The notes under the pieces: model-generated
The model's input: only the letters and a program-made list of their open reading frames with translations
Databases searched by the model: none
Told to the model about the DNA's origin: nothing
Source of the DNA: Rhizoclosmatium globosum
Lineage: Eukaryota > Chytridiomycota > Chytridiomycetes > Chytridiales > Chytriomycetaceae
Assembly: GCA_002104985.1 (NCBI GenBank)
Contig: MCGO01000049.1
Span: forward strand, 1 to 64,000
Direction: 5' to 3'
DNA: 64,000 nucleotides
In this document: positions 1 through 64,000 of the stretch, piece after piece
How the letters are laid out: every line of letters begins with the position of its first letter
Position numbering within the stretch: the first letter of the stretch is position 1
Program-made: the position numbers and the translations under genes

Positions 1-293
1 TTTTTTCTGCAGAAAACTCGGAGACTACACTTACTGTCTTGGAACCAGCCTCAACGTGCTGCTCAGGCTGAGGGAACTGCTCAGCGTTAAGGTCTCATCG
101 TATTATCAAACCTGGCTCTATTCTTTTCTTTTGGTTCAATTGTATGTTTCTTCTCCTTGTCTTGGTAGTTTTCCAGTTGTTCCAAAGTACATTCACCAGC
201 AACCCTTTTGCATTGTCTTAGAAGTTGGAATACATTTGGATTTAATCTTAAACAATACTCTTAAAATAACGATACTTCTCATCATATCCGATT
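1..293. other. intergenic, nothing recognised
   Basis: No coding signal, RNA gene or repeat is visible. It lies just downstream of the probable stop of the first Kelch gene and is probably its 3' untranslated region plus spacer. Confidence 0.4.
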
Positions 294-3200
294 TCACGAA
301 CTGTGCTGCTCAACCCTTTCACTACGTTTCTCTTCAACAACCTGCCCATTTCTTACAAAACTCTCTACAACCTCTTCTCTTATCTCCACATGCTTTGTTC
401 CTTTCAGCAAACTTGAGGCAACACCAGAACCTGTCGCAGTCTGTGTTTTGCTTGGAAACCGTTCCCAAATTCTTCGAAACTGTCTGTCGGGCTATCTGTT
501 CGCTGAGGTTGCCCAGGAACACTCGTAACACTTTCTTCTCGCATCATGAGAGCCCGACTAAACCATTCGACGCCAAGTAATTTGACAAAACGTCCAAAGA
601 GTGCAATTACATCCGCAGCATCTTCCGCAGTACCACAAAGTGTCGCCAAATAAACGTTGAAAGTGACGACACTGTTGACATCCACTCCAAGGTTATGCAA
701 ATCAACTCGGAAAGCTTGCTTGCTGTACACAGCCTCTGGATTGGTGAAAACCGCAGAAAGAATCTTGACCATCTCAAACTTGGGATTCAGCTCTCGCACT
801 TTCTTCTCAAACCGTCCCACGCTGAAACGACTTGTCTGACTAACTTTAGTCACTCGTCGCATGAAGCCCTTGACAACAGTTTGTACTTGATCTAATCGAA
901 CACCCGTCGGTTCTTTGCAAATTGGATAGAGGGCGCCAAGGAACTTTCCAACACTTCCTACTTCAACAAGACAATCCCGAAGTTCTTTAAATACTCCAAG
1001 GATGGCATCTTCTCGTTCACCAGCCAGTACAACAAGGAGTTCAAGCTGTTTTTCAGCACTGACATCCAATCGTCCCTTGTAAAAGCTTTCGCTGATTTCA
1101 ACAGCATCAATTTCGCGACCCTTGCGTCCATCCGCCAGAATGTATTCAAGCATCAGAGACATTTCAAATTGAGGTCTGGCAACAAGCGCGAGAATTTCAA
1201 AGGTTCGAGCATCAAATTTCCCTTCATGTAAAGTCTTGCAGGAAATGAGGAATCGACGCACGCGCTCAAATGTAGCTTCACTTGTTTTCGTTTTGTATGA
1301 CCAACCACCAGCCTTTTCTTCAACAACAACTGCTTCCGATTCATTTGCACTTCCGGATTGAGTTACAGTAGTAGTGGTGGCAGTTACTGTTTCAACCAAG
1401 CCTCTCGAGCGATCAGACTGTTCGATCTTCCTGGTGTTGTTGGAGGACTTGGCGATGGAGTTGTGCTGGCGGGTCGAATGTATTCAGCTCTGAATGTTTT
1501 GTGACCCTTCACTTTCTTTGCTTCAGTAACGGATTCCGATTTGATTTTCTCTATGTCTAGAATGAGCAAAGCTTTCACAAAGTAAAAAAACTTACCGCTT
1601 TCAACAACAACAGTAGCCGTCGTTACAAGTCCAACACTTTCTTCTACTACCATAGGTGACACTTTACTTGTTCGCCGGTGTCGAGTTTCTTTGCCTGCAA
1701 TTTCTGTGTTCATCATGTGCTCGTCACTCAACACACGTCGTCGAGCTCCAACTTTTCTTGATGGACTTCATTCACCACAACATTCTCTTGAGTAGAATAG
1801 CCGGAGAAGTTAGCTACGTTTTGGTATTGATTAACGGCCGTGGTCTGGCTTTGAGGCTGAGGTTCAGGTTTTTTTGTTGCTTCATAGACAGCATATCCAA
1901 CGCCAGCCGCGATTGCAGCTCCTGCAGCAAGCTCTAGAGCCTCAGTGGTACCAAATTTGTTTTCGTTATCGCTAATGAAAGGACTGGGCTCATTGACAGG
2001 AACACTGCTGTAACCATTTTGGTTAATAGAATATGGAGCTGCGAAAGAGAAATATCAGATGGATCTTCATACAAACAACCTAAATCCTACCAATCGAGCT
2101 TCCAGCGTTTGGAGTTGGCTCCGAAGCAACATCACTGCCATTTTCCTCCAACATCGGCAACCCGGCACCTCCATAGGCGCCACCAGTATTGTTCGTATTA
2201 TAAGGTGCATTATTTCCAGAAGCATACAAAGGACGTCTTGCCTCCTCCTCATCTCGTTCCTTTTTCTTCTTCCACAGATACCACAACAAAACCAAGAACA
2301 GAATCGGAATCAGGACACAAAGAAGGAAGAGCAAAATCTCCCAACACAAAAAGTGACTGAGACAGTGATCATTTTCTTTGCGAGAGTAATGTTCTCGCTT
2401 CCTACGTGACCAACAAATGCAGAGAGCGATGCAAGCCGCAAGATACAGCAGCACAGCAATAACAATGAGTGCAATGCCCCAGTCCGGTAGCGGGACCACA
2501 ACTGCGTCTGTGTCTGTGAGAGTTCCGTTTTTGACGGTTCCTGTGACTGACTCGGACCCAGCAGCAGGGGCCTTCAACGATGCTGTTATTGTTTGTGTGA
2601 TAGAAATTCGAGTTCCCGAGACTGTCGCCATGCTTTGAGTTCTTAGTCCTTGAGAAGAAACATCAGGTCCACTTGCAATCGGAATCGAAGATCCACTGGC
2701 TGGGTTGGAAGCGTTTGGTTGGCCAGGAACAATGGCAGGGTTGGTGCCAACAGGTATGTTCTTTCCGTCGGTACCAGTCGGCTGGGGCACATTGCTCACA
2801 CCGGTGTTTGTTGGATTTTGACCTGGGTTACCTGAATTACTTGATCCATTTGTTCCTTGTGAAGAACTTCCGTTGTTGGAACCGCCAGATCCAGTGCCTG
2901 AAGAACTTCCACCTGATCCACCTGATCCAGTACCGGGAGAGCCCCCACCAGATCCACCAGATCCGTTGCTAGCCGAGCCTCCGCTGGATCCACTAGATCC
3001 ATTTGATCCATTTGATCCACCGCCTGTAGACCCTCCACTCGAAGATCCACCAGACCCTCCGTTCGCTCCATTTGAGGTTCCTGGAGTTCCAGGGGTTCCA
3101 TTTCCACTGGCATTGCCCGTTCCAGTGCCGCCACCAGTCACGCTACCGCCAGTATTACTGCTTCCGCCAGTACTGCTTCCACCACTAGTGGACGTGTTAG

Positions 3201-4584
3201 GTACAAAGGTAATTCCAGTAGCTACAGGGAATCCCGTCTTTTCAGGCGGCTTCGTCCATCCAACAGAAACAAGAGGAATATTCGAAGTTCCGCCGGAACA
3301 GGAACCACCGTCATTACAAGACAAAGGTCCAAGCGGTGGAACACCATAAAACGATCCACTATTTTGATTAGGTTCTTCTTTCGAGCAGCCGATAGTGTTA
3401 CTGTTGACAAGATACGTAATGATTCCATTCCCAAGCGAAACACCTCCAGCTCGCATCACGATTGCAGTACCACCGTTGATTACGGATAAGGTGGCTCCAA
3501 ATGTACCAGCGGGTGAAAACAATCCATCAGTATAATCTTTCGGTACACCCAAGTCAGTCCAGGTACGAGCTTTCAAGTCGAGGAACGAAAGATGTGGATT
3601 TGCGTTACCAGAAGTGGTGACACCTCCAAAACAAAAGACACCACCAACAGAATTTGCAGAAGATGACCAAGGAGTGCAAGACGAGCCGTCTGCAATTGAC
3701 AGGGAGTTTGTTGTGGGCAGTGAAGCCCAAGACTGTGTGATAACATTGAAGGTCCAAGAATCAAGGAGCGAAGTTGAAGAAGACACCAAAGCCCCGAATC
3801 CAACAAACAAATTTCCATCAGGGAGAGTTACTAGTTGATGTCCATATCGATTCGCAAATGGCGGAGTTGGCATTGACGTAAAAGCTTGAGTTCCAACGTT
3901 GAAGGAATAAAAGGGCACAGACACATCAAATCCACCAAGGCTAATTCCACCCAGTACATAAAAGAATCCTTTCGAAACAGCGCACGAATGGCCACTACGT
4001 TGAGCAAGTCCATTGGGCACAGAAACGGGTGGAATCCACATAGACTTTCGCACGTCAAACCGGTAGAGAAGATCTAATGCAGCTACTCCTCCAATACACA
4101 ACATTTGTGATGTATTTGAATCCAGGGCACAGCACTGAAAGTTTGAAGGCGGTGGGATGGATGAAGTGTCTAAAGAAACCTTAATTAGCGCCTGACCATG
4201 GAAATAGGGCATACTAGTCCGCATTCTAAGCGTATACAAAGTGATGCAGAGTGCAGGCGTGGCACGCAGACAGTTGGCAGTGAAGGGGGAAGCATACTAA
4301 CCGCTTGAATGGCCCTGTGCATCAATGAACTCGATATCTTTCCCGTTGCATGGCTGAGCACAAATGTAGTTTGAAGCCGTGGCCAGATTCGAAGTGGCCG
4401 GACTTGCGCAGGACGCCCCGCCAAAGTAGAGTGCCTGACCTGCAACTGGATCATACACAACAGACGATCCAACAATCGGCTCTTTGCACCCGGAAACAAG
4501 TGTGCTGAACAAGGCGATACTCAGCCAGGAAACTGCTATTCGATGTCGGTGGTGTTGATGCCGATGGTGACGAGGCAGACGCAT
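294..4584 (-). CDS. Kelch-ectodomain membrane protein with module-bearing tail (paralogue A)
   Basis: The start at 4584 opens a signal peptide (IAVSWLSIALFSTLVSGC) and a Cys-containing segment ending near 4298. A GTATGC..ACTAG intron (4297-4214) joins it in phase to a long exon. That exon reads Kelch/galactose-oxidase-like blades (YVLGGISLGG, GGVFCFGG), a Gly/Ser/Asn/Pro stalk at about 2830-3200, and one or two hydrophobic segments (ALIVIAVLLYLAACIALCIC and a second 40 residues on). A cytoplasmic tail follows. Exons down to about 294 carry two copies of the ~100-residue module also found in the giant gene at 10.6-25.6 kb. The frame breaks at least twice in the tail (an A4 run near 1770, and near 1410), and the last exon's frame is uncertain, so the stop at about 294 is an inference. 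Probably a cell-surface receptor or adhesin; ligand unknown. Confidence 0.7.
2830..3200 (-). repeat. Gly/Ser-rich stalk of the Kelch protein
   Basis: Imperfect short tandem repeats of GGATCNNNNGG type encode a Gly/Ser/Asn-rich flexible linker between the Kelch domain and the membrane segment of paralogue A. The opposite strand reads as a long proline-rich frame, which is only its mirror. Confidence 0.7.
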
Positions 4585-4819
4585 TGGATGGTTTGGTTTG
4601 GTTTTGGTGGTGGAGATTGGTTTTTGCTAGTCTTTTTTGCTCGATCAACAATTGTTTTCTTCCCTTTCAAGTCAACAAGAACATTATATGGAGAAATGAG
4701 ACAGCCTTGGGTAAATACCAACAAATCGAACTATTTGAGAGCCCCGTTTGCTAACTTTCCCAAAGTTTAATTTACTCTATGTATTAATTTTTACTGTATG
4801 TATTAATTTAGCCCTAAAA
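4585..4819. promoter_or_regulatory. upstream region of Kelch paralogue A
   Basis: About 235 bp separate the start codon of the minus-strand Kelch gene from the Ty3/gypsy insertion. Before insertion this spacer would have run straight into the tRNA-Cys gene now at 10365. No specific site is recognised. Confidence 0.35.
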
Positions 4820-4824
4820 CGGAC
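4820..4824. repeat. target site duplication, left copy (CGGAC)
   Basis: CGGAC abuts the 5' LTR and is repeated at 10359-10363 immediately after the 3' LTR. A 5-bp duplication is the usual size for Ty3/gypsy integrases. Confidence 0.85.
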
Positions 4825-5043
4825 TGTAACGGAATATGCTCCAATTCCCCTTCCGACTCTTTCCGGCTCCTTCGGAATCTACCGGCTCTTATCTTCTCAT
4901 TTCAAATTGACAACACACAATTTACCTTTCTTTTCTAGAACATTCTTTACTTTATTTACGACTATATAAGCAGTTCCTTTTTCATATCAATACAATAGAA
5001 TCTTCTTCCGTTATCTTCCGCAATCCGACCCTATTCCCTATCA
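4825..5043 (+). repeat. 5' LTR
   Basis: 219 bp, TG..CA ends, a TATA-like ACTATATAAG at 4961-4970, and identical to the 3' LTR as far as can be read by eye. Confidence 0.93.
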
Positions 5044-5045
5044 TT

Positions 5046-5063
5046 TGGTAGCACCGGAGGTTT
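5046..5063 (+). other. primer-binding site, probably initiator tRNA-Met
   Basis: TGGTAGCACCGGAGGTTT follows the LTR after two bases. Its complement ends CGGTGCTACCA, so the priming tRNA would have acceptor 5' AGCACCG with an A1:U72 pair. That pair is the signature of eukaryotic initiator tRNA-Met. No initiator tRNA gene lies in the window to confirm it. Confidence 0.6.
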
Positions 5064-5096
5064 CCCTTATTACAAGACTACCTCCCACGATCCGTA

Positions 5097-6455
5097 ATGT
5101 CCTCTGCTTCTTCTGACTACGACACTGAGATGTCCCCACGTGTTACTCCTCAAGCTACAGCACATTCCATCGACGCTGTCCCGTCTGCTGTGCCACCAAC
5201 AACTGCTCCACAACTGAACGACCTACTCCAGGCCTACCACGAACTCCGTGAAACCAACCGCTTCCTCATGCAAGAACTTGAGGCCCTCCGTCGTTCCACT
5301 GCTGCTACTCCAGTTTACTCTGTTCCTGTCCAACCAGCCCAACCTCCTTTCCAGCCACAACCAGCTCCGTTGAATGTTCCTCAATCTGTTAATGCTGTTA
5401 GAAGTCTTCCCGATTTCAAGATGCCCTCAGTCAAACCACTCATCTTTAACGGTAACATCAAGAACAAGCCAGCCCACGAGCTCCAGAACTACCTCGACGA
5501 TTATCTTGACCGCTCTCTTGAAATCTGCCGTCTCTACAATTTTGCTCCGTCAGTTTCCACTGTTACTCATATTGGACAGCCAACTTACGTCCAATTTACC
5601 GCTTCTGGACTCACTGAACATGCTCGTATTTCCTGGCGACGTCTACCTGAAACAGAAAGGATTACTATGACTTGGGAACGCTACTGCTCTTGGATCCAGA
5701 CTACCTTCGGTTCCCAGCTCACCCTCACTCAAGCCATTGAGGCCATGGAAAACCTCAATCAATCCAAATCCGCTACGCTCTACTCTGCCCAGTTCAACGA
5801 ACTCATCTCCGCTATTGCTGCTGCTGGTGTTACCTACGACGTCAAGCACCTTTGTGTCAAGTATCTCCAAGGCTTGAAGCTCCATCTCCGTACCATGCCC
5901 GAACTGTTCCGTATCACCGACAACCTCGATCGACTCCAACAAGAGGCTGAGAAGCTTGACGACCTAATGTTCCGCCACGGTAAACGAACCAATAACAACG
6001 GTAACAACAACGCTCACCAGAAGTCCCCTCGTCAATACGGAAACTTTCCTCGCCGCTCCTCCATGCCGTCGTTCCAGTCCTCGTTTCCCAACGCTTCCGC
6101 CGATGACCCAATGGACCTCACCAACACCCAACAGTTCCAGCGTCCTCCATCTCGATTTCGTCGCCTCAGTCCCGAAGAAAAGGCCCTCTACCGCTCCAAA
6201 GGTTGGTGTACCTATTGCCAGTCCAAACACCACGACACCGACCACTGTCAGAAGCTGCAAGAACGTCAGAAACAAGGTGACCTTCAACAACGTACCAATA
6301 ATCTTGAACGACGTTCCGATCGCTCCTCCAACGCCAACTCCAGTTCCAGCCGCTCCCGTTCGCAGTCCAAGCCACGTGCCCGTCTCAACGCCACCACTCA
6401 AGTCCAATCCGACGACGAGCCCACCGTTGAAAACAGCTCCGCCGCCCAGCACTAA
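5097..6455 (+). CDS. Gag polyprotein of the Ty3/gypsy element
   Basis: A 452-residue Gag starts at the first ATG after the primer-binding site. Residues ~85-280 form the capsid-like region (retrotransposon gag family, W/F-rich helices, e.g. ISWRRLPETERITMTWERY). A single CCHC zinc knuckle CX2CX4HX4C (CTYCQSKHHDTDHC) lies near residue 370, followed by a basic Arg/Ser tail. It packages element RNA in cytoplasmic particles. The stop is at 6455, and the pol frame is already open from 6103 in the +1 frame, so Pol is probably made by programmed +1 shift or re-initiation in the overlap. No clear slippery site was picked out. Confidence 0.9.
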   Translation: MSSASSDYDTEMSPRVTPQATAHSIDAVPSAVPPTTAPQLNDLLQAYHELRETNRFLMQELEALRRSTAATPVYSVPVQPAQPPFQPQPAPLNVPQSVNAVRSLPDFKMPSVKPLIFNGNIKNKPAHELQNYLDDYLDRSLEICRLYNFAPSVSTVTHIGQPTYVQFTASGLTEHARISWRRLPETERITMTWERYCSWIQTTFGSQLTLTQAIEAMENLNQSKSATLYSAQFNELISAIAAAGVTYDVKHLCVKYLQGLKLHLRTMPELFRITDNLDRLQQEAEKLDDLMFRHGKRTNNNGNNNAHQKSPRQYGNFPRRSSMPSFQSSFPNASADDPMDLTNTQQFQRPPSRFRRLSPEEKALYRSKGWCTYCQSKHHDTDHCQKLQERQKQGDLQQRTNNLERRSDRSSNANSSSSRSRSQSKPRARLNATTQVQSDDEPTVENSSAAQH

Positions 6456-9400
6456 TCGCTTTTCGCCGCTCCTTTTCGACGAACCGCCCGACTCTTTGAC
6501 GCCACCTGACCCTGCTTTTCTGTCTCAAATTATGGATGAATTGAATGAAACCCACGAACCTCTCTATTCCGTCAAGGCCCACCATTCCAACCGCTTTACC
6601 AACAAGCCCGGCCTTCTTATTTGCCAAGCCACTGCCAACAGCTCTCCAGTCTCCGTCCTTATCGATTCCGGCGCCTTTCCCAGCTTTATCTGTGCCGACC
6701 TTCCGTTCCTGAAAGACCTTCCTCTTGCGTCCCAAGACTGCAAAATCAAGTTAGCTGACAAGTCTATTGTTCAAGGACAACGTACCGTCCCTATCGACCT
6801 CCAGATCCACGGCACCGACTTCCACGATTCCAGATCCTTCACCGCCGTTCCAGATCTTGCTTACGACATCATCCTAGGCAAAGATTGGTTAAATGATTAT
6901 AATCCTGATATTGACTGGCCTACCAATACGATTACTATTGGCCCTCACCAATGGTCCTGCACGCTTCCACGTCCGATTCCTGAATTGCTTTCTGTTAGCC
7001 AGTTCTGTTCTCTGCTCAAGAAACTCACCGCCGAAGACTTCCTTGGTCTCGTTATCGCCAAGCCCATCGACGATCCCAATGCCGACGCCTCTTTCAAGCC
7101 TACTACTGCTTCCAGTGACGACGCCGATGCCATCGCGCGCTCCAAGTTATCTCCCGAAGTCCTTGCTATTATTGATAAGTATCCCGAAGTCTTTTCACCA
7201 TATGAAGGCTTACCTCCAGTCCGTCCGACCGACATGCGCATCGATACCGATCCTGCCGCCGACAAGAATCCGCCGCACCGTCCTATCTATCCTATGAATG
7301 AAGAGGAACTTAGAACCCTCCAAGAAGAAATCGCTTACCTTCTCAAGCACGGCCGCATCCGCAATTCCATATCTCCATACGGCGCTCCTATCTTCTTCGT
7401 GAAACAGAAAGACAAGTTACGTTTAGTATTCGATTACCGCGCCCTCAACAAGCTTACCGTCAAGAACCGTGCTCCTCTTCCAAGTATCCTCGAGTCCCTT
7501 GATCGCCTCGTCCGCGCCCGCTACTACTCCAAGCTCGACCTCGCTTCTGGCTACCACCAGTTCCGTATCCATGAAGCCGACATCCACAAGACTGCTTTCC
7601 GCACCAAATACGGCCATTTCGAATGGGTTGTTATTCCCTTTGGCCTCGCCAACGCTCCTGCTGTTTTCCAAAGTACGCTTAATTCGATTTTCCGAGACTT
7701 TATAGACCTGTTCCTCACCGTGTATATCGACGACCTTCTCATCTTCTCCGAGACCCTTGAAGACCATTACCGCCATATTGACCTTGTCCTCCAGCGCCTA
7801 AAAGAAAACAAGTTACATGCACGATTACGAAAATGCTCGTTCCTCAAAGAAGAGCTTGATTACCTCGGTTACTACATCTCCAAGGGTTCCATCTCCGTCC
7901 TTCCGTCCCGCACGTCTGCCATCGCCGACTTCGAAGAACCAACGTCCTACTCCGAGCTCCGCAGTTTCCTCGGACTTGCCAATACCGTCCACCGCTTTGT
8001 TCACCGCCACGCCGCGCTCCTAGCTCCGTTATCCGATCTCCTCCGCGACCACAAGACAGTTCCATTCGAGTCTAAATGGAATGATTTAGCCCGCTCTCAG
8101 TTCAAGAAAGTGAAAGAAACGCTTACCAAGCCCGACATGCTTGCGATGTTCGATCCGTCCAAGCCCATCCATCTCTACACCGATTGGTCCGAACGCGCCC
8201 TCTCCGGTTACATCGCTCAGCCCGACGACAAGAAGATCGACCAGCCGATTGCCTATTTTTCAAGAAAATGTAAGCCCGAAGAATCTAAGTACCATCCTTA
8301 TATGGGAGAAATCCTCGCTCTCGTCGAATCGCTACGCCATTTCCGAAACTACATCTATGGCTCCAACCAAGTCTACGCTTTTACCGACCACCAGTCGCTC
8401 CGCCACATCCTGTCCCAGCCCAAGCTCCGCCCTGTCCACCATCGTTGGCTCGCTGACATCCTTTCGTACGATTTCCAGATCCAGTGGACACCGGGGGAGT
8501 GGAATACTGTTGCTGACGCTCTCTCCCGCCGTCGCTTCGCTCTTGAAGCCTCTGTCCAAGTCAACCTCACTCCAAACGCCACTCATTCCACGTTCCAGCT
8601 TCCCGAAGTCCTCCATCTCAACACGACCCAGCTCCAAGTCACCGACGACATCCTCGCTGACATCAAAGATATGAACACGACCGATCCTCAATTCCTCGAA
8701 ATCACCCAGTTCCTCGTCGATCCAAACAATCCCGAAACCTTCGACAACGACCGTTCCAAGGCTCCGAAACACCTTATTGCCCAACTCTCTCGCTACAAGC
8801 TCCAAGACGGCCTCCTCTACTACACTGACAAGACCCATTCCCGACTCTACGTCCCAGCTCCGCTTCGCAACTCGCTCATCACCAAGGCTCATTCCTACGG
8901 TCCCGCTATCCACAACAACTGGGAACGCACCTCCGAACGTCTCACTCGCTACTTCCATTGGCCCAAGATCCACAACGACGTCCAACGATTCGTCCAGACC
9001 TGTGATAGTTGTCAGCGATACAAGATTGCACGACGCTTACCTTATGGTTTACTCCAGCCTCACGACGTTCCACCGCATCCTTGGCATACTTGTTCTATGG
9101 ATTTCGTAACTAAACTTCCTGTTAGTAAATCAGGTCACGACGCTATCATGGTAGTTGTAGACTCCGGCACCAAACGCACTCGCATCATCCCCTGCAAAAC
9201 CACCGCCACCGCCCGAGACGTTGCTCAACTATTCGAGACCCACATCTTCGCTCACCACGGCATCCCTCTCCACTTTATCTCCGACCGAGATTCCAAGTTC
9301 ATGTCGTCCTTCTGGCAAGAACTCTGTCGCTCGCTCAAGATCAAGTTGACCATCGCCACCACCGCCCATCCTCAGACCGACGGCCAGACCGAACAGAAGA

Positions 9401-10111
9401 ATGACTGGATTATATCCTCGCTACGTCAGTTCGTCAACTACGCTCAAGACGACTGGGGATCAACACCTCGCCAAAGTCGAGTTCGGCATCAACGACACCA
9501 TCAACTCCTCCACCGGTTACACTCCCTTTTTCCTCGAATACGGCCGCCATCCTCGCTCGCTCATCAACATCGACCTCACTGTAGACACTCCGCTCTCACT
9601 TCGCGACCTTCGTGCCACGTACCAAGTCGTCAAGGACAACGTTCGCGACGCTCAAGACCGCCAAGCCGTCATCGCCAATCGCCGTCGACTTCAATCGCCA
9701 TTCCAAGTAGGAGACCTAGTATTGGTTTCGTTAAAGGATTTTAAGCCACCCAACTTACGTCAACGTCCATCCGAGAAGCTCGCCGACCAGTACTCCGGTC
9801 CGTACAAGATCCTTGAACTCATTGGTCCCGCTCCTTCCTGTCGCCTTGATATCCCGTCCGATTGGGGTGTTCATCCAGTTTTCCACCCTGAGAAACTTCG
9901 CCCCTACTATTTTGACCTAGCAAAGCATCCCCTTGATGCGCAGCCCATTCAAGTTCGATCAATTGAAAGGGTTCTCCATTCGCGAATTCTCGATGGCAAA
10001 CAACAAGTTCTTATTAAATGGAAAGACCACCACCCAGTATTTAACTGCTGGCTCGACGCAACACCAAGCCTCCTCCAACGAATCAAGAACGATCAAGAAT
10101 TGTCGCAATAA
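6103..10111 (+). CDS. Pol polyprotein (protease, RT, RNase H, integrase, chromodomain), frame-broken once
   Basis: Aspartic protease with LIDSGA (~6658); reverse transcriptase with YIDD (~7725); RNase H with YTDWSE and TDHQSL (~8170-8390); HHCC integrase zinc finger (CDSCQRYK); and an integrase DDE core with MDF, SDRD and QTDGQTE. A C-terminal segment resembling a chromodomain (RSIERVLHSRILDGKQQ, IKWKDH) ends at 10111. At 9455-9458 a GGGG run puts the frame off by one. Reading GGG restores a continuous integrase (..DDW to DQHLAKVEFG..), so this is a one-base insertion or sequencing error. Chromodomains in this group usually steer insertion to histone marks. Here the actual site is next to a Pol III gene. 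Confidence 0.9.
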
Positions 10112-10129
10112 TTTTCATCGCTACGCTCT

Positions 10130-10139
10130 TGGAGGCGGG
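10130..10139 (+). other. polypurine tract
   Basis: A purine-rich stretch TGGAGGCGGG immediately precedes the 3' LTR, where plus-strand DNA synthesis would be primed. It is short and contains one C, so the assignment rests mostly on position. Confidence 0.6.
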
Positions 10140-10358
10140 TGTAACGGAATATGCTCCAATTCCCCTTCCGACTCTTTCCGGCTCCTTCGGAATCTACCGG
10201 CTCTTATCTTCTCATTTCAAATTGACAACACACAATTTACCTTTCTTTTCTAGAACATTCTTTACTTTATTTACGACTATATAAGCAGTTCCTTTTTCAT
10301 ATCAATACAATAGAATCTTCTTCCGTTATCTTCCGCAATCCGACCCTATTCCCTATCA
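10140..10358 (+). repeat. 3' LTR
   Basis: 219 bp, apparently identical to 4825-5043, and followed directly by the CGGAC duplication. Confidence 0.93.
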
Positions 10359-10363
10359 CGGAC
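10359..10363. repeat. target site duplication, right copy (CGGAC)
   Basis: Second copy of the 5-bp duplication; the tRNA-Cys gene begins one base later. Confidence 0.85.
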
Positions 10364-10364
10364 A

Positions 10365-10436
10365 GGACTGATAGCTCAGTGGTAGAGCGTAGGACTGCAA
10401 ATCCCGAGGTCGCGGGATCAACCCCCGCTCGGTCCT
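10365..10436 (+). tRNA. tRNA-Cys (GCA)
   Basis: 72 nt fold as a cloverleaf: acceptor GGACTGA/TCGGTCC, D arm GCTC..GAGC, anticodon GCA at 10397-10399, T arm GCGGG/CCCGC. Both Pol III internal boxes are present (A box TAGCTCAGTGG, B box GGATCAACCCC with A for the usual T at position 54). An A.C mismatch sits in the anticodon stem. A T-run terminator follows directly. A second identical gene lies at 61740-61811 on the other strand, and a third copy is split by an element at 44.6-53.6 kb. Confidence 0.93.
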
Positions 10437-10441
10437 TTTTG
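10437..10441 (+). terminator. Pol III T-run terminator of tRNA-Cys
   Basis: TTTT directly follows the tRNA 3' end. Confidence 0.7.
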
Positions 10442-10587
10442 CAAAAGTTTCTGAGCATAAGTAGCAGTGAGCATATCAAATCCCTTTTTCCTTGTGTACA
10501 AAAATATCCATATATGGCTTTCAACGAAACATTTCTAAGTTTATATAGTATATGAGAGAAAAAGAAAGTAAACATATCAAAAGGTCA

Positions 10588-13500
10588 CTACTGTAAAATA
10601 TCTTCAACGACGTGGGCAGCAGTCTTGGCACCGGTAGTAACAGCATTGGCAGCTGTTTCAGCACCACTGGCAACAACGTGAGCGGCAGACTCAGCTCCAG
10701 TTGCTACAACACGCACAACTCTTGAGAACCATCCTTCTCCCTCCTTTTTGGAAGCTCCTACTGTCACACCTTCAGCAACCAACAACTCCTTCACACCTGT
10801 CAAACGAGCAACAGCTATCCATTCTCTTGCAACAGTGACCGCATTCTTGGCTTCTCCACTCAATCCAGTGAGTAACTCAATAGTCTCAGCGGTGGTCACC
10901 TCGATTCCAGTCGATAAGAAAGCTTCTTGGAACTGAGCAACGCTCAATTCACCACGTCCCCGAACCAAAACCTCTCCGAATGCAACAACATCCCATTCTG
11001 GCTTCTTGTTCACACAACCTGCAATAAACTTTGGTACACTGAACGCAGGAGCCACGACTTTGACTCTAGCCTGGAATGCCTTCACGCACAAATCCACATC
11101 CACACCAGTCACTTTCCACATACTATCCAGCTTCCACAAGAAAAGGTAATACTTGACGCCCGTCACTCGCAGTACATCGACAAATTTCTGCACAACCTGG
11201 AATCCTTCCTCGTCCTCACTTGACCCTGTCAACAACCCAACAAGGTTCGTAAGTTCGTCATCATTCAGTTCAATATTATGTTCAGCCAGCGTTTCCAACA
11301 AGACTTGACGACCCAAAATTTCGTTTGATACAAGCAAGCTCTCCAAAAAGGCACCAAGGTTGAAAGCACCGTTTCTGGTTTCGCAGAACCAATAGAAGCT
11401 TCGAATATCGAGATTGTTTTCAGAACTTGCCAAGTCAACGTAAAGTCTTTCGAGAACTCGATCGCATTCCTGGACTCTTTCAAAGAAGGTGGTTGATGCA
11501 CGTAGGAACCATTGAACTCCCCAAAGGTGCAAAAAGGCAATCCAACAGTTGAGGACAGGAATAGACGTCTTTTCAAAGTCACCTCCAGTAAGCGCAGTGA
11601 TGAGGTCCATATATTCCTCGTTAGTGGTACGGATGCCGCACACCTGTCCAGCCAGTATTAGTTTGAAGAAATGTTATACACGAAAGAACATACCCTGAAC
11701 ACAGCCCCAATAGATTCAAGTGACACCTTCCCTTGAATCTTCATCAACTCATCGATAAAGACTTCGATGTTAAACGTAGACTCGGCATGCCAAGAGTTTT
11801 CTAGAGACTCGCATCGCTCAATAAAGAGCAGCAAGTCAAAGTCAGCTTCAGGTCCAAACTCCTTGACTTTCATCATGAAGTCCATCATCTCTTCCTCATT
11901 GTGTTCCTTGTCGTCCAACAAACTCCAAATAATCCACATGTTCCACTCCATTCCCCACTGTCTCAAGAAATCAATCAACATTTTGAACACGACTAAACCA
12001 GACGTGTAGTCTCCACCCGCAATCGATCCAATCAAGTTCTCGTATTCTGCCATAGTCGTGTAGATACCTGAAGCCTTGAATACGGAAATCAAGCCTTCAA
12101 GAATATCACCCTGAGAGGGAAGCTTGCTCAGCTTATCCAACAAGTTTCTTAAATCAAAGTTATCGGCGTCCGAATGCCATCCGCTCTGAGAGTTCTTGCA
12201 CTGCTCAATGAAGGAACGCATCGTGAAACGCAACGAAACAGTTTCTCCTTGGATCGATACTTTGACGTCTTGAATAGACTGCTTGAAGACCAACACAGAT
12301 TGCTCGACTTGCTGCCGTTGGTCAACGAGGGCCCACATGTAAACTAATGCCCATTCACTTCCCAATTTCTTAAGAAGGTAGTGGAGTTCACGCATGGCCG
12401 TCATATTGAGAGTGTAATCTCCGAATAGAGTGATGAGAAGCTCGCTGTACTCAACAGAAAGCTGATCCAAATTGATTCCTGAAGCCTATCAAAGAAAATA
12501 TTAACAAAACTTAAATCATTCACAAAAAAAGCTTACAACGAAAGCTTCATGGAGAGAGTCTTCTTCCAATCGAGAAATTGATCGCAAGTTATCGCAGAAA
12601 ACTTGCAAGTTGAAGTCAGGGTTAACCAGCTTACAAGCTGCAACGAATCCACGCAAGTTAAACTGAACATTTGGTCCCAAAGCGTAGATACGTCCCAAAA
12701 ATGTCATAACCAGAGCATTCTTTGAACGATTCTCATCCACAACGTCATCGATAACATCAAAGTACATATCAGCACCCCAAACAGTGACAAATTGCCACCA
12801 TGAGCGGAAAATCTGCATATGGAAACCGAAGCCTCCACAAGTAGACACAATGACATTGCGGTACTCTTGAGCAGTCAAAGCTAGTCCACACTGCTCAAAG
12901 ACACCCATCAGATCTTCGTCACTAGCCATATCTGCAGAAACAACGAACTTTTCCACGAAATTCTCCGGGTTGAAGACAGGATCGACGACTCGCATCGAAT
13001 TCTTGAATCCGCTTGGATCAAACTTGGCTTTGGGACCCAAATCGTTGATATCAGAGACCCAAGCCATTCCAGCTCGGAGGCCTTGTTCCTCAGTTGGTTG
13101 AGATAACTCTGACAAGTGAGAGACGAATGTTTTGGTTCCAACGGCTAGGACCATTGAAGAATAATCACGAAGTGCGTCTAGGTTGAAAAAGCCAAGAAGA
13201 TAACCAGACAAACGCTTGTACTCCCATGCAGTAGTGTCCAGTCCGGCGTACTTAAAGCTTGCAGCAAGCTTTTCTTCAGTCATAGGGACTTGTACTGTGC
13301 TGAAAGCTTCGAAAAATTTGAAAACGTTGAACGATGGAGAAAGCTTTTGGCATTCTGTAATGAACGTGAAAGTATCCGCCTTGAAACCAGAGTATTTTGC
13401 AATCATTTGACTAATTGCTTCCGAGAAAGAAAGTTCTGCAACAGGTATAGCATTGTTCCAAATAGGCAATACTTTGTAGTAGAATCGACGAACACCGGTG

Positions 13501-16500
13501 CTTCTGACAATTGATCCAAGAGACGTGAAAAATTCTTGAGTGGTAACAGGATATGGAGAGACTTTCGATTGAAGCTCGACAAACTCAATCGCAGAAACAG
13601 GGCAACCAGATTGAGTCAATAGAAGCAAAAGACTTTCATCTGTCAGTGGCTCTTCGTTATCGGCCAATTTGGACATGAACTCATAGCCATCAAAAGACGA
13701 ATAAAATGCCTTCGCAGCAGCAATGAAACGAGCCCACCATCCTTTGGACACAATCTTTCCATACTGACGAGCGAGTTTTGTACCAAGAATCGTATCAGCA
13801 GGATTTTCGGCTCGCTTTCTCAGAACAGTTGTTTGGCGGGATGATACTGAGCTTGCATCAGTCAAATATTCCAAATAAGACTTCCTCTTTTCAAGCGAAG
13901 AATCCATCGATCGCGCTGAATCAGAAGCAGTAGACCTGCGACGACGGGGAACGTCTCCGGTAGAATGACGAACTGGGTACCACTCATCGTCTGTCTGCCC
14001 AATTTGAGCCTCGCCGATAGAAACAGATTCTGAGAAAGAAACAACGGAACCTCGGCTTCTCACTTCTCTTACTTGAGTAGCAGGAGAAGGCGCACGAGCG
14101 CCACTTAAAATCGAGTTGGAGAGCTTTGTGGTGATTGGATTGACAAGCGGCGTTGAACTTCTTGCAAATGAGCCACGGGATGGAACGCGGACGACTTCCG
14201 GTCCAACGAACGATCCACGTTTCGTAACGAGCCCAAGACCGGCGGTAGAATCTCTTTTCACCACAATGGGGTTGACCTTGACGACTGAGCCTCTTTTGAC
14301 CACCTAAATATTCAATTAGTATTTTGATGAAGTGTCAAGTATTTAAACTGACCTTTAATACACGGTTCCGCTTTTTCATAGTCTTGTCTGCTTTCGCCAA
14401 AATAGGAGAAACGGTAGTGACGAATGAAATCACCCCAATATTTTTGATAGTGTCACTCAGCAATCTGTAGGCATTTAATACCAAGTCGGGTTGGCCTGGG
14501 GCCATTTGATACTCAATGTGTTGCAATTCAGATTTCGCAAGTCGACAGTTTGACTTCTCTAAGATGGTGGCGACAGTAGTCGTGTCAACGTCTGATGATA
14601 ATGTCGAGCCCAATGCATCAGCGAATGCGTACAAATCAAATGATGGAGAGTATGATGTTACACCATCCAAAAACCTTGCCCACCAGCCAACAGGTGCCAC
14701 GGTTGATAGTTCATCAACCGCATTAACTTCAGCCTCTGATTGAGTCAGTGCGGCTGGCAGAACTTCACGTGAGAAGACTGCGGCATCTCCGACCTCGTTG
14801 TAAGCACGTCCCAAAGATTGAAGGGCGACAATACTGTCGTCTGGGCTGTCTGGATTCACAGACGCAAGGACTTCTTCAAATTGTGTTGAAGTTAATTTGG
14901 CACCACTTTTGGCAAGTTCTTCGAGTACAATAACCCGAGAAACAGGAATATCAGATCGTGTTGACATATTGGATGCAAACGCTGTAAAGGCTTTAGAAAA
15001 GTTTGAAGTTCAGATCTTACTTACTGGTGAGCTTAAATGTTGGATTTGTTGCCAAAACTTCACGAGAGAATCGAGAAATCCAACCGTCTGGTGCTGAATG
15101 CACTAACACAGCAACAGCTTTGCTGTGTGTTTTCTTGTCGGAGACCCAAGTTCCCAGCACTGGAAGTACACCAGCCAAGACAGATTTCACACTCAATTTA
15201 TGGACTGCATCCGCAAGGGTTCGGAATGCCGACAATGAAACTAATGGTTTTCCTGGAACGACAGCTTCTTTGACTTGATTAAACTGGGCTTTAGTCATTG
15301 AAGCGCTGGATTCGGCCATCAACTTCAACAGCACGTCATCAGATATTGTTGGAAGAGACACAGTTCCAAGTTTAGCAATGAAAACTGTTTCATCGTTAGC
15401 ATGGTGCAACAAGTAAAAGGAAAACTCACGAGATAAATCAAAGTCTGGAGCAAATGAACCTATTCTGAGAAGGAATCTGGCCCACCATTGACCAGGAGCG
15501 GCTGCTTTGATCTTTTTCACCCAAAGAAGTTCTTCTTTCGTTGGCACAACAACCGACGGGACGACATCGGTGACGAACGATTGAGAACCGACGTGGCTAG
15601 CTGCTTCTGCAATTGCTTCGAAGATGCCAAGATCTTTCGGGTTTGTGGGATTGATATCCGCACATAAGTTGGAAAATTCTTCCTGTGACAATGAGACTCC
15701 TGCACCATCAAGCTCAGCACGAATCAAATCTTCGGTAAGTTTAACAGAAGATGGAATCTCTGCCAAAGAGCTGGCGAATAGCGCAAAATCGAAGGAAGTG
15801 GAGACGTCAAACACTTTGAACAGGAACTTCGAGAGCCATCCATCTGGACCTGCAGACACCATTCTCATAACTGCGTTTTCAAGACCAGCCTCAGCATCGG
15901 TAAGTTTAATTGAAACAGCAGCAGGTGGCATAGGAATTTCTACAGACTGAATCCCTTGTTCGGAATACAGAACTGGTTCCACTTCAGCCAATTTTGGTGG
16001 GGTAGTTTCTAATCCAAAGTCGCGGTCAATCATAGTTACTTCAGATGGGATACCGCCACTTTCTTGGGAAGTAGTAGCTGCAGGAGTATCGAGGAGTTCA
16101 ATATTAGATTCGACGGGAGCAGAAATGTTGATAGATCGCTCAACAACAGTAGATGCTTGATCAACAGGGACTGGCGTTGCGGATCGCGAACGAGAATCAG
16201 GTGTCACACTGCGAGTAATCTTCATTGTTTTCTTTGTCTTTGGCTCGCCACTGATCATCAGAGGTTCATCTGGGGACAAATTCGACACTGTTGCAGACAC
16301 TGGACTCAACGATCGAGTAGGAGTGGCGGAACGAGAAGTTGGCTCAGGAGTTACACTACGAGTTATTTTCATAACCTTCTTTTTGGAAGCTTGTGAAGTA
16401 GCGTTTGGAGTTTCAGTCGCAGCCACGACCTCGCTAGAATTCATAGTGATAACTTCAGTAGTGGCGACAGGGTTCACTTCAGAAACTTCGATTTCACGCT

Positions 16501-19500
16501 CTGTAGTTTTTTCTGGCTCGGGACTCAAAGGACGAGACGAAGGAGTGGCAGCTCTCGAGCTAGGTTCGGGGGTGAGGTTTCTTGTTATCTTCATAGTCTT
16601 TTTGGTGGCTTTTGGTGACTGCAGTGCATTATTAACGTCTGAAGATTCAGCAGCAGAGACGGTTGAAGGCATTTCAACAATTTCGATGACATCATGTCCG
16701 TCAAATTGTGGACTGAAGGACCGAGTGACACGCTTAGATGGTTCATTGTCCAAGACCCTACGGCCAATTTCTACTGATCTGCGGCCAATTTCTGTTGACA
16801 AGCGCGCGGAATCTGTTGAGCGACGTCCATCCGTTGAACGGCGTCCGTCTGTTGAGCGGCGACCCTCCGTTGAGCGACGACCTTCGTCTAGAATCTGGTC
16901 CGTCTACCAAATCCTTAGCATTCAGATTCAAGAAAAATGGGTGACTTACAGATGAATGTCTCAGTCTCCCACTTGGAATTACCGTAATAGGTGGTGGTTC
17001 AGTGATATCTTTAATCGTGCTCTCCTCGTTAGGTTTCTTGGCAGCCACAACCTTAAACAAGTTAACATTTTACAGATACAAAGGATTCAGTTTTACCCGA
17101 AGGATTCTGCTACGTCTTTCAGTTTTAGGAGCAGTTGTCTCACGGACGAAAGCCTCAGAGCTCGATGACTGGGCATAGGCAGGTCCAAGCGCCTTAATGG
17201 CAACCAAGGCGTCATTTTTGCTTTCGGGGTTTATATCATTCAGTACATCATCCAGCTGAGAGTCATTAATATCAACATTCGCCTTTTTGAGTTCCTCGAT
17301 GACTAACGTGCGTTCAAGTTGCACATCATCTGGGAGAGAACTCAAATTGGCTGCGAAAAGGGCGAAGTCGAATGAGGGGCTCAATTCTGTCACTTTCTGA
17401 ATGAATTTTTGAAGCCAACCATCAGGGCCCGCCTTTTTCAAGGTCGACACTGATACTGGAGTCTTTTCTGCGACCCACATACCAAGTCCTGGAAGTACTC
17501 CTCCCAAAACGGCTTTGATCCCGAGTGCCCGAACAGCATCTGCCATTGTACGGAATGCAGAAGTTGCAACCAAAGGCTTGCCAGGAACAATACTTTCTTT
17601 GACTCTATAAAATTGCTGTGAACTCAAACGCGCTTTAGAGTCTGCGAACGCTCGGAGAATATCATCATCGTTAATCATTGGAATTGGATGAGAGCCAAGT
17701 TTAGCAATAAACCCTGCATCAAATCGTAAATAAACTCAAAACACCAAAAAAAAAGGCCTCACTCTGCAACTTAAACTCCGGAGCATAAACACCGACTTTG
17801 CGTAAAAATCTAGGCCACCAATCGCCTGGTGCTGCGCCGCGAATTCTCTTGATCCAATGCAACTCTTCGGCAGAAGGCTCAAGAATATCAGGCAACAACT
17901 TTGAAACGAAGGTGTCTGGACCAACAATATTTGCAGCGTCTGAAATAGCCGCAAAGGCAACATGTGCATCAGCTGGCTCTTCTTCATTAATGCTCGCCAT
18001 CAACTCAGTGAATTCATCATCGGTCAGAGAAGCTCCAGAGTTTGTCAATTCTTGACGAATCAGAGCATCATCAAAAACTACTGATGATGGAATCTGAGAC
18101 AACGATGTTGTGAAATGAGATAGGTCAAAAGATGGTGACAGCTCTGAAAGCTTCTTGATCATTCGGTAAAGCCAACCAGACGGTGCAGCATTCAATAAAA
18201 GAGTTTTCGATTCTTCATAATCAGCTGAATCGACTTCGGGAACGACTGGGTGAACGTCAATTTCATCATCGTTTTCAACAAAGTCGGGCTTTTCTTCTGT
18301 CTCAACGACCACTACATTGAAGTCAACTGCTTTCGATTGTGCCGGAGCTTCATTACCAGTAATTCGTGAAGAATCACCAGCATTTCTTGCCAAACTGGAG
18401 ACGATTGCATCCCGACAAAGAGGATCTTTCAATTTCATGCTGAATCGCGTAAGCTTTTTGTTCTGCATGAGAGCATCGACGAAGGCTTGCTCCGTTTCCA
18501 GATCGGCTTCAACATCTTCACCAACAGCCACTTCCGTCAAAGACTCGTTGTACTTTAACGAATCCGCCAAAACTTTCAAACTTTCGTTGGTTACTCCACT
18601 TTTACCCAAAACTAGACGCTGTACGCTTTTGTTGACTCGCAAAGCCTGGAAATAAGATTGTTAGCAAATGTGCTTGAACAAATCACTAGAACAGACCTGA
18701 GCAATCGCATTTACATCTTCTGGAGCCAATTGGTCGTCTGCGAAGTCAAGCTCAACGATGTCGGAGTCGGAAGCAATCTGTGTAATCAACCAGGAAATTT
18801 CGACATCGCCTTCTTCAAGGTCACCTTCTTCCCTGATTTCTTCCAGGCGGGAAATAGATTCCGGAACAGAGGAGTCAACTGAGACTAAAGATGGTCTCGA
18901 TCTCCTTATTTTGACATGCTTTAGTGAGCTTTGGGATGGCATTTTCCTGGCGGCAATTACAACAGTCTCAGACGAGCCCTGTGTCTCTCTTAACGATTCC
19001 TTTGGCAAATTACTGTTTCTCTCAAGGGTCGACACTACAGATAATCGGGAAGTTTCATCCTTGAACGGTAAGTTTAAGACGATAAGTCTAGTGGAGAAAG
19101 TTAGGTTGCATAACAACAGATATCCAAAAACTCACGAATTGTTTTGCAACAAAGCATCAGCAAAGACTTGTTCTGTTTCCAGATCAGCGACTGTGCCTGG
19201 TCCAAACTCAAGCTGCTTTAGTGTGTTGTTTTGCCGCAAAGAATCGGCCAAAGCCTTCAAACTATCGGGAGAAGCACCGCTGCTTCCTAAAACGAGACGC
19301 TCCACTGTTTTGTTAACATGCAAAGCTTGCGCAATCGCTGTCACATCTTCTGGAGCCAAAACATCGTCACCCAAGTCAAGTTCCACGATATCTGATTCTG
19401 TGGCGATCTGAGTTACCAACCAATCAATCTGAACATCCCCTTCCTCCAAAAACTCTTCTGTGATGTTATCCAACGGAGAAGTGGCGGAATCCAGACGAGA

Positions 19501-22500
19501 AGAGCTTGACGAGAGAAGAGAAACCTTAGATCGCTTAATCTTGACGAGTCGAGGATGAGGAGAGCTGGAAGCAGTGCTTTCCGGAGCTGCTGCTACAATT
19601 ACACTTTCTGTCGGAATAACAAGCTCGCGAGGCTGTTGAACACTGATTTTGGTGGTATTTTCGTTCAAATCGTCGGTCGGCACAACTTCTTCATCCCCTT
19701 CTCTAACTCGAGTTATTTTCATGTGCTTTCCGTGTTTTTGTTGAGTGAAAGAGTTGTCACCGCCCAATTGAGATTCTACATTAGTAGCTGCAACGACAAC
19801 TTCCGTCTCACTAACTTGAGCTGGGGTTTCCAATGCTGTTTCCACAACAACTGGCTTTTCAACAACTGGAGCAACAACTGGAACAGGTGGTACAATGATT
19901 TCTTCTTTCTTGCCCCCCGACCAAATTGACTTTTTGGCAGCAGAAGAAGAAGCGCTTTGACCAGCAGATTCTTCCGATTCGTTGGATGAGACAACAACCG
20001 TCGCCGCTGCGACAGCAGCAACAGTCGCTAAAGCAGTGACTGAGGCACCACCCTCCTCTTCAGGTCTAACTTCCTCAGTTACAACTTGTGTCGATTCCAC
20101 CACGGTAGGAACCACAGCTTCCTTCACCAGTGTAATCTTCACATTTTTACGAACAGCGGCAGCCTCCCAAGAAACAGATTCATCGGCAGTTTCTTCAACA
20201 ATGGGAGCCTCTTTCGCTGCATAAGTTTGCTCAGACAAAGATCCCGATGCACTTGAAATACTTGGTGCCGTAACCGTGATGGTAGGGACGATCTCCTCCA
20301 ATACAGATTCCTCTGCCTCTGGAACAATATAACCTTCAATTTCTTTAACTTTGGTGATCTTGAAATGTTTGGTGCCGTGAGTTTTGGAAGCTTCATCAGC
20401 GATTGTCTCTTCCAATGGCTGAGCCGTTGGTTGCAAAACTTCTTGTTGGGCAATTATGGGAACCTCTTTCGTAACTACAGGAGTTGGTGCACTAGCGTTG
20501 GCAATAGTGGTCTGACTGGAAGTGGCAGCGACAGGTGTTGGTACATTACTGGGTGGAACAGGTTGCTTTTCCTTCGTTCCCCAAGACCAGAACGACTTTT
20601 TGGCAGGACCTGGGGCGGGAGTGGCAGCCGAAGCAGCTACAACAGCAATCGGCACTGTTTGAGAAGTTTTGTTGCTTTCTTCCGAAGGCAGAGAGAGCGC
20701 CGAAGTTTCAGCCTGTACAATTGGGTTCGTGGCCGACACATCAGCAGGCTCGTTCACAACATCAATATCCTTCACAGCAGGATCTAAATAAAATAATGAG
20801 CAATAATTTGACTCCTCCCAAAAAAATAACTTACAAGAAGCAACAATTTCAGGCGAAACGCTTTCCACAGGGGCTCCAGAATCTGTTGCCAATTCCTCAA
20901 CTTCTTTGATCTTTGTGACCTTCACATGCTTCTTGTGAGACTCGGGAATATCGGGAACAGTTTCCTCACTCACTGGAGTTGTGTTAACAACAGCGACATT
21001 CTCTTCGGGAACAGAGTAACCAGAAGAAGCCTCAGTCTCCTTAATCTTTGTGATTTTGACATGCTTCTTGTGTGACTCAGGAATAGCTCCTTCAACCTCC
21101 AGAGGGGCAGCTGCAATGACCACGACTTCTTCAGGTACAGAGTAACTAGACGTGTCAGTTTCCTTAATCTTGGTTATCTTAGCATGCTTTTTGTGTGATG
21201 CACTGACTTCCTCTTCTGTCTCTACCGATGGAGCAACAACAGCCTCTTCCGGTACAGTATAGCCAGAAGAGATAGGGCCATCAGTAGCTTCGCTTTCTTT
21301 GATCTTTGTAATTTTCACATGTTTCTTGTGAGGATTAGATTCGTCGTCCGAAAGAGCAGAAGCAGCCACCGCAGCTGTGCCAACAGCTGCAATAGCAACA
21401 GCAGGAGTTATCCAAGAAGTTTCTTCGACTTTGACAGCTTCATTCACAAGCTTGGTGTTTTCTTTTGACTGATCAGGCATAGGGACACTAGCCACAGGAA
21501 CATCTGCCGCCACGTCAGCGGCAATAACCACAGGTGTCACTGATTCAGACAAAACAGGTGCTTCGATAACATCAGTTTCTTTGATTTTCGTGATTTTGAC
21601 ATGCTTCTTGTGAGACTCCGAAACTTGTTCAGCAACAACGGCAGCAGCACCAGCTGCAGCAACAGCTTCGACAATAACAGGAGTCTCTTTTACAACATTA
21701 GCATCGTTTACTGCCACTGGAGACTTCACAACTGTTTCAGAAACGACTGGTCTCGCAATGATAGATTTCCTGTGAGTATTAACAGGTGCACCAACAGCCA
21801 CAGGTGATGGAGCAGTCACAGCAGTAGCCTCTTTACTCTTCCAAAAAGCGAAAGGATACTTCTTTGGAGTTGGAGAGACAACAGGTGAGACAACAGGAGT
21901 TGGAGTGGATTTCAACGCGACTGGTTGTTCAGCTGGAACTTCAACTGGTGTTGCCGGTGCAACTGGCTCATAAGCAGCAGGGGTTGATGTTGAAGGAGTA
22001 GAGGCAGATACAACTGGAACAGTTTCAACAACGACGAGCTCCTCTGCCGGAATATCTTTCGAAACAATAGGGGCCTCAATATTAGTAGGAGCAGAAACCT
22101 TGCGTAGGTATACGTCAGTTAAATTCCCACCAGGTGTCCAAAAAACTTACAACAGGTTGTTCGACAGGAACGAGAACCACTTCCGGCTGTGAGATAGGTT
22201 CCTTGACAGAAGTTTCATCATCGTGCTAATTAAAACGTAAGCAAGTCTTTCCTATGGGATAAAACATACCTTGGTCAAACCAGTTGCTCCAATCACGGCA
22301 GCACCAACTGCAACAGCACCAGCGGCTAAAGCAACGCCAGAAGTCTCGACTGCAACAGCAGCCTCTTCGACAGCTTCAACAACAGTCTCAAGAAGAGTTG
22401 GTTTGTGAACTGTAGACTCCTTTACAGCTTCAACAACCACAACCTCCTCTTTCTTGGCTGAAGATCCCCAGAACGATCCAAAGAAGGAACTCTCAGCAGC

Positions 22501-25500
22501 CTTCTCCGGGACTAAAGCAGCTACAACGACTGGCTTCACCTCCTCACTAAAAACAGGAGGTGCAACCAAAATAGGTTCTCCACCAGACAAAACAACGACA
22601 GGCTCCTCTCCAACCTCACTCTCAGCATGACCGACAATCTTTGTAATCTTGACATGTTTCTTTCCGGTTGAAACACTCGCAGCCTCAACAACCTCCTTCT
22701 CTTCAGTAATAGGAGCCACAAGAATCGGCTCCCCACCAGAAAGCACAACAACAGGCTCCTCACCCCTCTCAACAGCTTGACTCAACTTTGACTGTTGCTT
22801 TGTTTCTTCGACATAAACAGTCGTCGCAGCCGCAGCCGCAACGGGCGCGGCGAGGACAATAGCGTCGAGCTCTTTGACAGGTGTATACTCTTCAGCGACA
22901 GGCTTTTTTCCAAAGAGCCCCTTGAAGAACGCCTTTTTCTGTACAGGTTGCTGTTCCTCATCAACAGGGTATCTCTCAAAGTATCGCTTGATACCAGCTG
23001 CGAAGGCAACAGGACCCAGTTTTTGCACGGTTTTTCCGAAGAGGGAAAGAACCGACGCGGAGTCTGACTCTTTTCCGCAGAGAACGATGAGGTACTCCTT
23101 GAAATCGGTAAATGATGTAACGCTACATCCAGCATTGTGTAATTCGGTACGGAATGCGTTTTTGGTGTATGTTTGTTTGGCGGCGGCAACTGCTGGCAGA
23201 ACAGCCATGAACTCGAAATCGGGTCGATCTGTCTTGGCGCGAGCGACGAAGGCTGGGTAGTTGAATTGCGAGGTTGGTGAAACAGAGTTGGATTCTTGAA
23301 TAAAAGTCTGTGCGGGAAATTAAGGGGTCAACAAACAAACAGATGACAGAAAGAAGAAACTTTTTTCATACCTTGATGACCTCATCAACTTCTTCCTCGG
23401 TCAAAACGACAGGCTTGGTAGATTGCTCGGATGAAGCGATGGCAGCTCCAGCAAGTAGTGCACCAGCTCCAACCAACGCTCCAGTCTTAACGGCATCTGA
23501 GCCATCAACGGGAGCTGGGACTGAGCCGACAGCAACAACTGGACCTTCTCCAGACGAAGTTGGGCCAGAAGGATAAGTCTCAGTGGGTCCCGCAATAAAC
23601 ACATTCTCATCCCCAATACTTCTTTCAGCCACAATCTTTTCCATCTTGACATCTACAGACACAAACTCGTCAATTAACACAACACAACCAACAAATAAAA
23701 AAATACTTACGATGCTTCTTTTTCGCACCAGCATACGCAGCACCTGCACCAGCCGCTCCAAGAACCACAGCCCCAGCTCCAGTGCCCAAAGCATCTGCCT
23801 CAAACTCACCAGCATCATTCCAATTCGCCGGTCCATCCTCTCCAGGCCCACCAGCCGCATTCACCGGTCCAGCACCATAAGGTCCCATAGGAATCCCCGC
23901 TGACCCAGAAGGAGTCTCACTCTTGCGTCCAAAGAACGCAGGAGCCTGTCTCGGCAAAGTCCCCTTCTCCTTCTCAGCCTTCTTCCGCTTCCACAGCAAA
24001 ACCGCGCCAAGGCAACAGCAAAGCAATAAAAGCAGTGGAAGCACGATCGCAAGCGCGAGTTTCCATCCAGTGAGTCCGTTATCGTCGTTCGTGGGAGGGG
24101 TGCTGGGAACACCTGTTCCAGTAGCGCCACCGATTCCGGTTCCTGTAACAGTGTTTGTGACACGAGTGCCATTGATGAAACCGCCGCCATTCACAACCAC
24201 GGGGAATCCAGTTGTAGGAGGAGTTGTCCAGCCTGTAGGGACACTACGATCTCCACTGATGGTGGCTGTAGTAACGGGAAGACCGTTTGATCCGGTGGGT
24301 ACAAGTCCGTTGGAGTCGGTGGGAATAATCCGTTGGTACCAGTAGGTCCGCTGACGCCAGTTGTAGAAGGCACAGACACAGTACCAATAAATCCACCACT
24401 TCCACTACCAGGTCCATCCCGAGGAATTCCATAGAACAACCCGAGCCCATTATTCCCATCAACCGCATCACACTTGACACCATCCAACACACCATTCGCG
24501 CTATTAGCATACACATTTGTAGTCGCACTCTTGACACCACCACTTTTACGACAACGAGACTTCCTCCGTTCACCAAAGAAATGGAAGCCTCAAAGTACCC
24601 CTTCCATCCAGATACTCTTTTGGCACACCCAAATCCAACCAATTACTTGTCTTCAAGTCCAAGTACGACAAGTGTGGGTTTGGCGCACCCGACCCACTCA
24701 ACTCTCCACCAAAACAAAACACTCCACCGACAGTATTCGTAGAAGAAGACCATGCCGTACACGAAGCCCCATCAGACACTTGTGGAGCATTCGTAGTCAA
24801 CAACGGCTTCCACGCATTCTGTGTCACATCAAAGACAAGGACAGGCGAGTCCTGTGGGGCACCAAAAAAGAGACCCAATTGCGAACCATTAGGCAAAGCC
24901 ACGAGTTCCGCGCCTTGCGAACAGGCGGAACACCAGTAAAATCAGTTTTAAAAGCCTGAGTAGCCAGGGTATAAGAAAAGAAGGGAGTCGCAACATCCGC
25001 CCCACTTGAAGGTGATACACCACCAAAGACATAGAAGACACTGTTTGTGATAGCACATGTGTGGCCTGATCGAATGGCAAGGTTGTTTGGAGCGGAAATG
25101 GGAGCGATCCAGGTATGTGAGGACAGACTGTATCTGTAAATGACAGAGCGGGTGTCAAGAGAGATTCCTCCCAGACAGAGCATTGTTTGAGAGGGAGCAT
25201 CAGGGCACAGCATTGGAATGCAGTTGGTAGGGGCACGAATGACGAGTCTGTATTATTAATTGTGTATTTAAGTTAGTAGGGAGTCGTCAGCCAACATCTC
25301 CAAGTGGGTTGTATGTGCTGCTACTAAGACCCTCCTCGGAAACAAACCAAACCAAACCACGCACCTTTCGTCGCCCCACCCGCATCAACGTATTCAATAT
25401 CCTTTCCGTTGCAGGGCACCAGACACACAAAGTTTGACGCTGTTGCCGTTGCCGCTGCCGTTGACCCGTTCTCGCCCTGACACGCAGCCCCGCCAAAGAA

Positions 25501-25632
25501 CACCGCCGATCCACTTTGCGCATCGTACACTGACGATGTGCCAACAATCGGCTCGCGGCATCCAACAACAAGTTGCGCACTGGCAACAACGAGTACGACA
25601 ACCGGGATAAGTCGCCGTGGTATTGCTTCCAT
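10588..25632 (-). CDS. giant Kelch-ectodomain membrane protein with long modular cytoplasmic tail
   Basis: One gene of about 17 exons, roughly 4,600 residues. Exon 1 (25632-25365) is a signal peptide plus Cys-rich segment closely matching paralogue A. Exon 2 (to ~23712) is a Kelch region, then a membrane helix (ALAIVLPLLLLLCCCLGAVL) and a basic juxtamembrane segment. The tail contains one ~100-residue module (exon 4, 23307-22270), an array of KKHVKITKIKE-type motifs (23650-19700), two LRR blocks (19450-18380), Arg/Ser-rich linkers, then about 15 more modules (18240-10740). It ends with three 11-residue repeats and a stop at 10588. Well-defined splice sites include 23372/23307, 22270/22225, 22150/22098, 20835/20783, 19136/19087 and 18697/18645. 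The Kelch exon has several frame breaks (about 25200, 24925, 24600, 24540, 24330) while the tail is clean. Probably a surface protein coupled to a large intracellular scaffold; function unknown. Confidence 0.72.
10600..10710 (-). repeat. three C-terminal 11-residue repeats
   Basis: The giant protein ends with GAESAAHVVAS, GAETAANAVTT and GAKTAAHVVED in tandem. The 11-residue period, Ala-rich with a Val face, resembles the amphipathic 11-mers of synucleins, apolipoproteins and LEA proteins. Those usually form a helix lying on a membrane. Membrane contact here is inference. Confidence 0.65.
10740..18240 (-). repeat. ~15 tandem copies of an unrecognised ~100-residue helical module
   Basis: The unit reads roughly: (W)W.RF......P.FD...F...L, then a helix with L...L...G..L...EF..L, then F..L...V...G...F...VLP. 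Clear starts are GWLYRMI, WWPRFLRKV, GWLQKFI, GWLSKFL, WWARFLLRI, GWISRFS, GWWARFLDG and GWWARFIAA. The C-terminal copies are more divergent (FNLRGFVAACK, FDLLLFIERC, LDIRSFYWFC). I do not recognise a named domain. Two copies share an intron at the same place (before FIAKLG), so whole exon-intron units were duplicated. Confidence 0.75.
16790..16900 (-). repeat. RRSTDG short tandem repeat
   Basis: A minisatellite of about 18 bp within an exon of the giant gene encodes repeated GRRSTD/E units, a likely disordered Arg/Ser phosphorylation segment. Confidence 0.6.
18380..19450 (-). repeat. two RNase-inhibitor-like LRR blocks in the giant protein
   Basis: Two successive stretches have the same order: an acidic GDV.I.WL.TQIA block, then SDIVELDF.DD.LAPEDV.AIAQAL, VNK.V.RLVLG.SG, SLK.LADSL and ETEQ.F.DAL. 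These are leucine-rich repeats of about 28 residues, like tropomodulin or RNase inhibitor. The two blocks are duplicates split by introns at 19136/19087 and 18697/18645. Confidence 0.65.
19700..23652 (-). repeat. array of KKHVKITKIKE-type basic motifs
   Basis: At least ten copies of a short motif (consensus KKHVKITKIKE) occur 40-150 residues apart in low-complexity Ala/Val/Pro/Thr/Glu sequence. Variants include KKHAKITKIKE, KKHVKVTKIKE, TKHFKITKVKE, RKNVKITLVKE and GKHMKITRVRE. Three further copies, KKTMKITRNLTPEPSS and relatives, sit at 16200-16600. Alternating basic and hydrophobic residues suggest a beta strand or docking motif. Confidence 0.8.
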
Positions 25633-26068
25633 CCGTTTGAATTTACTTTTCGTTTCGTTTCTATCGCTCTAGATCGATCGTGCACTTGGACAGATGTTCG
25701 CAGTTGCTGATGTCAATGTCCTGTCCACTTAGCGATTGAACTGATGAAAAGTTGAAACAAGACACAATCCCCCAATTCACTCACCCTACCTGTATGAGGC
25801 TTGTACACAAACAACGTATGAGGCTTAGAACCAAATATAAACCTAATGAGCTACCGAGACTGATGAGCACTCGCGGTAAATTTTGATACCACAACAGTAT
25901 AACTCCAAATCGGAAAATTAAGGGGCCCGTATGTCGCAGCATAAACTTGACTAAATAGCAGGAAAACACGCTTAAAAACTTAAATAAAAATTCTGCATAA
26001 ATGATCGGATGAATTCCAGGTGAATTCAATCTGCTTTCCCGAAATCAGGCCATCTTTCTGACCCAAAA
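25633..26068. promoter_or_regulatory. shared upstream region between divergent genes
   Basis: About 436 bp separate the start of the giant minus-strand gene from the plus-strand module gene. The two genes share the same protein module, so a shared bidirectional promoter is plausible. No specific element is recognised. Confidence 0.35.
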
Positions 26069-27176
26069 TGACAACCTCCAACGTTATCTCTGAGCAACCT
26101 ACCGCTTCAACTGAGATACTCAAGCAGACTCTTTCCAATACTTCTGGAGGTACTTGTGTTTCTTTCCTTGAAGGTTATCGATGTTGATGTGGCAATACCC
26201 CAACACTCAGTTCCCTCAGGCGCTCCATCAAACAACTTTCCGATGACGGTGTTGGTGCCATGGTTTACATGCACGGCCAGGACGCTGCCATCTCAGCTTC
26301 AACTGAATCAACAGCTGAAACAGTTGCGCCACCCGCTCAGCTGTCTCCCACTGAAGTCGATTCAGTCATCAAGGTGAAATAGCCTTTCAATGAAGTATAA
26401 TTTCTAACTGATTGCATACAGGACTTCATGCAGAAAGTGTCATCCATCTCTGCAACATCGCGCTTCTCCCTCCCATCATTTCACACCCGCGCAGAACCGA
26501 TGCCTCAGACTTTGACTACACAACCCACATCCTCCCTCTAATCCTCCTCACCCCAACTTACACCACAAATGAATTCCGCACAGCCCTCCTCCATGCTGGC
26601 TGCCACGTTGAAAAATTCACTCTCTTTGAAGAATACCTCACATCCCTCTGCGGAAACCCAACCGATGCCCCAACTGTCCTCTCCCTCTTTGGAAAAACTG
26701 TCCACACCCTCGGCCAAAGAGCATTCACAGAAGGAATGGACCGATACCACGAAACCCTCACCCAAGAAGGCGTCGGAGCAATGGTTTACACCCACAACCA
26801 ACTCTCCGCCATCCCCCTCCCCCAAAACCCCTCAACCACTTCGCCAACTACCCCTCTAACTCCTTCCGAAGTCGACAAATCCTTACACCCTCTCTTAACC
26901 CAAACAACCCTCAACACCTTCCTCACCCACGCCAAAACAGACGTCCCAACATTCACACTCTCCCAACTCCTTGCCTCAACCGAAACCGCCTCTCCATACA
27001 CAGAAAACGAATTCCGCGTCGCTCTCCTCCATGCAGGTTGTAAAGTAACAAGCTACGCATCCTTCAACGCGTACCTAACGTCCTTCTGTGGATCCGTTGA
27101 ATCAGCGCCACGCGTTCTCGCGCTTTTTGGAGAGACTGTACAGACTGTGGGACAAGACGCGTTTTTGGAGGTGTAG
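26069..27176 (+). CDS. two-module protein related to the giant gene's tail (frame-broken)
   Basis: A plausible start is ATG at 26069 (MTTSNVISEQ). After an intron a segment GVGAMVYMHGQ..LSPTEVDSVIK appears, then two copies of the ~100-residue module, for example NEFRTALLHAGCHVEKF with SLCGNPTDAPTVLSLFGKTV, and NEFRVALLHAGCKVTSY with SFCGSVESAPRVLALFGETV. The stop is at 27176. The nearest relative in the window is the module in exon 4 of the giant gene (AFRTELHNAGC, LSLFGKTVQKLG). The frame breaks near 26490, where the module reads on only after a one-base shift, and the joining of the first exons is unclear. So this is either a decaying duplicate or a gene with assembly errors. Function unknown. 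Confidence 0.5.
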
Positions 27177-27312
27177 AGAGATATTTGGTGTTGTTGGAAG
27201 ATACGAAAGCATGATAAGGATTATGCGGAATTGTACACTATGTAGCGTTTCATGTGAAATATATAGTTATCTTGAACCCTTCCTCAAATTTAAAGATAAG
27301 GGGCAACAATTA

Positions 27313-28936
27313 ATGTTGGTTCAAAACGTGGAGGTGACCATCTCCAACAAAGAACTAGGCCGAGGCTGCTACGGTGTTGTATACGCAGGCAAGTACGGAA
27401 CAACAGATGTTGCCATCAAGACATTTGGATTGGTTCCAGCAAACTCTGATGATCTTGCCAAGGCAATGCAAGAAGCATCCATCTGGCACTCGCTCAAGCA
27501 CCCAAATATTGCCACACACTGGGGTATCGCCTATGACGAAACAAAACGCCCTATGCTTGTTGTAGAACGCCTGCAGATGAATCTTTTGGAACGGCTGAAA
27601 TCGAATCCAACGGCCCGTGAACGGATCAAATGGCTCATTGACATCGCACAAGCTTTCCGGTACCTGAATTCACTGAACCCACCCGTGATTCATAGAGACC
27701 TCAAGCCTGACAACGTCTTGATTGGTACCTCAACTGTTAACAATTTGACAAATCCCCTACTTACATTTTTCCTTCGATCACTAGATTCGAGTGACAAAGC
27801 TCTCCTCTCGGACTTTGGAATGAGTAGAGTCCAGGCATTGTATACATACCACGCTGTAGAACCGACAAAGGGATGCCTCCTCTATGCCCCTCCTGAGTCT
27901 TATCGCCGCCACTACAAGGCTACACCGAAATACGATGTCTATAGTTTCGGAATGACCATGTATGAAATTACAACAGGCCGTGCACCTTTCGCTGGTGAAG
28001 AAGTCCTTGATCCTCAACTGGTAATCAATTGGATTTCTGTAGGTGAAAGACCAGACAGAAGAGACAGTAACGGCAATGAACCTGCTGTGCACGAGATTCC
28101 AGACGATCTGTGGAATTTGATTGAAAGATGTTGGGACCAGGATCCAAATAAGCGCCCAGACTTTACCACTATTTGTTTGGAGCTGAACAGCATCACTTTC
28201 TTGGAGAATGGCGATTACGATATCCCGCTTCAAAATCAACCAAAGAGCTCAATCGTTGGAGGTATGTATGACGAAGAATAGTCGATTTACTCAGTATGTT
28301 TGCATAAACACAGACTCTGCGGCGTCTGCGCAAACCGCGTCTTTGACTTCCGAGCTTGAAGGATTTCAATTCCTTGATATGAATGAGGATAACTTGGAAT
28401 CAAATGGTTTAGTGGCAAGCCAACCTCTCCCTTCTTCGTTTGCCGTTCGCAATATCGATTTGTCGTTAGCGTCTCCAGAGGAAAAATCAATCATTTCTGC
28501 TGCTAAAAATATCGCTGAAGGAGCGTACGTTTTGGCAGTGCGTTACCGTGAGGGTATAGATTTTGAACAGAATTTGGAGAAGTCCATTATGTGGTTCACG
28601 TTTTCCGCGAATCACGGAGATCCCGGTGCGCAGTTTGAGCTCGCCATATATTACTATCGAGGAGTCAATGTTCCACAAGACTTGAGAAAGGCTGCAAAAC
28701 TGTTTCGCTTGGCTGCAAGTCAGGGATATGTTCTTGCTCAAGTAATGTTGGGTCGGTGTTATCAACTGGGCGAAGGAGTGGAGAAAAATATGGAAAAAGC
28801 GGCAAGTCTGTATCATTTGGTCAACCAAAGTGAAGATCCAAAGGCAGCTGGGTTGCTGGATGCTGTTAAACAGTATATGATCAAGTCCTATGATTTTGAT
28901 GAAACTCTGACGAATAGCATTTTTTTGGAAGAGTAA
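27313..28936 (+). CDS. TKL-type protein kinase fused to Sel1 repeats (copy 1)
   Basis: Exons 27313-27724, 27785-28261 and 28314-28936 give 503 residues. The kinase domain (residues ~8-290) has the glycine loop GRGCYGVV, VAIK lysine, HRDLKPDN catalytic loop, DFG and an APPES motif, so it should be active. It resembles tyrosine-kinase-like kinases. After a short linker the last exon has three Sel1-like repeats (e.g. AAKLFRLAASQGYVLAQVML), helical hairpins that bind partner proteins. The start was chosen because it matches the short leaders of the two downstream copies. First of three tandem paralogues; all have an intron at the same place, one base into the codon just after the catalytic loop. 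Likely a cytosolic signalling kinase with a built-in scaffold; substrate unknown. Confidence 0.85.
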
Positions 28937-29016
28937 AAAAAGAATGTATAAAAGATGAATAAAGGTAGAAAGGAAAAAGGGGAATTAAAGAAAAGACACT
29001 TAAAAAACTTCTCTCA

Positions 29017-31168
29017 ATGACAGTGCCGTTGATTCCCAACGTCACCCTAAACGAGAATGAGATACTCGGCAGCGGAGCCTATGGAACCGTGTATGGCGGC
29101 AACCTAGGAACCAACCGGGTCGCGCTCAAGACATTCAACAACATCCTGATCAATCCCGAGCAAGTTATTGCCGCGATCCAGGCCGAGGGCGAGCTCTGGT
29201 TCGCGCTCAAGCACCCAAACATTGCGATGCTCTGGGGCATTGCCCTGACTTCGAAAGGAGAGCCGATGCTGGTCGTGAACAGACTCGAGATGAACCTGCT
29301 CACTCGTCTCCACACTGGACAAGTACCTACGAATCAGGAACGCACAAAGTGGCTGCTCGAAATCGCACTTGCCTTCCAGTACTTGCATTCGTTCAATCCG
29401 CCAGTCCTGCACCGCGATTTGAAACCGGATAACATCCTATTGGGTTCGTGCCTCCTCCTTTGTTTTTTAATGGTTACTCCCATCTAATCCTACCCTCATA
29501 GATGGTCACGGAAAAGCTGTTTTGACAGACTTTGGTCTGAGCAGAGTGCAAACCTTGTACCACACCTACTCAAATGGGCGGTCAAGACAAGGCCAGTTCC
29601 TGTATGCTCCTCCTGAGTCGTACATTCGCGGTTACACCACTGCACCACAGTACGACGTGTACAGCTATGGAATGGTCATGTACGAAGTCTGGACGGGTCA
29701 ACGTCCTTTTGCAGAGCACGATTTGAGATATCCCCAAAAGGTGATCGATTTGGTCATGAGGGGCGAGAGGCCACAAAGAACTTCGGATATCCCTGATCAA
29801 GTTTGGAATCTGATTGAACGATGCTGGGCTCATGACCTCAAGCAACGTCCCACTTTCGAAGCCATTGAAAAAGAGATTCAAACCTGGAAATTTGATGGTT
29901 AGTGTTGGCGTCCAGTTTCATACTATAACAATCATTTATGAGTCTATGATCCAGCTCCAGCCCCAATTCCGGCCCCAATTCCAGCTCAGACTCAGGCTCA
30001 AACTTCAGCCCAAGCTGCAATTTCCCAAACTCAACCGCCTGTCTCAACCCCTCGAAACGAGATTTCGGTTGCTTCTTTGGCTGCTAGCCTTTTCTCTGCA
30101 GGGCCGTCGTTGCCCAGCTCCTCGGAGCATGAAAGATTGCGAGGTGATTTCACAACCAAGAAATGAGTCCGTCTAACGCATATCCAGCTCCAGTAAGCAA
30201 TGTCAATGCATCTAATGCGTCGCAATTTTCAAGCTCCAACCAAGCCGATCCATCAAGAAATGCCAGTGGATCAAGCAGTCGTTCTAGTGGTTCAACATTG
30301 CTATCCAGGCCAAGCTACTCCTACACCTTGCCTACTTTCTCCCATCCAAACCCTGCTCCAGGCGCCGCAACCACTGTTGCAGGACTAAACCCAGGCTCTA
30401 CTGGAGGACTCCAAAGCGGTATGATCGTTTAGAGTGTTGTAAAATGTCACTAATATCTATTTATTGCAGCTACTCGTCGCACAGTTCACTTTGGTGCAAC
30501 AACCGCCATTAACCCTGATACGAGCAATGCCGCGTCTTCAAGCACGTCCTACCAGCTTCATTCCAATTCTGGTGTTCGCGCAAATGCCTTTGCTTCCGGT
30601 GGTAACTGTCTCTCTGCTTGTTTTTTCATAAAAGCTCAACACTGTGTTTTCAGCCTCTCTTCCATCTGCGGGAATGTTTACGTTGCCATCTTTCTCGGCT
30701 AACCAAGTTTACTCTTACCCAGCAGCAACAACACCTGCAACGACTACACTTCCACCAAACAACGTAACTGCAGCCGTGCAAGCAATCCCCGCCAACGTTA
30801 TGCCTGCACCTGCACCCGTACCCCAAACTACAGCCACCCTATCCCTACTAAACAACAACGACACTGAACTCTCCGTCTTCGAACACATAATGATGCTCGC
30901 CGTATTCGGAGAACGCGACGCCCAACTCATCCTCGGTCAATTCTACGAATTCGGCGAAATGCTCGAAAGAAACATGCCAAGTGCCGTGAAATGGTACCAA
31001 GCCGCTGCAAACAACGGAAACGCAGAGGCACAGTACCGTCTTGGTTTGTGTTATGAGATGGGAGATGGTGTGGATCAGAACTCAGAGAAGGCATTAAAGT
31101 TGTTCAGAACGGCTGCGGCGCAAGGATACCCTGAAGCGATTAGACATTTGCGTCAGCACGAACCTTGA
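29017..31168 (+). CDS. TKL-type kinase fused to Sel1 repeats (copy 2)
   Basis: The start is MTVPLIPNV at 29017. First exon to 29443, second from 29502 to about 29897, then several short exons encoding a disordered Pro/Ala/Gln/Ser linker, and a last exon from about 30653. Kinase motifs are complete: GSGAYGTV, VALK, HRDLKPDN, DFG, APPES. The C-terminal exon carries Sel1-like repeats (AVKWYQAAANNGNAEAQYRL, ALKLFRTAAAQGYPEAIRHL) and ends LRQHEP. It starts only 80 bp after copy 1 ends. The linker is much longer than in copy 1 and matches copy 3, so copies 2 and 3 are the closer pair. Confidence 0.82.
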
Positions 31169-31313
31169 GGAGTAAGGTATTCGTTAAAAGAAGTTAACTG
31201 TGGAAGGAGATTAACCGTTTAGGAGTGCAAACTGTGAATGAAAAAAATCTGCTTCTCCTCTTATTTTTTCTTCACGCCAAAACATTCACTTCGAGAAGAC
31301 AAGACGTGGAAAC

Positions 31314-33549
31314 ATGGGTATGGATCTAGATTTTCCCGTCATTCAAGTCAAGTGGAACACCAACGCTGTCCTTGGCCGCGGGGCATTCGGGACCGTCTAC
31401 GCAGGAACATACGGAACAAGACGAATCGCACTAAAAACGATTCAAAACGTTACCCCAGAAGAGTTGATGCGCGAAATGCAATTGGAGGTAAAGATTTGGC
31501 TGAGTCTCCGTCATCCAAACATTGCCACGTTCTGGGGACTTGCCTTGAACGAGACTGGGGAACCGATGCTGGTTATTGATCGGTACGAGATGAACCTCCT
31601 TGAGAGACTACACAGAGGCCCAGTTCCAAACAAGCAGCAAAAAACTAATTGGTTGCTTGAAATCGCATGTGCACTCGATCACTTACATTCGTTCTATCCG
31701 GCAGTACTGCACAATGATTTGAAACCTGATAATGTGCTGCTGGGTTTGTATTCCGATCATTTATTTATCCTTGAAACTAATTTTGCATTTAACAGACACT
31801 GCAGAAAATGCCGTGTTGACAGACTTTGGGTTGAGTCGAGCACAAGCTATGTCTTCCCATGGTCAAAAACATCAAGGACACTTTCTTTACGCCCCTCCAG
31901 AGTCATTCCAAGACGGATACACCACTACAACACAATACGACATTTACAGTTTTGGAATGGTCATGTACGAAATCTGGACGCATCAGCGTCCATTTCTGGC
32001 ATACGACTTGAATAATCCACAAGTGATAATTGATTCAGTCAAATCCGGTGAGAGACCGCAAAGAGTACCAGGTATCCCCAATGAGGTTTGGAGCCTTATC
32101 AGACGTTGCTGGTCTCAGAATCCAAACCAACGGCCTAAAGCCGAAGCAATTTGTGAAGAAATCCGCAGTTGGGAGGAAGAAGGTTTGTTCAATCAAATAT
32201 CACTGTGTCCTAATCGATGTATGGTGATTTATTAGGCATTTCTCCCGTACCAATACCATCTACGCCAGCCCACGCGTTGAGTCAAACTGCACCGATTCAA
32301 GAAAGACCAGAAGCAATAGGCCCTTCTGCCGGTATTTCTGTAGCCGCCTTAGCTCAAGTCCTTGAAACAGTAGCGGTTGCTCCATTGCCAACGACTTCGG
32401 AGGACGAACGTAAAAAAACAAACATTAATACCTCAAATGTTCTCTAAATGGATTTCAACACAGAACCAGCTTCCCAGGGAACTCTACAAAATTCGAATGT
32501 TGCACCCCAACGTGCAAACTCAAGTTCAATCCAACCGAACTCCAACCAAGCTTTATCAACAGCTTCAGTTTTGCCCTCGCGAACTTTGCCTTCTATCCCA
32601 GTTTTGAATCAGCCTTTCCAACCAGAGTCTCGCTCCAGCAATTCTGCAAGAGATGTACCAAATAGTAAGCAATCACAGACTCACAGTACAAAATTTGTGA
32701 CTCAAGAGTTATCACAGCTTCTCGTCGGACAGTCCAGTTCAGCAATACAACCACCATGGGTCCTCCTTCAAGTACTGTGTCAGTTTCAGGACTTTCAAGT
32801 TCGTCCTATCAACTTCATTCAAACTCGGGGATTCGCGCAAATGCGTTTACTTCAGGCGGTAAATATCACGCCACGGTTATTTTCTCCTCAAGCTTAGTCT
32901 AACGCCGTCCATTGCAGCATCACTTCAATCGACAGGAATTTCTATTCTGCCAACCTTTACTCCCAACCAGAACAGCTCTCCTCTGACGTCATCCTCGACT
33001 TCGTCTCATGTTCAAGCCACTGTCAACAGAGCAACCCCATCAAGCCAAACCACGGAGGCTGAGACTCAACAATCTACAATCAACAACAACATCGAACTTT
33101 CCGTTCTGGAGCACGTTCTAATGCTCGCAGTCTTTGGCGAACGCGACGCCCAACAAGTCCTCGTCCAATTCTACGAAATCGGTGAAGGCATTCACACAAA
33201 CTTATCAATCGCTGTGAAGTGGCACAACGCAAACATGACCGAAACTGAACTCTCGGTTCTAGAGCACATAATCATGCTCGCTATATTCGGCGAACGCGAT
33301 GCACAACTGGTTCTCGGACAGTGTTACGAAACAGGAGACGGCGTTTGTAAAGACTTGGATAACGCTGTGAAGTGGTACCAAGCGTCTGCAGAGAGTGGAA
33401 ACTCTGAAGCGCAATTTCGGTTGGGGTTGTGTTGTGAGGAAGGACTCGGGGTGCAACAGAACAAAGGAAGAGCTTCTCACTTGTTCCAACAAGCGGTTGA
33501 TGGAGGATACGTCCAGGCTCAGACTTATTTGCGCCAGCATGAGCCTTAA
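31314..33549 (+). CDS. TKL-type kinase fused to Sel1 repeats (copy 3), HRD changed to HND
   Basis: The start MGMDLDFPV is at 31314; intron 31744-31795 lies at the same position as in copies 1 and 2. The glycine loop GRGAFGTV, ALK lysine and DFG (LTDFGLSR) are intact, but the catalytic loop reads HNDLKPDN instead of HRDLKPDN. The catalytic Asp is kept, so this is a non-RD kinase rather than a clear pseudokinase. A long Ser/Gln/Pro linker in several exons follows. The Sel1 region contains an internal duplication: LEHVLMLAVFGERDAQ is repeated as LEHIIMLAIFGERDAQ, with a degenerate first repeat. It ends YLRQHEP, the same terminus as copy 2. Confidence 0.82.
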
Positions 33550-34046
33550 TTAGGGTAACTGTACTTAAAGAAACGCTAGGTGGATTTTAACCTGGAAAAG
33601 TGGGTTGTCGCAAAACCAAGAATGCACAGTATTCGTATCGAGTGAGGTGTAGTAAAATCAATAAACATGTTTTTTGTATGAAATTGGTTGTCTGCGTTTC
33701 AAAAATCGGAACCATTTTTTTCGACGGGGTCTGCTTGGAGACTATGAAATTGGTGTCATCGTTGTTCGCTGCTGTGATCTTGTTGGGGTTTTGAGTTAAT
33801 CAAATCTATTGAAAAGAAATGGTTCCAAACGAATTAAAATCTGTATAAATCAAGTGATATCCCTTCATCTTTTCCCCCCTCTTTTCTACACCGAAATTGT
33901 CATTGATTATCCCAACAATAGACCCCGACCATTCGAAGTGTGAGTTATACCCTTTGTCAACCAGTTTTTCTTCGGCATCAAGATTGTCAAGATTATCCCG
34001 AGATTATCCCAATCAAATCACACCCGCATGAAAACAAGCACAAAAT
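33550..34046. promoter_or_regulatory. spacer; upstream block duplicated at 36.7 kb
   Basis: No convincing gene. A very short frame at 33744 (MKLVSSLFAAVILLGF then stop) looks like an orphan signal peptide but has nothing after it. From about 33885 (CTTTTCTACACCGAAATTG) the sequence parallels 36687 onward, so this is the duplicated promoter and leader of the LRR gene. Confidence 0.45.
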
Positions 34047-34320
34047 ATGAGACTTATTGCAAGTGTACTGATATTTACGGTCTCAGCTGCCGCGCTCACT
34101 TGGATTCCAGTTCCGGGAGTGACGTTTTCATGCAAAATGGAATCCTTTGTGGGAAGCACTCAAGAACGTGAATGAGGATATGAATGCGTTTGATAAAGCT
34201 GTTAACGAAATAGGGTATTCACGCTTTGGAGTGCGCGAGCATCAGTTCCAAGCGTTCCGTAATTATGCTGCCAGACGTAAATGGTGTATGGCAAAGTATC
34301 CCGGTTTCTTTAATGTTTAG
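34047..34320 (+). pseudogene. internally deleted copy of the secreted LRR gene
   Basis: It begins like the full gene at 36864 (signal peptide MRLIASVLIFTVSAA, then PGVTFS) and jumps after GVTFS straight to the last part of that gene. The bases from about 34127 match 38766-38965 at high identity, including the untranslated sequence after the stop. The join is out of frame, so translation stops after 42 codons. The whole middle (PAN-like region, Thr-rich stalk and LRRs) is missing. This is a deletion derivative of a tandem duplicate. Confidence 0.85.
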
Positions 34321-34644
34321 GTAATAGAATAGAATTTCGCTGTTGATACTTGTTTCGTTTTTGTTTTGTGGATAACACACTCAGACTCAAGAGCAAACAA
34401 CGTTCTCTTCGCATCGTATCTTGAACTATCCGAAAAGACAACAAATCAATTGATTATCGTATCAAAAGGGAACTTGTCAAGTCAAGTTCAAAAAAAAATG
34501 GCGGTGATTCCAAGGCGCTGCTACTCACGGCTGTGCCTGCCACGCTTTACGAGTAGACTCAACCATATTCGCTTACATGTTTCGGCAAAATGATACGAGG
34601 AAACGGGTCGTAAACAGCTAAAAATAGAAAATTTCTGCAAAACG
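34321..34644. other. spacer, nothing recognised
   Basis: A run AAAAAAAATGG near 34491 and no supported gene. It ends at the T-run terminator side of the minus-strand tRNA-Met. Confidence 0.4.
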
Positions 34645-34718
34645 TGCTCTTGACCAGAGTCGAACTGGTGACCTTCGGATTATGAGACCGACGCTTTGAC
34701 CAACTAAGCCACAAGAGC
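34645..34718 (-). tRNA. tRNA-Met (CAT), elongator
   Basis: 74 nt on the minus strand: acceptor GCTCTTG/CAAGAGC, discriminator A, anticodon CAT in loop CTCATAA, T loop TTCGACT, and a TTTT terminator just downstream on the minus strand. The first pair is G1:C72, unlike the A1:U72 pair of initiators, so elongator Met is the better call. Confidence 0.9.
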
Positions 34719-34933
34719 TGTTACTTGTGAATTGACAATATGTATAGGACACAATTTTTGTATTAAACGCCACAACATCACAACAGAACGAATTAAAAAG
34801 TCGTGTTCACTTTGGACGTAAGGAAGAGATTCGATTAGTTATGCACATTGTATCGACGGCAGGAGGAAACGAAATTTGTCCCGCCTGATCAGAACTGTTT
34901 GCAAACCGTCAAAGATATTCTAATCAGTGTGGT

Positions 34934-36213
34934 ATGACCTCAGGCGCTCCACAGTGCATTGAAGAGGAAGACTCACGAAACGAGGCTGTCAACATCAAAT
35001 CAGAGGCAGAACTGGAATCATATTCATCGGACAACGAGTCGTGGTATGAAAAGGAAGATGCCAACACGTTCTTTGTAAAACAAGAAACCAATCTTCTGAC
35101 CCTGAGAGAAGACGAGGTAGTAAGTCAAGTAGTCCAAGTCCGACTTGGAGCCAACTAAAATGCATCCATCAGAATCAGAGTTCCTTCTCTCACGCGACCC
35201 ACCAAAAGAAGAACAAGACAGTCAAAGTGAAAGTGAAAGTGAAAGAAAGAAAGACAGAAAGTAACCTTTCATTCTCGTCCACGTCTTTCTTAACCACAAC
35301 TGCAACCACGTCTGATTCTGAATCCGATGAACACGACCACGATCTCTTCACACCAACTTCATCATCAACTTCATCATCAACTTCAAAGCGCCGCCGTCCC
35401 CATCGAACTAAATCAAGTTCAGCCATTCACACTATACCAAAGACAATTCCAAAGACCAAACGCAAACAAAGTCGATTGAATCCGTGGAAGCCATTTGAAC
35501 TTGAATTGAATGTTGGCGAAAAGAGACCATCGCCACTTCGAATTGGATTTGGATTTGGATTTGGATTTGGATTTGGTCCTTGTCACTCTTTGGCTTCTTT
35601 CAACTCAGGGAACTCAGTAAACTCAGTCAACTCGGTAAACTCGTGGCCAAGGGAAACAAGCCAAGTCAAGGCCGCGTGGACTCGGACGCGTCTCGTCGTT
35701 GCTCGGACGCTGAAGTCGCAGAATGATCCTCAACTTGAACGCGTCGATGCTTCTCTGACTCAGACTCAGTCTCAGAAGAAGGAGACTCTCGGTGAGGTCC
35801 CTCGTGCCTTTCTAATATAATCTAACTCAAAACAAGTCGTCATCACACGGAAGAATGAACAAAAAGCGGCTCTTGAAGTCGGCGAAACAGATCCTTTCAA
35901 CGAATTGACTCAAGTCGGCCCCACTTATACCTGGAAAATATTAAAGCACCGCGATGCTCTGGAACGAGTCGTAGACTATGTATGTTCTCTGTGTAGACTG
36001 TGGGTCCATTAAAACAGAGCATAGGACCAAGTAGTTAAAGTGATTCAAGGAGAACTGGAAGTGCGATTTAGAAGGAACGCAAAGGGATACATGATTGCCG
36101 GAGAAGGAGACTGTGTGTTTCTTCCTGCACACGTACTCTACACACTCATCAACGCCAGCTCGCATCCAACCGAGTTTGAGTATTTCAGCACTGTCCGCAC
36201 TACTTTCAATTGA
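34934..36213 (+). CDS. cupin-fold protein with acidic/basic disordered N-terminus
   Basis: Exons beginning at 34934 (MTSGAPQCIEEED) join in phase at about 35120/35173, 35792/35837 and 35979/36026. The N-terminal two thirds are low complexity: an acidic start, a Ser/Thr tract, basic clusters SKRRRPHRTK and PKTKRKQSRLNPW that look nuclear, and a run of five Gly-Phe pairs. The C-terminal ~75 residues look like a cupin beta barrel (VIQGELEVRF, GEGDCVFLPAHVLYTLINAS). A basic motif followed by a C-terminal cupin recalls the centromere protein CENP-C/Mif2, but the match is weak and other cupins fit as well. A fragment of its last exon is duplicated at about 39014-39142. Confidence 0.6.
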
Positions 36214-36863
36214 TGTATTATAATTTATCTCTTTTTAACTACAAATTATATTGCTTGACACGTTGCAAAGTCAATATACATATTTCACATCATATATCTC
36301 TTTTGTTTGATATCGTATTAAGAAAGCTTTTGTTATGTTAGCCAGAATCAGGAAAAACACGTTAGCTGTTCAGAAACCATTTTAAAATACAGTTCATTCT
36401 TTTTTGAGTCACGATCGTCTTTGACGTACTCTTCTAGTGTGGTATTCTTCTCAATGGCAACAACTTGACGAACATCTTTGACTTGAGTGTTCCCTTTGAA
36501 TGGGAGTACACACTTTTCTTTCAGAGATGAAGGGATATCGTCGTTTGCAGAAAGATAGGCAGAAGGTGCCTGCGTTGTGCATCGTGGAAGTTGTGTGACC
36601 TTGTGCGTGCAAGCACAAGGAACAAAAGGGAAAGGAGGAAAAGAAGAGTGAAATCCGGGGGAAAATCAATCTACATTGTTTCATCTTTTCTACACCGAAA
36701 TTGTCAGTTGATTATCCCGAGAATAGACCCCGACCATTTGAAATGTGTGAGTCACACCCCACAACAAGTTTTTCTTTGGCATCAAAGATCGTCAATTTAT
36801 TTGTGTGGAGATGATCCCAAACAGACTCGTCATGTCCCGCATCAAAAAAAAAACGTACAGAAC
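36214..36863. promoter_or_regulatory. upstream region of the LRR gene
   Basis: No gene is supported. The part from about 36687 is nearly the same as 33885 onward, which marks the duplicated upstream block of the LRR gene. A run of A precedes the start codon at 36864. Confidence 0.45.
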
Positions 36864-38956
36864 ATGAGAGTGATCGCATGTGTGCTGATACTCGCGGTCT
36901 CAACTACAGCGGCGATCCAATGGAATCAATTTTCAGGAGTGACTTTCTCGGCTGGCAACATAAACCAAGTGACAAACGTTGATTCCCCAGATGCATGTAA
37001 AAATAAGATTGAACAAGGACTATATCCAGGCTATGCTGGTTTTGTTTATTCGTCTTCAGCCAGAAGCTGTTCGATCCAAAGTAGTTTTGACTCGCCCGTC
37101 CTCGACAGCTCGTGGACGCTTTACGTTCCCGGAAATACTACTACATTTATAATTGGATTATACGCATATGCTTTTATATTTGCGCAAGTTCCTGGAAGTA
37201 CTCAAGTTAATTGTGCGAATGTTTGCTCTCAAACTGCTGATTGTGCGTTTGCGACGTATGAACCAGGAAATAATTATTGCTCCTTACAAAAAGTGACCGG
37301 ATCATTCACTTTTTATTTAGTTAGTAACGACGGTGGGGTTTGTGTTTTTTGTGATTCTGAACTGACCAACAATTTGTGCAGTTTTTATTGTTCCGATAAT
37401 CCCAGTAACAACGACGACGTCTACGACCACTTTTACAACTGCAACTTCCACAAGTTCAAGCACATCCAGCACCACAACAAGTACTACGTCGTTGACCACA
37501 ACCACAACAAGTACTACATCTTTGACCACAACTACATCATCGACTACCTCACTGACTTCCACAACTTCCACAACTTCCACAACTTCAACTACATCAGTAA
37601 CTTCAACGACTTCGACAACTCCTACCACATCTACAAGTTCTACACGCACTACAAGCTCCACAAGTTCTACTTCCACAACATTCACAACTTCAACGTCTAC
37701 AACGTCCACAACGTCTACAACATCCACGACATTGACAACTTCTACAACAACGTCTACAACTCCTACTAGTACGTCCACCACAACCACAAAACCGACATCA
37801 ACCACCACATCAACGTCTAGCGCTTCAGCGTCACCAAAGCCAACAGAATGCGTCGACCTGAAAGCAGCATTTCCTTCTGTTGACTATCAATTCGACTGTT
37901 CGAGCATAACCCCCAACGGAAAATACACTATACTCAATCTGAAGACAGCTTTGAATCGGCGTCAAAGACGCGCAAACGAGTAAGTAACTTTTGTTTGTGG
38001 ACTATCAATGTGAGTATTAAACGATTCGAATGCGTGCTTGCATCGCAGTGGGAAATATGTCTTGTTTGCGGGGTATCGCGTTGTGGAAGTTGTGTTGCCG
38101 CGACTGGGGTTGACGCAGGAGGTTCCAACAAGTATTGGGCAGTTCGCTGCGTTGCAAGTCATGTAATTGGGAATCTTGACTTTTTATCAGTGATATTTTA
38201 ACCATGTGTTTTGAATTTTTAAGTGACCTGTCTGGGAATAACTTGGCTGGATCTATTCCGACGCAGATTGGATCTTTATTGAGTCTGACGACGATGTTAG
38301 TCCGGTTATTTTGGTTATATTTATTTTGACATGGGTGTAGAAATTTATCTGGGAATCAGATATCTGGAAGTATTCCATCTCAAATTGGACAACTGAAAGG
38401 GCTGCAACAGATGTTTGTGCTTTATCATACTGATTCATTGCTCTAATCTGTCTCGTTTTCGTACTTACTAGTGAGCTCTCTCAAAATCAACTGGTTGGAG
38501 GAATTCCAACTCAACTGGCCCAGCTGCCGAACATCCAATCTTTGTAAACACATTAACATCTCTCTCTCGTTCGACTAACCAGATCTGAAATCAACAACAA
38601 CAGGTCATTGGCAGGAAACGAACTCACAGGAAACATACCTTTTTAAGAAGGGAGCCACCGTCAACTTTGGAACAAACTGCTTGGGTGGACAATCGAATCA
38701 ACGCTCCAACTGTCGATCCAAGACTCCCGATTGCAGGGCCATTTCGTTGGACTCTGGATACTTGGATGCAAAATGGAATCCTTTGTGGGATGCACTCAAG
38801 AACGTGAATGAGGATATGAATGCGTTTGATAAAGCTGTGAACGACATGGGGTATTCATACTTTGGAGTGCGCGAGTATGAGTTCCAAGCGTTCCGTAATT
38901 ATGCCGCCAGACGTAAATGGTGCATGGCAAAGTATCCTGGTTTCTTTAATGTTTAA
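36864..38956 (+). CDS. secreted LRR protein with PAN-like N-terminus and Thr-rich stalk
   Basis: The signal peptide MRVIACVLILAVSTTA begins at 36864. A Cys-containing region follows, with CANVCSQTADCAFATYEPG resembling a PAN/apple module. After an intron comes a long Thr/Ser stalk (~37400-37830), probably O-glycosylated, then ECVDLKAAFPS and a chain of small exons each holding one plant-type repeat (LSGNNLAGSIPTQIG, LSGNQISGSIPSQIG, LSQNQLVGGIPTQLA, LAGNELTGNIP). The end is a Cys-rich cap and a conserved C-terminus (RRKWCMAKYPGFFNV). Introns between repeats share the same phase. A TTTTT run at ~38641 puts a stop after NIPF; with one T fewer the frame continues as FKKGATVNFG. Likely a cell-wall or secreted recognition protein. 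Confidence 0.75.
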
Positions 38957-39013
38957 GTAATAGAATAGAGTGTTGGTGTATTTTTTTTTTAGTTTATGAT
39001 GCGTCTCTTCATA

Positions 39014-39142
39014 GGTATATGATTGTTGGAGAATGACATAGCGTGTTTCTCCCTGCACACGTACTCTATACAATCATTAACGCCAGTTCACACCCACCAA
39101 CATTGTTGGGATATTTCCGCAGTCCGCTGCTTCCAATTAACT
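39014..39142 (+). pseudogene. 3' fragment of the cupin gene
   Basis: It matches the end of the cupin gene at about 36090-36215 (TATATGATTGTTGGAGAATG, CCTGCACACGTACTCTA, CAATTAACTAATC..TTTATCTC) with many substitutions and a broken frame. It follows the intact LRR gene just as the intact cupin gene follows the deleted LRR copy, so it is what remains of a duplicated pair. Confidence 0.75.
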
Positions 39143-39182
39143 AATCTATTTATCTCTTATTTAACGAACAAAGAAAAAGGTA

Positions 39183-40550
39183 ATGGCCAAGGGACGCTAC
39201 CAACCACTCGCTGCACCACCACCGGCCATCGACGCGGCCTCGTCGACGTACTCAACGATTACGTCATCAGCCACGACAACGAACGGCGCACAGCCGCAGC
39301 CACCGACGCTGACTAATCCACCGCCGTCGTCTGTTGCTTCGCAGTTGCCGCGCCGAGTCGGTGGAAGTGGAAGTGGAAGTGGACCCCGGAGACAGTCGCC
39401 CTTCTACTGCTCCTGCGCGCCATTAGTGAGGGTGTTTCAACGCGTGTTTCCGGAGAGAGCAAAGGCGGTTGGGTACTCGTCAGGTGCTTTGGTGAGTTGT
39501 TTGTTAGAAGGATACCCTAGGTCACTCTACCCTACCATCCCCCGCATCTTCCCCTTTCTAATACCTTAAATTAACGTATGCTCAGTTTACTATCGCCTGG
39601 TGGCTCTTTATCGACGGCCTCGTATACCACTCAACCCGTCAACTCCCTCCTGACTCGCCTCCACTGCCTCCAGCACGCTTTGAAGACTGGCTCCCTGGAA
39701 TTCTGTCAACTCTCTCACTTATTATCGTCAATTTGATTGATAAGGATTCGCTGAACGCTGATGACTTTTCGTATTCCGGGGGCAATGTTGCTTGTAAAGC
39801 TCGCGCGTGTGCTTTTATTGGAATTACAATGGCTATGGGCGCTCTCGGGGGGTCTTTTGTAGGTGTTGTTTGAGTGTGAGCGTAATAGAGAAAATTAGAG
39901 CTTGTTGGAAGGGTGGGTGAAGCCGAGCAAAGCAGCTTAAAAAGCGTGACCGCACCGAAAGACATTATTCAAATAATAGCGCGTAGACGAGTGGAGTTCG
40001 TCTTATTGGGAAAAGGAATATAGTTTGCAAAGTAGGATTAGGAAAAGAAGTGAGACTCGTTTTCTCCTCAAACACGTTACTTTCTTGTGTGAGCGTAGTT
40101 TACTCGAAGGAAATGCGATTTACACAAACAAACTGGTCGGAAAGGCAAACATGAGATACTGGAATAAGCCACACTTGGCGAGATCTAGCAAAGTTCTCTG
40201 CACTAGATCTAGATAGAGCAGAGAGATTTGCGCATAGACTGTTGTGCATTCATTTTATTCATTGACGCTTGTCGGAATACTAATATACTCTAAATTGACG
40301 CTTGTCGGAATACTAATATACTCTAAGGCTATTCTCGCAATGAAATACTTGGTGCCTGGTCTGTCAGGAGAAGATACGTATTTTGGAGTTATGATAACTC
40401 TTCAGAATATTTTGATTTTCGCAGGGTAAGTTTTATCTGATACTGCAGAGCAACGGTTAAAACTGCTGTAATAATAGCTCCATGACGCTGTGGTTTGGTA
40501 GAAACGGGGGAAATGACGACGGTTATGGAGCAGATTCGTATGGGTTCTGA
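39183..40550 (+). CDS. VPS68: VPS68/TMEM50-family membrane protein
   Basis: Four exons (39183-39491, 39586-39858, 40328-40425, 40478-40550), all phases consistent, about 250 residues. A disordered Pro/Ser N-terminus precedes the family core: FTIAWWLFIDGLVYHS (TM1), FEDWLPGILSTLSLIIVNLI (TM2), GITMAMGALGGSF (TM3), AILAMKYLVP and FGVMITLQNILIFAG (TM4). This matches the UPF0220 family of yeast Vps68 and animal TMEM50, which acts at endosomes and in ER/sterol-linked trafficking. The N-terminal ~75 residues are longer than usual. Intron 2 (39859-40327) is unusually long and ends with a 33-bp tandem duplication that contains the likely branch point. Confidence 0.8.
40261..40326 (+). repeat. 33-bp tandem duplication at the end of VPS68 intron 2
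   Basis: Two exact copies starting ATTGACGCTTGTCGGAATAC lie directly before the acceptor AG at 40326-40327. Each copy contains TACTAATA, the consensus fungal branch-point sequence. Only the second is followed by AG. Confidence 0.85.
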
Positions 40551-41025
40551 AGGACTTGGGTACCGCTCTGTTGTTTGTGTGAGTTTCAGTCTTGCCTCGT
40601 ATGTGAAATAAAATGGATTGATTCCAAGAACTCTGCTAACCTACCTTTTCATCATACATGCTTTACGCAACTGGAAGGATTCAGATGAAAGACTCAAAGG
40701 TTCAGTGGTGCGTTCATATTGACGGATATGGACGGTCAAAGCAAACAAGCATTACAGCAACCCAACATTTCCTACCTCGACAATTGTGTTTTCTACATTT
40801 ATAACACCAACAAAGCCAGTTAGGGACTGTATCCTTCGTTATAATCCCGAGGTTGGGATGAATCCTCGCTCAGTTTTGTATTTTGGGGTATTGGTTTATG
40901 TTGGTGGGCTGGATCCTGAGACTTCTTTTTAATGAAGTCAATGGGTTTTTCGTGAAAGGAGCTTCATTTCTTTTATAAATATAGAATAAATAAGGAGAAT
41001 TGTGCAGAAATGATTCCAGTGAGAT
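40551..41025. other. spacer with a possible decayed tRNA-Cys relic
   Basis: No gene is supported. Bases 40823-40876 read GGACTGTA, then AATCCCGAGGT, GGGAT and CCTCGCTC. These are in the same order as the tRNA-Cys gene, but with gaps and changes. Confidence 0.3.
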
Positions 41026-41463
41026 TTAAGCCCTTTCATACTGCAAACCAGGTGGATGTCTAATCAATTCATCTTCGTCACCAATAATATGGACAATTTG
41101 AATAAAGTAGGAACCCCAATTATTGATTTGGTCAAGTTTTGCTAACAGCGATTGGACGTTGAAGTCATTTGGTACTCGCCACAATTCGTAATAGCCCTGT
41201 GAAACGTGGTTCATCACTTCCCGACGCCGGGAAAGGGTCCAAGGAACAGGGTTTTGGTGTTCGTCTTCGTCCATCGGATGTTGAAATTGCCGTTGACGTC
41301 TTGGATCATAACAACCATATTCAATCATATGAGAATTTATAGCTCTGCCCAGTGCTGAACGGATTTTAACATCTTTGGTTCCGCCAACCACCAATCGCAA
41401 ATCCATGTGAATGTACGATGGTTCATCATACAAGTTGAGTTCTCCGAGGTCAAGGTTAGCCAT
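41026..41463 (-). CDS. hypothetical protein, 145 residues
   Basis: A single frame (MANLDLGELNLYDEPS to ending GLQYERA) has mixed, non-repetitive composition (many W, Y, H, D), which suggests real coding rather than chance. No family recognised, no signal peptide or membrane segment. It sits beside the repeat-flanked decayed block at 41.6-44.1 kb and may belong to it. It could equally be a remnant exon of a longer lost gene. Confidence 0.35.
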   Translation of the reverse strand: MANLDLGELNLYDEPSYIHMDLRLVVGGTKDVKIRSALGRAINSHMIEYGCYDPRRQRQFQHPMDEDEHQNPVPWTLSRRREVMNHVSQGYYELWRVPNDFNVQSLLAKLDQINNWGSYFIQIVHIIGDEDELIRHPPGLQYERA

Positions 41464-41566
41464 CAGGGTAAAGGTTGTTCAGAAGTGCAACTTCTACAAG
41501 AGTTTTTGTAGCGAATTAGAAATGCGCGGAGTTACAAAACTGTCCTTGTTATAGTGTTTGCTTTGT

Positions 41567-41633
41567 AGACCCAAAAGTCAAATATTCAGTAATGGGCATC
41601 AACACGCCCGCAAGAAAAGGGAGCCTGGAAGGC
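41567..41633 (+). repeat. 67-bp dispersed direct repeat, copy 1
   Basis: It begins AGACCCAAAAGTCAAATATT and is repeated at 41954-42020 with no visible difference over 67 bp. Confidence 0.8.
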
Positions 41634-41717
41634 TCGCTCCTCTCACGGAACGTGTATCATAAACCCACGCCATTCCATTGGGAGTCGAACCCAATGTGAA
41701 CATGAATGGCATAAAAT

Positions 41718-41736
41718 GAGGGTTGCCGCAACCCTC
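41718..41736. other. 9-bp-arm palindrome
   Basis: GAGGGTTGC-C-GCAACCCTC is a perfect short hairpin between the two 67-bp direct repeats. Role unknown. Confidence 0.5.
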
Positions 41737-41902
41737 TTATTAGTTCATTAAATAAAAGAAGATATACCTCAATATTCCTTAAGAGATGTCGGGTTGCGGC
41801 AAGACTCCCAATGGGATGGATGGGTTTTACAAGGGTGGAAGGATGGGGAAGAGGCGGCACTCGGAAATTCTCAACGCTTCGCAGCGTTTTGGGTGAAGAA
41901 AT

Positions 41903-41954
41903 GCCACTTTTCCTTTCTGGCCTTTTGCTCACGAGCTTCACTCTTTCACTTAAA
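41903..41954 (+). repeat. 52-bp direct repeat, copy 1
   Basis: It begins GCCACTTTTCCTTTCTGGCC and is repeated identically at 44046-44097. The two copies frame a decayed block of about 2.1 kb. Confidence 0.8.
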
Positions 41955-42020
41955 GACCCAAAAGTCAAATATTCAGTAATGGGCATCAACACGCCCGCAA
42001 GAAAAGGGAGCCTGGAAGGC
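41954..42020 (+). repeat. 67-bp dispersed direct repeat, copy 2
   Basis: Second copy of the 41567-41633 sequence, directly following the 52-bp repeat. Confidence 0.8.
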
Positions 42021-42242
42021 CTGCTCCTCCAATACTTAATTCGAACTGGCTGTGTGCTTACCATTACTGAGTAGAAAGGGAAAGGAGAGCAGAGGGGGCT
42101 GTAATAACGTTTAAACGCAGACTTTATTTAGTAACTTCAGATTGCCCTGGTGGCAACTGGTAAATCATAACATCAGCTTGCCCATGGTGACAACTGGAAT
42201 CAGTAAGAAACAAAGAAATAGGCATGTGAGATTATCTGCGAC

Positions 42243-44011
42243 CGTTACCCGCGCGACCAGCTCGTCTGTTTCCAAACTCTTCACGGTCGTTGCGGCGGTA
42301 GCTGTCTTCACGCTCGTCACGACGACGGTGATCATAATCGTCCACGACGATAATCATCGCGATCATCACGATCGGTCTGACGCCGGTAGCCAGAACCACG
42401 GGGGTGACTGTTGGAATGACGCGGTCTCAGAAATCCTCGAGCACTGGTACGATAATTGTTCCCCAAAGGCTCAGGGGAAGTGGCATCACGAAGGCGTTGT
42501 GCGACAAGGAACTGAGAGTTGAGGATAGAACCGACTTTGCACATTTCCTCAAGGAGAGGGTTGCGAGACTTGGGTTGGAACAATTGCATGAAATACTGGG
42601 CCATTTGAAGTCCACTCCATTTGGCACTTTGAGGCTTTCTGATGGCAGCATCGAAGGCATTCATGCCCTGCTTCCAGAGTGACATTTTGTCCATGGTCAC
42701 AAGCTGAGAACCGTCTGGAGCAACATGAGCAGCCAGATCCACAGCCTCAACCAGACCTGCCTTTTTGACAGCATCAGCAACTGCATCCTTGACAGACTCT
42801 GGAGAATCAAAGACGTTGTCTCTGACGTGGTCCTCCCCATTGCACTTGTATTCCGCATGAGATGCCACCAGGAGAGCGGCATTAAAGTAGTGGTTCAACT
42901 ATTTTCATAGGAAATTTAGAAAATGCTTTTAAGTGGAGTATGAGGGGAGTAGTAGGTAATCTCTACGCTCAACCCAGTAAGGAATCAATCGGAAAATCAT
43001 CGATTTATTCAGTTGTGCAAACATCCAAAATATTGGGAAAACTTGGGGCATCTGGGCTCTGCTGGACAGAGTTGGGGCCACAACAGCAACAGCTGGTAAC
43101 AAATGGGTGCAGAATAGTAAATTGAGGGGGAAATAGTCAACCCCAACATCAGCATTAGCTGGCAACACTTTTCGTGGAAATAAAAGACAGAATACTGGAC
43201 TGGGGTAGAACACAAGAGAAGGGTCTAGTCATGAGTCCAATGTGACAACTGGGCGCCGCTGGACGGCATTGGAGTCTGTAGACTTGGAGCAAAACCCAGT
43301 TGCTCATCAAGGTTGGGTGCAGCATTGGCAGTCTGTCTCCGGCATGGGTGCAAGGAAGTGACTCACTTCCGATCCATCCATTGATGCAAACTCGTGATAC
43401 CCGCCACTGCTAACCTACAGGATCCACGAATCAAACTGTTCGTTTAGCCTCAGGCCCCAATTCCTTGACCCGAGTTCAGCGGCCGCAGCCTTCGGTTCAT
43501 TCGTGTAGCTCAACTGTGAAAGAAAGTTTACACAAGATATCAGGGGTCAATTACCGAAGGAGATTTAGTAGGGCCTGCTAAATCGAGCCCGATGTCGAAA
43601 TTGGGGTTGGTAGTGGTAACAGCAGGCATTACAGGAGGAACGACAGGTGCGAGTGGGGCTGCTGGAGCTTGGGGAATCGCTGCCGCTGCTGGAAATGGTC
43701 CTACGGGAGGGTGGTTCCCGGGTGACGCTTGGGCTTGTGCAACGAGAGCCAAGAAGGCGTGGGCAGGCATGAATGGGATCCCGGCAATACACACAAATCC
43801 ATAGTGGTTACCTTGAATAGCGTGGGTTGCAACATTGCCCTCAATTTAGCCTCGGATCGCATTCTGTTTGTCTGCAAGCAGTCCGCCGGCTGGAACCAAT
43901 TGCAAACGACCAACGACCATGTCAGTTACATGTTGACCAAGAGCATTGAGAGGTACGTCGTTGATCTTGATGTTGGTGTTGTCGTTTGCGAGGGCGGGGA
44001 CGTAGGCCATG
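42243..44011 (-). pseudogene. decayed multi-exon coding region, family unknown
   Basis: From ATG at 44011 the minus strand reads MAYVPALANDNTNIKINDVP, continues LNALGQHVTDMVV and meets a TAA after 54 codons. The same frame then continues coherently (IEGNVATHAIQGNHYGFVCI) into a Pro/Ala-rich segment ending near 43555. A plausible intron leads to LSYTNEPKAAAAELG. Another open stretch at 42898-42332 reads MNHYFNAALLVASHAEYKCN, then MDKMSLWKQGMNAFDAAIR, and ends in an Arg/Gly/Asp-rich tail. Several stops and frame changes separate the parts. I do not recognise the protein. Composition and setting (between direct repeats) suggest a former mobile-element or virus-like coding unit, but that is a guess. 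Confidence 0.4.
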
Positions 44012-44045
44012 TGTAGTGAACGAGGAAAGATGCGAGGAGCTTCAC

Positions 44046-44097
44046 GCCACTTTTCCTTTCTGGCCTTTTGCTCACGAGCTTCACTCTTTCACTTAAA
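44046..44097 (+). repeat. 52-bp direct repeat, copy 2
   Basis: Identical to 41903-41954; it marks the right edge of the decayed block. Confidence 0.8.
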
Positions 44098-44580
44098 AAA
44101 AATCGAACCCAACTCTCATCTAGGGGTGGACCAGGGGGTCAATGATGCGACAAAATTCCGATTATCATTATTTATTTCTAAATACGTGCAGGACAGGTTT
44201 TAGATGTTTTTTCAAAGATACTTGTCAATCTGCCCCAGTTTCAAAATCCACCCACACCTAGAGGATAATCCCAAAATTTAGTACCTTTTTAACGGTTAAG
44301 TCTCGGAGAATCCTAGGCCCCCAACCCAATTCGTCTGTCATAAACAAAGTCGAGACCGTCGTGAATAGGTCCCCTTCGTGCGAATCCCCCCAGTTTGATA
44401 TTTGTTGGACAGCTGCATATGATCTCATCCCTCGCGCACGCCGTGTCTGCATATTAAATCAAAGAAGTTAGAAACAGCTATCCTAGTAATAGATAAGTTA
44501 AAAGAGTACAATTAAAAGCGTCGAAGTATTTTGGCGAGAATAGCGCCAATTAAAATTACAACACCAACTTTGATCGACAG
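44098..44580. other. spacer, nothing recognised
   Basis: AT-rich sequence between the decayed block and the split tRNA-Cys gene, with no supported gene. The last bases (CGACAG before GGACTG) would be the upstream flank of the original tRNA-Cys gene. Confidence 0.4.
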
Positions 44581-44597
44581 GGACTGATAGCTCAGTG
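44581..44597 (+). tRNA. tRNA-Cys 5' fragment (first 17 nt), left junction of the element
   Basis: GGACTGATAGCTCAGTG equals nucleotides 1-17 of the complete tRNA-Cys genes at 10365 and 61811. It stops abruptly within the A box (TAGCTCAGTGG), and unrelated T-rich DNA follows. The missing remainder is at 53569-53624, on the same strand and in the same orientation. Not a functional gene alone. Confidence 0.85.
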
Positions 44598-44617
44598 TCT
44601 ATTTTTTGTGCTCAAAG
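44598..44617 (+). repeat. left imperfect terminal inverted repeat
   Basis: TCTATTTTTTGTGCTCAAAG pairs with the reverse complement of 53547-53566 (TCTATAGGTTCTGTGCTTTAAAG) at TCTAT, TGTGCT and AAAG, with small gaps. Moderate support only. Confidence 0.5.
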
Positions 44618-44629
44618 AAAAAAAATTGT

Positions 44630-44658
44630 GTGGGCCGAGTCTTGCGACTCAGACCCAC
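44630..44658. other. hairpin near the left end of the element
   Basis: GTGGG-CC-GAGTC-TTGC-GACTC-AGA-CCCAC: two stacked stems. Its core AGTCTTGCGACT differs by one base from AGTCGTGCGACT in the hairpin near the right end. Confidence 0.7.
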
Positions 44659-45027
44659 CACCCAACACACAGCACACGAGCAACAACATATAAACACCAT
44701 CGCAATACAGAAAGTGATAGAGGAAGCGGTGGCGATCACAATCCAACCGGTGGAGAGGACGGCCGAGGGTAGAGAGGGGCGGTGGGTAGTGAGTCACAGC
44801 AGACTGAGGCCGCATGCTCTGGCAGCCAGAGAGCACCGGTTCCAGCTAACGTACTAGACTCAAGACGCAGTTCGAGAGGGGTAGAATGGATGGAGAGGTG
44901 GTGGGAGAGGCGGCAGAGTCGAGGGCGGTGGGAGGGGTGATCACTCACTGTTTCGCAATAGAAAAATGAGAAGACGTGCACCCAAAAAACAATCCTTTAT
45001 GAAACAGGCGAAACAGAATTTATTGTT
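44659..45027. other. noncoding left arm of the element
   Basis: About 370 bp between the hairpin and the helicase stop. It is GA/GT-rich in places (GGTGGGAGAGGCGG near 44900) with no supported gene. Probably the helicase 3' UTR and element end. Confidence 0.4.
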
Positions 45028-46832
45028 TCAGATATAGAGCGTTCTCATAAACGCTGTGACTCTCGTATCGACTGTGACCTTGGTCCGACTGAAGTTAAGA
45101 ACTTGCAACGAGTCCAGAGAGACCGCTCGAGAGATAGCGACATAAACTTGACCAGGAGCGAAAATATTCCGCAAATCGACGCACAGATAAGGGATTGTCA
45201 GCCCCTGACTCTTGTGAATTGTCCTGAAACAAGGTAAGTCGAAATACGGCAATATCATATGAACACGTACATTGAATACGAAAGCATCAAAGGTATCTGG
45301 AACGAAAGAGTTAGAGCCAAAAGGAACACAAATGCAGCCACCTGAACGTAATTGACTTCGGCCTTCGTCGAGGGATTCACATACGTCCACGTTTCCGCTT
45401 TGAGCTCCTTCCTAATCATTTCCGTAGTTGTTTCTCGTTTTACGCAGAAGTCCACGGTAACAGCCTTTTCTGGTAAGTTGACCGAAACAACACGCCCCCG
45501 ACTCCCATTCACAAGATCCTCTGTCAAATTCTTGAGAAGCATCACTTCCGCTCCAATCTTTAAGTTCAAGATGAACGGCGCCATTGCATTTTCGACGAAC
45601 GTTTCTCGGTCCTCGACAGTAGATCCGGAGATTCCAGCAACGAATCCAAACTGCGTGCCATCCAGCCGTTCTAAATTCTCTTGGTTAAACCTCGTAACTT
45701 GTTCGCGCGTCGGAAATCTGGTCAAAAGAAGGATCAGTTGGATCGCTGTTTAAACTATTCTCAACTCACAGCTGAACCGGCTTCATTCCAAACGGTATCT
45801 GAAGAGGGAAGTATTGATTTGATAGAATATTGTTTGTGGCGGGCGTTAGTATGCCGCTTCGAAGTTCGTTCAAAATGGAAATGAGTCGAGTGTCAGTCTG
45901 GCGATGAATCTCTGAGAGCTTAAGAAACGGGATTAGTAATCATTCAGTAAAATATGCAGATATAACTTACAACAATACACGATTCTCGTTTTATTGCATC
46001 CTTCCACGACTGAGTTTCAAACGCAAACTGTGCAACACGGCCAGCAGTCGAGACAGGAGGAAGCTGAGCAAAGTCGCCACACAAAACAATCTAAGGAATG
46101 ACGCTTTAGATGCGATTCACTGCAGGGCATAAGAAACCTGTATCCCGCCAAACGGAGTATTTGACCCTGCGTTACGATCCAGCTTCTTCAATACGCCGTC
46201 CAGCTTTCCAAAGAATTCTCCATCAAGCATCGAGACTGACTCCGAGATTAGTTGAGGAATACACGACGAGAACTGTTGTACTTTCGTCAATAATCAGCAC
46301 TTTCGTCTTTCGCAGCCGCTCTTTAACAGGAGGAAACAACTTGTTGAATAGTTCGTCGACGCTCTCTGTGAATAGTTATTGGTTTATCCTGGCATATCTG
46401 GAAGCAACATACCTTGTGCCAGTCTCAACGCTGCCCATGAGTGAGTTGTCCTACCGCCAATGTTCTGAGCCGCGAGACCTGAGAAAGATGTTAACGCTAT
46501 AGGCCCTTCCAGCGGTAAAACCGAGTTCCTGACCTGTGGAAGCAGTTACGGCAACAGCATGCTGCTCCGGGTATTTAGCCTGACACAATTTGATGACTTG
46601 GCGCAGCGTGTGCGACTTTCCAGTTCCTTATTCCGAAAATGAGTGAGTGCACAAAGAAGCGATGGCGGGAGCCGTACATACCTGCTTTGCCAGTCAAGAA
46701 GACGTTCTTGCCGGCTTCAACAAACTCCAGAACTCGTCGTTGTTCCTTGGTCAGTCCTTGCGAGAATAGATCCACTCGCTGCTTCGCTTCCGGTGATGGT
46801 TGGTTTGGTTTGGCTTTCTTGTTTGGAGGCAT
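45028..46832 (-). CDS. PIF1-family DNA helicase
   Basis: Start MPPNKKAKPNQPSP at 46832, seven or so short exons, about 480-500 residues, stop at 45028. Motifs across splices: motif I FLTGKAG|TGKSHTL; motif Ia ASTG|LAAQNIGGRTTHSWAAL; motif II LIIDE|ISMLDGEFFGKLD after removing a 52-nt GTACAA..GAGTCAG intron; motif III CGDFAQLPPV; and the C-terminal signature TIHKSQGLTI with VYVAISRAVSLDSLQVLNF. All key PIF1 motifs (Walker A/B, Q and R residues) are present, so the enzyme looks active. PIF1 helicases are 5'-3' enzymes that unwind DNA at forks and G-quadruplexes. Here it sits inside the tRNA-inserted element, same strand as the recombinase, and may be a transposition or replication partner. A domesticated or captured host gene is the alternative. 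Confidence 0.85.
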
Positions 46833-47583
46833 GTTTTCGAGAGAGTTTCGTCAACGTTTCAACCACTTTCAACCTTCTGAACCTCATTAGCTCAACAAAA
46901 CCCGCTAAAATAAATATCAGATCTTACTAAACAATACACGATCTTCTTGATGGTGGTATTGTTACGCGTCTGTCGTCATCGCCAGTTACGCTATTCAGTT
47001 TCCGCGCAACCAAACTCGTTCCAGACGTGCAAACACGACGCAATCGCTTCGTAGATCGATTAATAGTAAATACTATGCTGCTTTCGACTTAGGTGAAGTT
47101 TGGTGTGTCCTGATTTTGTCAATCTTTTAATGTTCATCTTGCGTCAACACTTTCAATGTAAATGTACATAGACTTGAGCTTTCATGATCGATGCATATAA
47201 ACCTCCAGAATCAGTAAAGACAACCCGCTCTTTCTATCGCAGGTAGTCATTGATCTGAGTCTTTTGTCGTTGGTGTGCTATTGAGGGTAGAATATCATGG
47301 ATTTGGCTTCAGAATCAAAAAGATGGCCACAGCACACATATTTTGGCGTTCCAACAACACGAATCTGCATAATATACCAGCATCTTATCGCATGCGAAAT
47401 CTTATGAATTTTGCCAGCTTCAGTCAGGAGCTGCAGTTTTTAGGGTTAATAACCCTAAACGAAACCCGAACACATTAGTACTGCTGGAAACACGCAGAGC
47501 GTCAAAAGCAAACATCATTAACAACAAAATATCTTGATTCGACACTTTATTTGACGGAAATCAAGAAGCGACGGAGTATATTT
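46833..47583. other. noncoding internal region of the element
   Basis: About 750 bp upstream of the helicase with no supported gene. It probably includes the helicase promoter. Confidence 0.4.
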
Positions 47584-47880
47584 CATTTAGAAGGAAGTAA
47601 ACATAAATTCAAGTGTCATTACGACACCATAGGTATGAACATAACCTTTTCAAATGAGCATTTAGAAGGAAGTAAACATAAATTCAAGTGTCATTACGAC
47701 ACCATAGGTATGAACATAACCTTTTCAAATGAGCATTTAGAAGGAAGTAAACATAAATTCAAGTGTCATTACGACACCATAGGTATGAACATAACCTTTT
47801 CAAATGAGCATTTAGAAGGAAGTAAACATAAATTCAAGTGTCATTACGACACCATAGGTATGAACATAACCTTTTCAAAT
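47584..47880 (+). repeat. four perfect 75-bp tandem repeats
   Basis: The unit starts CATTTAGAAGGAAGTAAACA; copies begin at 47584, 47659, 47734 and 47809 and show no differences. 75 is a multiple of 3, so the plus strand stays open across all copies and would encode a 25-residue unit (HLEGSKHKFKCHYDTIGMNI then TFSNE) four times from ATG at 47551. Coding or a cis-acting array (iterons) are both possible; there is no independent evidence of translation. Confidence 0.9.
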
Positions 47881-48312
47881 TGACGAGAAGGAGAGGGGAG
47901 AAGAAAAGGAGTAGGTCGGGATGCTTGGTTCAGTTTTACGTTGTTATCAGCTGTTCAGCTGTCAAAGTTATATTGCGACGACGCGTTACTGTCACGGTCA
48001 GTCTGGCACAGCGATGAACGGAGTAAGTGACTGAATGCCATTGAATCGCGTTGCGAGAGCCGAAGCGCCGCCCAATGATGTCGTGCTGAGAGGCACTACA
48101 AAGGGCATCATCGGTCTCGCAACCCAGCCACAGTACCAAACACAACGCAAATATCCGAGGACGAATGTAAGCATTCGTCGCTGCGGCATTAGATGGGACG
48201 GGAGCTCATTCGGGATGACTGCGCGTTTTTGAATGAAAAATTGAATGGAATGTTTTCGAGCGAAGAATAATTGAAGAACAACAAAACCGTTTATTCGAAA
48301 AACCGTAACTAT
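47881..48312. other. noncoding region downstream of the recombinase gene
   Basis: About 430 bp, no supported gene; probably the 3' UTR and spacer of the recombinase gene. Confidence 0.4.
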
Positions 48313-51300
48313 TCAAGGCGCTTCCTTACACTTTCGGCAGAAGGCCGGAACACCCTTGTCCGTCATACCACAACAAGTTGAGTGAACCCGCGTTTCGCAT
48401 CCAACACCATCACACACGTCGGTAGTATATGCACCACAGTAAACGCAATTCTCGCTTGTCGCCTCAGCCGAAGCTGCTTCCTGATCCACACCAGTGTCAT
48501 CCGCATCGCCGCCAGCAGTCGCCACTTCAGTTTCCGCAGGAGTCACCTTCTGCTTCTTGCTTCGCGGCTTCTTAACAGTTGCAGTATCCTTGGGAGCGCG
48601 AATTGGAAGAGCAGTTGGGAACGAGGTCTTCTCGGCCATCGCCGAAATCGTGAATCCTTTTTTCTTGTGAAATTCGGTCTCAGTGCGAATCGTAGCAAAA
48701 GCAGAGGCCAAAAGAGCAGAACGCTCTTCATCGGAAAGAGCCATAATCTGAGTAAGAGTCAACTGGCATCTGTCGAGAATGAACCACAAGACACGGTTGT
48801 AATTCATGAACTGCTTCTGCTGGCCACCCTGCGCCCACTTTGTATGATGACGTTGAACAAGAGTGTTCAAAGAGAACCCAGGACCCGCTGCAATCGAAAA
48901 TGCCTGCAAGAACAATTATAAGTACCATCATCAACAGTATGCGAACAAAACAAACCTCCTCAAGAGAAACTTCGCTAATGGCAGGAAACTTGACTTCGGG
49001 CATGTTCATAGACCAAGGGTCAGACCGAGAGAACTGCTTTCGGTAAGTCGCAACTAACCGACCATTGTCACTTGACACAGTAAAAGGACCAGTCGCAAGA
49101 CGCGCAGTAGAGCCAAACTCAGGAATCACCAATCCAGTGGTAGGAATTTCTGGAGCAGGAGCAAGTTCCGAGCGAGGACGAGGTTCAGGTGGATGGAAAA
49201 TTGGCTGGTCAGAGTTGTCACCATGCTGACGGGTGACCCGTTCAAGAAGAAGCTTCAGATAGGCAGTGTTCTCTTTCACTTCATCGTGCAAGACTTGCAG
49301 CTGAGAAGTAAATGCGGCCTGAATTGTAGCGGGCAATCTGTGAATTTCCTCCAAAGTATCATCTGGAAGATTTCCAAAGCGACCGCGTAATTCGGCAAAC
49401 TGTTCGTCCGAAAGTACAACTTCCATTCGACCACGGCTTCCACTCCCATCCAGCGCGTTCAGATTTGGACGTTCCATCTTGCTGCAAGCCAACCGCCATT
49501 CAGCATACTTGACCTCCTCCTTATACACAGCCTCGTAAAATTCCTTCCACTCCGTAGTGTCAAAGATGTTGTTCTTTCGCTTTTCGCAGTAACCTCCTCC
49601 TTTTATGGCAGCAACTGGGGAAAAGTGGAGTCATTTTATTTTAGAACATGACAAGAAAAAACATACCAGTCTCCGGTGTGATCGCTTCAGAAACAAGTGG
49701 ATCTGTGGCAATATGATAGAACAACGAAGCTAATCCATAGATAAACTCCTCGCGTGTTGCGGTCAAGGTATTCCCCATCACAGGCAAGCTTACTTTCCCA
49801 TTCTTGCAGTGGTGTTCTGCGCGCTTCGCAAGGTCCTCAAGAGTCTCGCCTTCTTCCAAAGGCTGATCCATTCCAATCCACTCATTCACATCATCCACCT
49901 CATTAATCACATCGTCCGACAAGAAGATGGGATGATCGGGGTCCTTCACTGCTTCCTCAAACTCAACCCAGTGAGGAAAGAAATATGACTGGATAAATGG
50001 ACTTGGTGGAGGGGCATTGAACCGCGGCGCCTTGAACCTTCCCTCATGATTCCCGTTCGGAAACATACCGGTGTTGTATTGGACAACCTCTCGCGGAAAC
50101 TCCTTCAAGTAGACAATACTGAAAGACTCCCCGCGTTTGACATTATCGCCTGTCAACCAACCAATGCGCTCAATGGCAGCGGCAGGGACGTTACCACGTT
50201 CCATCTTCACGGGCTGGGCTTTACGAGGAATGTGAGTACTCTTTCCGTCAATCTTGACTCCCAAAGCGTTGTGCATGGTGTCCATCATGGTGTGGTGAGT
50301 GGTCGATCCCATTGGCTCCGTATACGAACTGGCATGAAAGAGCTTGATTTCCTTGACAACATTGTAGCCCTTCATCAACAAATCCGCTTTTCCTGTTATC
50401 TTCTGGACATGAAGCTCCATATACTCCTTGAGACCAAACGTAAACTTGAAATCAAAGAGCGGGTTCCAATGAGGGCAGACAATGATGTAGCGTTTGTCAC
50501 TTTTACCGCGTTCAGCAAGAAGAGACTGGAAGAAAGACTTAGTGAACGTAAGAACAAGTGACTTTTACATACCGAGAGTTTGGATCCATCGACAAGAATC
50601 TTGGTACAGGGACACTTTTCGCAAGCATAGATACCTTCTGGAGGCCGAATTTCATAGTCCTCGGACAACAGTTGAATAATGTTAAGACCCCGCAACTCCG
50701 AACTACGCCCACAAGTAACGTCATTCAGGTTCAGCTGACAAAGTTCACGGGCTCCAGTTGGAATAGAACCACCAGGAGCGTACATCAAACGACTCAAGCA
50801 GTGCAGTCGAAACCCTTTCTCAACCTCCGCGGTGATGTGAGCTTCAACGTTACGCTCGTAGTTATTGTGGACATCCGGGTCTTCTTCAACCTTCTTGGAA
50901 ATAGACGCAACTGTTGCACTTTGAATCCTCTTCTTGTGGTCGTCATGGTCAGCTTTGTCGTTGCATCCAAGAGACTTCAACTGCTCGTCGTCGCAAAGAG
51001 GAGCGCACAGCCCAGACATTCGCAACATATGCGTGTGAAATTGCTCAAGAGAGGCCTATTTGGCAGATTTAGTCCAACGTATCAAAGAAATAGAAAAAGG
51101 ATAGAAAAACTTACATATTTGCTACCAATCTTGCCATTGGGATCAAACACACCCTGCTGATTTCGCATTGGTTGGAGAGCAAACCCATCCAGTCCCCACG
51201 TGATGTATCGGCCAGAAAAGAAGTACTTGTAATTGTCCATCGTGTCGCGAAGCTGGGGTGTTTGAATGTACAGCTTCTCAATATGTCTCCCAACAAGAGT

Positions 51301-53093
51301 CTGTAGAGAATGTGATTAGAGGTGACTTCGATAGAATTTAACCCACCATATAATCCTCCAATGTGCGAATGTGTGGACCATAGTTCTTGTCACAGCCACG
51401 CCCCTTCCCAACTCCAGGATTCATGATGTTTCCAATAACAGTTGTGCAGTTATTCTTCAGTTTTTCGCGCTGTTTGATATTCATATGGACGTACTTCACA
51501 GCCAGCTGACGGACAAGTTCTTCTGCACACTTATAGCCTCGAGAGAAGATAATGTGAGCGTACAGATACTTGCGATCAGGTTGCCATTGTCCAACCACTG
51601 AGATTGTGATCAAATTAGTCTGAGATACCAAAGCCGAAGCAACACTTACAATTCTGATCAACAATCGCTTTCAACCTCTTCGCAACCAATCCAGCCTCGT
51701 ATCGTTTCAGATTGCTCGTAAATCCAGTCATTATCTCGAATTTAATGCAATCAGGTAACTCGTAGCCTTTTGCTCGGCGTTCTTCTGGTGTCAGCGGGAA
51801 GAAGTCAGCGCGCTCCGCGGCTGTTGGTTTCCATTTAGACTGGTTGGCAGCGTCGGCAGCGTCGGCAGGAGCTTGACTGTCATCTTCAGCATCAGATTCA
51901 GAATCAAACTGGTCACCAAAGGTAGGGAGATCTGGTCGGCGGCCACGTTTAGCAGCACCAGTGGCTTTCTTGGCCCGGCGGCGTTCACGAGTAGCATCAG
52001 GAGCAGGAGCATCGGAGTCAGAATCTGAGAGCATTTCAGGCATGGAGTCGTCATCGTCTCTGCCTTGAGTGATAACGTTGGCAGCCAGACCGAGTGCAGA
52101 GTTTCTGGCACGGGTGTGAGCGGAAGCGCCGGCACGGAGCGGGGACTGCGGAGCGCGGGCGGAAGAGGTGGAAGCAGCACGAGAGGACTGGGCGGCAAGA
52201 GAGGTTGAACGTCGTGACGGAGTTGGCTTGGAAGCACGAGCAGTCGCCTTGGAACGCGCGGCATTGACAGCAGCGATGAAGTCCGTCGGTGCTGCGTCGC
52301 TTGGGCGTGGGTTGTACACGATTGGTGCAGGCGGGCCGGCGGGGCAGGCGTGGCACTTGCCGTTCGAAGCAGCGCACGTGTCGTGTGTCCAGTGCACGTT
52401 GTTGTCGTCGGAATTCTTGCAGAGGACAAGGTTTCCCGTCGATGTTTGACACGTGGAACACTGTGCGTTGCGTTGTTGTTGAGTACTGGTTGAAAAGTGA
52501 AGAAGAGGGGCACAACACTTACAACTCGCTTCCAATCGCCTCCAGTGTACTTCCAGCCATTCTTGACGGATCCTTCGGTGAAAACCCAGCCGTTACGCTC
52601 GAGGTACTGCTGGTTGATCTTGACCAGTTGCTTGCCGCCAGGCCCAAGAACGTAAGGCGCCATGCGAGGGTCGAGCGTTTCTTCTGGAATAAGACTCCCG
52701 TCAGCTGCGTAGGTACCGGCTGTGTTCATCATTTCTGGTGTCGTTGGTGGAGGAGTTGGTGGTGGTTGTGGTAGGTGGTGGTGGTGGTGAGTGAGTAGTG
52801 TATGAGGAAATAATATAACACGCACCTTTCAATAACTCAAGACTGTAGTCTTTCTCCAAAGCATTCAATGCATCCAAAGTGTCTTTGTCAAACATCTCGC
52901 TCTCGGTAAAGTAATCGGTACTCTCATAGAGCGAATTATCGGTTTCATAAGCTGCCTCGGAATCGCTTCCGGCGATCACTGCGCGTGAAGCGAACTGCTG
53001 GGCTCTGAAGAGAATAGCTTCACGTAGCTTGTGGTTGATTTCGTGGCCTCTGATGGGTTGGGTTGGCTGGTTTGGGGTAGCACTGCCAGACAT
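48313..53093 (-). CDS. Crypton-type tyrosine recombinase (NDC10_II core, GCR1_C, two zinc fingers)
   Basis: Start MSGSATPNQPTQ at 53093; about nine exons with consistent phases (52826, then ..CCAG; 52521, then ..GCACAG; and so on), about 1,350 residues, no stops. Order: acidic N-terminus; PHD-like zinc cluster (CSTC, HWTHDTC, CHAC); disordered Ser/Arg region; recombinase core; GCR1_C-like segment (GPGFSLNTLVQRHHTKWAQ); basic linker; C-terminal zinc finger (CVYCGAYTTDVCDG, CRKC). Catalytic set: Arg in GRSSELRGL, Lys in RGKSDKR, HIPR, GW, and Tyr in VYLKEFPRE. THIPRK, RIGW and YLKEFPRE match the NDC10/Crypton signature, with the typical PRFNAPPP and FFPHWVEFE following. It should cut and rejoin DNA in the nucleus to move the element. 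Both zinc fingers are unusual additions, possibly for chromatin targeting. Confidence 0.87.
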
Positions 53094-53184
53094 TCGAATC
53101 TATCCAAATAAACGCAGATTAGAACAAAGTATTATATAGATATTATGTTTGTATAGAGGGATGGCGCGTTTTACGTTGTTGAAA
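53094..53184 (-). promoter_or_regulatory. recombinase upstream region
   Basis: About 90 bp between the recombinase start and the large hairpin; presumably the promoter and 5' UTR. Confidence 0.4.
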
Positions 53185-53296
53185 GTTGCGACTTTTTTTC
53201 GGGGGTGATAGGCTCACGAGCATCCGGGGACAAAAGTCGTGCGACTTTTTTGCACCGGTGCTATGCATCCTATCACCCGCGAAAAAAAATCGCAAC
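53185..53296. other. large nested hairpin near the right end of the element
   Basis: Arms of 28 bp (53185-53212 and 53269-53296) are inverted copies with few mismatches. Inside lies a perfect palindrome AAAAGTCG-TG-CGACTTTT (53232-53249). The motif TGCGACT occurs in the outer left arm and in the inner palindrome, and a variant TTGCGAT lies inverted in the right arm. The same core occurs near the left end at 44638-44649. Candidate recombinase binding, origin or regulatory structure for the neighbouring recombinase gene. Confidence 0.75.
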
Positions 53297-53546
53297 TCAA
53301 AATAAGCGCCTACGCGCCAAACTCGCTGCGCCCATACTAAATCGAGTGTGTAGAAAACGAATCCGTGGTCGGTTTGTTGAAAATAAAGTGGGTAGTAAGG
53401 GTCAATACTTGGTGTGGATCACCACTCTCGGACACACCATAACAACCCCCCAACAGCCCCCTATCACCTCAAACATCATTCAATGTATTAATATAGTGTA
53501 TATATGATGTTCCTTATGTGTTGTGTATTTATTTTTTTTAAGACTT
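53297..53546. other. noncoding right arm of the element
   Basis: No supported gene; AT-rich towards the end (ATTTATTTTTTTTAAG). Confidence 0.4.
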
Positions 53547-53566
53547 TAAAGCACAGAACCTATAGA
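53547..53566 (-). repeat. right imperfect terminal inverted repeat
   Basis: Reverse complement starts TCTATAGGTTCTGTGCTTTA and pairs imperfectly with 44598-44617. Two extra G (53567-53568) precede the resumption of the tRNA sequence. Confidence 0.5.
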
Positions 53567-53568
53567 GG

Positions 53569-53624
53569 GGTAGAGCGTAGGACTGCAAATCCCGAGGTCG
53601 CGGGATCAACCCCCGCTCGGTCCT
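53569..53624 (+). tRNA. tRNA-Cys 3' part (nt 17-72), right junction of the element
   Basis: GGTAGAGCGTAGG onward is identical to tRNA-Cys from nucleotide 17 to the end, with the B box and anticodon intact. The first 16 nt are missing and are replaced by unrelated sequence (CAGAACCTATAGAG). With 44581-44597 it reconstitutes one complete gene. As it stands it lacks the acceptor 5' strand and the A box. Confidence 0.88.
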
Positions 53625-53956
53625 AGTTTTGTGGAGTTGTGAACGCGTCAAGGGGCACATGAGGTTCATGAGGTTGAGAACAGTGTCCACCTTGCGAATG
53701 AGGATTATCAGGATAAATTATACCTCCTGTCTTTTACTATGGACTAATAGAAGATATATGCACATTTTTTAACCTTATTGGCCATGGATGAGACTCACGA
53801 GCGTTATCTTATTGTCAGCAGCAAACTATATCCAGACCATACATTGTCATTGTAAATGTTTGAATAATTATCTACATGTAGAATAATTCTATTATGTTTA
53901 ATTGAGATTTCCATTTGACAATTTAGTTGATTCTCCAAGGTAGAATACTTGACAGA
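53625..53956. other. spacer, nothing recognised
   Basis: AT-rich flank of the former tRNA-Cys gene; it would have followed 44597 directly before the insertion. No gene supported. Confidence 0.4.
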
Positions 53957-55058
53957 TGAAGAACGCCACATTACTCTCGATGCCTCTATTCCTTGCGATT
54001 CTACAGTCGCAATTAATAATGGCCTTGAATATGTCGTATCACGGTGGCCCAGTTATCCACCAAGTGGAAGTGTGAGTAATACTGTTTCTATGCCTCGCTG
54101 TAATTCAAACGCAGACAGCCGATATACTACGGGTTCGTTACAAACCAAGAGAACTTGACTCGATTCTATTCATATATTGTTCAATCAAGTGTTATGGATG
54201 TCATAGGTGACTTGATCGCCCTGAAAAAGCCCTCCCAACCAACAATTCTTCCCTGTCAGCCCAGGAATACAAACCCCCTAACTCAGCAGCTTTCAAAAAC
54301 GGAACAATGATGCAGCCAATACAAGCAATGGAATATGGAAAAACAATCATGGATGACATTAAAGATATACGACCGTTTCTAAGGTTTAATTCCATCCATC
54401 TAAACCCATCTTCCAAATATTCATAACTAATAACGTTATTTGCCATGATCCATAGGACTCTTATTCGGGAAAACAGAATCACTCCAACAATTAACACATA
54501 CTTCCCCATTCATTTCCAAAAAGATATTGATGTAACAAGAAATGGTGACAAAAGCTGTCGCGACTTCTGCAGCTATCACGTAAGTTCCTTCCAACATATT
54601 CTTAGCATAAACATACTATTCCAGAGCACAATGGACATACGAAACCTAAATATTTCAGACGTGCCGTACCTCTTTTATGGTGTGATTCCTGACATAACAT
54701 CCGCCCCTTGTTTCAACGGTAATGACAATCATTTGCATGAAAGAAGAATTGAACCATTTTTGAAACAAAAGGGAAAACTTGTGGCCCGTACAATGCCTTC
54801 CAAAACACATGCCTTATCGCATCACACGAACTCTTTGAGGCCATCACAAATCCAATGGTTGGCGTCGCTCATAACGGCGCACGATATCCTGTCGCATGGT
54901 ATTCCGCAGATAAAGAAAATAAAAACACGTCAGGCGAGGTTGCAGACATGTGTAAAGATATAGGTTTTGAAGTTGGAAGTGATGAAGATGGAAGTAAATG
55001 GGTTATTCAGACTGTCTGGTCGAATAAAGCGCAGAGGTGTGTAGCGACACCAGTTTAG
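53957..55058 (+). pseudogene. secreted HGGPV/PHI-1-like protein, frame-broken
   Basis: ATG at 53957 gives a signal peptide (MKNATLLSMPLFLAILQSQL), then SYHGGPVIHQVEV, splicing (54071/54115) into QPIYYGFVTNQENLTRFYSY. Later exons read TYFPIHFQKDIDVTRNG, CRDFCSYH, PYLFYGVIPD, and SHELFEAITNP followed by GEVADMCKDIGFEV to the stop at 55058. This order (HGGPV, PIYYG, YPIHF, SC.FC.YH, SHEL.EA.T.P, GE..D.C) is that of fungal and plant phosphate-induced/EXORDIUM-like extracellular proteins, some annotated as metalloproteases. Two frame breaks: an A5 run near 54222 (A6 would restore) and one near 54810. A decayed gene or assembly errors; the conserved motifs argue for recent loss at most. Confidence 0.65.
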
Positions 55059-55272
55059 CTGCTTTGAAAGAGTGTTGGGACCACGTTTAGAAGCGACAGA
55101 ATACGAATGGTTTTCTTCTTTGCATAACGTTTCGACTCCACGTGTCCTTGCATTGCTCGAAAACTAGTGAAACACTACATCGTTCGTTATCTTTTTTAAG
55201 CGTTTTATCAATTGATTATACAGGATATGATTCTCGGTTGTTTAATTGGGCTGGCAAAACCTCAAAACAAAA

Positions 55273-56627
55273 ATGAGTGACACTCTTCAACCCACCCAGC
55301 TCTCTATCGGAGGTAGCCTTCTCGTCAACTACATAATGCCACTCGCTAGTAGTCTTCTTGGTAGACCAGTTTGCATCATAGACGAGGCAAAGATCACCAA
55401 GCTGTTTGTCACAAACAAGGAAATTGAGTCCGTCTTTGGGCCCCAAGATCAAATTCTGAACATGGTCTCCCTATCGATTACCGAAACTAACAAGGCTAAA
55501 TTTACTCCACTTGGCCGTTTCTTTCGAGAACTGGAGCTTCGGAAGGGTGCAGAATTGAGGTAGGTTGAAACCAATTTGGAACCCTTTTCCCTTAATATCA
55601 CTTCAGATTGTCAGTTATGAAGTACGTTATAGCCCATCCTGAAATCCAGAAAGTTCAGATCAAGTCTCCATTGGTCATCCTCGGCCTATTTCGCTCAGGA
55701 ACGACGCTACTCCATAGACTTTTGGCCCAGGACCCAAAAGCGCGAGCTTTTAAGTTGTGGGAAATGATTTCGGTCTACGATGAAGCCAATCCACCTCCAA
55801 CTGAAGAAACCTATGAAAATCACCAAAACATTGCAAAAGCCGAGCAGATTCTAAATCTAGCGTGGTGGTTATTTCCCAACTTTCTCTCAGAGTACAGGGA
55901 ATCTCATTACGCTGCTGCGACCGAATACGATGAAGAGTTCAGTATTCTCCTCACACAAGGTTGTGACCCCTCAACTCCACGTGCTCTCGCAATGCTTCGA
56001 AACCAGCCCTTCATGCTCCAAGCCAATTTATACATGAAGCGATTCTTTCAAATGATGCTCTTTGGATTCCCAACACGCACTCATTTGGTTCTCAAGTTTC
56101 CAGGCCGCTGTGACAGCTTGCCTGCGTTTGTTTCCGTGTTTCCAGATGCGAGATTTGTGACAATCAACAGAGATGTGCGACAAGTGGTTCCATCGGCCAC
56201 GTTATTGATGTATCGATCAATTTCTAACAAACTTGAAGCGAACTCTGTCAATGCTTGCGAATTTGGGGAAGGTGCTCTGAAGCATGCTGTTGGAATGACT
56301 CGTTCTCTGGCTGCTTTTCGCGGTCTGGTCGCTGCGAATAATGTGAAATTGATGTCGAACTTGGGTTTGGATCAGTCTATGAAGGATCACAACGTTTCAC
56401 CATCCCAGTTTATTGATATTGAGTACACTGACCTTATCTCAGATCCCATAAATGTCGTTCATAGGATATACAGCTATTTTGGAATGACTGTTTCGGAGGA
56501 GTTTGAAGCTGCAATGAAAATGTACCTGTTAGAGAATCCAAACGGGAAACACGTGAAGTCTAAAGTGGATGCAAATGCAATGTTTGGTTTCACTGAAGAC
56601 AGTATTATGGCGGCGTTTGAGGAATAA
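55273..56627 (+). CDS. sulfotransferase family protein
   Basis: Exons 55273-55559 and 55607-56627 (GTAGGT..TTCAG intron, phase consistent), about 435 residues. The PAPS-binding 5' loop LGLFRSGTTLLHRLLAQDP is at residue ~120. A 3'-phosphate-binding segment follows further on (VLKFPGRCDSLPAFVSVFPDA then RFVTINRDVRQVVPS). The C-terminal part has DIEYTDLISDP and RIYSYFGM, typical of the Sulfotransfer_3 group. It should transfer sulfate from PAPS to an unknown acceptor. No signal peptide or TM is evident at the start, so a cytosolic enzyme is likely. The ATG at 55273 is preferred because upstream codons in frame lack an ATG. Confidence 0.85.
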
Positions 56628-57020
56628 ATAAGTGTTGGTGGCTCAGTGTTTGCACTGTTTGTGGCCTTAAAATTGTCATCTTTCCCTGACATTTCCAAGC
56701 AGGTAGCTTCAGCGAGCCCCCTTTGCACAGCCCATCTTCTTTCGTAGCTACGATCGGATTTGTTTAATCCATTATAAGTCTGAGATCGGACGAGCTGTTC
56801 TATCAAGAAGTCTATGTGTGACGAGTTTGAGGAAAAGGATTCTCCACGAAAGCCTTGAATCAAATATGCGAAGTAAACAAATAAGCTGGATCGCTGTGTT
56901 TCAATGAGCGTGATACTTGAGCTGTGTGGACTTCATGGGAAAGATGAAATCTGAGTCCGATCACTTCAAGCATGTCACAAAATCGAACACTTCTTACTTA
57001 CTGCCTTTTTAATTAGAGCT
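56628..57020. promoter_or_regulatory. spacer between sulfotransferase and Pumilio genes
   Basis: About 390 bp with no supported gene; expected to hold the 3' end of the first gene and the promoter of the second. Confidence 0.4.
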
Positions 57021-59926
57021 ATGGAAAAATCAGAGAATATGCCGCATCAGGAAGAACCGTCAATAGAAATCAATGTTCCTATAGATCAGATGAACAGCGA
57101 ACGTAACGCGTATAGAATGGACGTCATGAATCCAAATAATGGAAGACCAGGAATAATGTTTGGAACCAATCCACTATCCTCTGAGTTCCAACCAGTGAGT
57201 TGTAGTCATTTTCAAAACACGACTAATCCCTTTGAAGGTTCCCTCATTTGGATTTCCGCAATTCTATCAACCCATTCAACCACCTTCTGGATTCTTCTTT
57301 CCTCATCATCCCCCCCTCCGCCTTTACATGAAATTTTACCTCAAGATAGTCAGCACGAAGATGGCATTGGATCTTTAGCAACTCAAATTCCTCAAATATC
57401 ACTCTCTGATACGCAAAGCCCACCTCCAGTATCATCTCAAAATGAAATTGCGGCCCTTCAAAATGCTCGGCGTATGGATGCCCACCAAATGGCCATCAAG
57501 GACATGGAAATCCAGAAATTACGAGAAGAACTCGACCAACTTCGGCGGTGGACAATGTCACTACAGCAGGAATTACATCATCAACACTTTCAGCATCAAA
57601 TGATGTTGCAGCATCAGCAGCAACAGCAGCAGCAACAATTTGAGGCTGGTCATCCCGTCGAAAAAGTTGACAGGCTTGCCAATAGCATCGCAGTAAATAG
57701 TCTATTCGCTTCTCATGTAAAAGGAGACGACGACGCAACAATTCCACCAGGTCTTCCAGTTGCTGGCCAAAATGGTAATGCCGCTACTTCTGGAATCGTC
57801 GATCCTGTTGCGGCTGCAGCCGAAGAAACCAGCTCTCTATTTGTCCCAACAACAGTACAGCCAGAGCAGAACGTATTTCCACGCTTCCAAAATCAGCCAC
57901 TGGTGGAACCAATCTTCCAGCCGGAATTGCCTCTTCTCTCAATCATCCCTGCACCTCTGACCTCTACAACATTGCCTCAACAAGACCAATTCATGGTTTC
58001 TTCGCCTCCAACAAACTCTACAGGATCAACATCGTCTCTCAATCTGTCATCACAACAAACTGACGCGCTTTCTCCGCCAACTACTGCATGGCCAAATTCA
58101 AACCCAGCAACTCTCCAGCGTCCGAAGTCTATCTGGTCTCCACTTTTGCTTCACAATACTACCGATCAACCGGTATCCAGCACACCAGAGTATCTGAATG
58201 AAGCCAAAGAATTTGTTCCGTCAACTACAGGCGTCACGTTTTCAAACACAACGTATTTGGAATCTAATAACAGTGACTCAAGCCTGAATCATTTAAAATC
58301 AATATGGGAAGTTGACGAATCTGTAAGCACTTAAGTTCTGAATAATGTTTCTTTACACTTATGTAATCGAACTAGATATCATACGACTGTTACGACCCGA
58401 CTATCATAGAGGATGAGCTAAGCCTTTCCAACAAGCACCGATCCACCCACAAATCATATCGTCAATCTTCCTCGACACCGTCACAACCAACAACGTTTCA
58501 CGTATGGCGTTTTATTATAAACACCAACAAGCAGCAAATACTTAAAGCTTTTTACATAGACTCTTGTTGAGAAAATAGTGAGAACGCAAGATCAACCAGC
58601 ATCTCTCCTCCTCCAACAGAAACTAAAAACAACTCACCCTGAGACGCGTAACCAAATAATTGAAGCTATTTTAGCGCATTCCCTGAATTTAATCCGAAAC
58701 CGGTTTGGAAACTTCTTGGTTCAACGATGCCTTGAGGTTGGAGACAAGGAGCAGATTCACGCGTTGACAAGTAGTATGTTGGGTTGTGTGGTCATGCTCA
58801 GCTGTGATCGATTTGGATGCCACGTTGTGCAAAAAGCGCTGGACGTTTGTGATGACTCGTTGAAAGTCGCAATTATTCGCGAGTTGCTCGTTGCTATTCC
58901 AGGTAATACTTTAACTGATACCTCCTAATTTAACCACTTGAACAAAACCAAATTACAGACACAATCACACACCGCTTCGCATGCCACGTCTGGCAACGAA
59001 TCTTTGAAACAAAATGGACTCTGCACCCATACTCTGCAGCTTTAACATCAACAACTCCACAAAACACCCCCTTATCACCCCAATCCCTATCCCAAGAATT
59101 CACCGTTACCTCCAAAATCCACCCAGTCCTCGCAATCCTCCGCCGCATGGACCGCATCCTCCGCAACCAATGGCACCAAATCGCCAACGACGAGTCCGGC
59201 TCTCTCGTCGTCCAATGCATCTTTGAAAACTGTCCTGAACCCGAAAAACGCGGCATAATCGGTGAAGTCCTCACCCACGCCGCCGAAATCGCACGTGGAC
59301 AGTGGGGAAACTGGGTCATACAACATCTCCTCGACAGAGGCTACCCGCCCGACAAATCACACATCCTCCAAGTTGTATCAACACACATCCACGCGCTTAG
59401 CATTGACCAGTTTGCGTCGAAAGTGGTTGAGAAGGCGTTGAAGACGTGTCCGAAGCGGGAATTGTATTTGATTGTTGAGCAGGTTATTTCGGGACAGTTT
59501 GGGGAGACGGGACATCCTGCGATTATTGATATGATGAATAATCAGTATGCGAATTATGTGGTGCAGCATATTTTGACGCTGGCGGAGCCGCAGCAGAGGG
59601 ATACATGCACAAGGTTGATTGCGCCACATTTGGGTGTGTTGAGAGGGAGCAAGTATGGACAGAGGGTTGCAGCTATTGTTGAAAAGAATTTGAGATGCGT
59701 GAGTGGATTTAGAGGTTCTATGATGGTTCCGGGGTCTTCCTCCTCTTCGGGAATGGTTGGAAATTCGGGAATTCACTTGCAGCAGCACCAACAGCACCAG
59801 CAACAGCAACACCAAAGCAATGTTGGAATCAAGAAGAGTAAGTTTTATTTCTTTGCAGTTGAAGCGTCTAACGCCCTCATAGTTGATGGCAACTCACCCA
59901 TCTATTCACAATTCTACACAAACTGA
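57021..59926 (+). CDS. Pumilio/PUF RNA-binding protein
   Basis: Six exons: 57021-57194, 57238-58322, 58376-58501, 58560-58902, 58959-59837, 59883-59926. Long disordered Pro/Gln/Ser/Thr N-terminus with a coiled coil (IKDMEIQKLREELDQLRR) and a poly-Gln run. Then eight PUF repeats, including NRFGNFLVQRCLE, DRFGCHVVQKALD, HRFACHVWQRIFE, DESGSLVVQCIFE, GQWGNWVIQHLLD, DQFASKVVEKALK, NQYANYVVQHIL and SKYGQRVAAIVEK. A Ser/Thr/Pro insertion of about 50 residues separates repeats 3 and 4. The HVWQ repeat resembles the yeast Jsn1/Puf2 subgroup, but no RRM is seen. Binds mRNA 3' UTRs to control decay or translation. The C7 run at ~57310 needs one more C to keep frame after the 43-nt first intron. Confidence 0.87.
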
Positions 59927-60170
59927 AGGCACAGAGCCAAATCTAGAATACTGCATATGCCACATTTGTTTAAATTTTCACCTCCATAATCTGTTGTACT
60001 TTTATTTTGACATTTGAAGTGTTTCATCAAGGAGGGAGTTGGGAAGTCTATGGTTTATAATTCTTTCTTTTTGCAGCGTTGTCCCACTTCCTCCTCCTTT
60101 GCTTAATTCCTTTCTCCTTCTCAAAAAAAGACAATAAATCTGCATTTGCTGAACAAAATCTTCCAAAAAA

Positions 60171-61513
60171 ATGATTGACCTGCATCACACCTTCATGCCC
60201 GTATTCTACTTCCCACACTTCAGCTGCCAATCTGTGCCGCGACGGAAATACGGCGACTACGAGTCTCAGCAGTCAGATTCCTACGCGGGATCCCCATCTG
60301 ATTCGCAGTTGGGCAAACAGCCACGCCGCAGCGCCGGAAAAGCACCTGGAAAAGGCCGCAAAATGCCTGGAAAAGGGCGCGGTGTTTCTGGCTCGAACGG
60401 GGACGAAAGCGACGACGAGGGCGATGAGGACGATGACTTTGACGGTAATAATAACTCATCTTGCCCCGTCTTGTTTCAGATTGCTCCAGCTGTCTGCCCC
60501 ATAGATAAATTATACTAAAATCGATACTGTGTGCAGGAGAAGACTACGAAGGTGGCGGTGACGATGGCGAGGACGATGAAGATGATGAAGACCAGGAGTC
60601 ACATCCCCCGTATGGACAGGGCCGAGGAAAAGGAAAGGGAAAAGGCAAAGGAGGAATAAGACCTGGACGGGGTAAAGGGAAGGGGAAAGGATACTCGCCA
60701 GCACCTGTCTTTGCAGAAGAGGATGAGGATGAGGAAGACCAAGAGGACGATGATGAGTACGACGAAGAGGAAGAAGAGCAAGAATATCAAAGACTTGCTC
60801 AAAAGTCGCGATCACGAGGTAATGTTAAAGTTGGGTTTTGGGTGTGGGTGTTGTCAAAGTGATGACTGAGATTGGTTTGATTAGAAACGAATGGAGGAGA
60901 CGAAGAAGAAGAGGAATACGAGCAAGAAGAAGACGAGGACGACGAAGATTCTTCACAGTCTCGTCCTTTTGGCACAAAACATCCTCAATATGGTGCGTTA
61001 CTTTTTCTTCTTCTCTCCCACATACTCAATATTCTCATAGGTTCTCTTGAAGATGATGACGATGACGATGATGATGATGAAAACGGGCAATCACAACTCT
61101 ATTCAACACAACCTGCGTCATTATTAACAACCTCTCAGCCACAAAGCTCAAATGACCTTTTCTCTGGTGGCGGTAAGAAACTCAATCTCTCTACAAAAAT
61201 CCCACATCTGAAACTATCATGAATCAATACAGACTTTGCATCCTTCACCTCAGACTTCCAACCTCAAGACCCAGACGACCTCTCCTACTTCCAACAAACA
61301 ACCACCAGCGTCGACGACAACCCAGCATCCGGGATCCCCATCACAGACTTTTCAGAATTTGATTTTGAAACCTCCTTGGGTGCTGCAAGTGGCGTGCCGC
61401 TGACTGGCGGGACAGGAAGTCTTGCAGACTTGACAAGCGACTCCTTATTGGACCTTGACGCTGAACTAGAAGAACTTGAAGGTGGCCCTATAAGGAAAAA
61501 ACAGAGAGTGTGA
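60171..61513 (+). CDS. acidic low-complexity protein with GKGR basic patches
   Basis: Start at 60171 after AAAAAA. About five exons with acidic ends (GDEDDDFDG, DEYDEEEEEQE, LEDDDDDDDDDENG) alternate with Gly/Lys/Arg tracts (GKGRKMPGKGRG, GRGKGKGKGKGG). The last exon (from ~61230) is more ordinary: DFASFTSDFQPQDPDDL, FSEFDFETSLG, DSLLDLDAELEELEGG, ending RKKQRV, a possible nuclear signal. No family recognised. The mix of acidic blocks, basic Gly-rich blocks and a hydrophobic/acidic C-terminus suggests a nuclear chromatin or transcription factor, but that is inference. Splice phases are consistent at ~60444/60538 and ~60820/60885. Confidence 0.65.
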
Positions 61514-61739
61514 TCAAGAGAGCAGAAGGGGGGGAGAGGGGGGAAAAAAGCTTCAGTTATTTGTTCAATTTTCTTTAGAGGGTAGAATGGAGAACACCAT
61601 TAAATCCAGCTAACATTACTTCCTTCGTGTTTGAAACCTAGAACGCGATGAGGTAAGGAAAGGCCAACATACCAACAGCGATTGAACCCAAACTCCACAA
61701 AACTCCCTGCACCATCTTTTCATCTACTCAGAATCCAAA

Positions 61740-61811
61740 AGGACCGAGCGGGGGTTGATCCCGCGACCTCGGGATTTGCAGTCCTACGCTCTACCACTGA
61801 GCTATCAGTCC
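61740..61811 (-). tRNA. tRNA-Cys (GCA)
   Basis: Reverse complement is identical to 10365-10436: same cloverleaf, anticodon GCA, A54 in the T loop. TTTT follows on the minus strand (AAAA at 61737-61740). Apparently intact. Confidence 0.93.
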
Positions 61812-62190
61812 TTGGCACGGCAAAAGTGCTACGCTGAATACCAAGCCCTAATATAAACTTGTATCAGCGAAAAACATCCTCTCAGTGTGATCCAATTATA
61901 TCACAAAAATCCGAACATCTTCGACATATTTTTGTAACTTCCACTTTACATGAACTCTGCAGATTCTATTATTATTAGGGCCACGAAAAAGGATAACTTA
62001 AACCAAAATGGTTTGCAAATGAAAACACAAAGAAAAGCAATCAAAACAATCAAAGTCACCAAAAACGAATAATTTTTTTATCGAACCATTCACACAAACT
62101 CTCTTTGTGTGCACCTGAGTCCTGAACGAGACAAAGAAAGACTGTAGATCGCTTTGTGGCCTCTATAAAAAATACATACAAAAACTTTGA
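61812..62190. promoter_or_regulatory. spacer, nothing recognised
   Basis: About 380 bp of AT-rich DNA between the divergent tRNA-Cys and the methyltransferase gene; no gene supported. A CTATAAAA box lies at 62163-62170. Confidence 0.4.
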
Positions 62191-63388
62191 ATGGTGGAAC
62201 TATCACTCTCATCATCCCGCAAGTTTCTGTCCGCGATTATCACAATTTCCGTGATTGCCTGCATCAGTCTCGGATATTTCGGGTTCTACGCGTCTCTTCC
62301 AGATGGGTTACGACGGGTATGTTTGTTTTTAAACCAAGACCGTATGCTTTTGTTATGTGTACACTAATGTTGAATGTACGGAAAATGAATGTAGCATCTG
62401 ATTGGAACTGAGACTGCACTTGATAAAGTCCCTGTAACTCCCAAGGAGTGGGCTGAGGCACGCGCGAGTCAGATGTTCAAGGCGTGGGAGAGTGCTGAGA
62501 GAATGTCTCCCGCTGAAGCTGCGAGTGTTTCTTTGATTGACGTGTATTCTCTGTTTCCGGAAACGTTTAGTTGCGATAGGAATAATTTTGAAAGGTAACA
62601 TTATTTCTTTGTTTTTTGGGAAGTAGCGTTTGGGGATTGTTCATGGGGAGATTGTTGATGCCTTTTGTGTCTCACAAAAGATTGGGCGGAGACGACGATG
62701 GAGCCAAGTGGACTTGTGGAGAGTTTTTTCAACCTGCCCCTGGTAATTGCACTGCTGTCTCGTTGGGATCCAATGGTCAGTGGCAGTTTGAGGAGTCTAT
62801 TCTTGAACACACCAACAGCGATTGTACTGTAAGTCAACAATCTCATAAAAAATCGCTTCAATGATGAATATTTCTCAGGTATACACATTCGATTGTACGG
62901 GTACATGGATTCCACCGCACAACAACATCAGGTTCTTTCCATGGTGTCTTGGAGAAGACAAAATCATTGATGGCCGCGTTTACAAGACTTGGGACAGTAT
63001 CACAAGGGACCTAGGATTAACGCATGTGGATTATTTCAAAATGGACATTGAGGTATATCTAAGTCTGTTGCATTTATTCATCAAGTTGACTGAATCTTTG
63101 GAAAAGGGCTTCGAGTGGCTCGCTTTGCCACCTGCTTTGGATAATTTGGCTCAGGGCGGCGTTCTTCCCAAGCAAATTGCACTTGAGATGCACTTGTGGC
63201 CTCAAGCTGAAGGAGTTGCAAAGCCTTACCAAGCAACCAATACAGAAAAGGGACTTGATTTTGTTCATCCCATGATCAATCTGTTCCGTAAATTCTATAG
63301 TCTCGGCTATCATATTGGAGCAGTTGAGTACAACCACCTCAGTAGTCCTTATGGATGCTGTCAAGAGTTTACGTTTATTTTGCCATGA
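62191..63388 (+). CDS. type II membrane FkbM-like methyltransferase
   Basis: Five exons (62191-62316, ~62395-62594, 62681-62828, 62879-63052, 63107-63388) with matching phases, about 310 residues. The N-terminal signal anchor AIITISVIACISLGYFGFYA places the enzyme in the secretory pathway lumen, probably Golgi. The core reads RLGGDDDGAKWTCG, CTAVSLGSNGQWQFEESILE (SAM-binding GSNG loop), VYTFDCTGTW, DSITRDLGLTHVDYFKMDIE|GFEWLALP and ALEMHLWP. This is the Methyltransf_22/FkbM pattern shared with METTL24-like proteins of fungi and animals. Substrate unknown, perhaps a glycan or secreted protein. Confidence 0.82.
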
Positions 63389-63463
63389 ACGAGTCAGAAA
63401 GAGAGAAAGAGGAACAAATAAAAGAGATTGAACAATTAAACACAATATTAAAGTGTTCAACAA

Positions 63464-64000
63464 ATGCAGAGCTATGCCTCTGTTGCGGCGCAGAACACTC
63501 ACGCGTCCAACTCGTCGCTGTCGACAGCGCTTTCCGCCTTTGATGACGACGGCGGGCGACACGGATTCCGGAGTTCTGAGGCCTTGAACGTGAACGAGGC
63601 AACTGGTCCAAGTGGTCCTAGTTCCGTTGCTCTTGCTCCAGCGACAACCACTTCAACCACCACCACCACTTTAACAACAACAACTTCAACTTCAAATTCA
63701 ACTTCAACTTCAACTTCAAAACGAACTCTTCGCTGTCGAATGCAGTCGCCGCTCTCGGTTCTCTCCGCCTCGCCAGACTATTCAAAGGTGCTCGTTGGCG
63801 GAAAGGACGTCCTTAAGGTGCGCCTGGCTGTCTTTCGCTCGTGCTCTGTTGACTCTCCTTTATTTAAAGATCCTCAGAATCTCGGATGCAGACGTGAAGG
63901 AGTGGCTCAATCTTCGCGCGGGCCTCAAAACACAGCTCAACTACTCGCTCACAGATGCAAAGTGGGCTCCTCCCTTTGCTGAAGCTACTATAGCCTCAGC
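63464..64000 (+). CDS. WDR24/Sea2(Rtc1)-like protein, N-terminal part, runs off the window
   Basis: Exon 1 (63464-63817) starts MQSYASVAAQNTHASN, carries a Thr/Ser-rich stretch, then LSVLSASPDYSKVLVGGKDV. A GTGCGC..AAAG intron joins at 63870 to ILRISDADVKEWLNLRAGL, NYSLTDAKW and ATIASA at the window edge. The order (VAGR/VGGKDV..K, V...LNLR, LNYS..D..W, TA) is that of the first WD40 blade of WDR24, or yeast Rtc1/Sea2, a subunit of the GATOR2/SEACAT complex that regulates TORC1 at the vacuole. Only about 160 residues are visible, so the call is provisional. Confidence 0.6.

Follow-up and report, generated by a model that had tools for sequence, protein, structure and literature searches.

A mobile element with a putative tyrosine recombinase gene in the D-loop of chytrid tRNA genes

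Background

Islands of bacteria and archaea commonly enter the genome by docking in tRNA genes by means of a tyrosine recombinase. The recombinases of these integrative elements use tRNA stem-loops as attachment sites, and the elements usually bring with them the missing end of the gene, leaving a working tRNA gene. Tyrosine recombinases are also encoded by the DIRS and Ngaro retrotransposons, which occur in fungi. With regard to the Cryptons, direct repeats of 5-6 bp are described for CryptonF and CryptonS, and Cbf2/Ndc10 is reported to be derived from CryptonF (PMC3212892); the main text of that paper contains none of the words helicase, tRNA or chytrid. In the case of the Starships of Pezizomycotina, some families favour 5S rDNA (PMC12134995). 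In the literature searched we found no eukaryotic DNA transposon that docks in tRNA genes by means of a tyrosine recombinase.

An element within a tRNA-Cys gene

The window, by which we mean the whole stretch of 64,000 nucleotides of Rhizoclosmatium globosum contig MCGO01000049.1 that was analysed, includes a tRNA-Cys gene broken between G18 and G19, with its two halves in the same orientation on either side of a 9-kb element.

44581..44597, + strand: 5' part of tRNA-Cys(GCA), 17 nt, ending at G18 in the D-loop; same sequence in the intact genes and in the uninterrupted allele of contig C33
44598..53569, no strand assigned: complete mobile element, 8,972 bp; its ends follow from the comparison of four copies and from two empty sites (C33, C57)
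53570..53624, + strand: 3' part of tRNA-Cys, 55 nt, beginning at G19

When joined, the halves give the exact 72-nt gene, of which the window also has intact copies at 10364-10437 (+) and 61739-61812 (-). An earlier note on this DNA had recognised the split gene, with co-oriented halves that rebuild the intact one, and this stands, but it started the 3' part at 53569, which is one base early because there is a run of Gs at this point: if that G is included the joined gene has one G extra, and the true start is 53570.

The same note proposed a search for an empty site, and the homologous contig C33 has one, with an uninterrupted tRNA-Cys gene. Comparison of the joined window flanks with C33 shows no base gained or lost at the junction, and the two contigs match up to the element ends on both sides (98.3% identity over 420 bp and 98.5% over 4,960 bp). 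There is a similar empty site on C57 for one of the tRNA-Glu copies discussed below, with flanks at 89%.

Further copies of the element

Three more full copies, on contigs C1, C415 and C42, are 98.3-98.4% identical to the window copy, and each breaks a tRNA-Glu gene in the D-loop, after G19. All four copies thus sit in tRNA D-loops, and they have identical ends in three flank contexts. Whether other copies would end at the same junctions was a test set in the earlier note, and they do so, in every case flanked by tRNA genes; together with the uninterrupted gene on C33 this bears out its view that the 17-nt match was not due to chance. C1 and C42 appear to be allelic. Between the copies on C415 and C42 not one of 8,870 aligned bases differs and there is a single length difference of 1 bp, while their flanks are unrelated, and a base-identical pair at unrelated loci indicates recent movement. 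If one assumes 500-2000 tRNA genes with 3 bp of target in each, the probability that a single random insertion falls in such a target is up to 1.05e-4, and for three insertions, which is the number if C1 and C42 go back to a single event, it is about 1e-12.

The terminal sequences are as follows.

44598..44615, + strand: left terminus, TCTATTTTTTGTGCTCAA, the same in all four copies
53550..53569, + strand: right terminus, AGCACAGAACCTATAGAGGG, the same in all four copies

The TCTAT of the left terminus is complementary to the ATAGA of the right terminus. The direct repeat across the junction is G in the tRNA-Cys copy and GGT or GGTC in the three tRNA-Glu copies. The gene is split at G|G in tRNA-Cys and at GG| in tRNA-Glu, one base apart, and so the crossover rule is not fixed.

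Repeated tRNA genes, some of them in tandem clusters in this genome, could draw assembly or repair errors, and one could therefore suppose a homologous or template-switch insertion that fell in tRNA genes by chance, or an assembly chimera. We consider this extremely improbable, and it is already contradicted by the ends shared by four copies in three flank contexts, by the exact empty site on C33 and the similar one on C57, and by the large gene of the element, which a contig from a different isolate, Rhizoclosmatium sp. JEL0117, also carries at 99% identity. Given the two empty sites and the three further copies in tRNA-Glu genes, the element is, as judged from the genome sequence, mobile and aimed at tRNA genes, and is not an assembly error.

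The large gene, a putative tyrosine recombinase

Near the right end of the element is a large gene that starts 476 bp inside that end and is directed inward, in agreement with the earlier observation of an inward-pointing gene at one end.

48313..53093, - strand: large gene in 9 exons for a putative tyrosine recombinase of 1,439 aa; evidence from introns, open frames, dN/dS and invariant residues
Exons 1-5, - strand: 52826-53093, 52523-52734, 51650-52460, 51347-51597, 51115-51300
Exons 6-9, - strand: 50573-51055, 49667-50525, 48956-49614, 48313-48903

All eight introns are GT..AG and predicted to be spliceosomal, and the frame is open in each of the four copies. The gene is under purifying selection, with dN/dS of 0.149, 0.135 and 0.104 in three comparisons using uncorrected proportions. 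A partial deposited model from Rhizoclosmatium sp. JEL0117, P0001, corresponds to most of the exons, with the first intron read through.

The tyrosine-recombinase catalytic set is R-K-HxxR-(H/W)-Y. An alignment of the window protein with five diverged relatives (18-46% identity to the first) has 13 invariant columns, which include R179, K221, H321, R324, W346 and Y362 (alignment-column numbering), and we take the invariant R, K, HxxR, W and Y to be this catalytic set. In profile-profile comparison a set of family 1 and three relatives (A2) matched a set of family E and its relatives (A4) with 99.6% probability (E 1.3e-23). Weak matches to NDC10_II were found in one of four (best 4.4e-4), three of five and three of six relatives, depending on the set, all below the curated cut-off, and the 1,439-aa window protein itself had no match to a Pfam recombinase domain at E up to 10. 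Two structure models were of low confidence (mean pLDDT 31.3 and 49.6) and gave no significant Foldseek match. There are also weak PHD-like zinc-finger matches near each end of the protein. From the conserved residues, and the profile comparison with its relatives, we suggest that the large protein is a putative tyrosine recombinase.

Other content of the element

45029..46832, - strand: gene in 9 exons for a PIF1-type helicase of 467 aa (Pfam PIF1, E 5.4e-40, spliced protein)
47584..47880, no strand assigned: four 75-bp tandem repeats between the large gene and the helicase gene, length varying among copies

The helicase gene is on the same strand as the large gene and also reads inward from the right end. 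It is open in the window copy and in C1, and frameshifted in C415 and C42, the two base-identical copies, by a common 4-bp deletion; the helicase probably has an accessory role and could be lost or provided by another copy. The varying length of the tandem repeats is seen in C1 as an alignment gap of 225 columns.

These two are the only genes recognised in the 9 kb, and neither is for a capsid or a polymerase, which argues against a virus-like integrant, such as a polinton-like virus or provirus, bearing a tyrosine recombinase. Genes for tyrosine recombinases do occur in polinton-like viruses and virophages, but no tRNA genes were seen close to the integration sites studied in the work concerned (PMC12220804), and we regard such an origin as highly improbable.

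In a Pfam search of ten minus-strand ORFs and the two spliced proteins there was no match to a DDE transposase or a reverse transcriptase. This bears on the Dada elements, which resemble ours in inserting inside tRNA genes, with the A box and the anticodon as the two hot regions; the insertions lie around the anticodon and nt 8-13 of the A box, near the positions seen here (PMC8869645). It could accordingly be proposed that the element is a DDE transposon of the Dada kind directed at tRNA genes, with an unrecognised DDE transposase acting and the large protein in an accessory role. However Dada has a DDD/E transposase and makes target site duplications (TSDs) (PMC8869645), whereas here we have a putative tyrosine recombinase, direct repeats of 1-4 bp and an empty tRNA-Cys site without duplication. 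With no DDE match in the ORFs and proteins searched, and R, K, HxxR, W and Y among the conserved residues of the large protein, this proposal is very unlikely.

Relationship to described elements

The element resembles Cryptons in its putative tyrosine-recombinase gene and in the distant similarity of its relatives to NDC10_II; the ORFs and proteins searched gave no match to a reverse transcriptase or a DDE transposase, and the direct repeats at its ends are short. It differs in targeting tRNA genes and in carrying a PIF1 helicase, and its direct repeats are of 1 bp (tRNA-Cys) and 3-4 bp (tRNA-Glu) as against 5-6 bp for CryptonF and CryptonS. A search of the 1,439-aa protein for GCR1_C, the CryptonF DNA-binding domain, gave no match at E up to 10. 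Starships are likewise fungal and have their tyrosine-recombinase gene at one end, as our element has its putative one, but they are of 15-700 kb as against 9 kb and belong to another phylum, and no cargo was recognised here; DUF3435, the domain of the Starship captain, had no match in the ten minus-strand ORFs and the 1,439-aa protein. Unlike DIRS and Ngaro the element has no reverse transcriptase recognised in the ORFs and proteins searched, and unlike the bacterial and archaeal elements it leaves the tRNA gene split, has a fungal host and has predicted spliceosomal introns.

Our best reading of these sequence comparisons is that the element represents a new group of DNA transposons, similar to Cryptons, that have a tyrosine recombinase and tRNA stem-loops as attachment sites. 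The suggestion in the earlier note of a Crypton-type tyrosine-recombinase element that selects tRNA genes as its sites, and possibly a new family, is supported by the residues, the copies and the empty allele.

Proposed mechanism

The element is very probably an autonomous chytrid DNA transposon that is moved by the tyrosine recombinase and attaches at the D-loop of tRNA genes. The recombinase encoded by the large gene would excise the element as a circle, in which the right terminus would be joined to the left as ATAGA-GGG-TCTAT, and this joint would then recombine, inside a short GG/GGT(C) core, with the G18-G19-U20 of the tRNA gene that is the target. The D-stem, a natural inverted repeat, may provide the binding arms for the recombinase. 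As tRNA genes are present in many copies, the loss of one should do the host little harm, and these genes would act as a safe harbour.

Related families and choice of target

Fifteen loci with homologous proteins were found by protein homology alone, and an interrupted tRNA gene adjoins 11 of them. These 11 loci comprise four families (at tRNA-Cys/Glu, Leu, Leu and Ala) and one locus at a tRNA-Asn, and are partly dependent, as C1 and C42 are apparently alleles and the C76 and C301:163.5k ends share 98% identity. For C101 and C301:163.5k gene and junction were read separately, 2-6 kb apart, and were joined into one element by position. At the other four loci (C408, two on C46, and C395:163.5k) there was no interrupted tRNA gene in the stretches read. 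The tRNA site choice noted earlier holds, but its range is wider than was then seen, with tRNA-Cys and tRNA-Glu for this element and tRNA-Leu and tRNA-Ala for related families. The C395:161.5k junction falls close to nt 8, outside the D-loop, and family 2 inserts at the anticodon region.

A variant of our preferred explanation is that the target is set by tethering to Pol III factors and not by recognition of D-arm DNA. The A box is common to the D-loop targets, and the Cys, Glu, Leu and Ala genes otherwise share little, as tethering would allow. However the insertion is base-precise, in coding sequence and with a common GG core, while tethered integrases usually do not give base-precise insertion at a common core, and family 2 uses the anticodon region instead. 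We think tethering unlikely, though it deserves more weight than the other alternatives discussed above.

Returning to attachment by the recombinase itself, it seems more likely than not that a eukaryotic lineage of tyrosine-recombinase transposons, seen only in Chytriomycetaceae so far, evolved tRNA attachment sites independently of the bacterial integrative elements, by way of D-arm and anticodon-arm stem-loops, and has switched isotypes and arms. If true this would be a clear example of convergence on a safe harbour. As one genome has several families at homologous positions of different tRNAs, it would also be a natural experiment on change of recombinase target, and the system could be a source of site-specific recombinases for multicopy, sequence-conserved eukaryotic sites.

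Family D is about 10.1 kb long by its junctions, and on C301 has the direct repeat GGTC; its matches on C101 and at C301:154k include two in-frame stops, to be read as an intron or decay. Some tRNA genes in this genome are arranged as tandem clusters.

The split tRNA-Cys gene and its empty site

The earlier note held that an element splits one tRNA-Cys gene of the window, in which there are also two intact tRNA-Cys genes. The two halves do rebuild the gene, of 72 nt, but the 3' half had been started one G early and begins at 53570. The parts are as follows.

44581-44597: first 17 nt of tRNA-Cys
44598-53569: the element, 8,972 bp between the halves
53570-53624: last 55 nt of tRNA-Cys

The genome (56.9 Mb in 420 contigs, with the window as C365) was searched with each junction. 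With the left-junction query, the left flank was found on contig C33, where it stops at the junction; contigs C1, C415 and C42 carry the element's left end. The right-junction query gave 31 rows: the window, three more contigs with the element end, and 27 further tRNA-Cys genes or parts of them, including one on C33. Identity between C33 and the window is 98.3% in the 420 bp that end at 44597 and 98.5% in the 4,960 bp that follow the element's right end, and the joined window flanks align to C33 gap-free at the junction. This is the empty site, and next to the insertion C33 represents, going by its sequence, the homologous haplotype. A 2.6-kb stretch of the window (41542-44177), 400 bp from the tRNA-Cys gene and with six ORFs of 92-188 aa, is missing from C33.

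Other copies in the genome

The search for further copies that had also been proposed found three, on C1, C415 and C42 (8,734, 8,871 and 8,870 bp), with the termini of the window copy: left TCTATTTTTTGTGCTC and right CCTATAGAGGG in 4/4 copies. In each of the three (3/3) a tRNA-Glu(UUC) gene is interrupted just past the second D-loop G. Spanning the junctions is a direct repeat: a single G for the Cys copy, and for the Glu copies GGT (one copy) or GGTC (two copies). Alignment gaps vary among copies at 47584-47880 in the window element, where there are four 75-bp tandem repeats with 100% matches.

Pairwise identity among the four copies is 98.3-98.5%, except that the C415 and C42 copies agree at 8,870 of 8,870 aligned bases. 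These two have no common flank past 52 bp at the tRNA, and as they are identical in aligned bases with unrelated flanks, one element has moved very recently. The C1 and C42 copies, with left flanks 97-98% alike and right flanks 90%, are probably alleles. The joined flanks of the C415 copy, used as a 400-base query, gave a single full-length match (C57:536941-537339, 89% identity) with an intact tRNA-Glu; this similar empty site may be an allele or a paralogue of the C415 site. The joined C415 tRNA stretch matched 75/75 bases on C381, C268 and C54.

Genes of the element

Large gene: minus strand, inward from the right end; nine exons, eight GT..AG introns, 1,439 aa
PIF1 helicase gene: minus strand, inward from the right end; 467 aa

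The reading frame of the large gene is uninterrupted in 4/4 copies, and dN/dS was 0.149, 0.135 and 0.104 in three comparisons, as uncorrected proportions. Among deposited proteins, the partial P0001 of Rhizoclosmatium sp. JEL0117 has 99% identity across 86% of the searched region of this gene, and P0002 of Obelidium mucronatum 45% across 97%; both genera are in Chytriomycetaceae, Chytridiomycota. The helicase gene has an intact frame in the window and C1 copies and is frameshifted by one common 4-bp deletion in those on C415 and C42, the same pair that shows recent movement. The helicase may act in trans, or may be dispensable.

The large protein as a putative tyrosine recombinase

The 1,439-aa window protein gave no recombinase match in Pfam, weak PHD-like zinc-finger matches alone being found, so the case is built on its relatives. 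The first alignment set the window protein beside P0002 and two diverged relatives encoded in the same genome. In an alignment of six proteins, with 18-46% identity to the first, 13 columns are invariant; they include R, K, HxxR, W and Y, in the order usual for tyrosine recombinases. Profile-profile comparison of two alignments, family 1 (the four copies above) with three relatives and family E with its relatives, gave 99.6% probability. Relatives have weak matches to NDC10_II, all under the curated cut-off, and two carry the UniRef name Ndc10 domain-containing; Ndc10 is reported to be CryptonF-derived (PMC3212892). On the residues and profiles of the relatives we regard the large protein as a putative tyrosine recombinase; structure models of low confidence brought no significant fold match.

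Related loci and their tRNA genes

Loci encoding related proteins were picked by protein homology alone (7 plus 8 more, 15 in total), and an interrupted tRNA gene adjoins 11 of the 15.

Families of related elements, their loci and tRNA genes
Family 1: C365, C1, C415:94k, C42; interrupted tRNA gene at each
Family 2: C113, C415:84k; 5' part of tRNA-Leu at left end
Family D: C301:154k, C101:72.8k; tRNA-Leu genes
Family E: C76, C301:163.5k; right end AGCTTTAAGGG/GTAGAGCG (slash, junction) in tRNA-Ala(AGC)

In the case of family 2 the 3' part on C113, of AAG type, begins in the anticodon loop, and some 6 nt of the uninterrupted gene are unaccounted for; the right end of the C415:84k copy was looked for and not found. 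Family D on C301 lies within tRNA-Leu(CAA); its junctions, GCGGTC/GAAAGACCTGCC at the left and GGCAGGG/TCTAAGG at the right, place it at about 147685-157815. On C101 the right end, the only one read, is inside a tRNA-Leu of AAG type; the protein matches at both loci have two in-frame stops each. For family E on C301:163.5k the gene and junction were read as separate pieces. The element at C395:161.5k has an end like that of family E (95% over 246 bp) and joins tRNA-Asn near nt 8, outside the D-loop.

No interrupted tRNA gene was seen in the 20 kb read at C408 (one intact tRNA-His lies about 8.5 kb off), in 1.85 and 1.95 kb of flank at two C46 loci, or in the 1.2 kb read at C395:163.5k. The claim of tRNA association is limited by these four loci and by what are probably alleles among the eleven. 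Adjoining the C408 recombinase gene are ORFs (C408:41650-46683) that by eye, from translations, are DIRS-type in look, with reverse transcriptase and tyrosine recombinase.

Interpretation and comparison with known elements

The simplest account is of a Crypton-like transposon group that integrates by site-specific recombination into tRNA-gene stem-loops. The right ends of families 1, D and E have Gs in common, which abut G18-G19-U20. If the element were circularised its ends would meet as ATAGA-GGG-TCTAT, an inverted repeat flanking GGG, and the D-arm, an inverted repeat about G18-G19, would suit a recombinase bound pairwise either side of a short crossover. DNA sequence, Pol III factors or both may determine target choice.

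Dada transposons are reported to insert into the same two tRNA-gene regions as this group, but their enzyme is a DDD/E transposase, with TSDs (PMC8869645). CryptonF elements are described as having GCR1_C, and most as having 6-bp repeats (PMC3212892); the window element has neither and thus is not filed as CryptonF. Starship captains are reported to have DUF3435 (PMC12134995), the tRNA-targeting elements of dictyostelids are described as retrotransposons (PMC5006619), and for cryptophyte polinton-like viruses the report is of no tRNA genes found near integration sites (PMC12220804). The literature matches listed (titles, abstract starts and some passages) include no eukaryotic tRNA-targeting tyrosine-recombinase transposon; bioRxiv preprints and most subscription papers are outside these, so one may have been described.

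Other interrupted or clustered tRNA genes

A tRNA-Leu gene is split in the anticodon stem-loop at C168:229627-233928 (about 4.2 kb), C28:37733-50504 (about 12.7 kb) and C204:471-6273 (about 5.7 kb) (L065-L070). The C28 and C204 inserts have similar left ends, none of the three is among the recombinase matches listed by the protein-homology searches, and another element type could have moved them. At C396:168968-170497 (L071) there is a 1.45-kb insert in a tRNA-Leu D-loop with ends identical to those of family D, probably a non-autonomous derivative of that family. Halves of tRNA-Leu or shortened genes, with the other half not located or with internal loss, are at C117:36925, C359:316042, C1:493540 and C383:230487 (L072, L074-L076). 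At C418:38401-40250 (L078) tRNA genes (Ala, Leu, Lys, Val, Gly) form tandem clusters (about 1.6 kb), and C301 and C52 have repeats of the tRNA-Leu start that resemble the C418 cluster.
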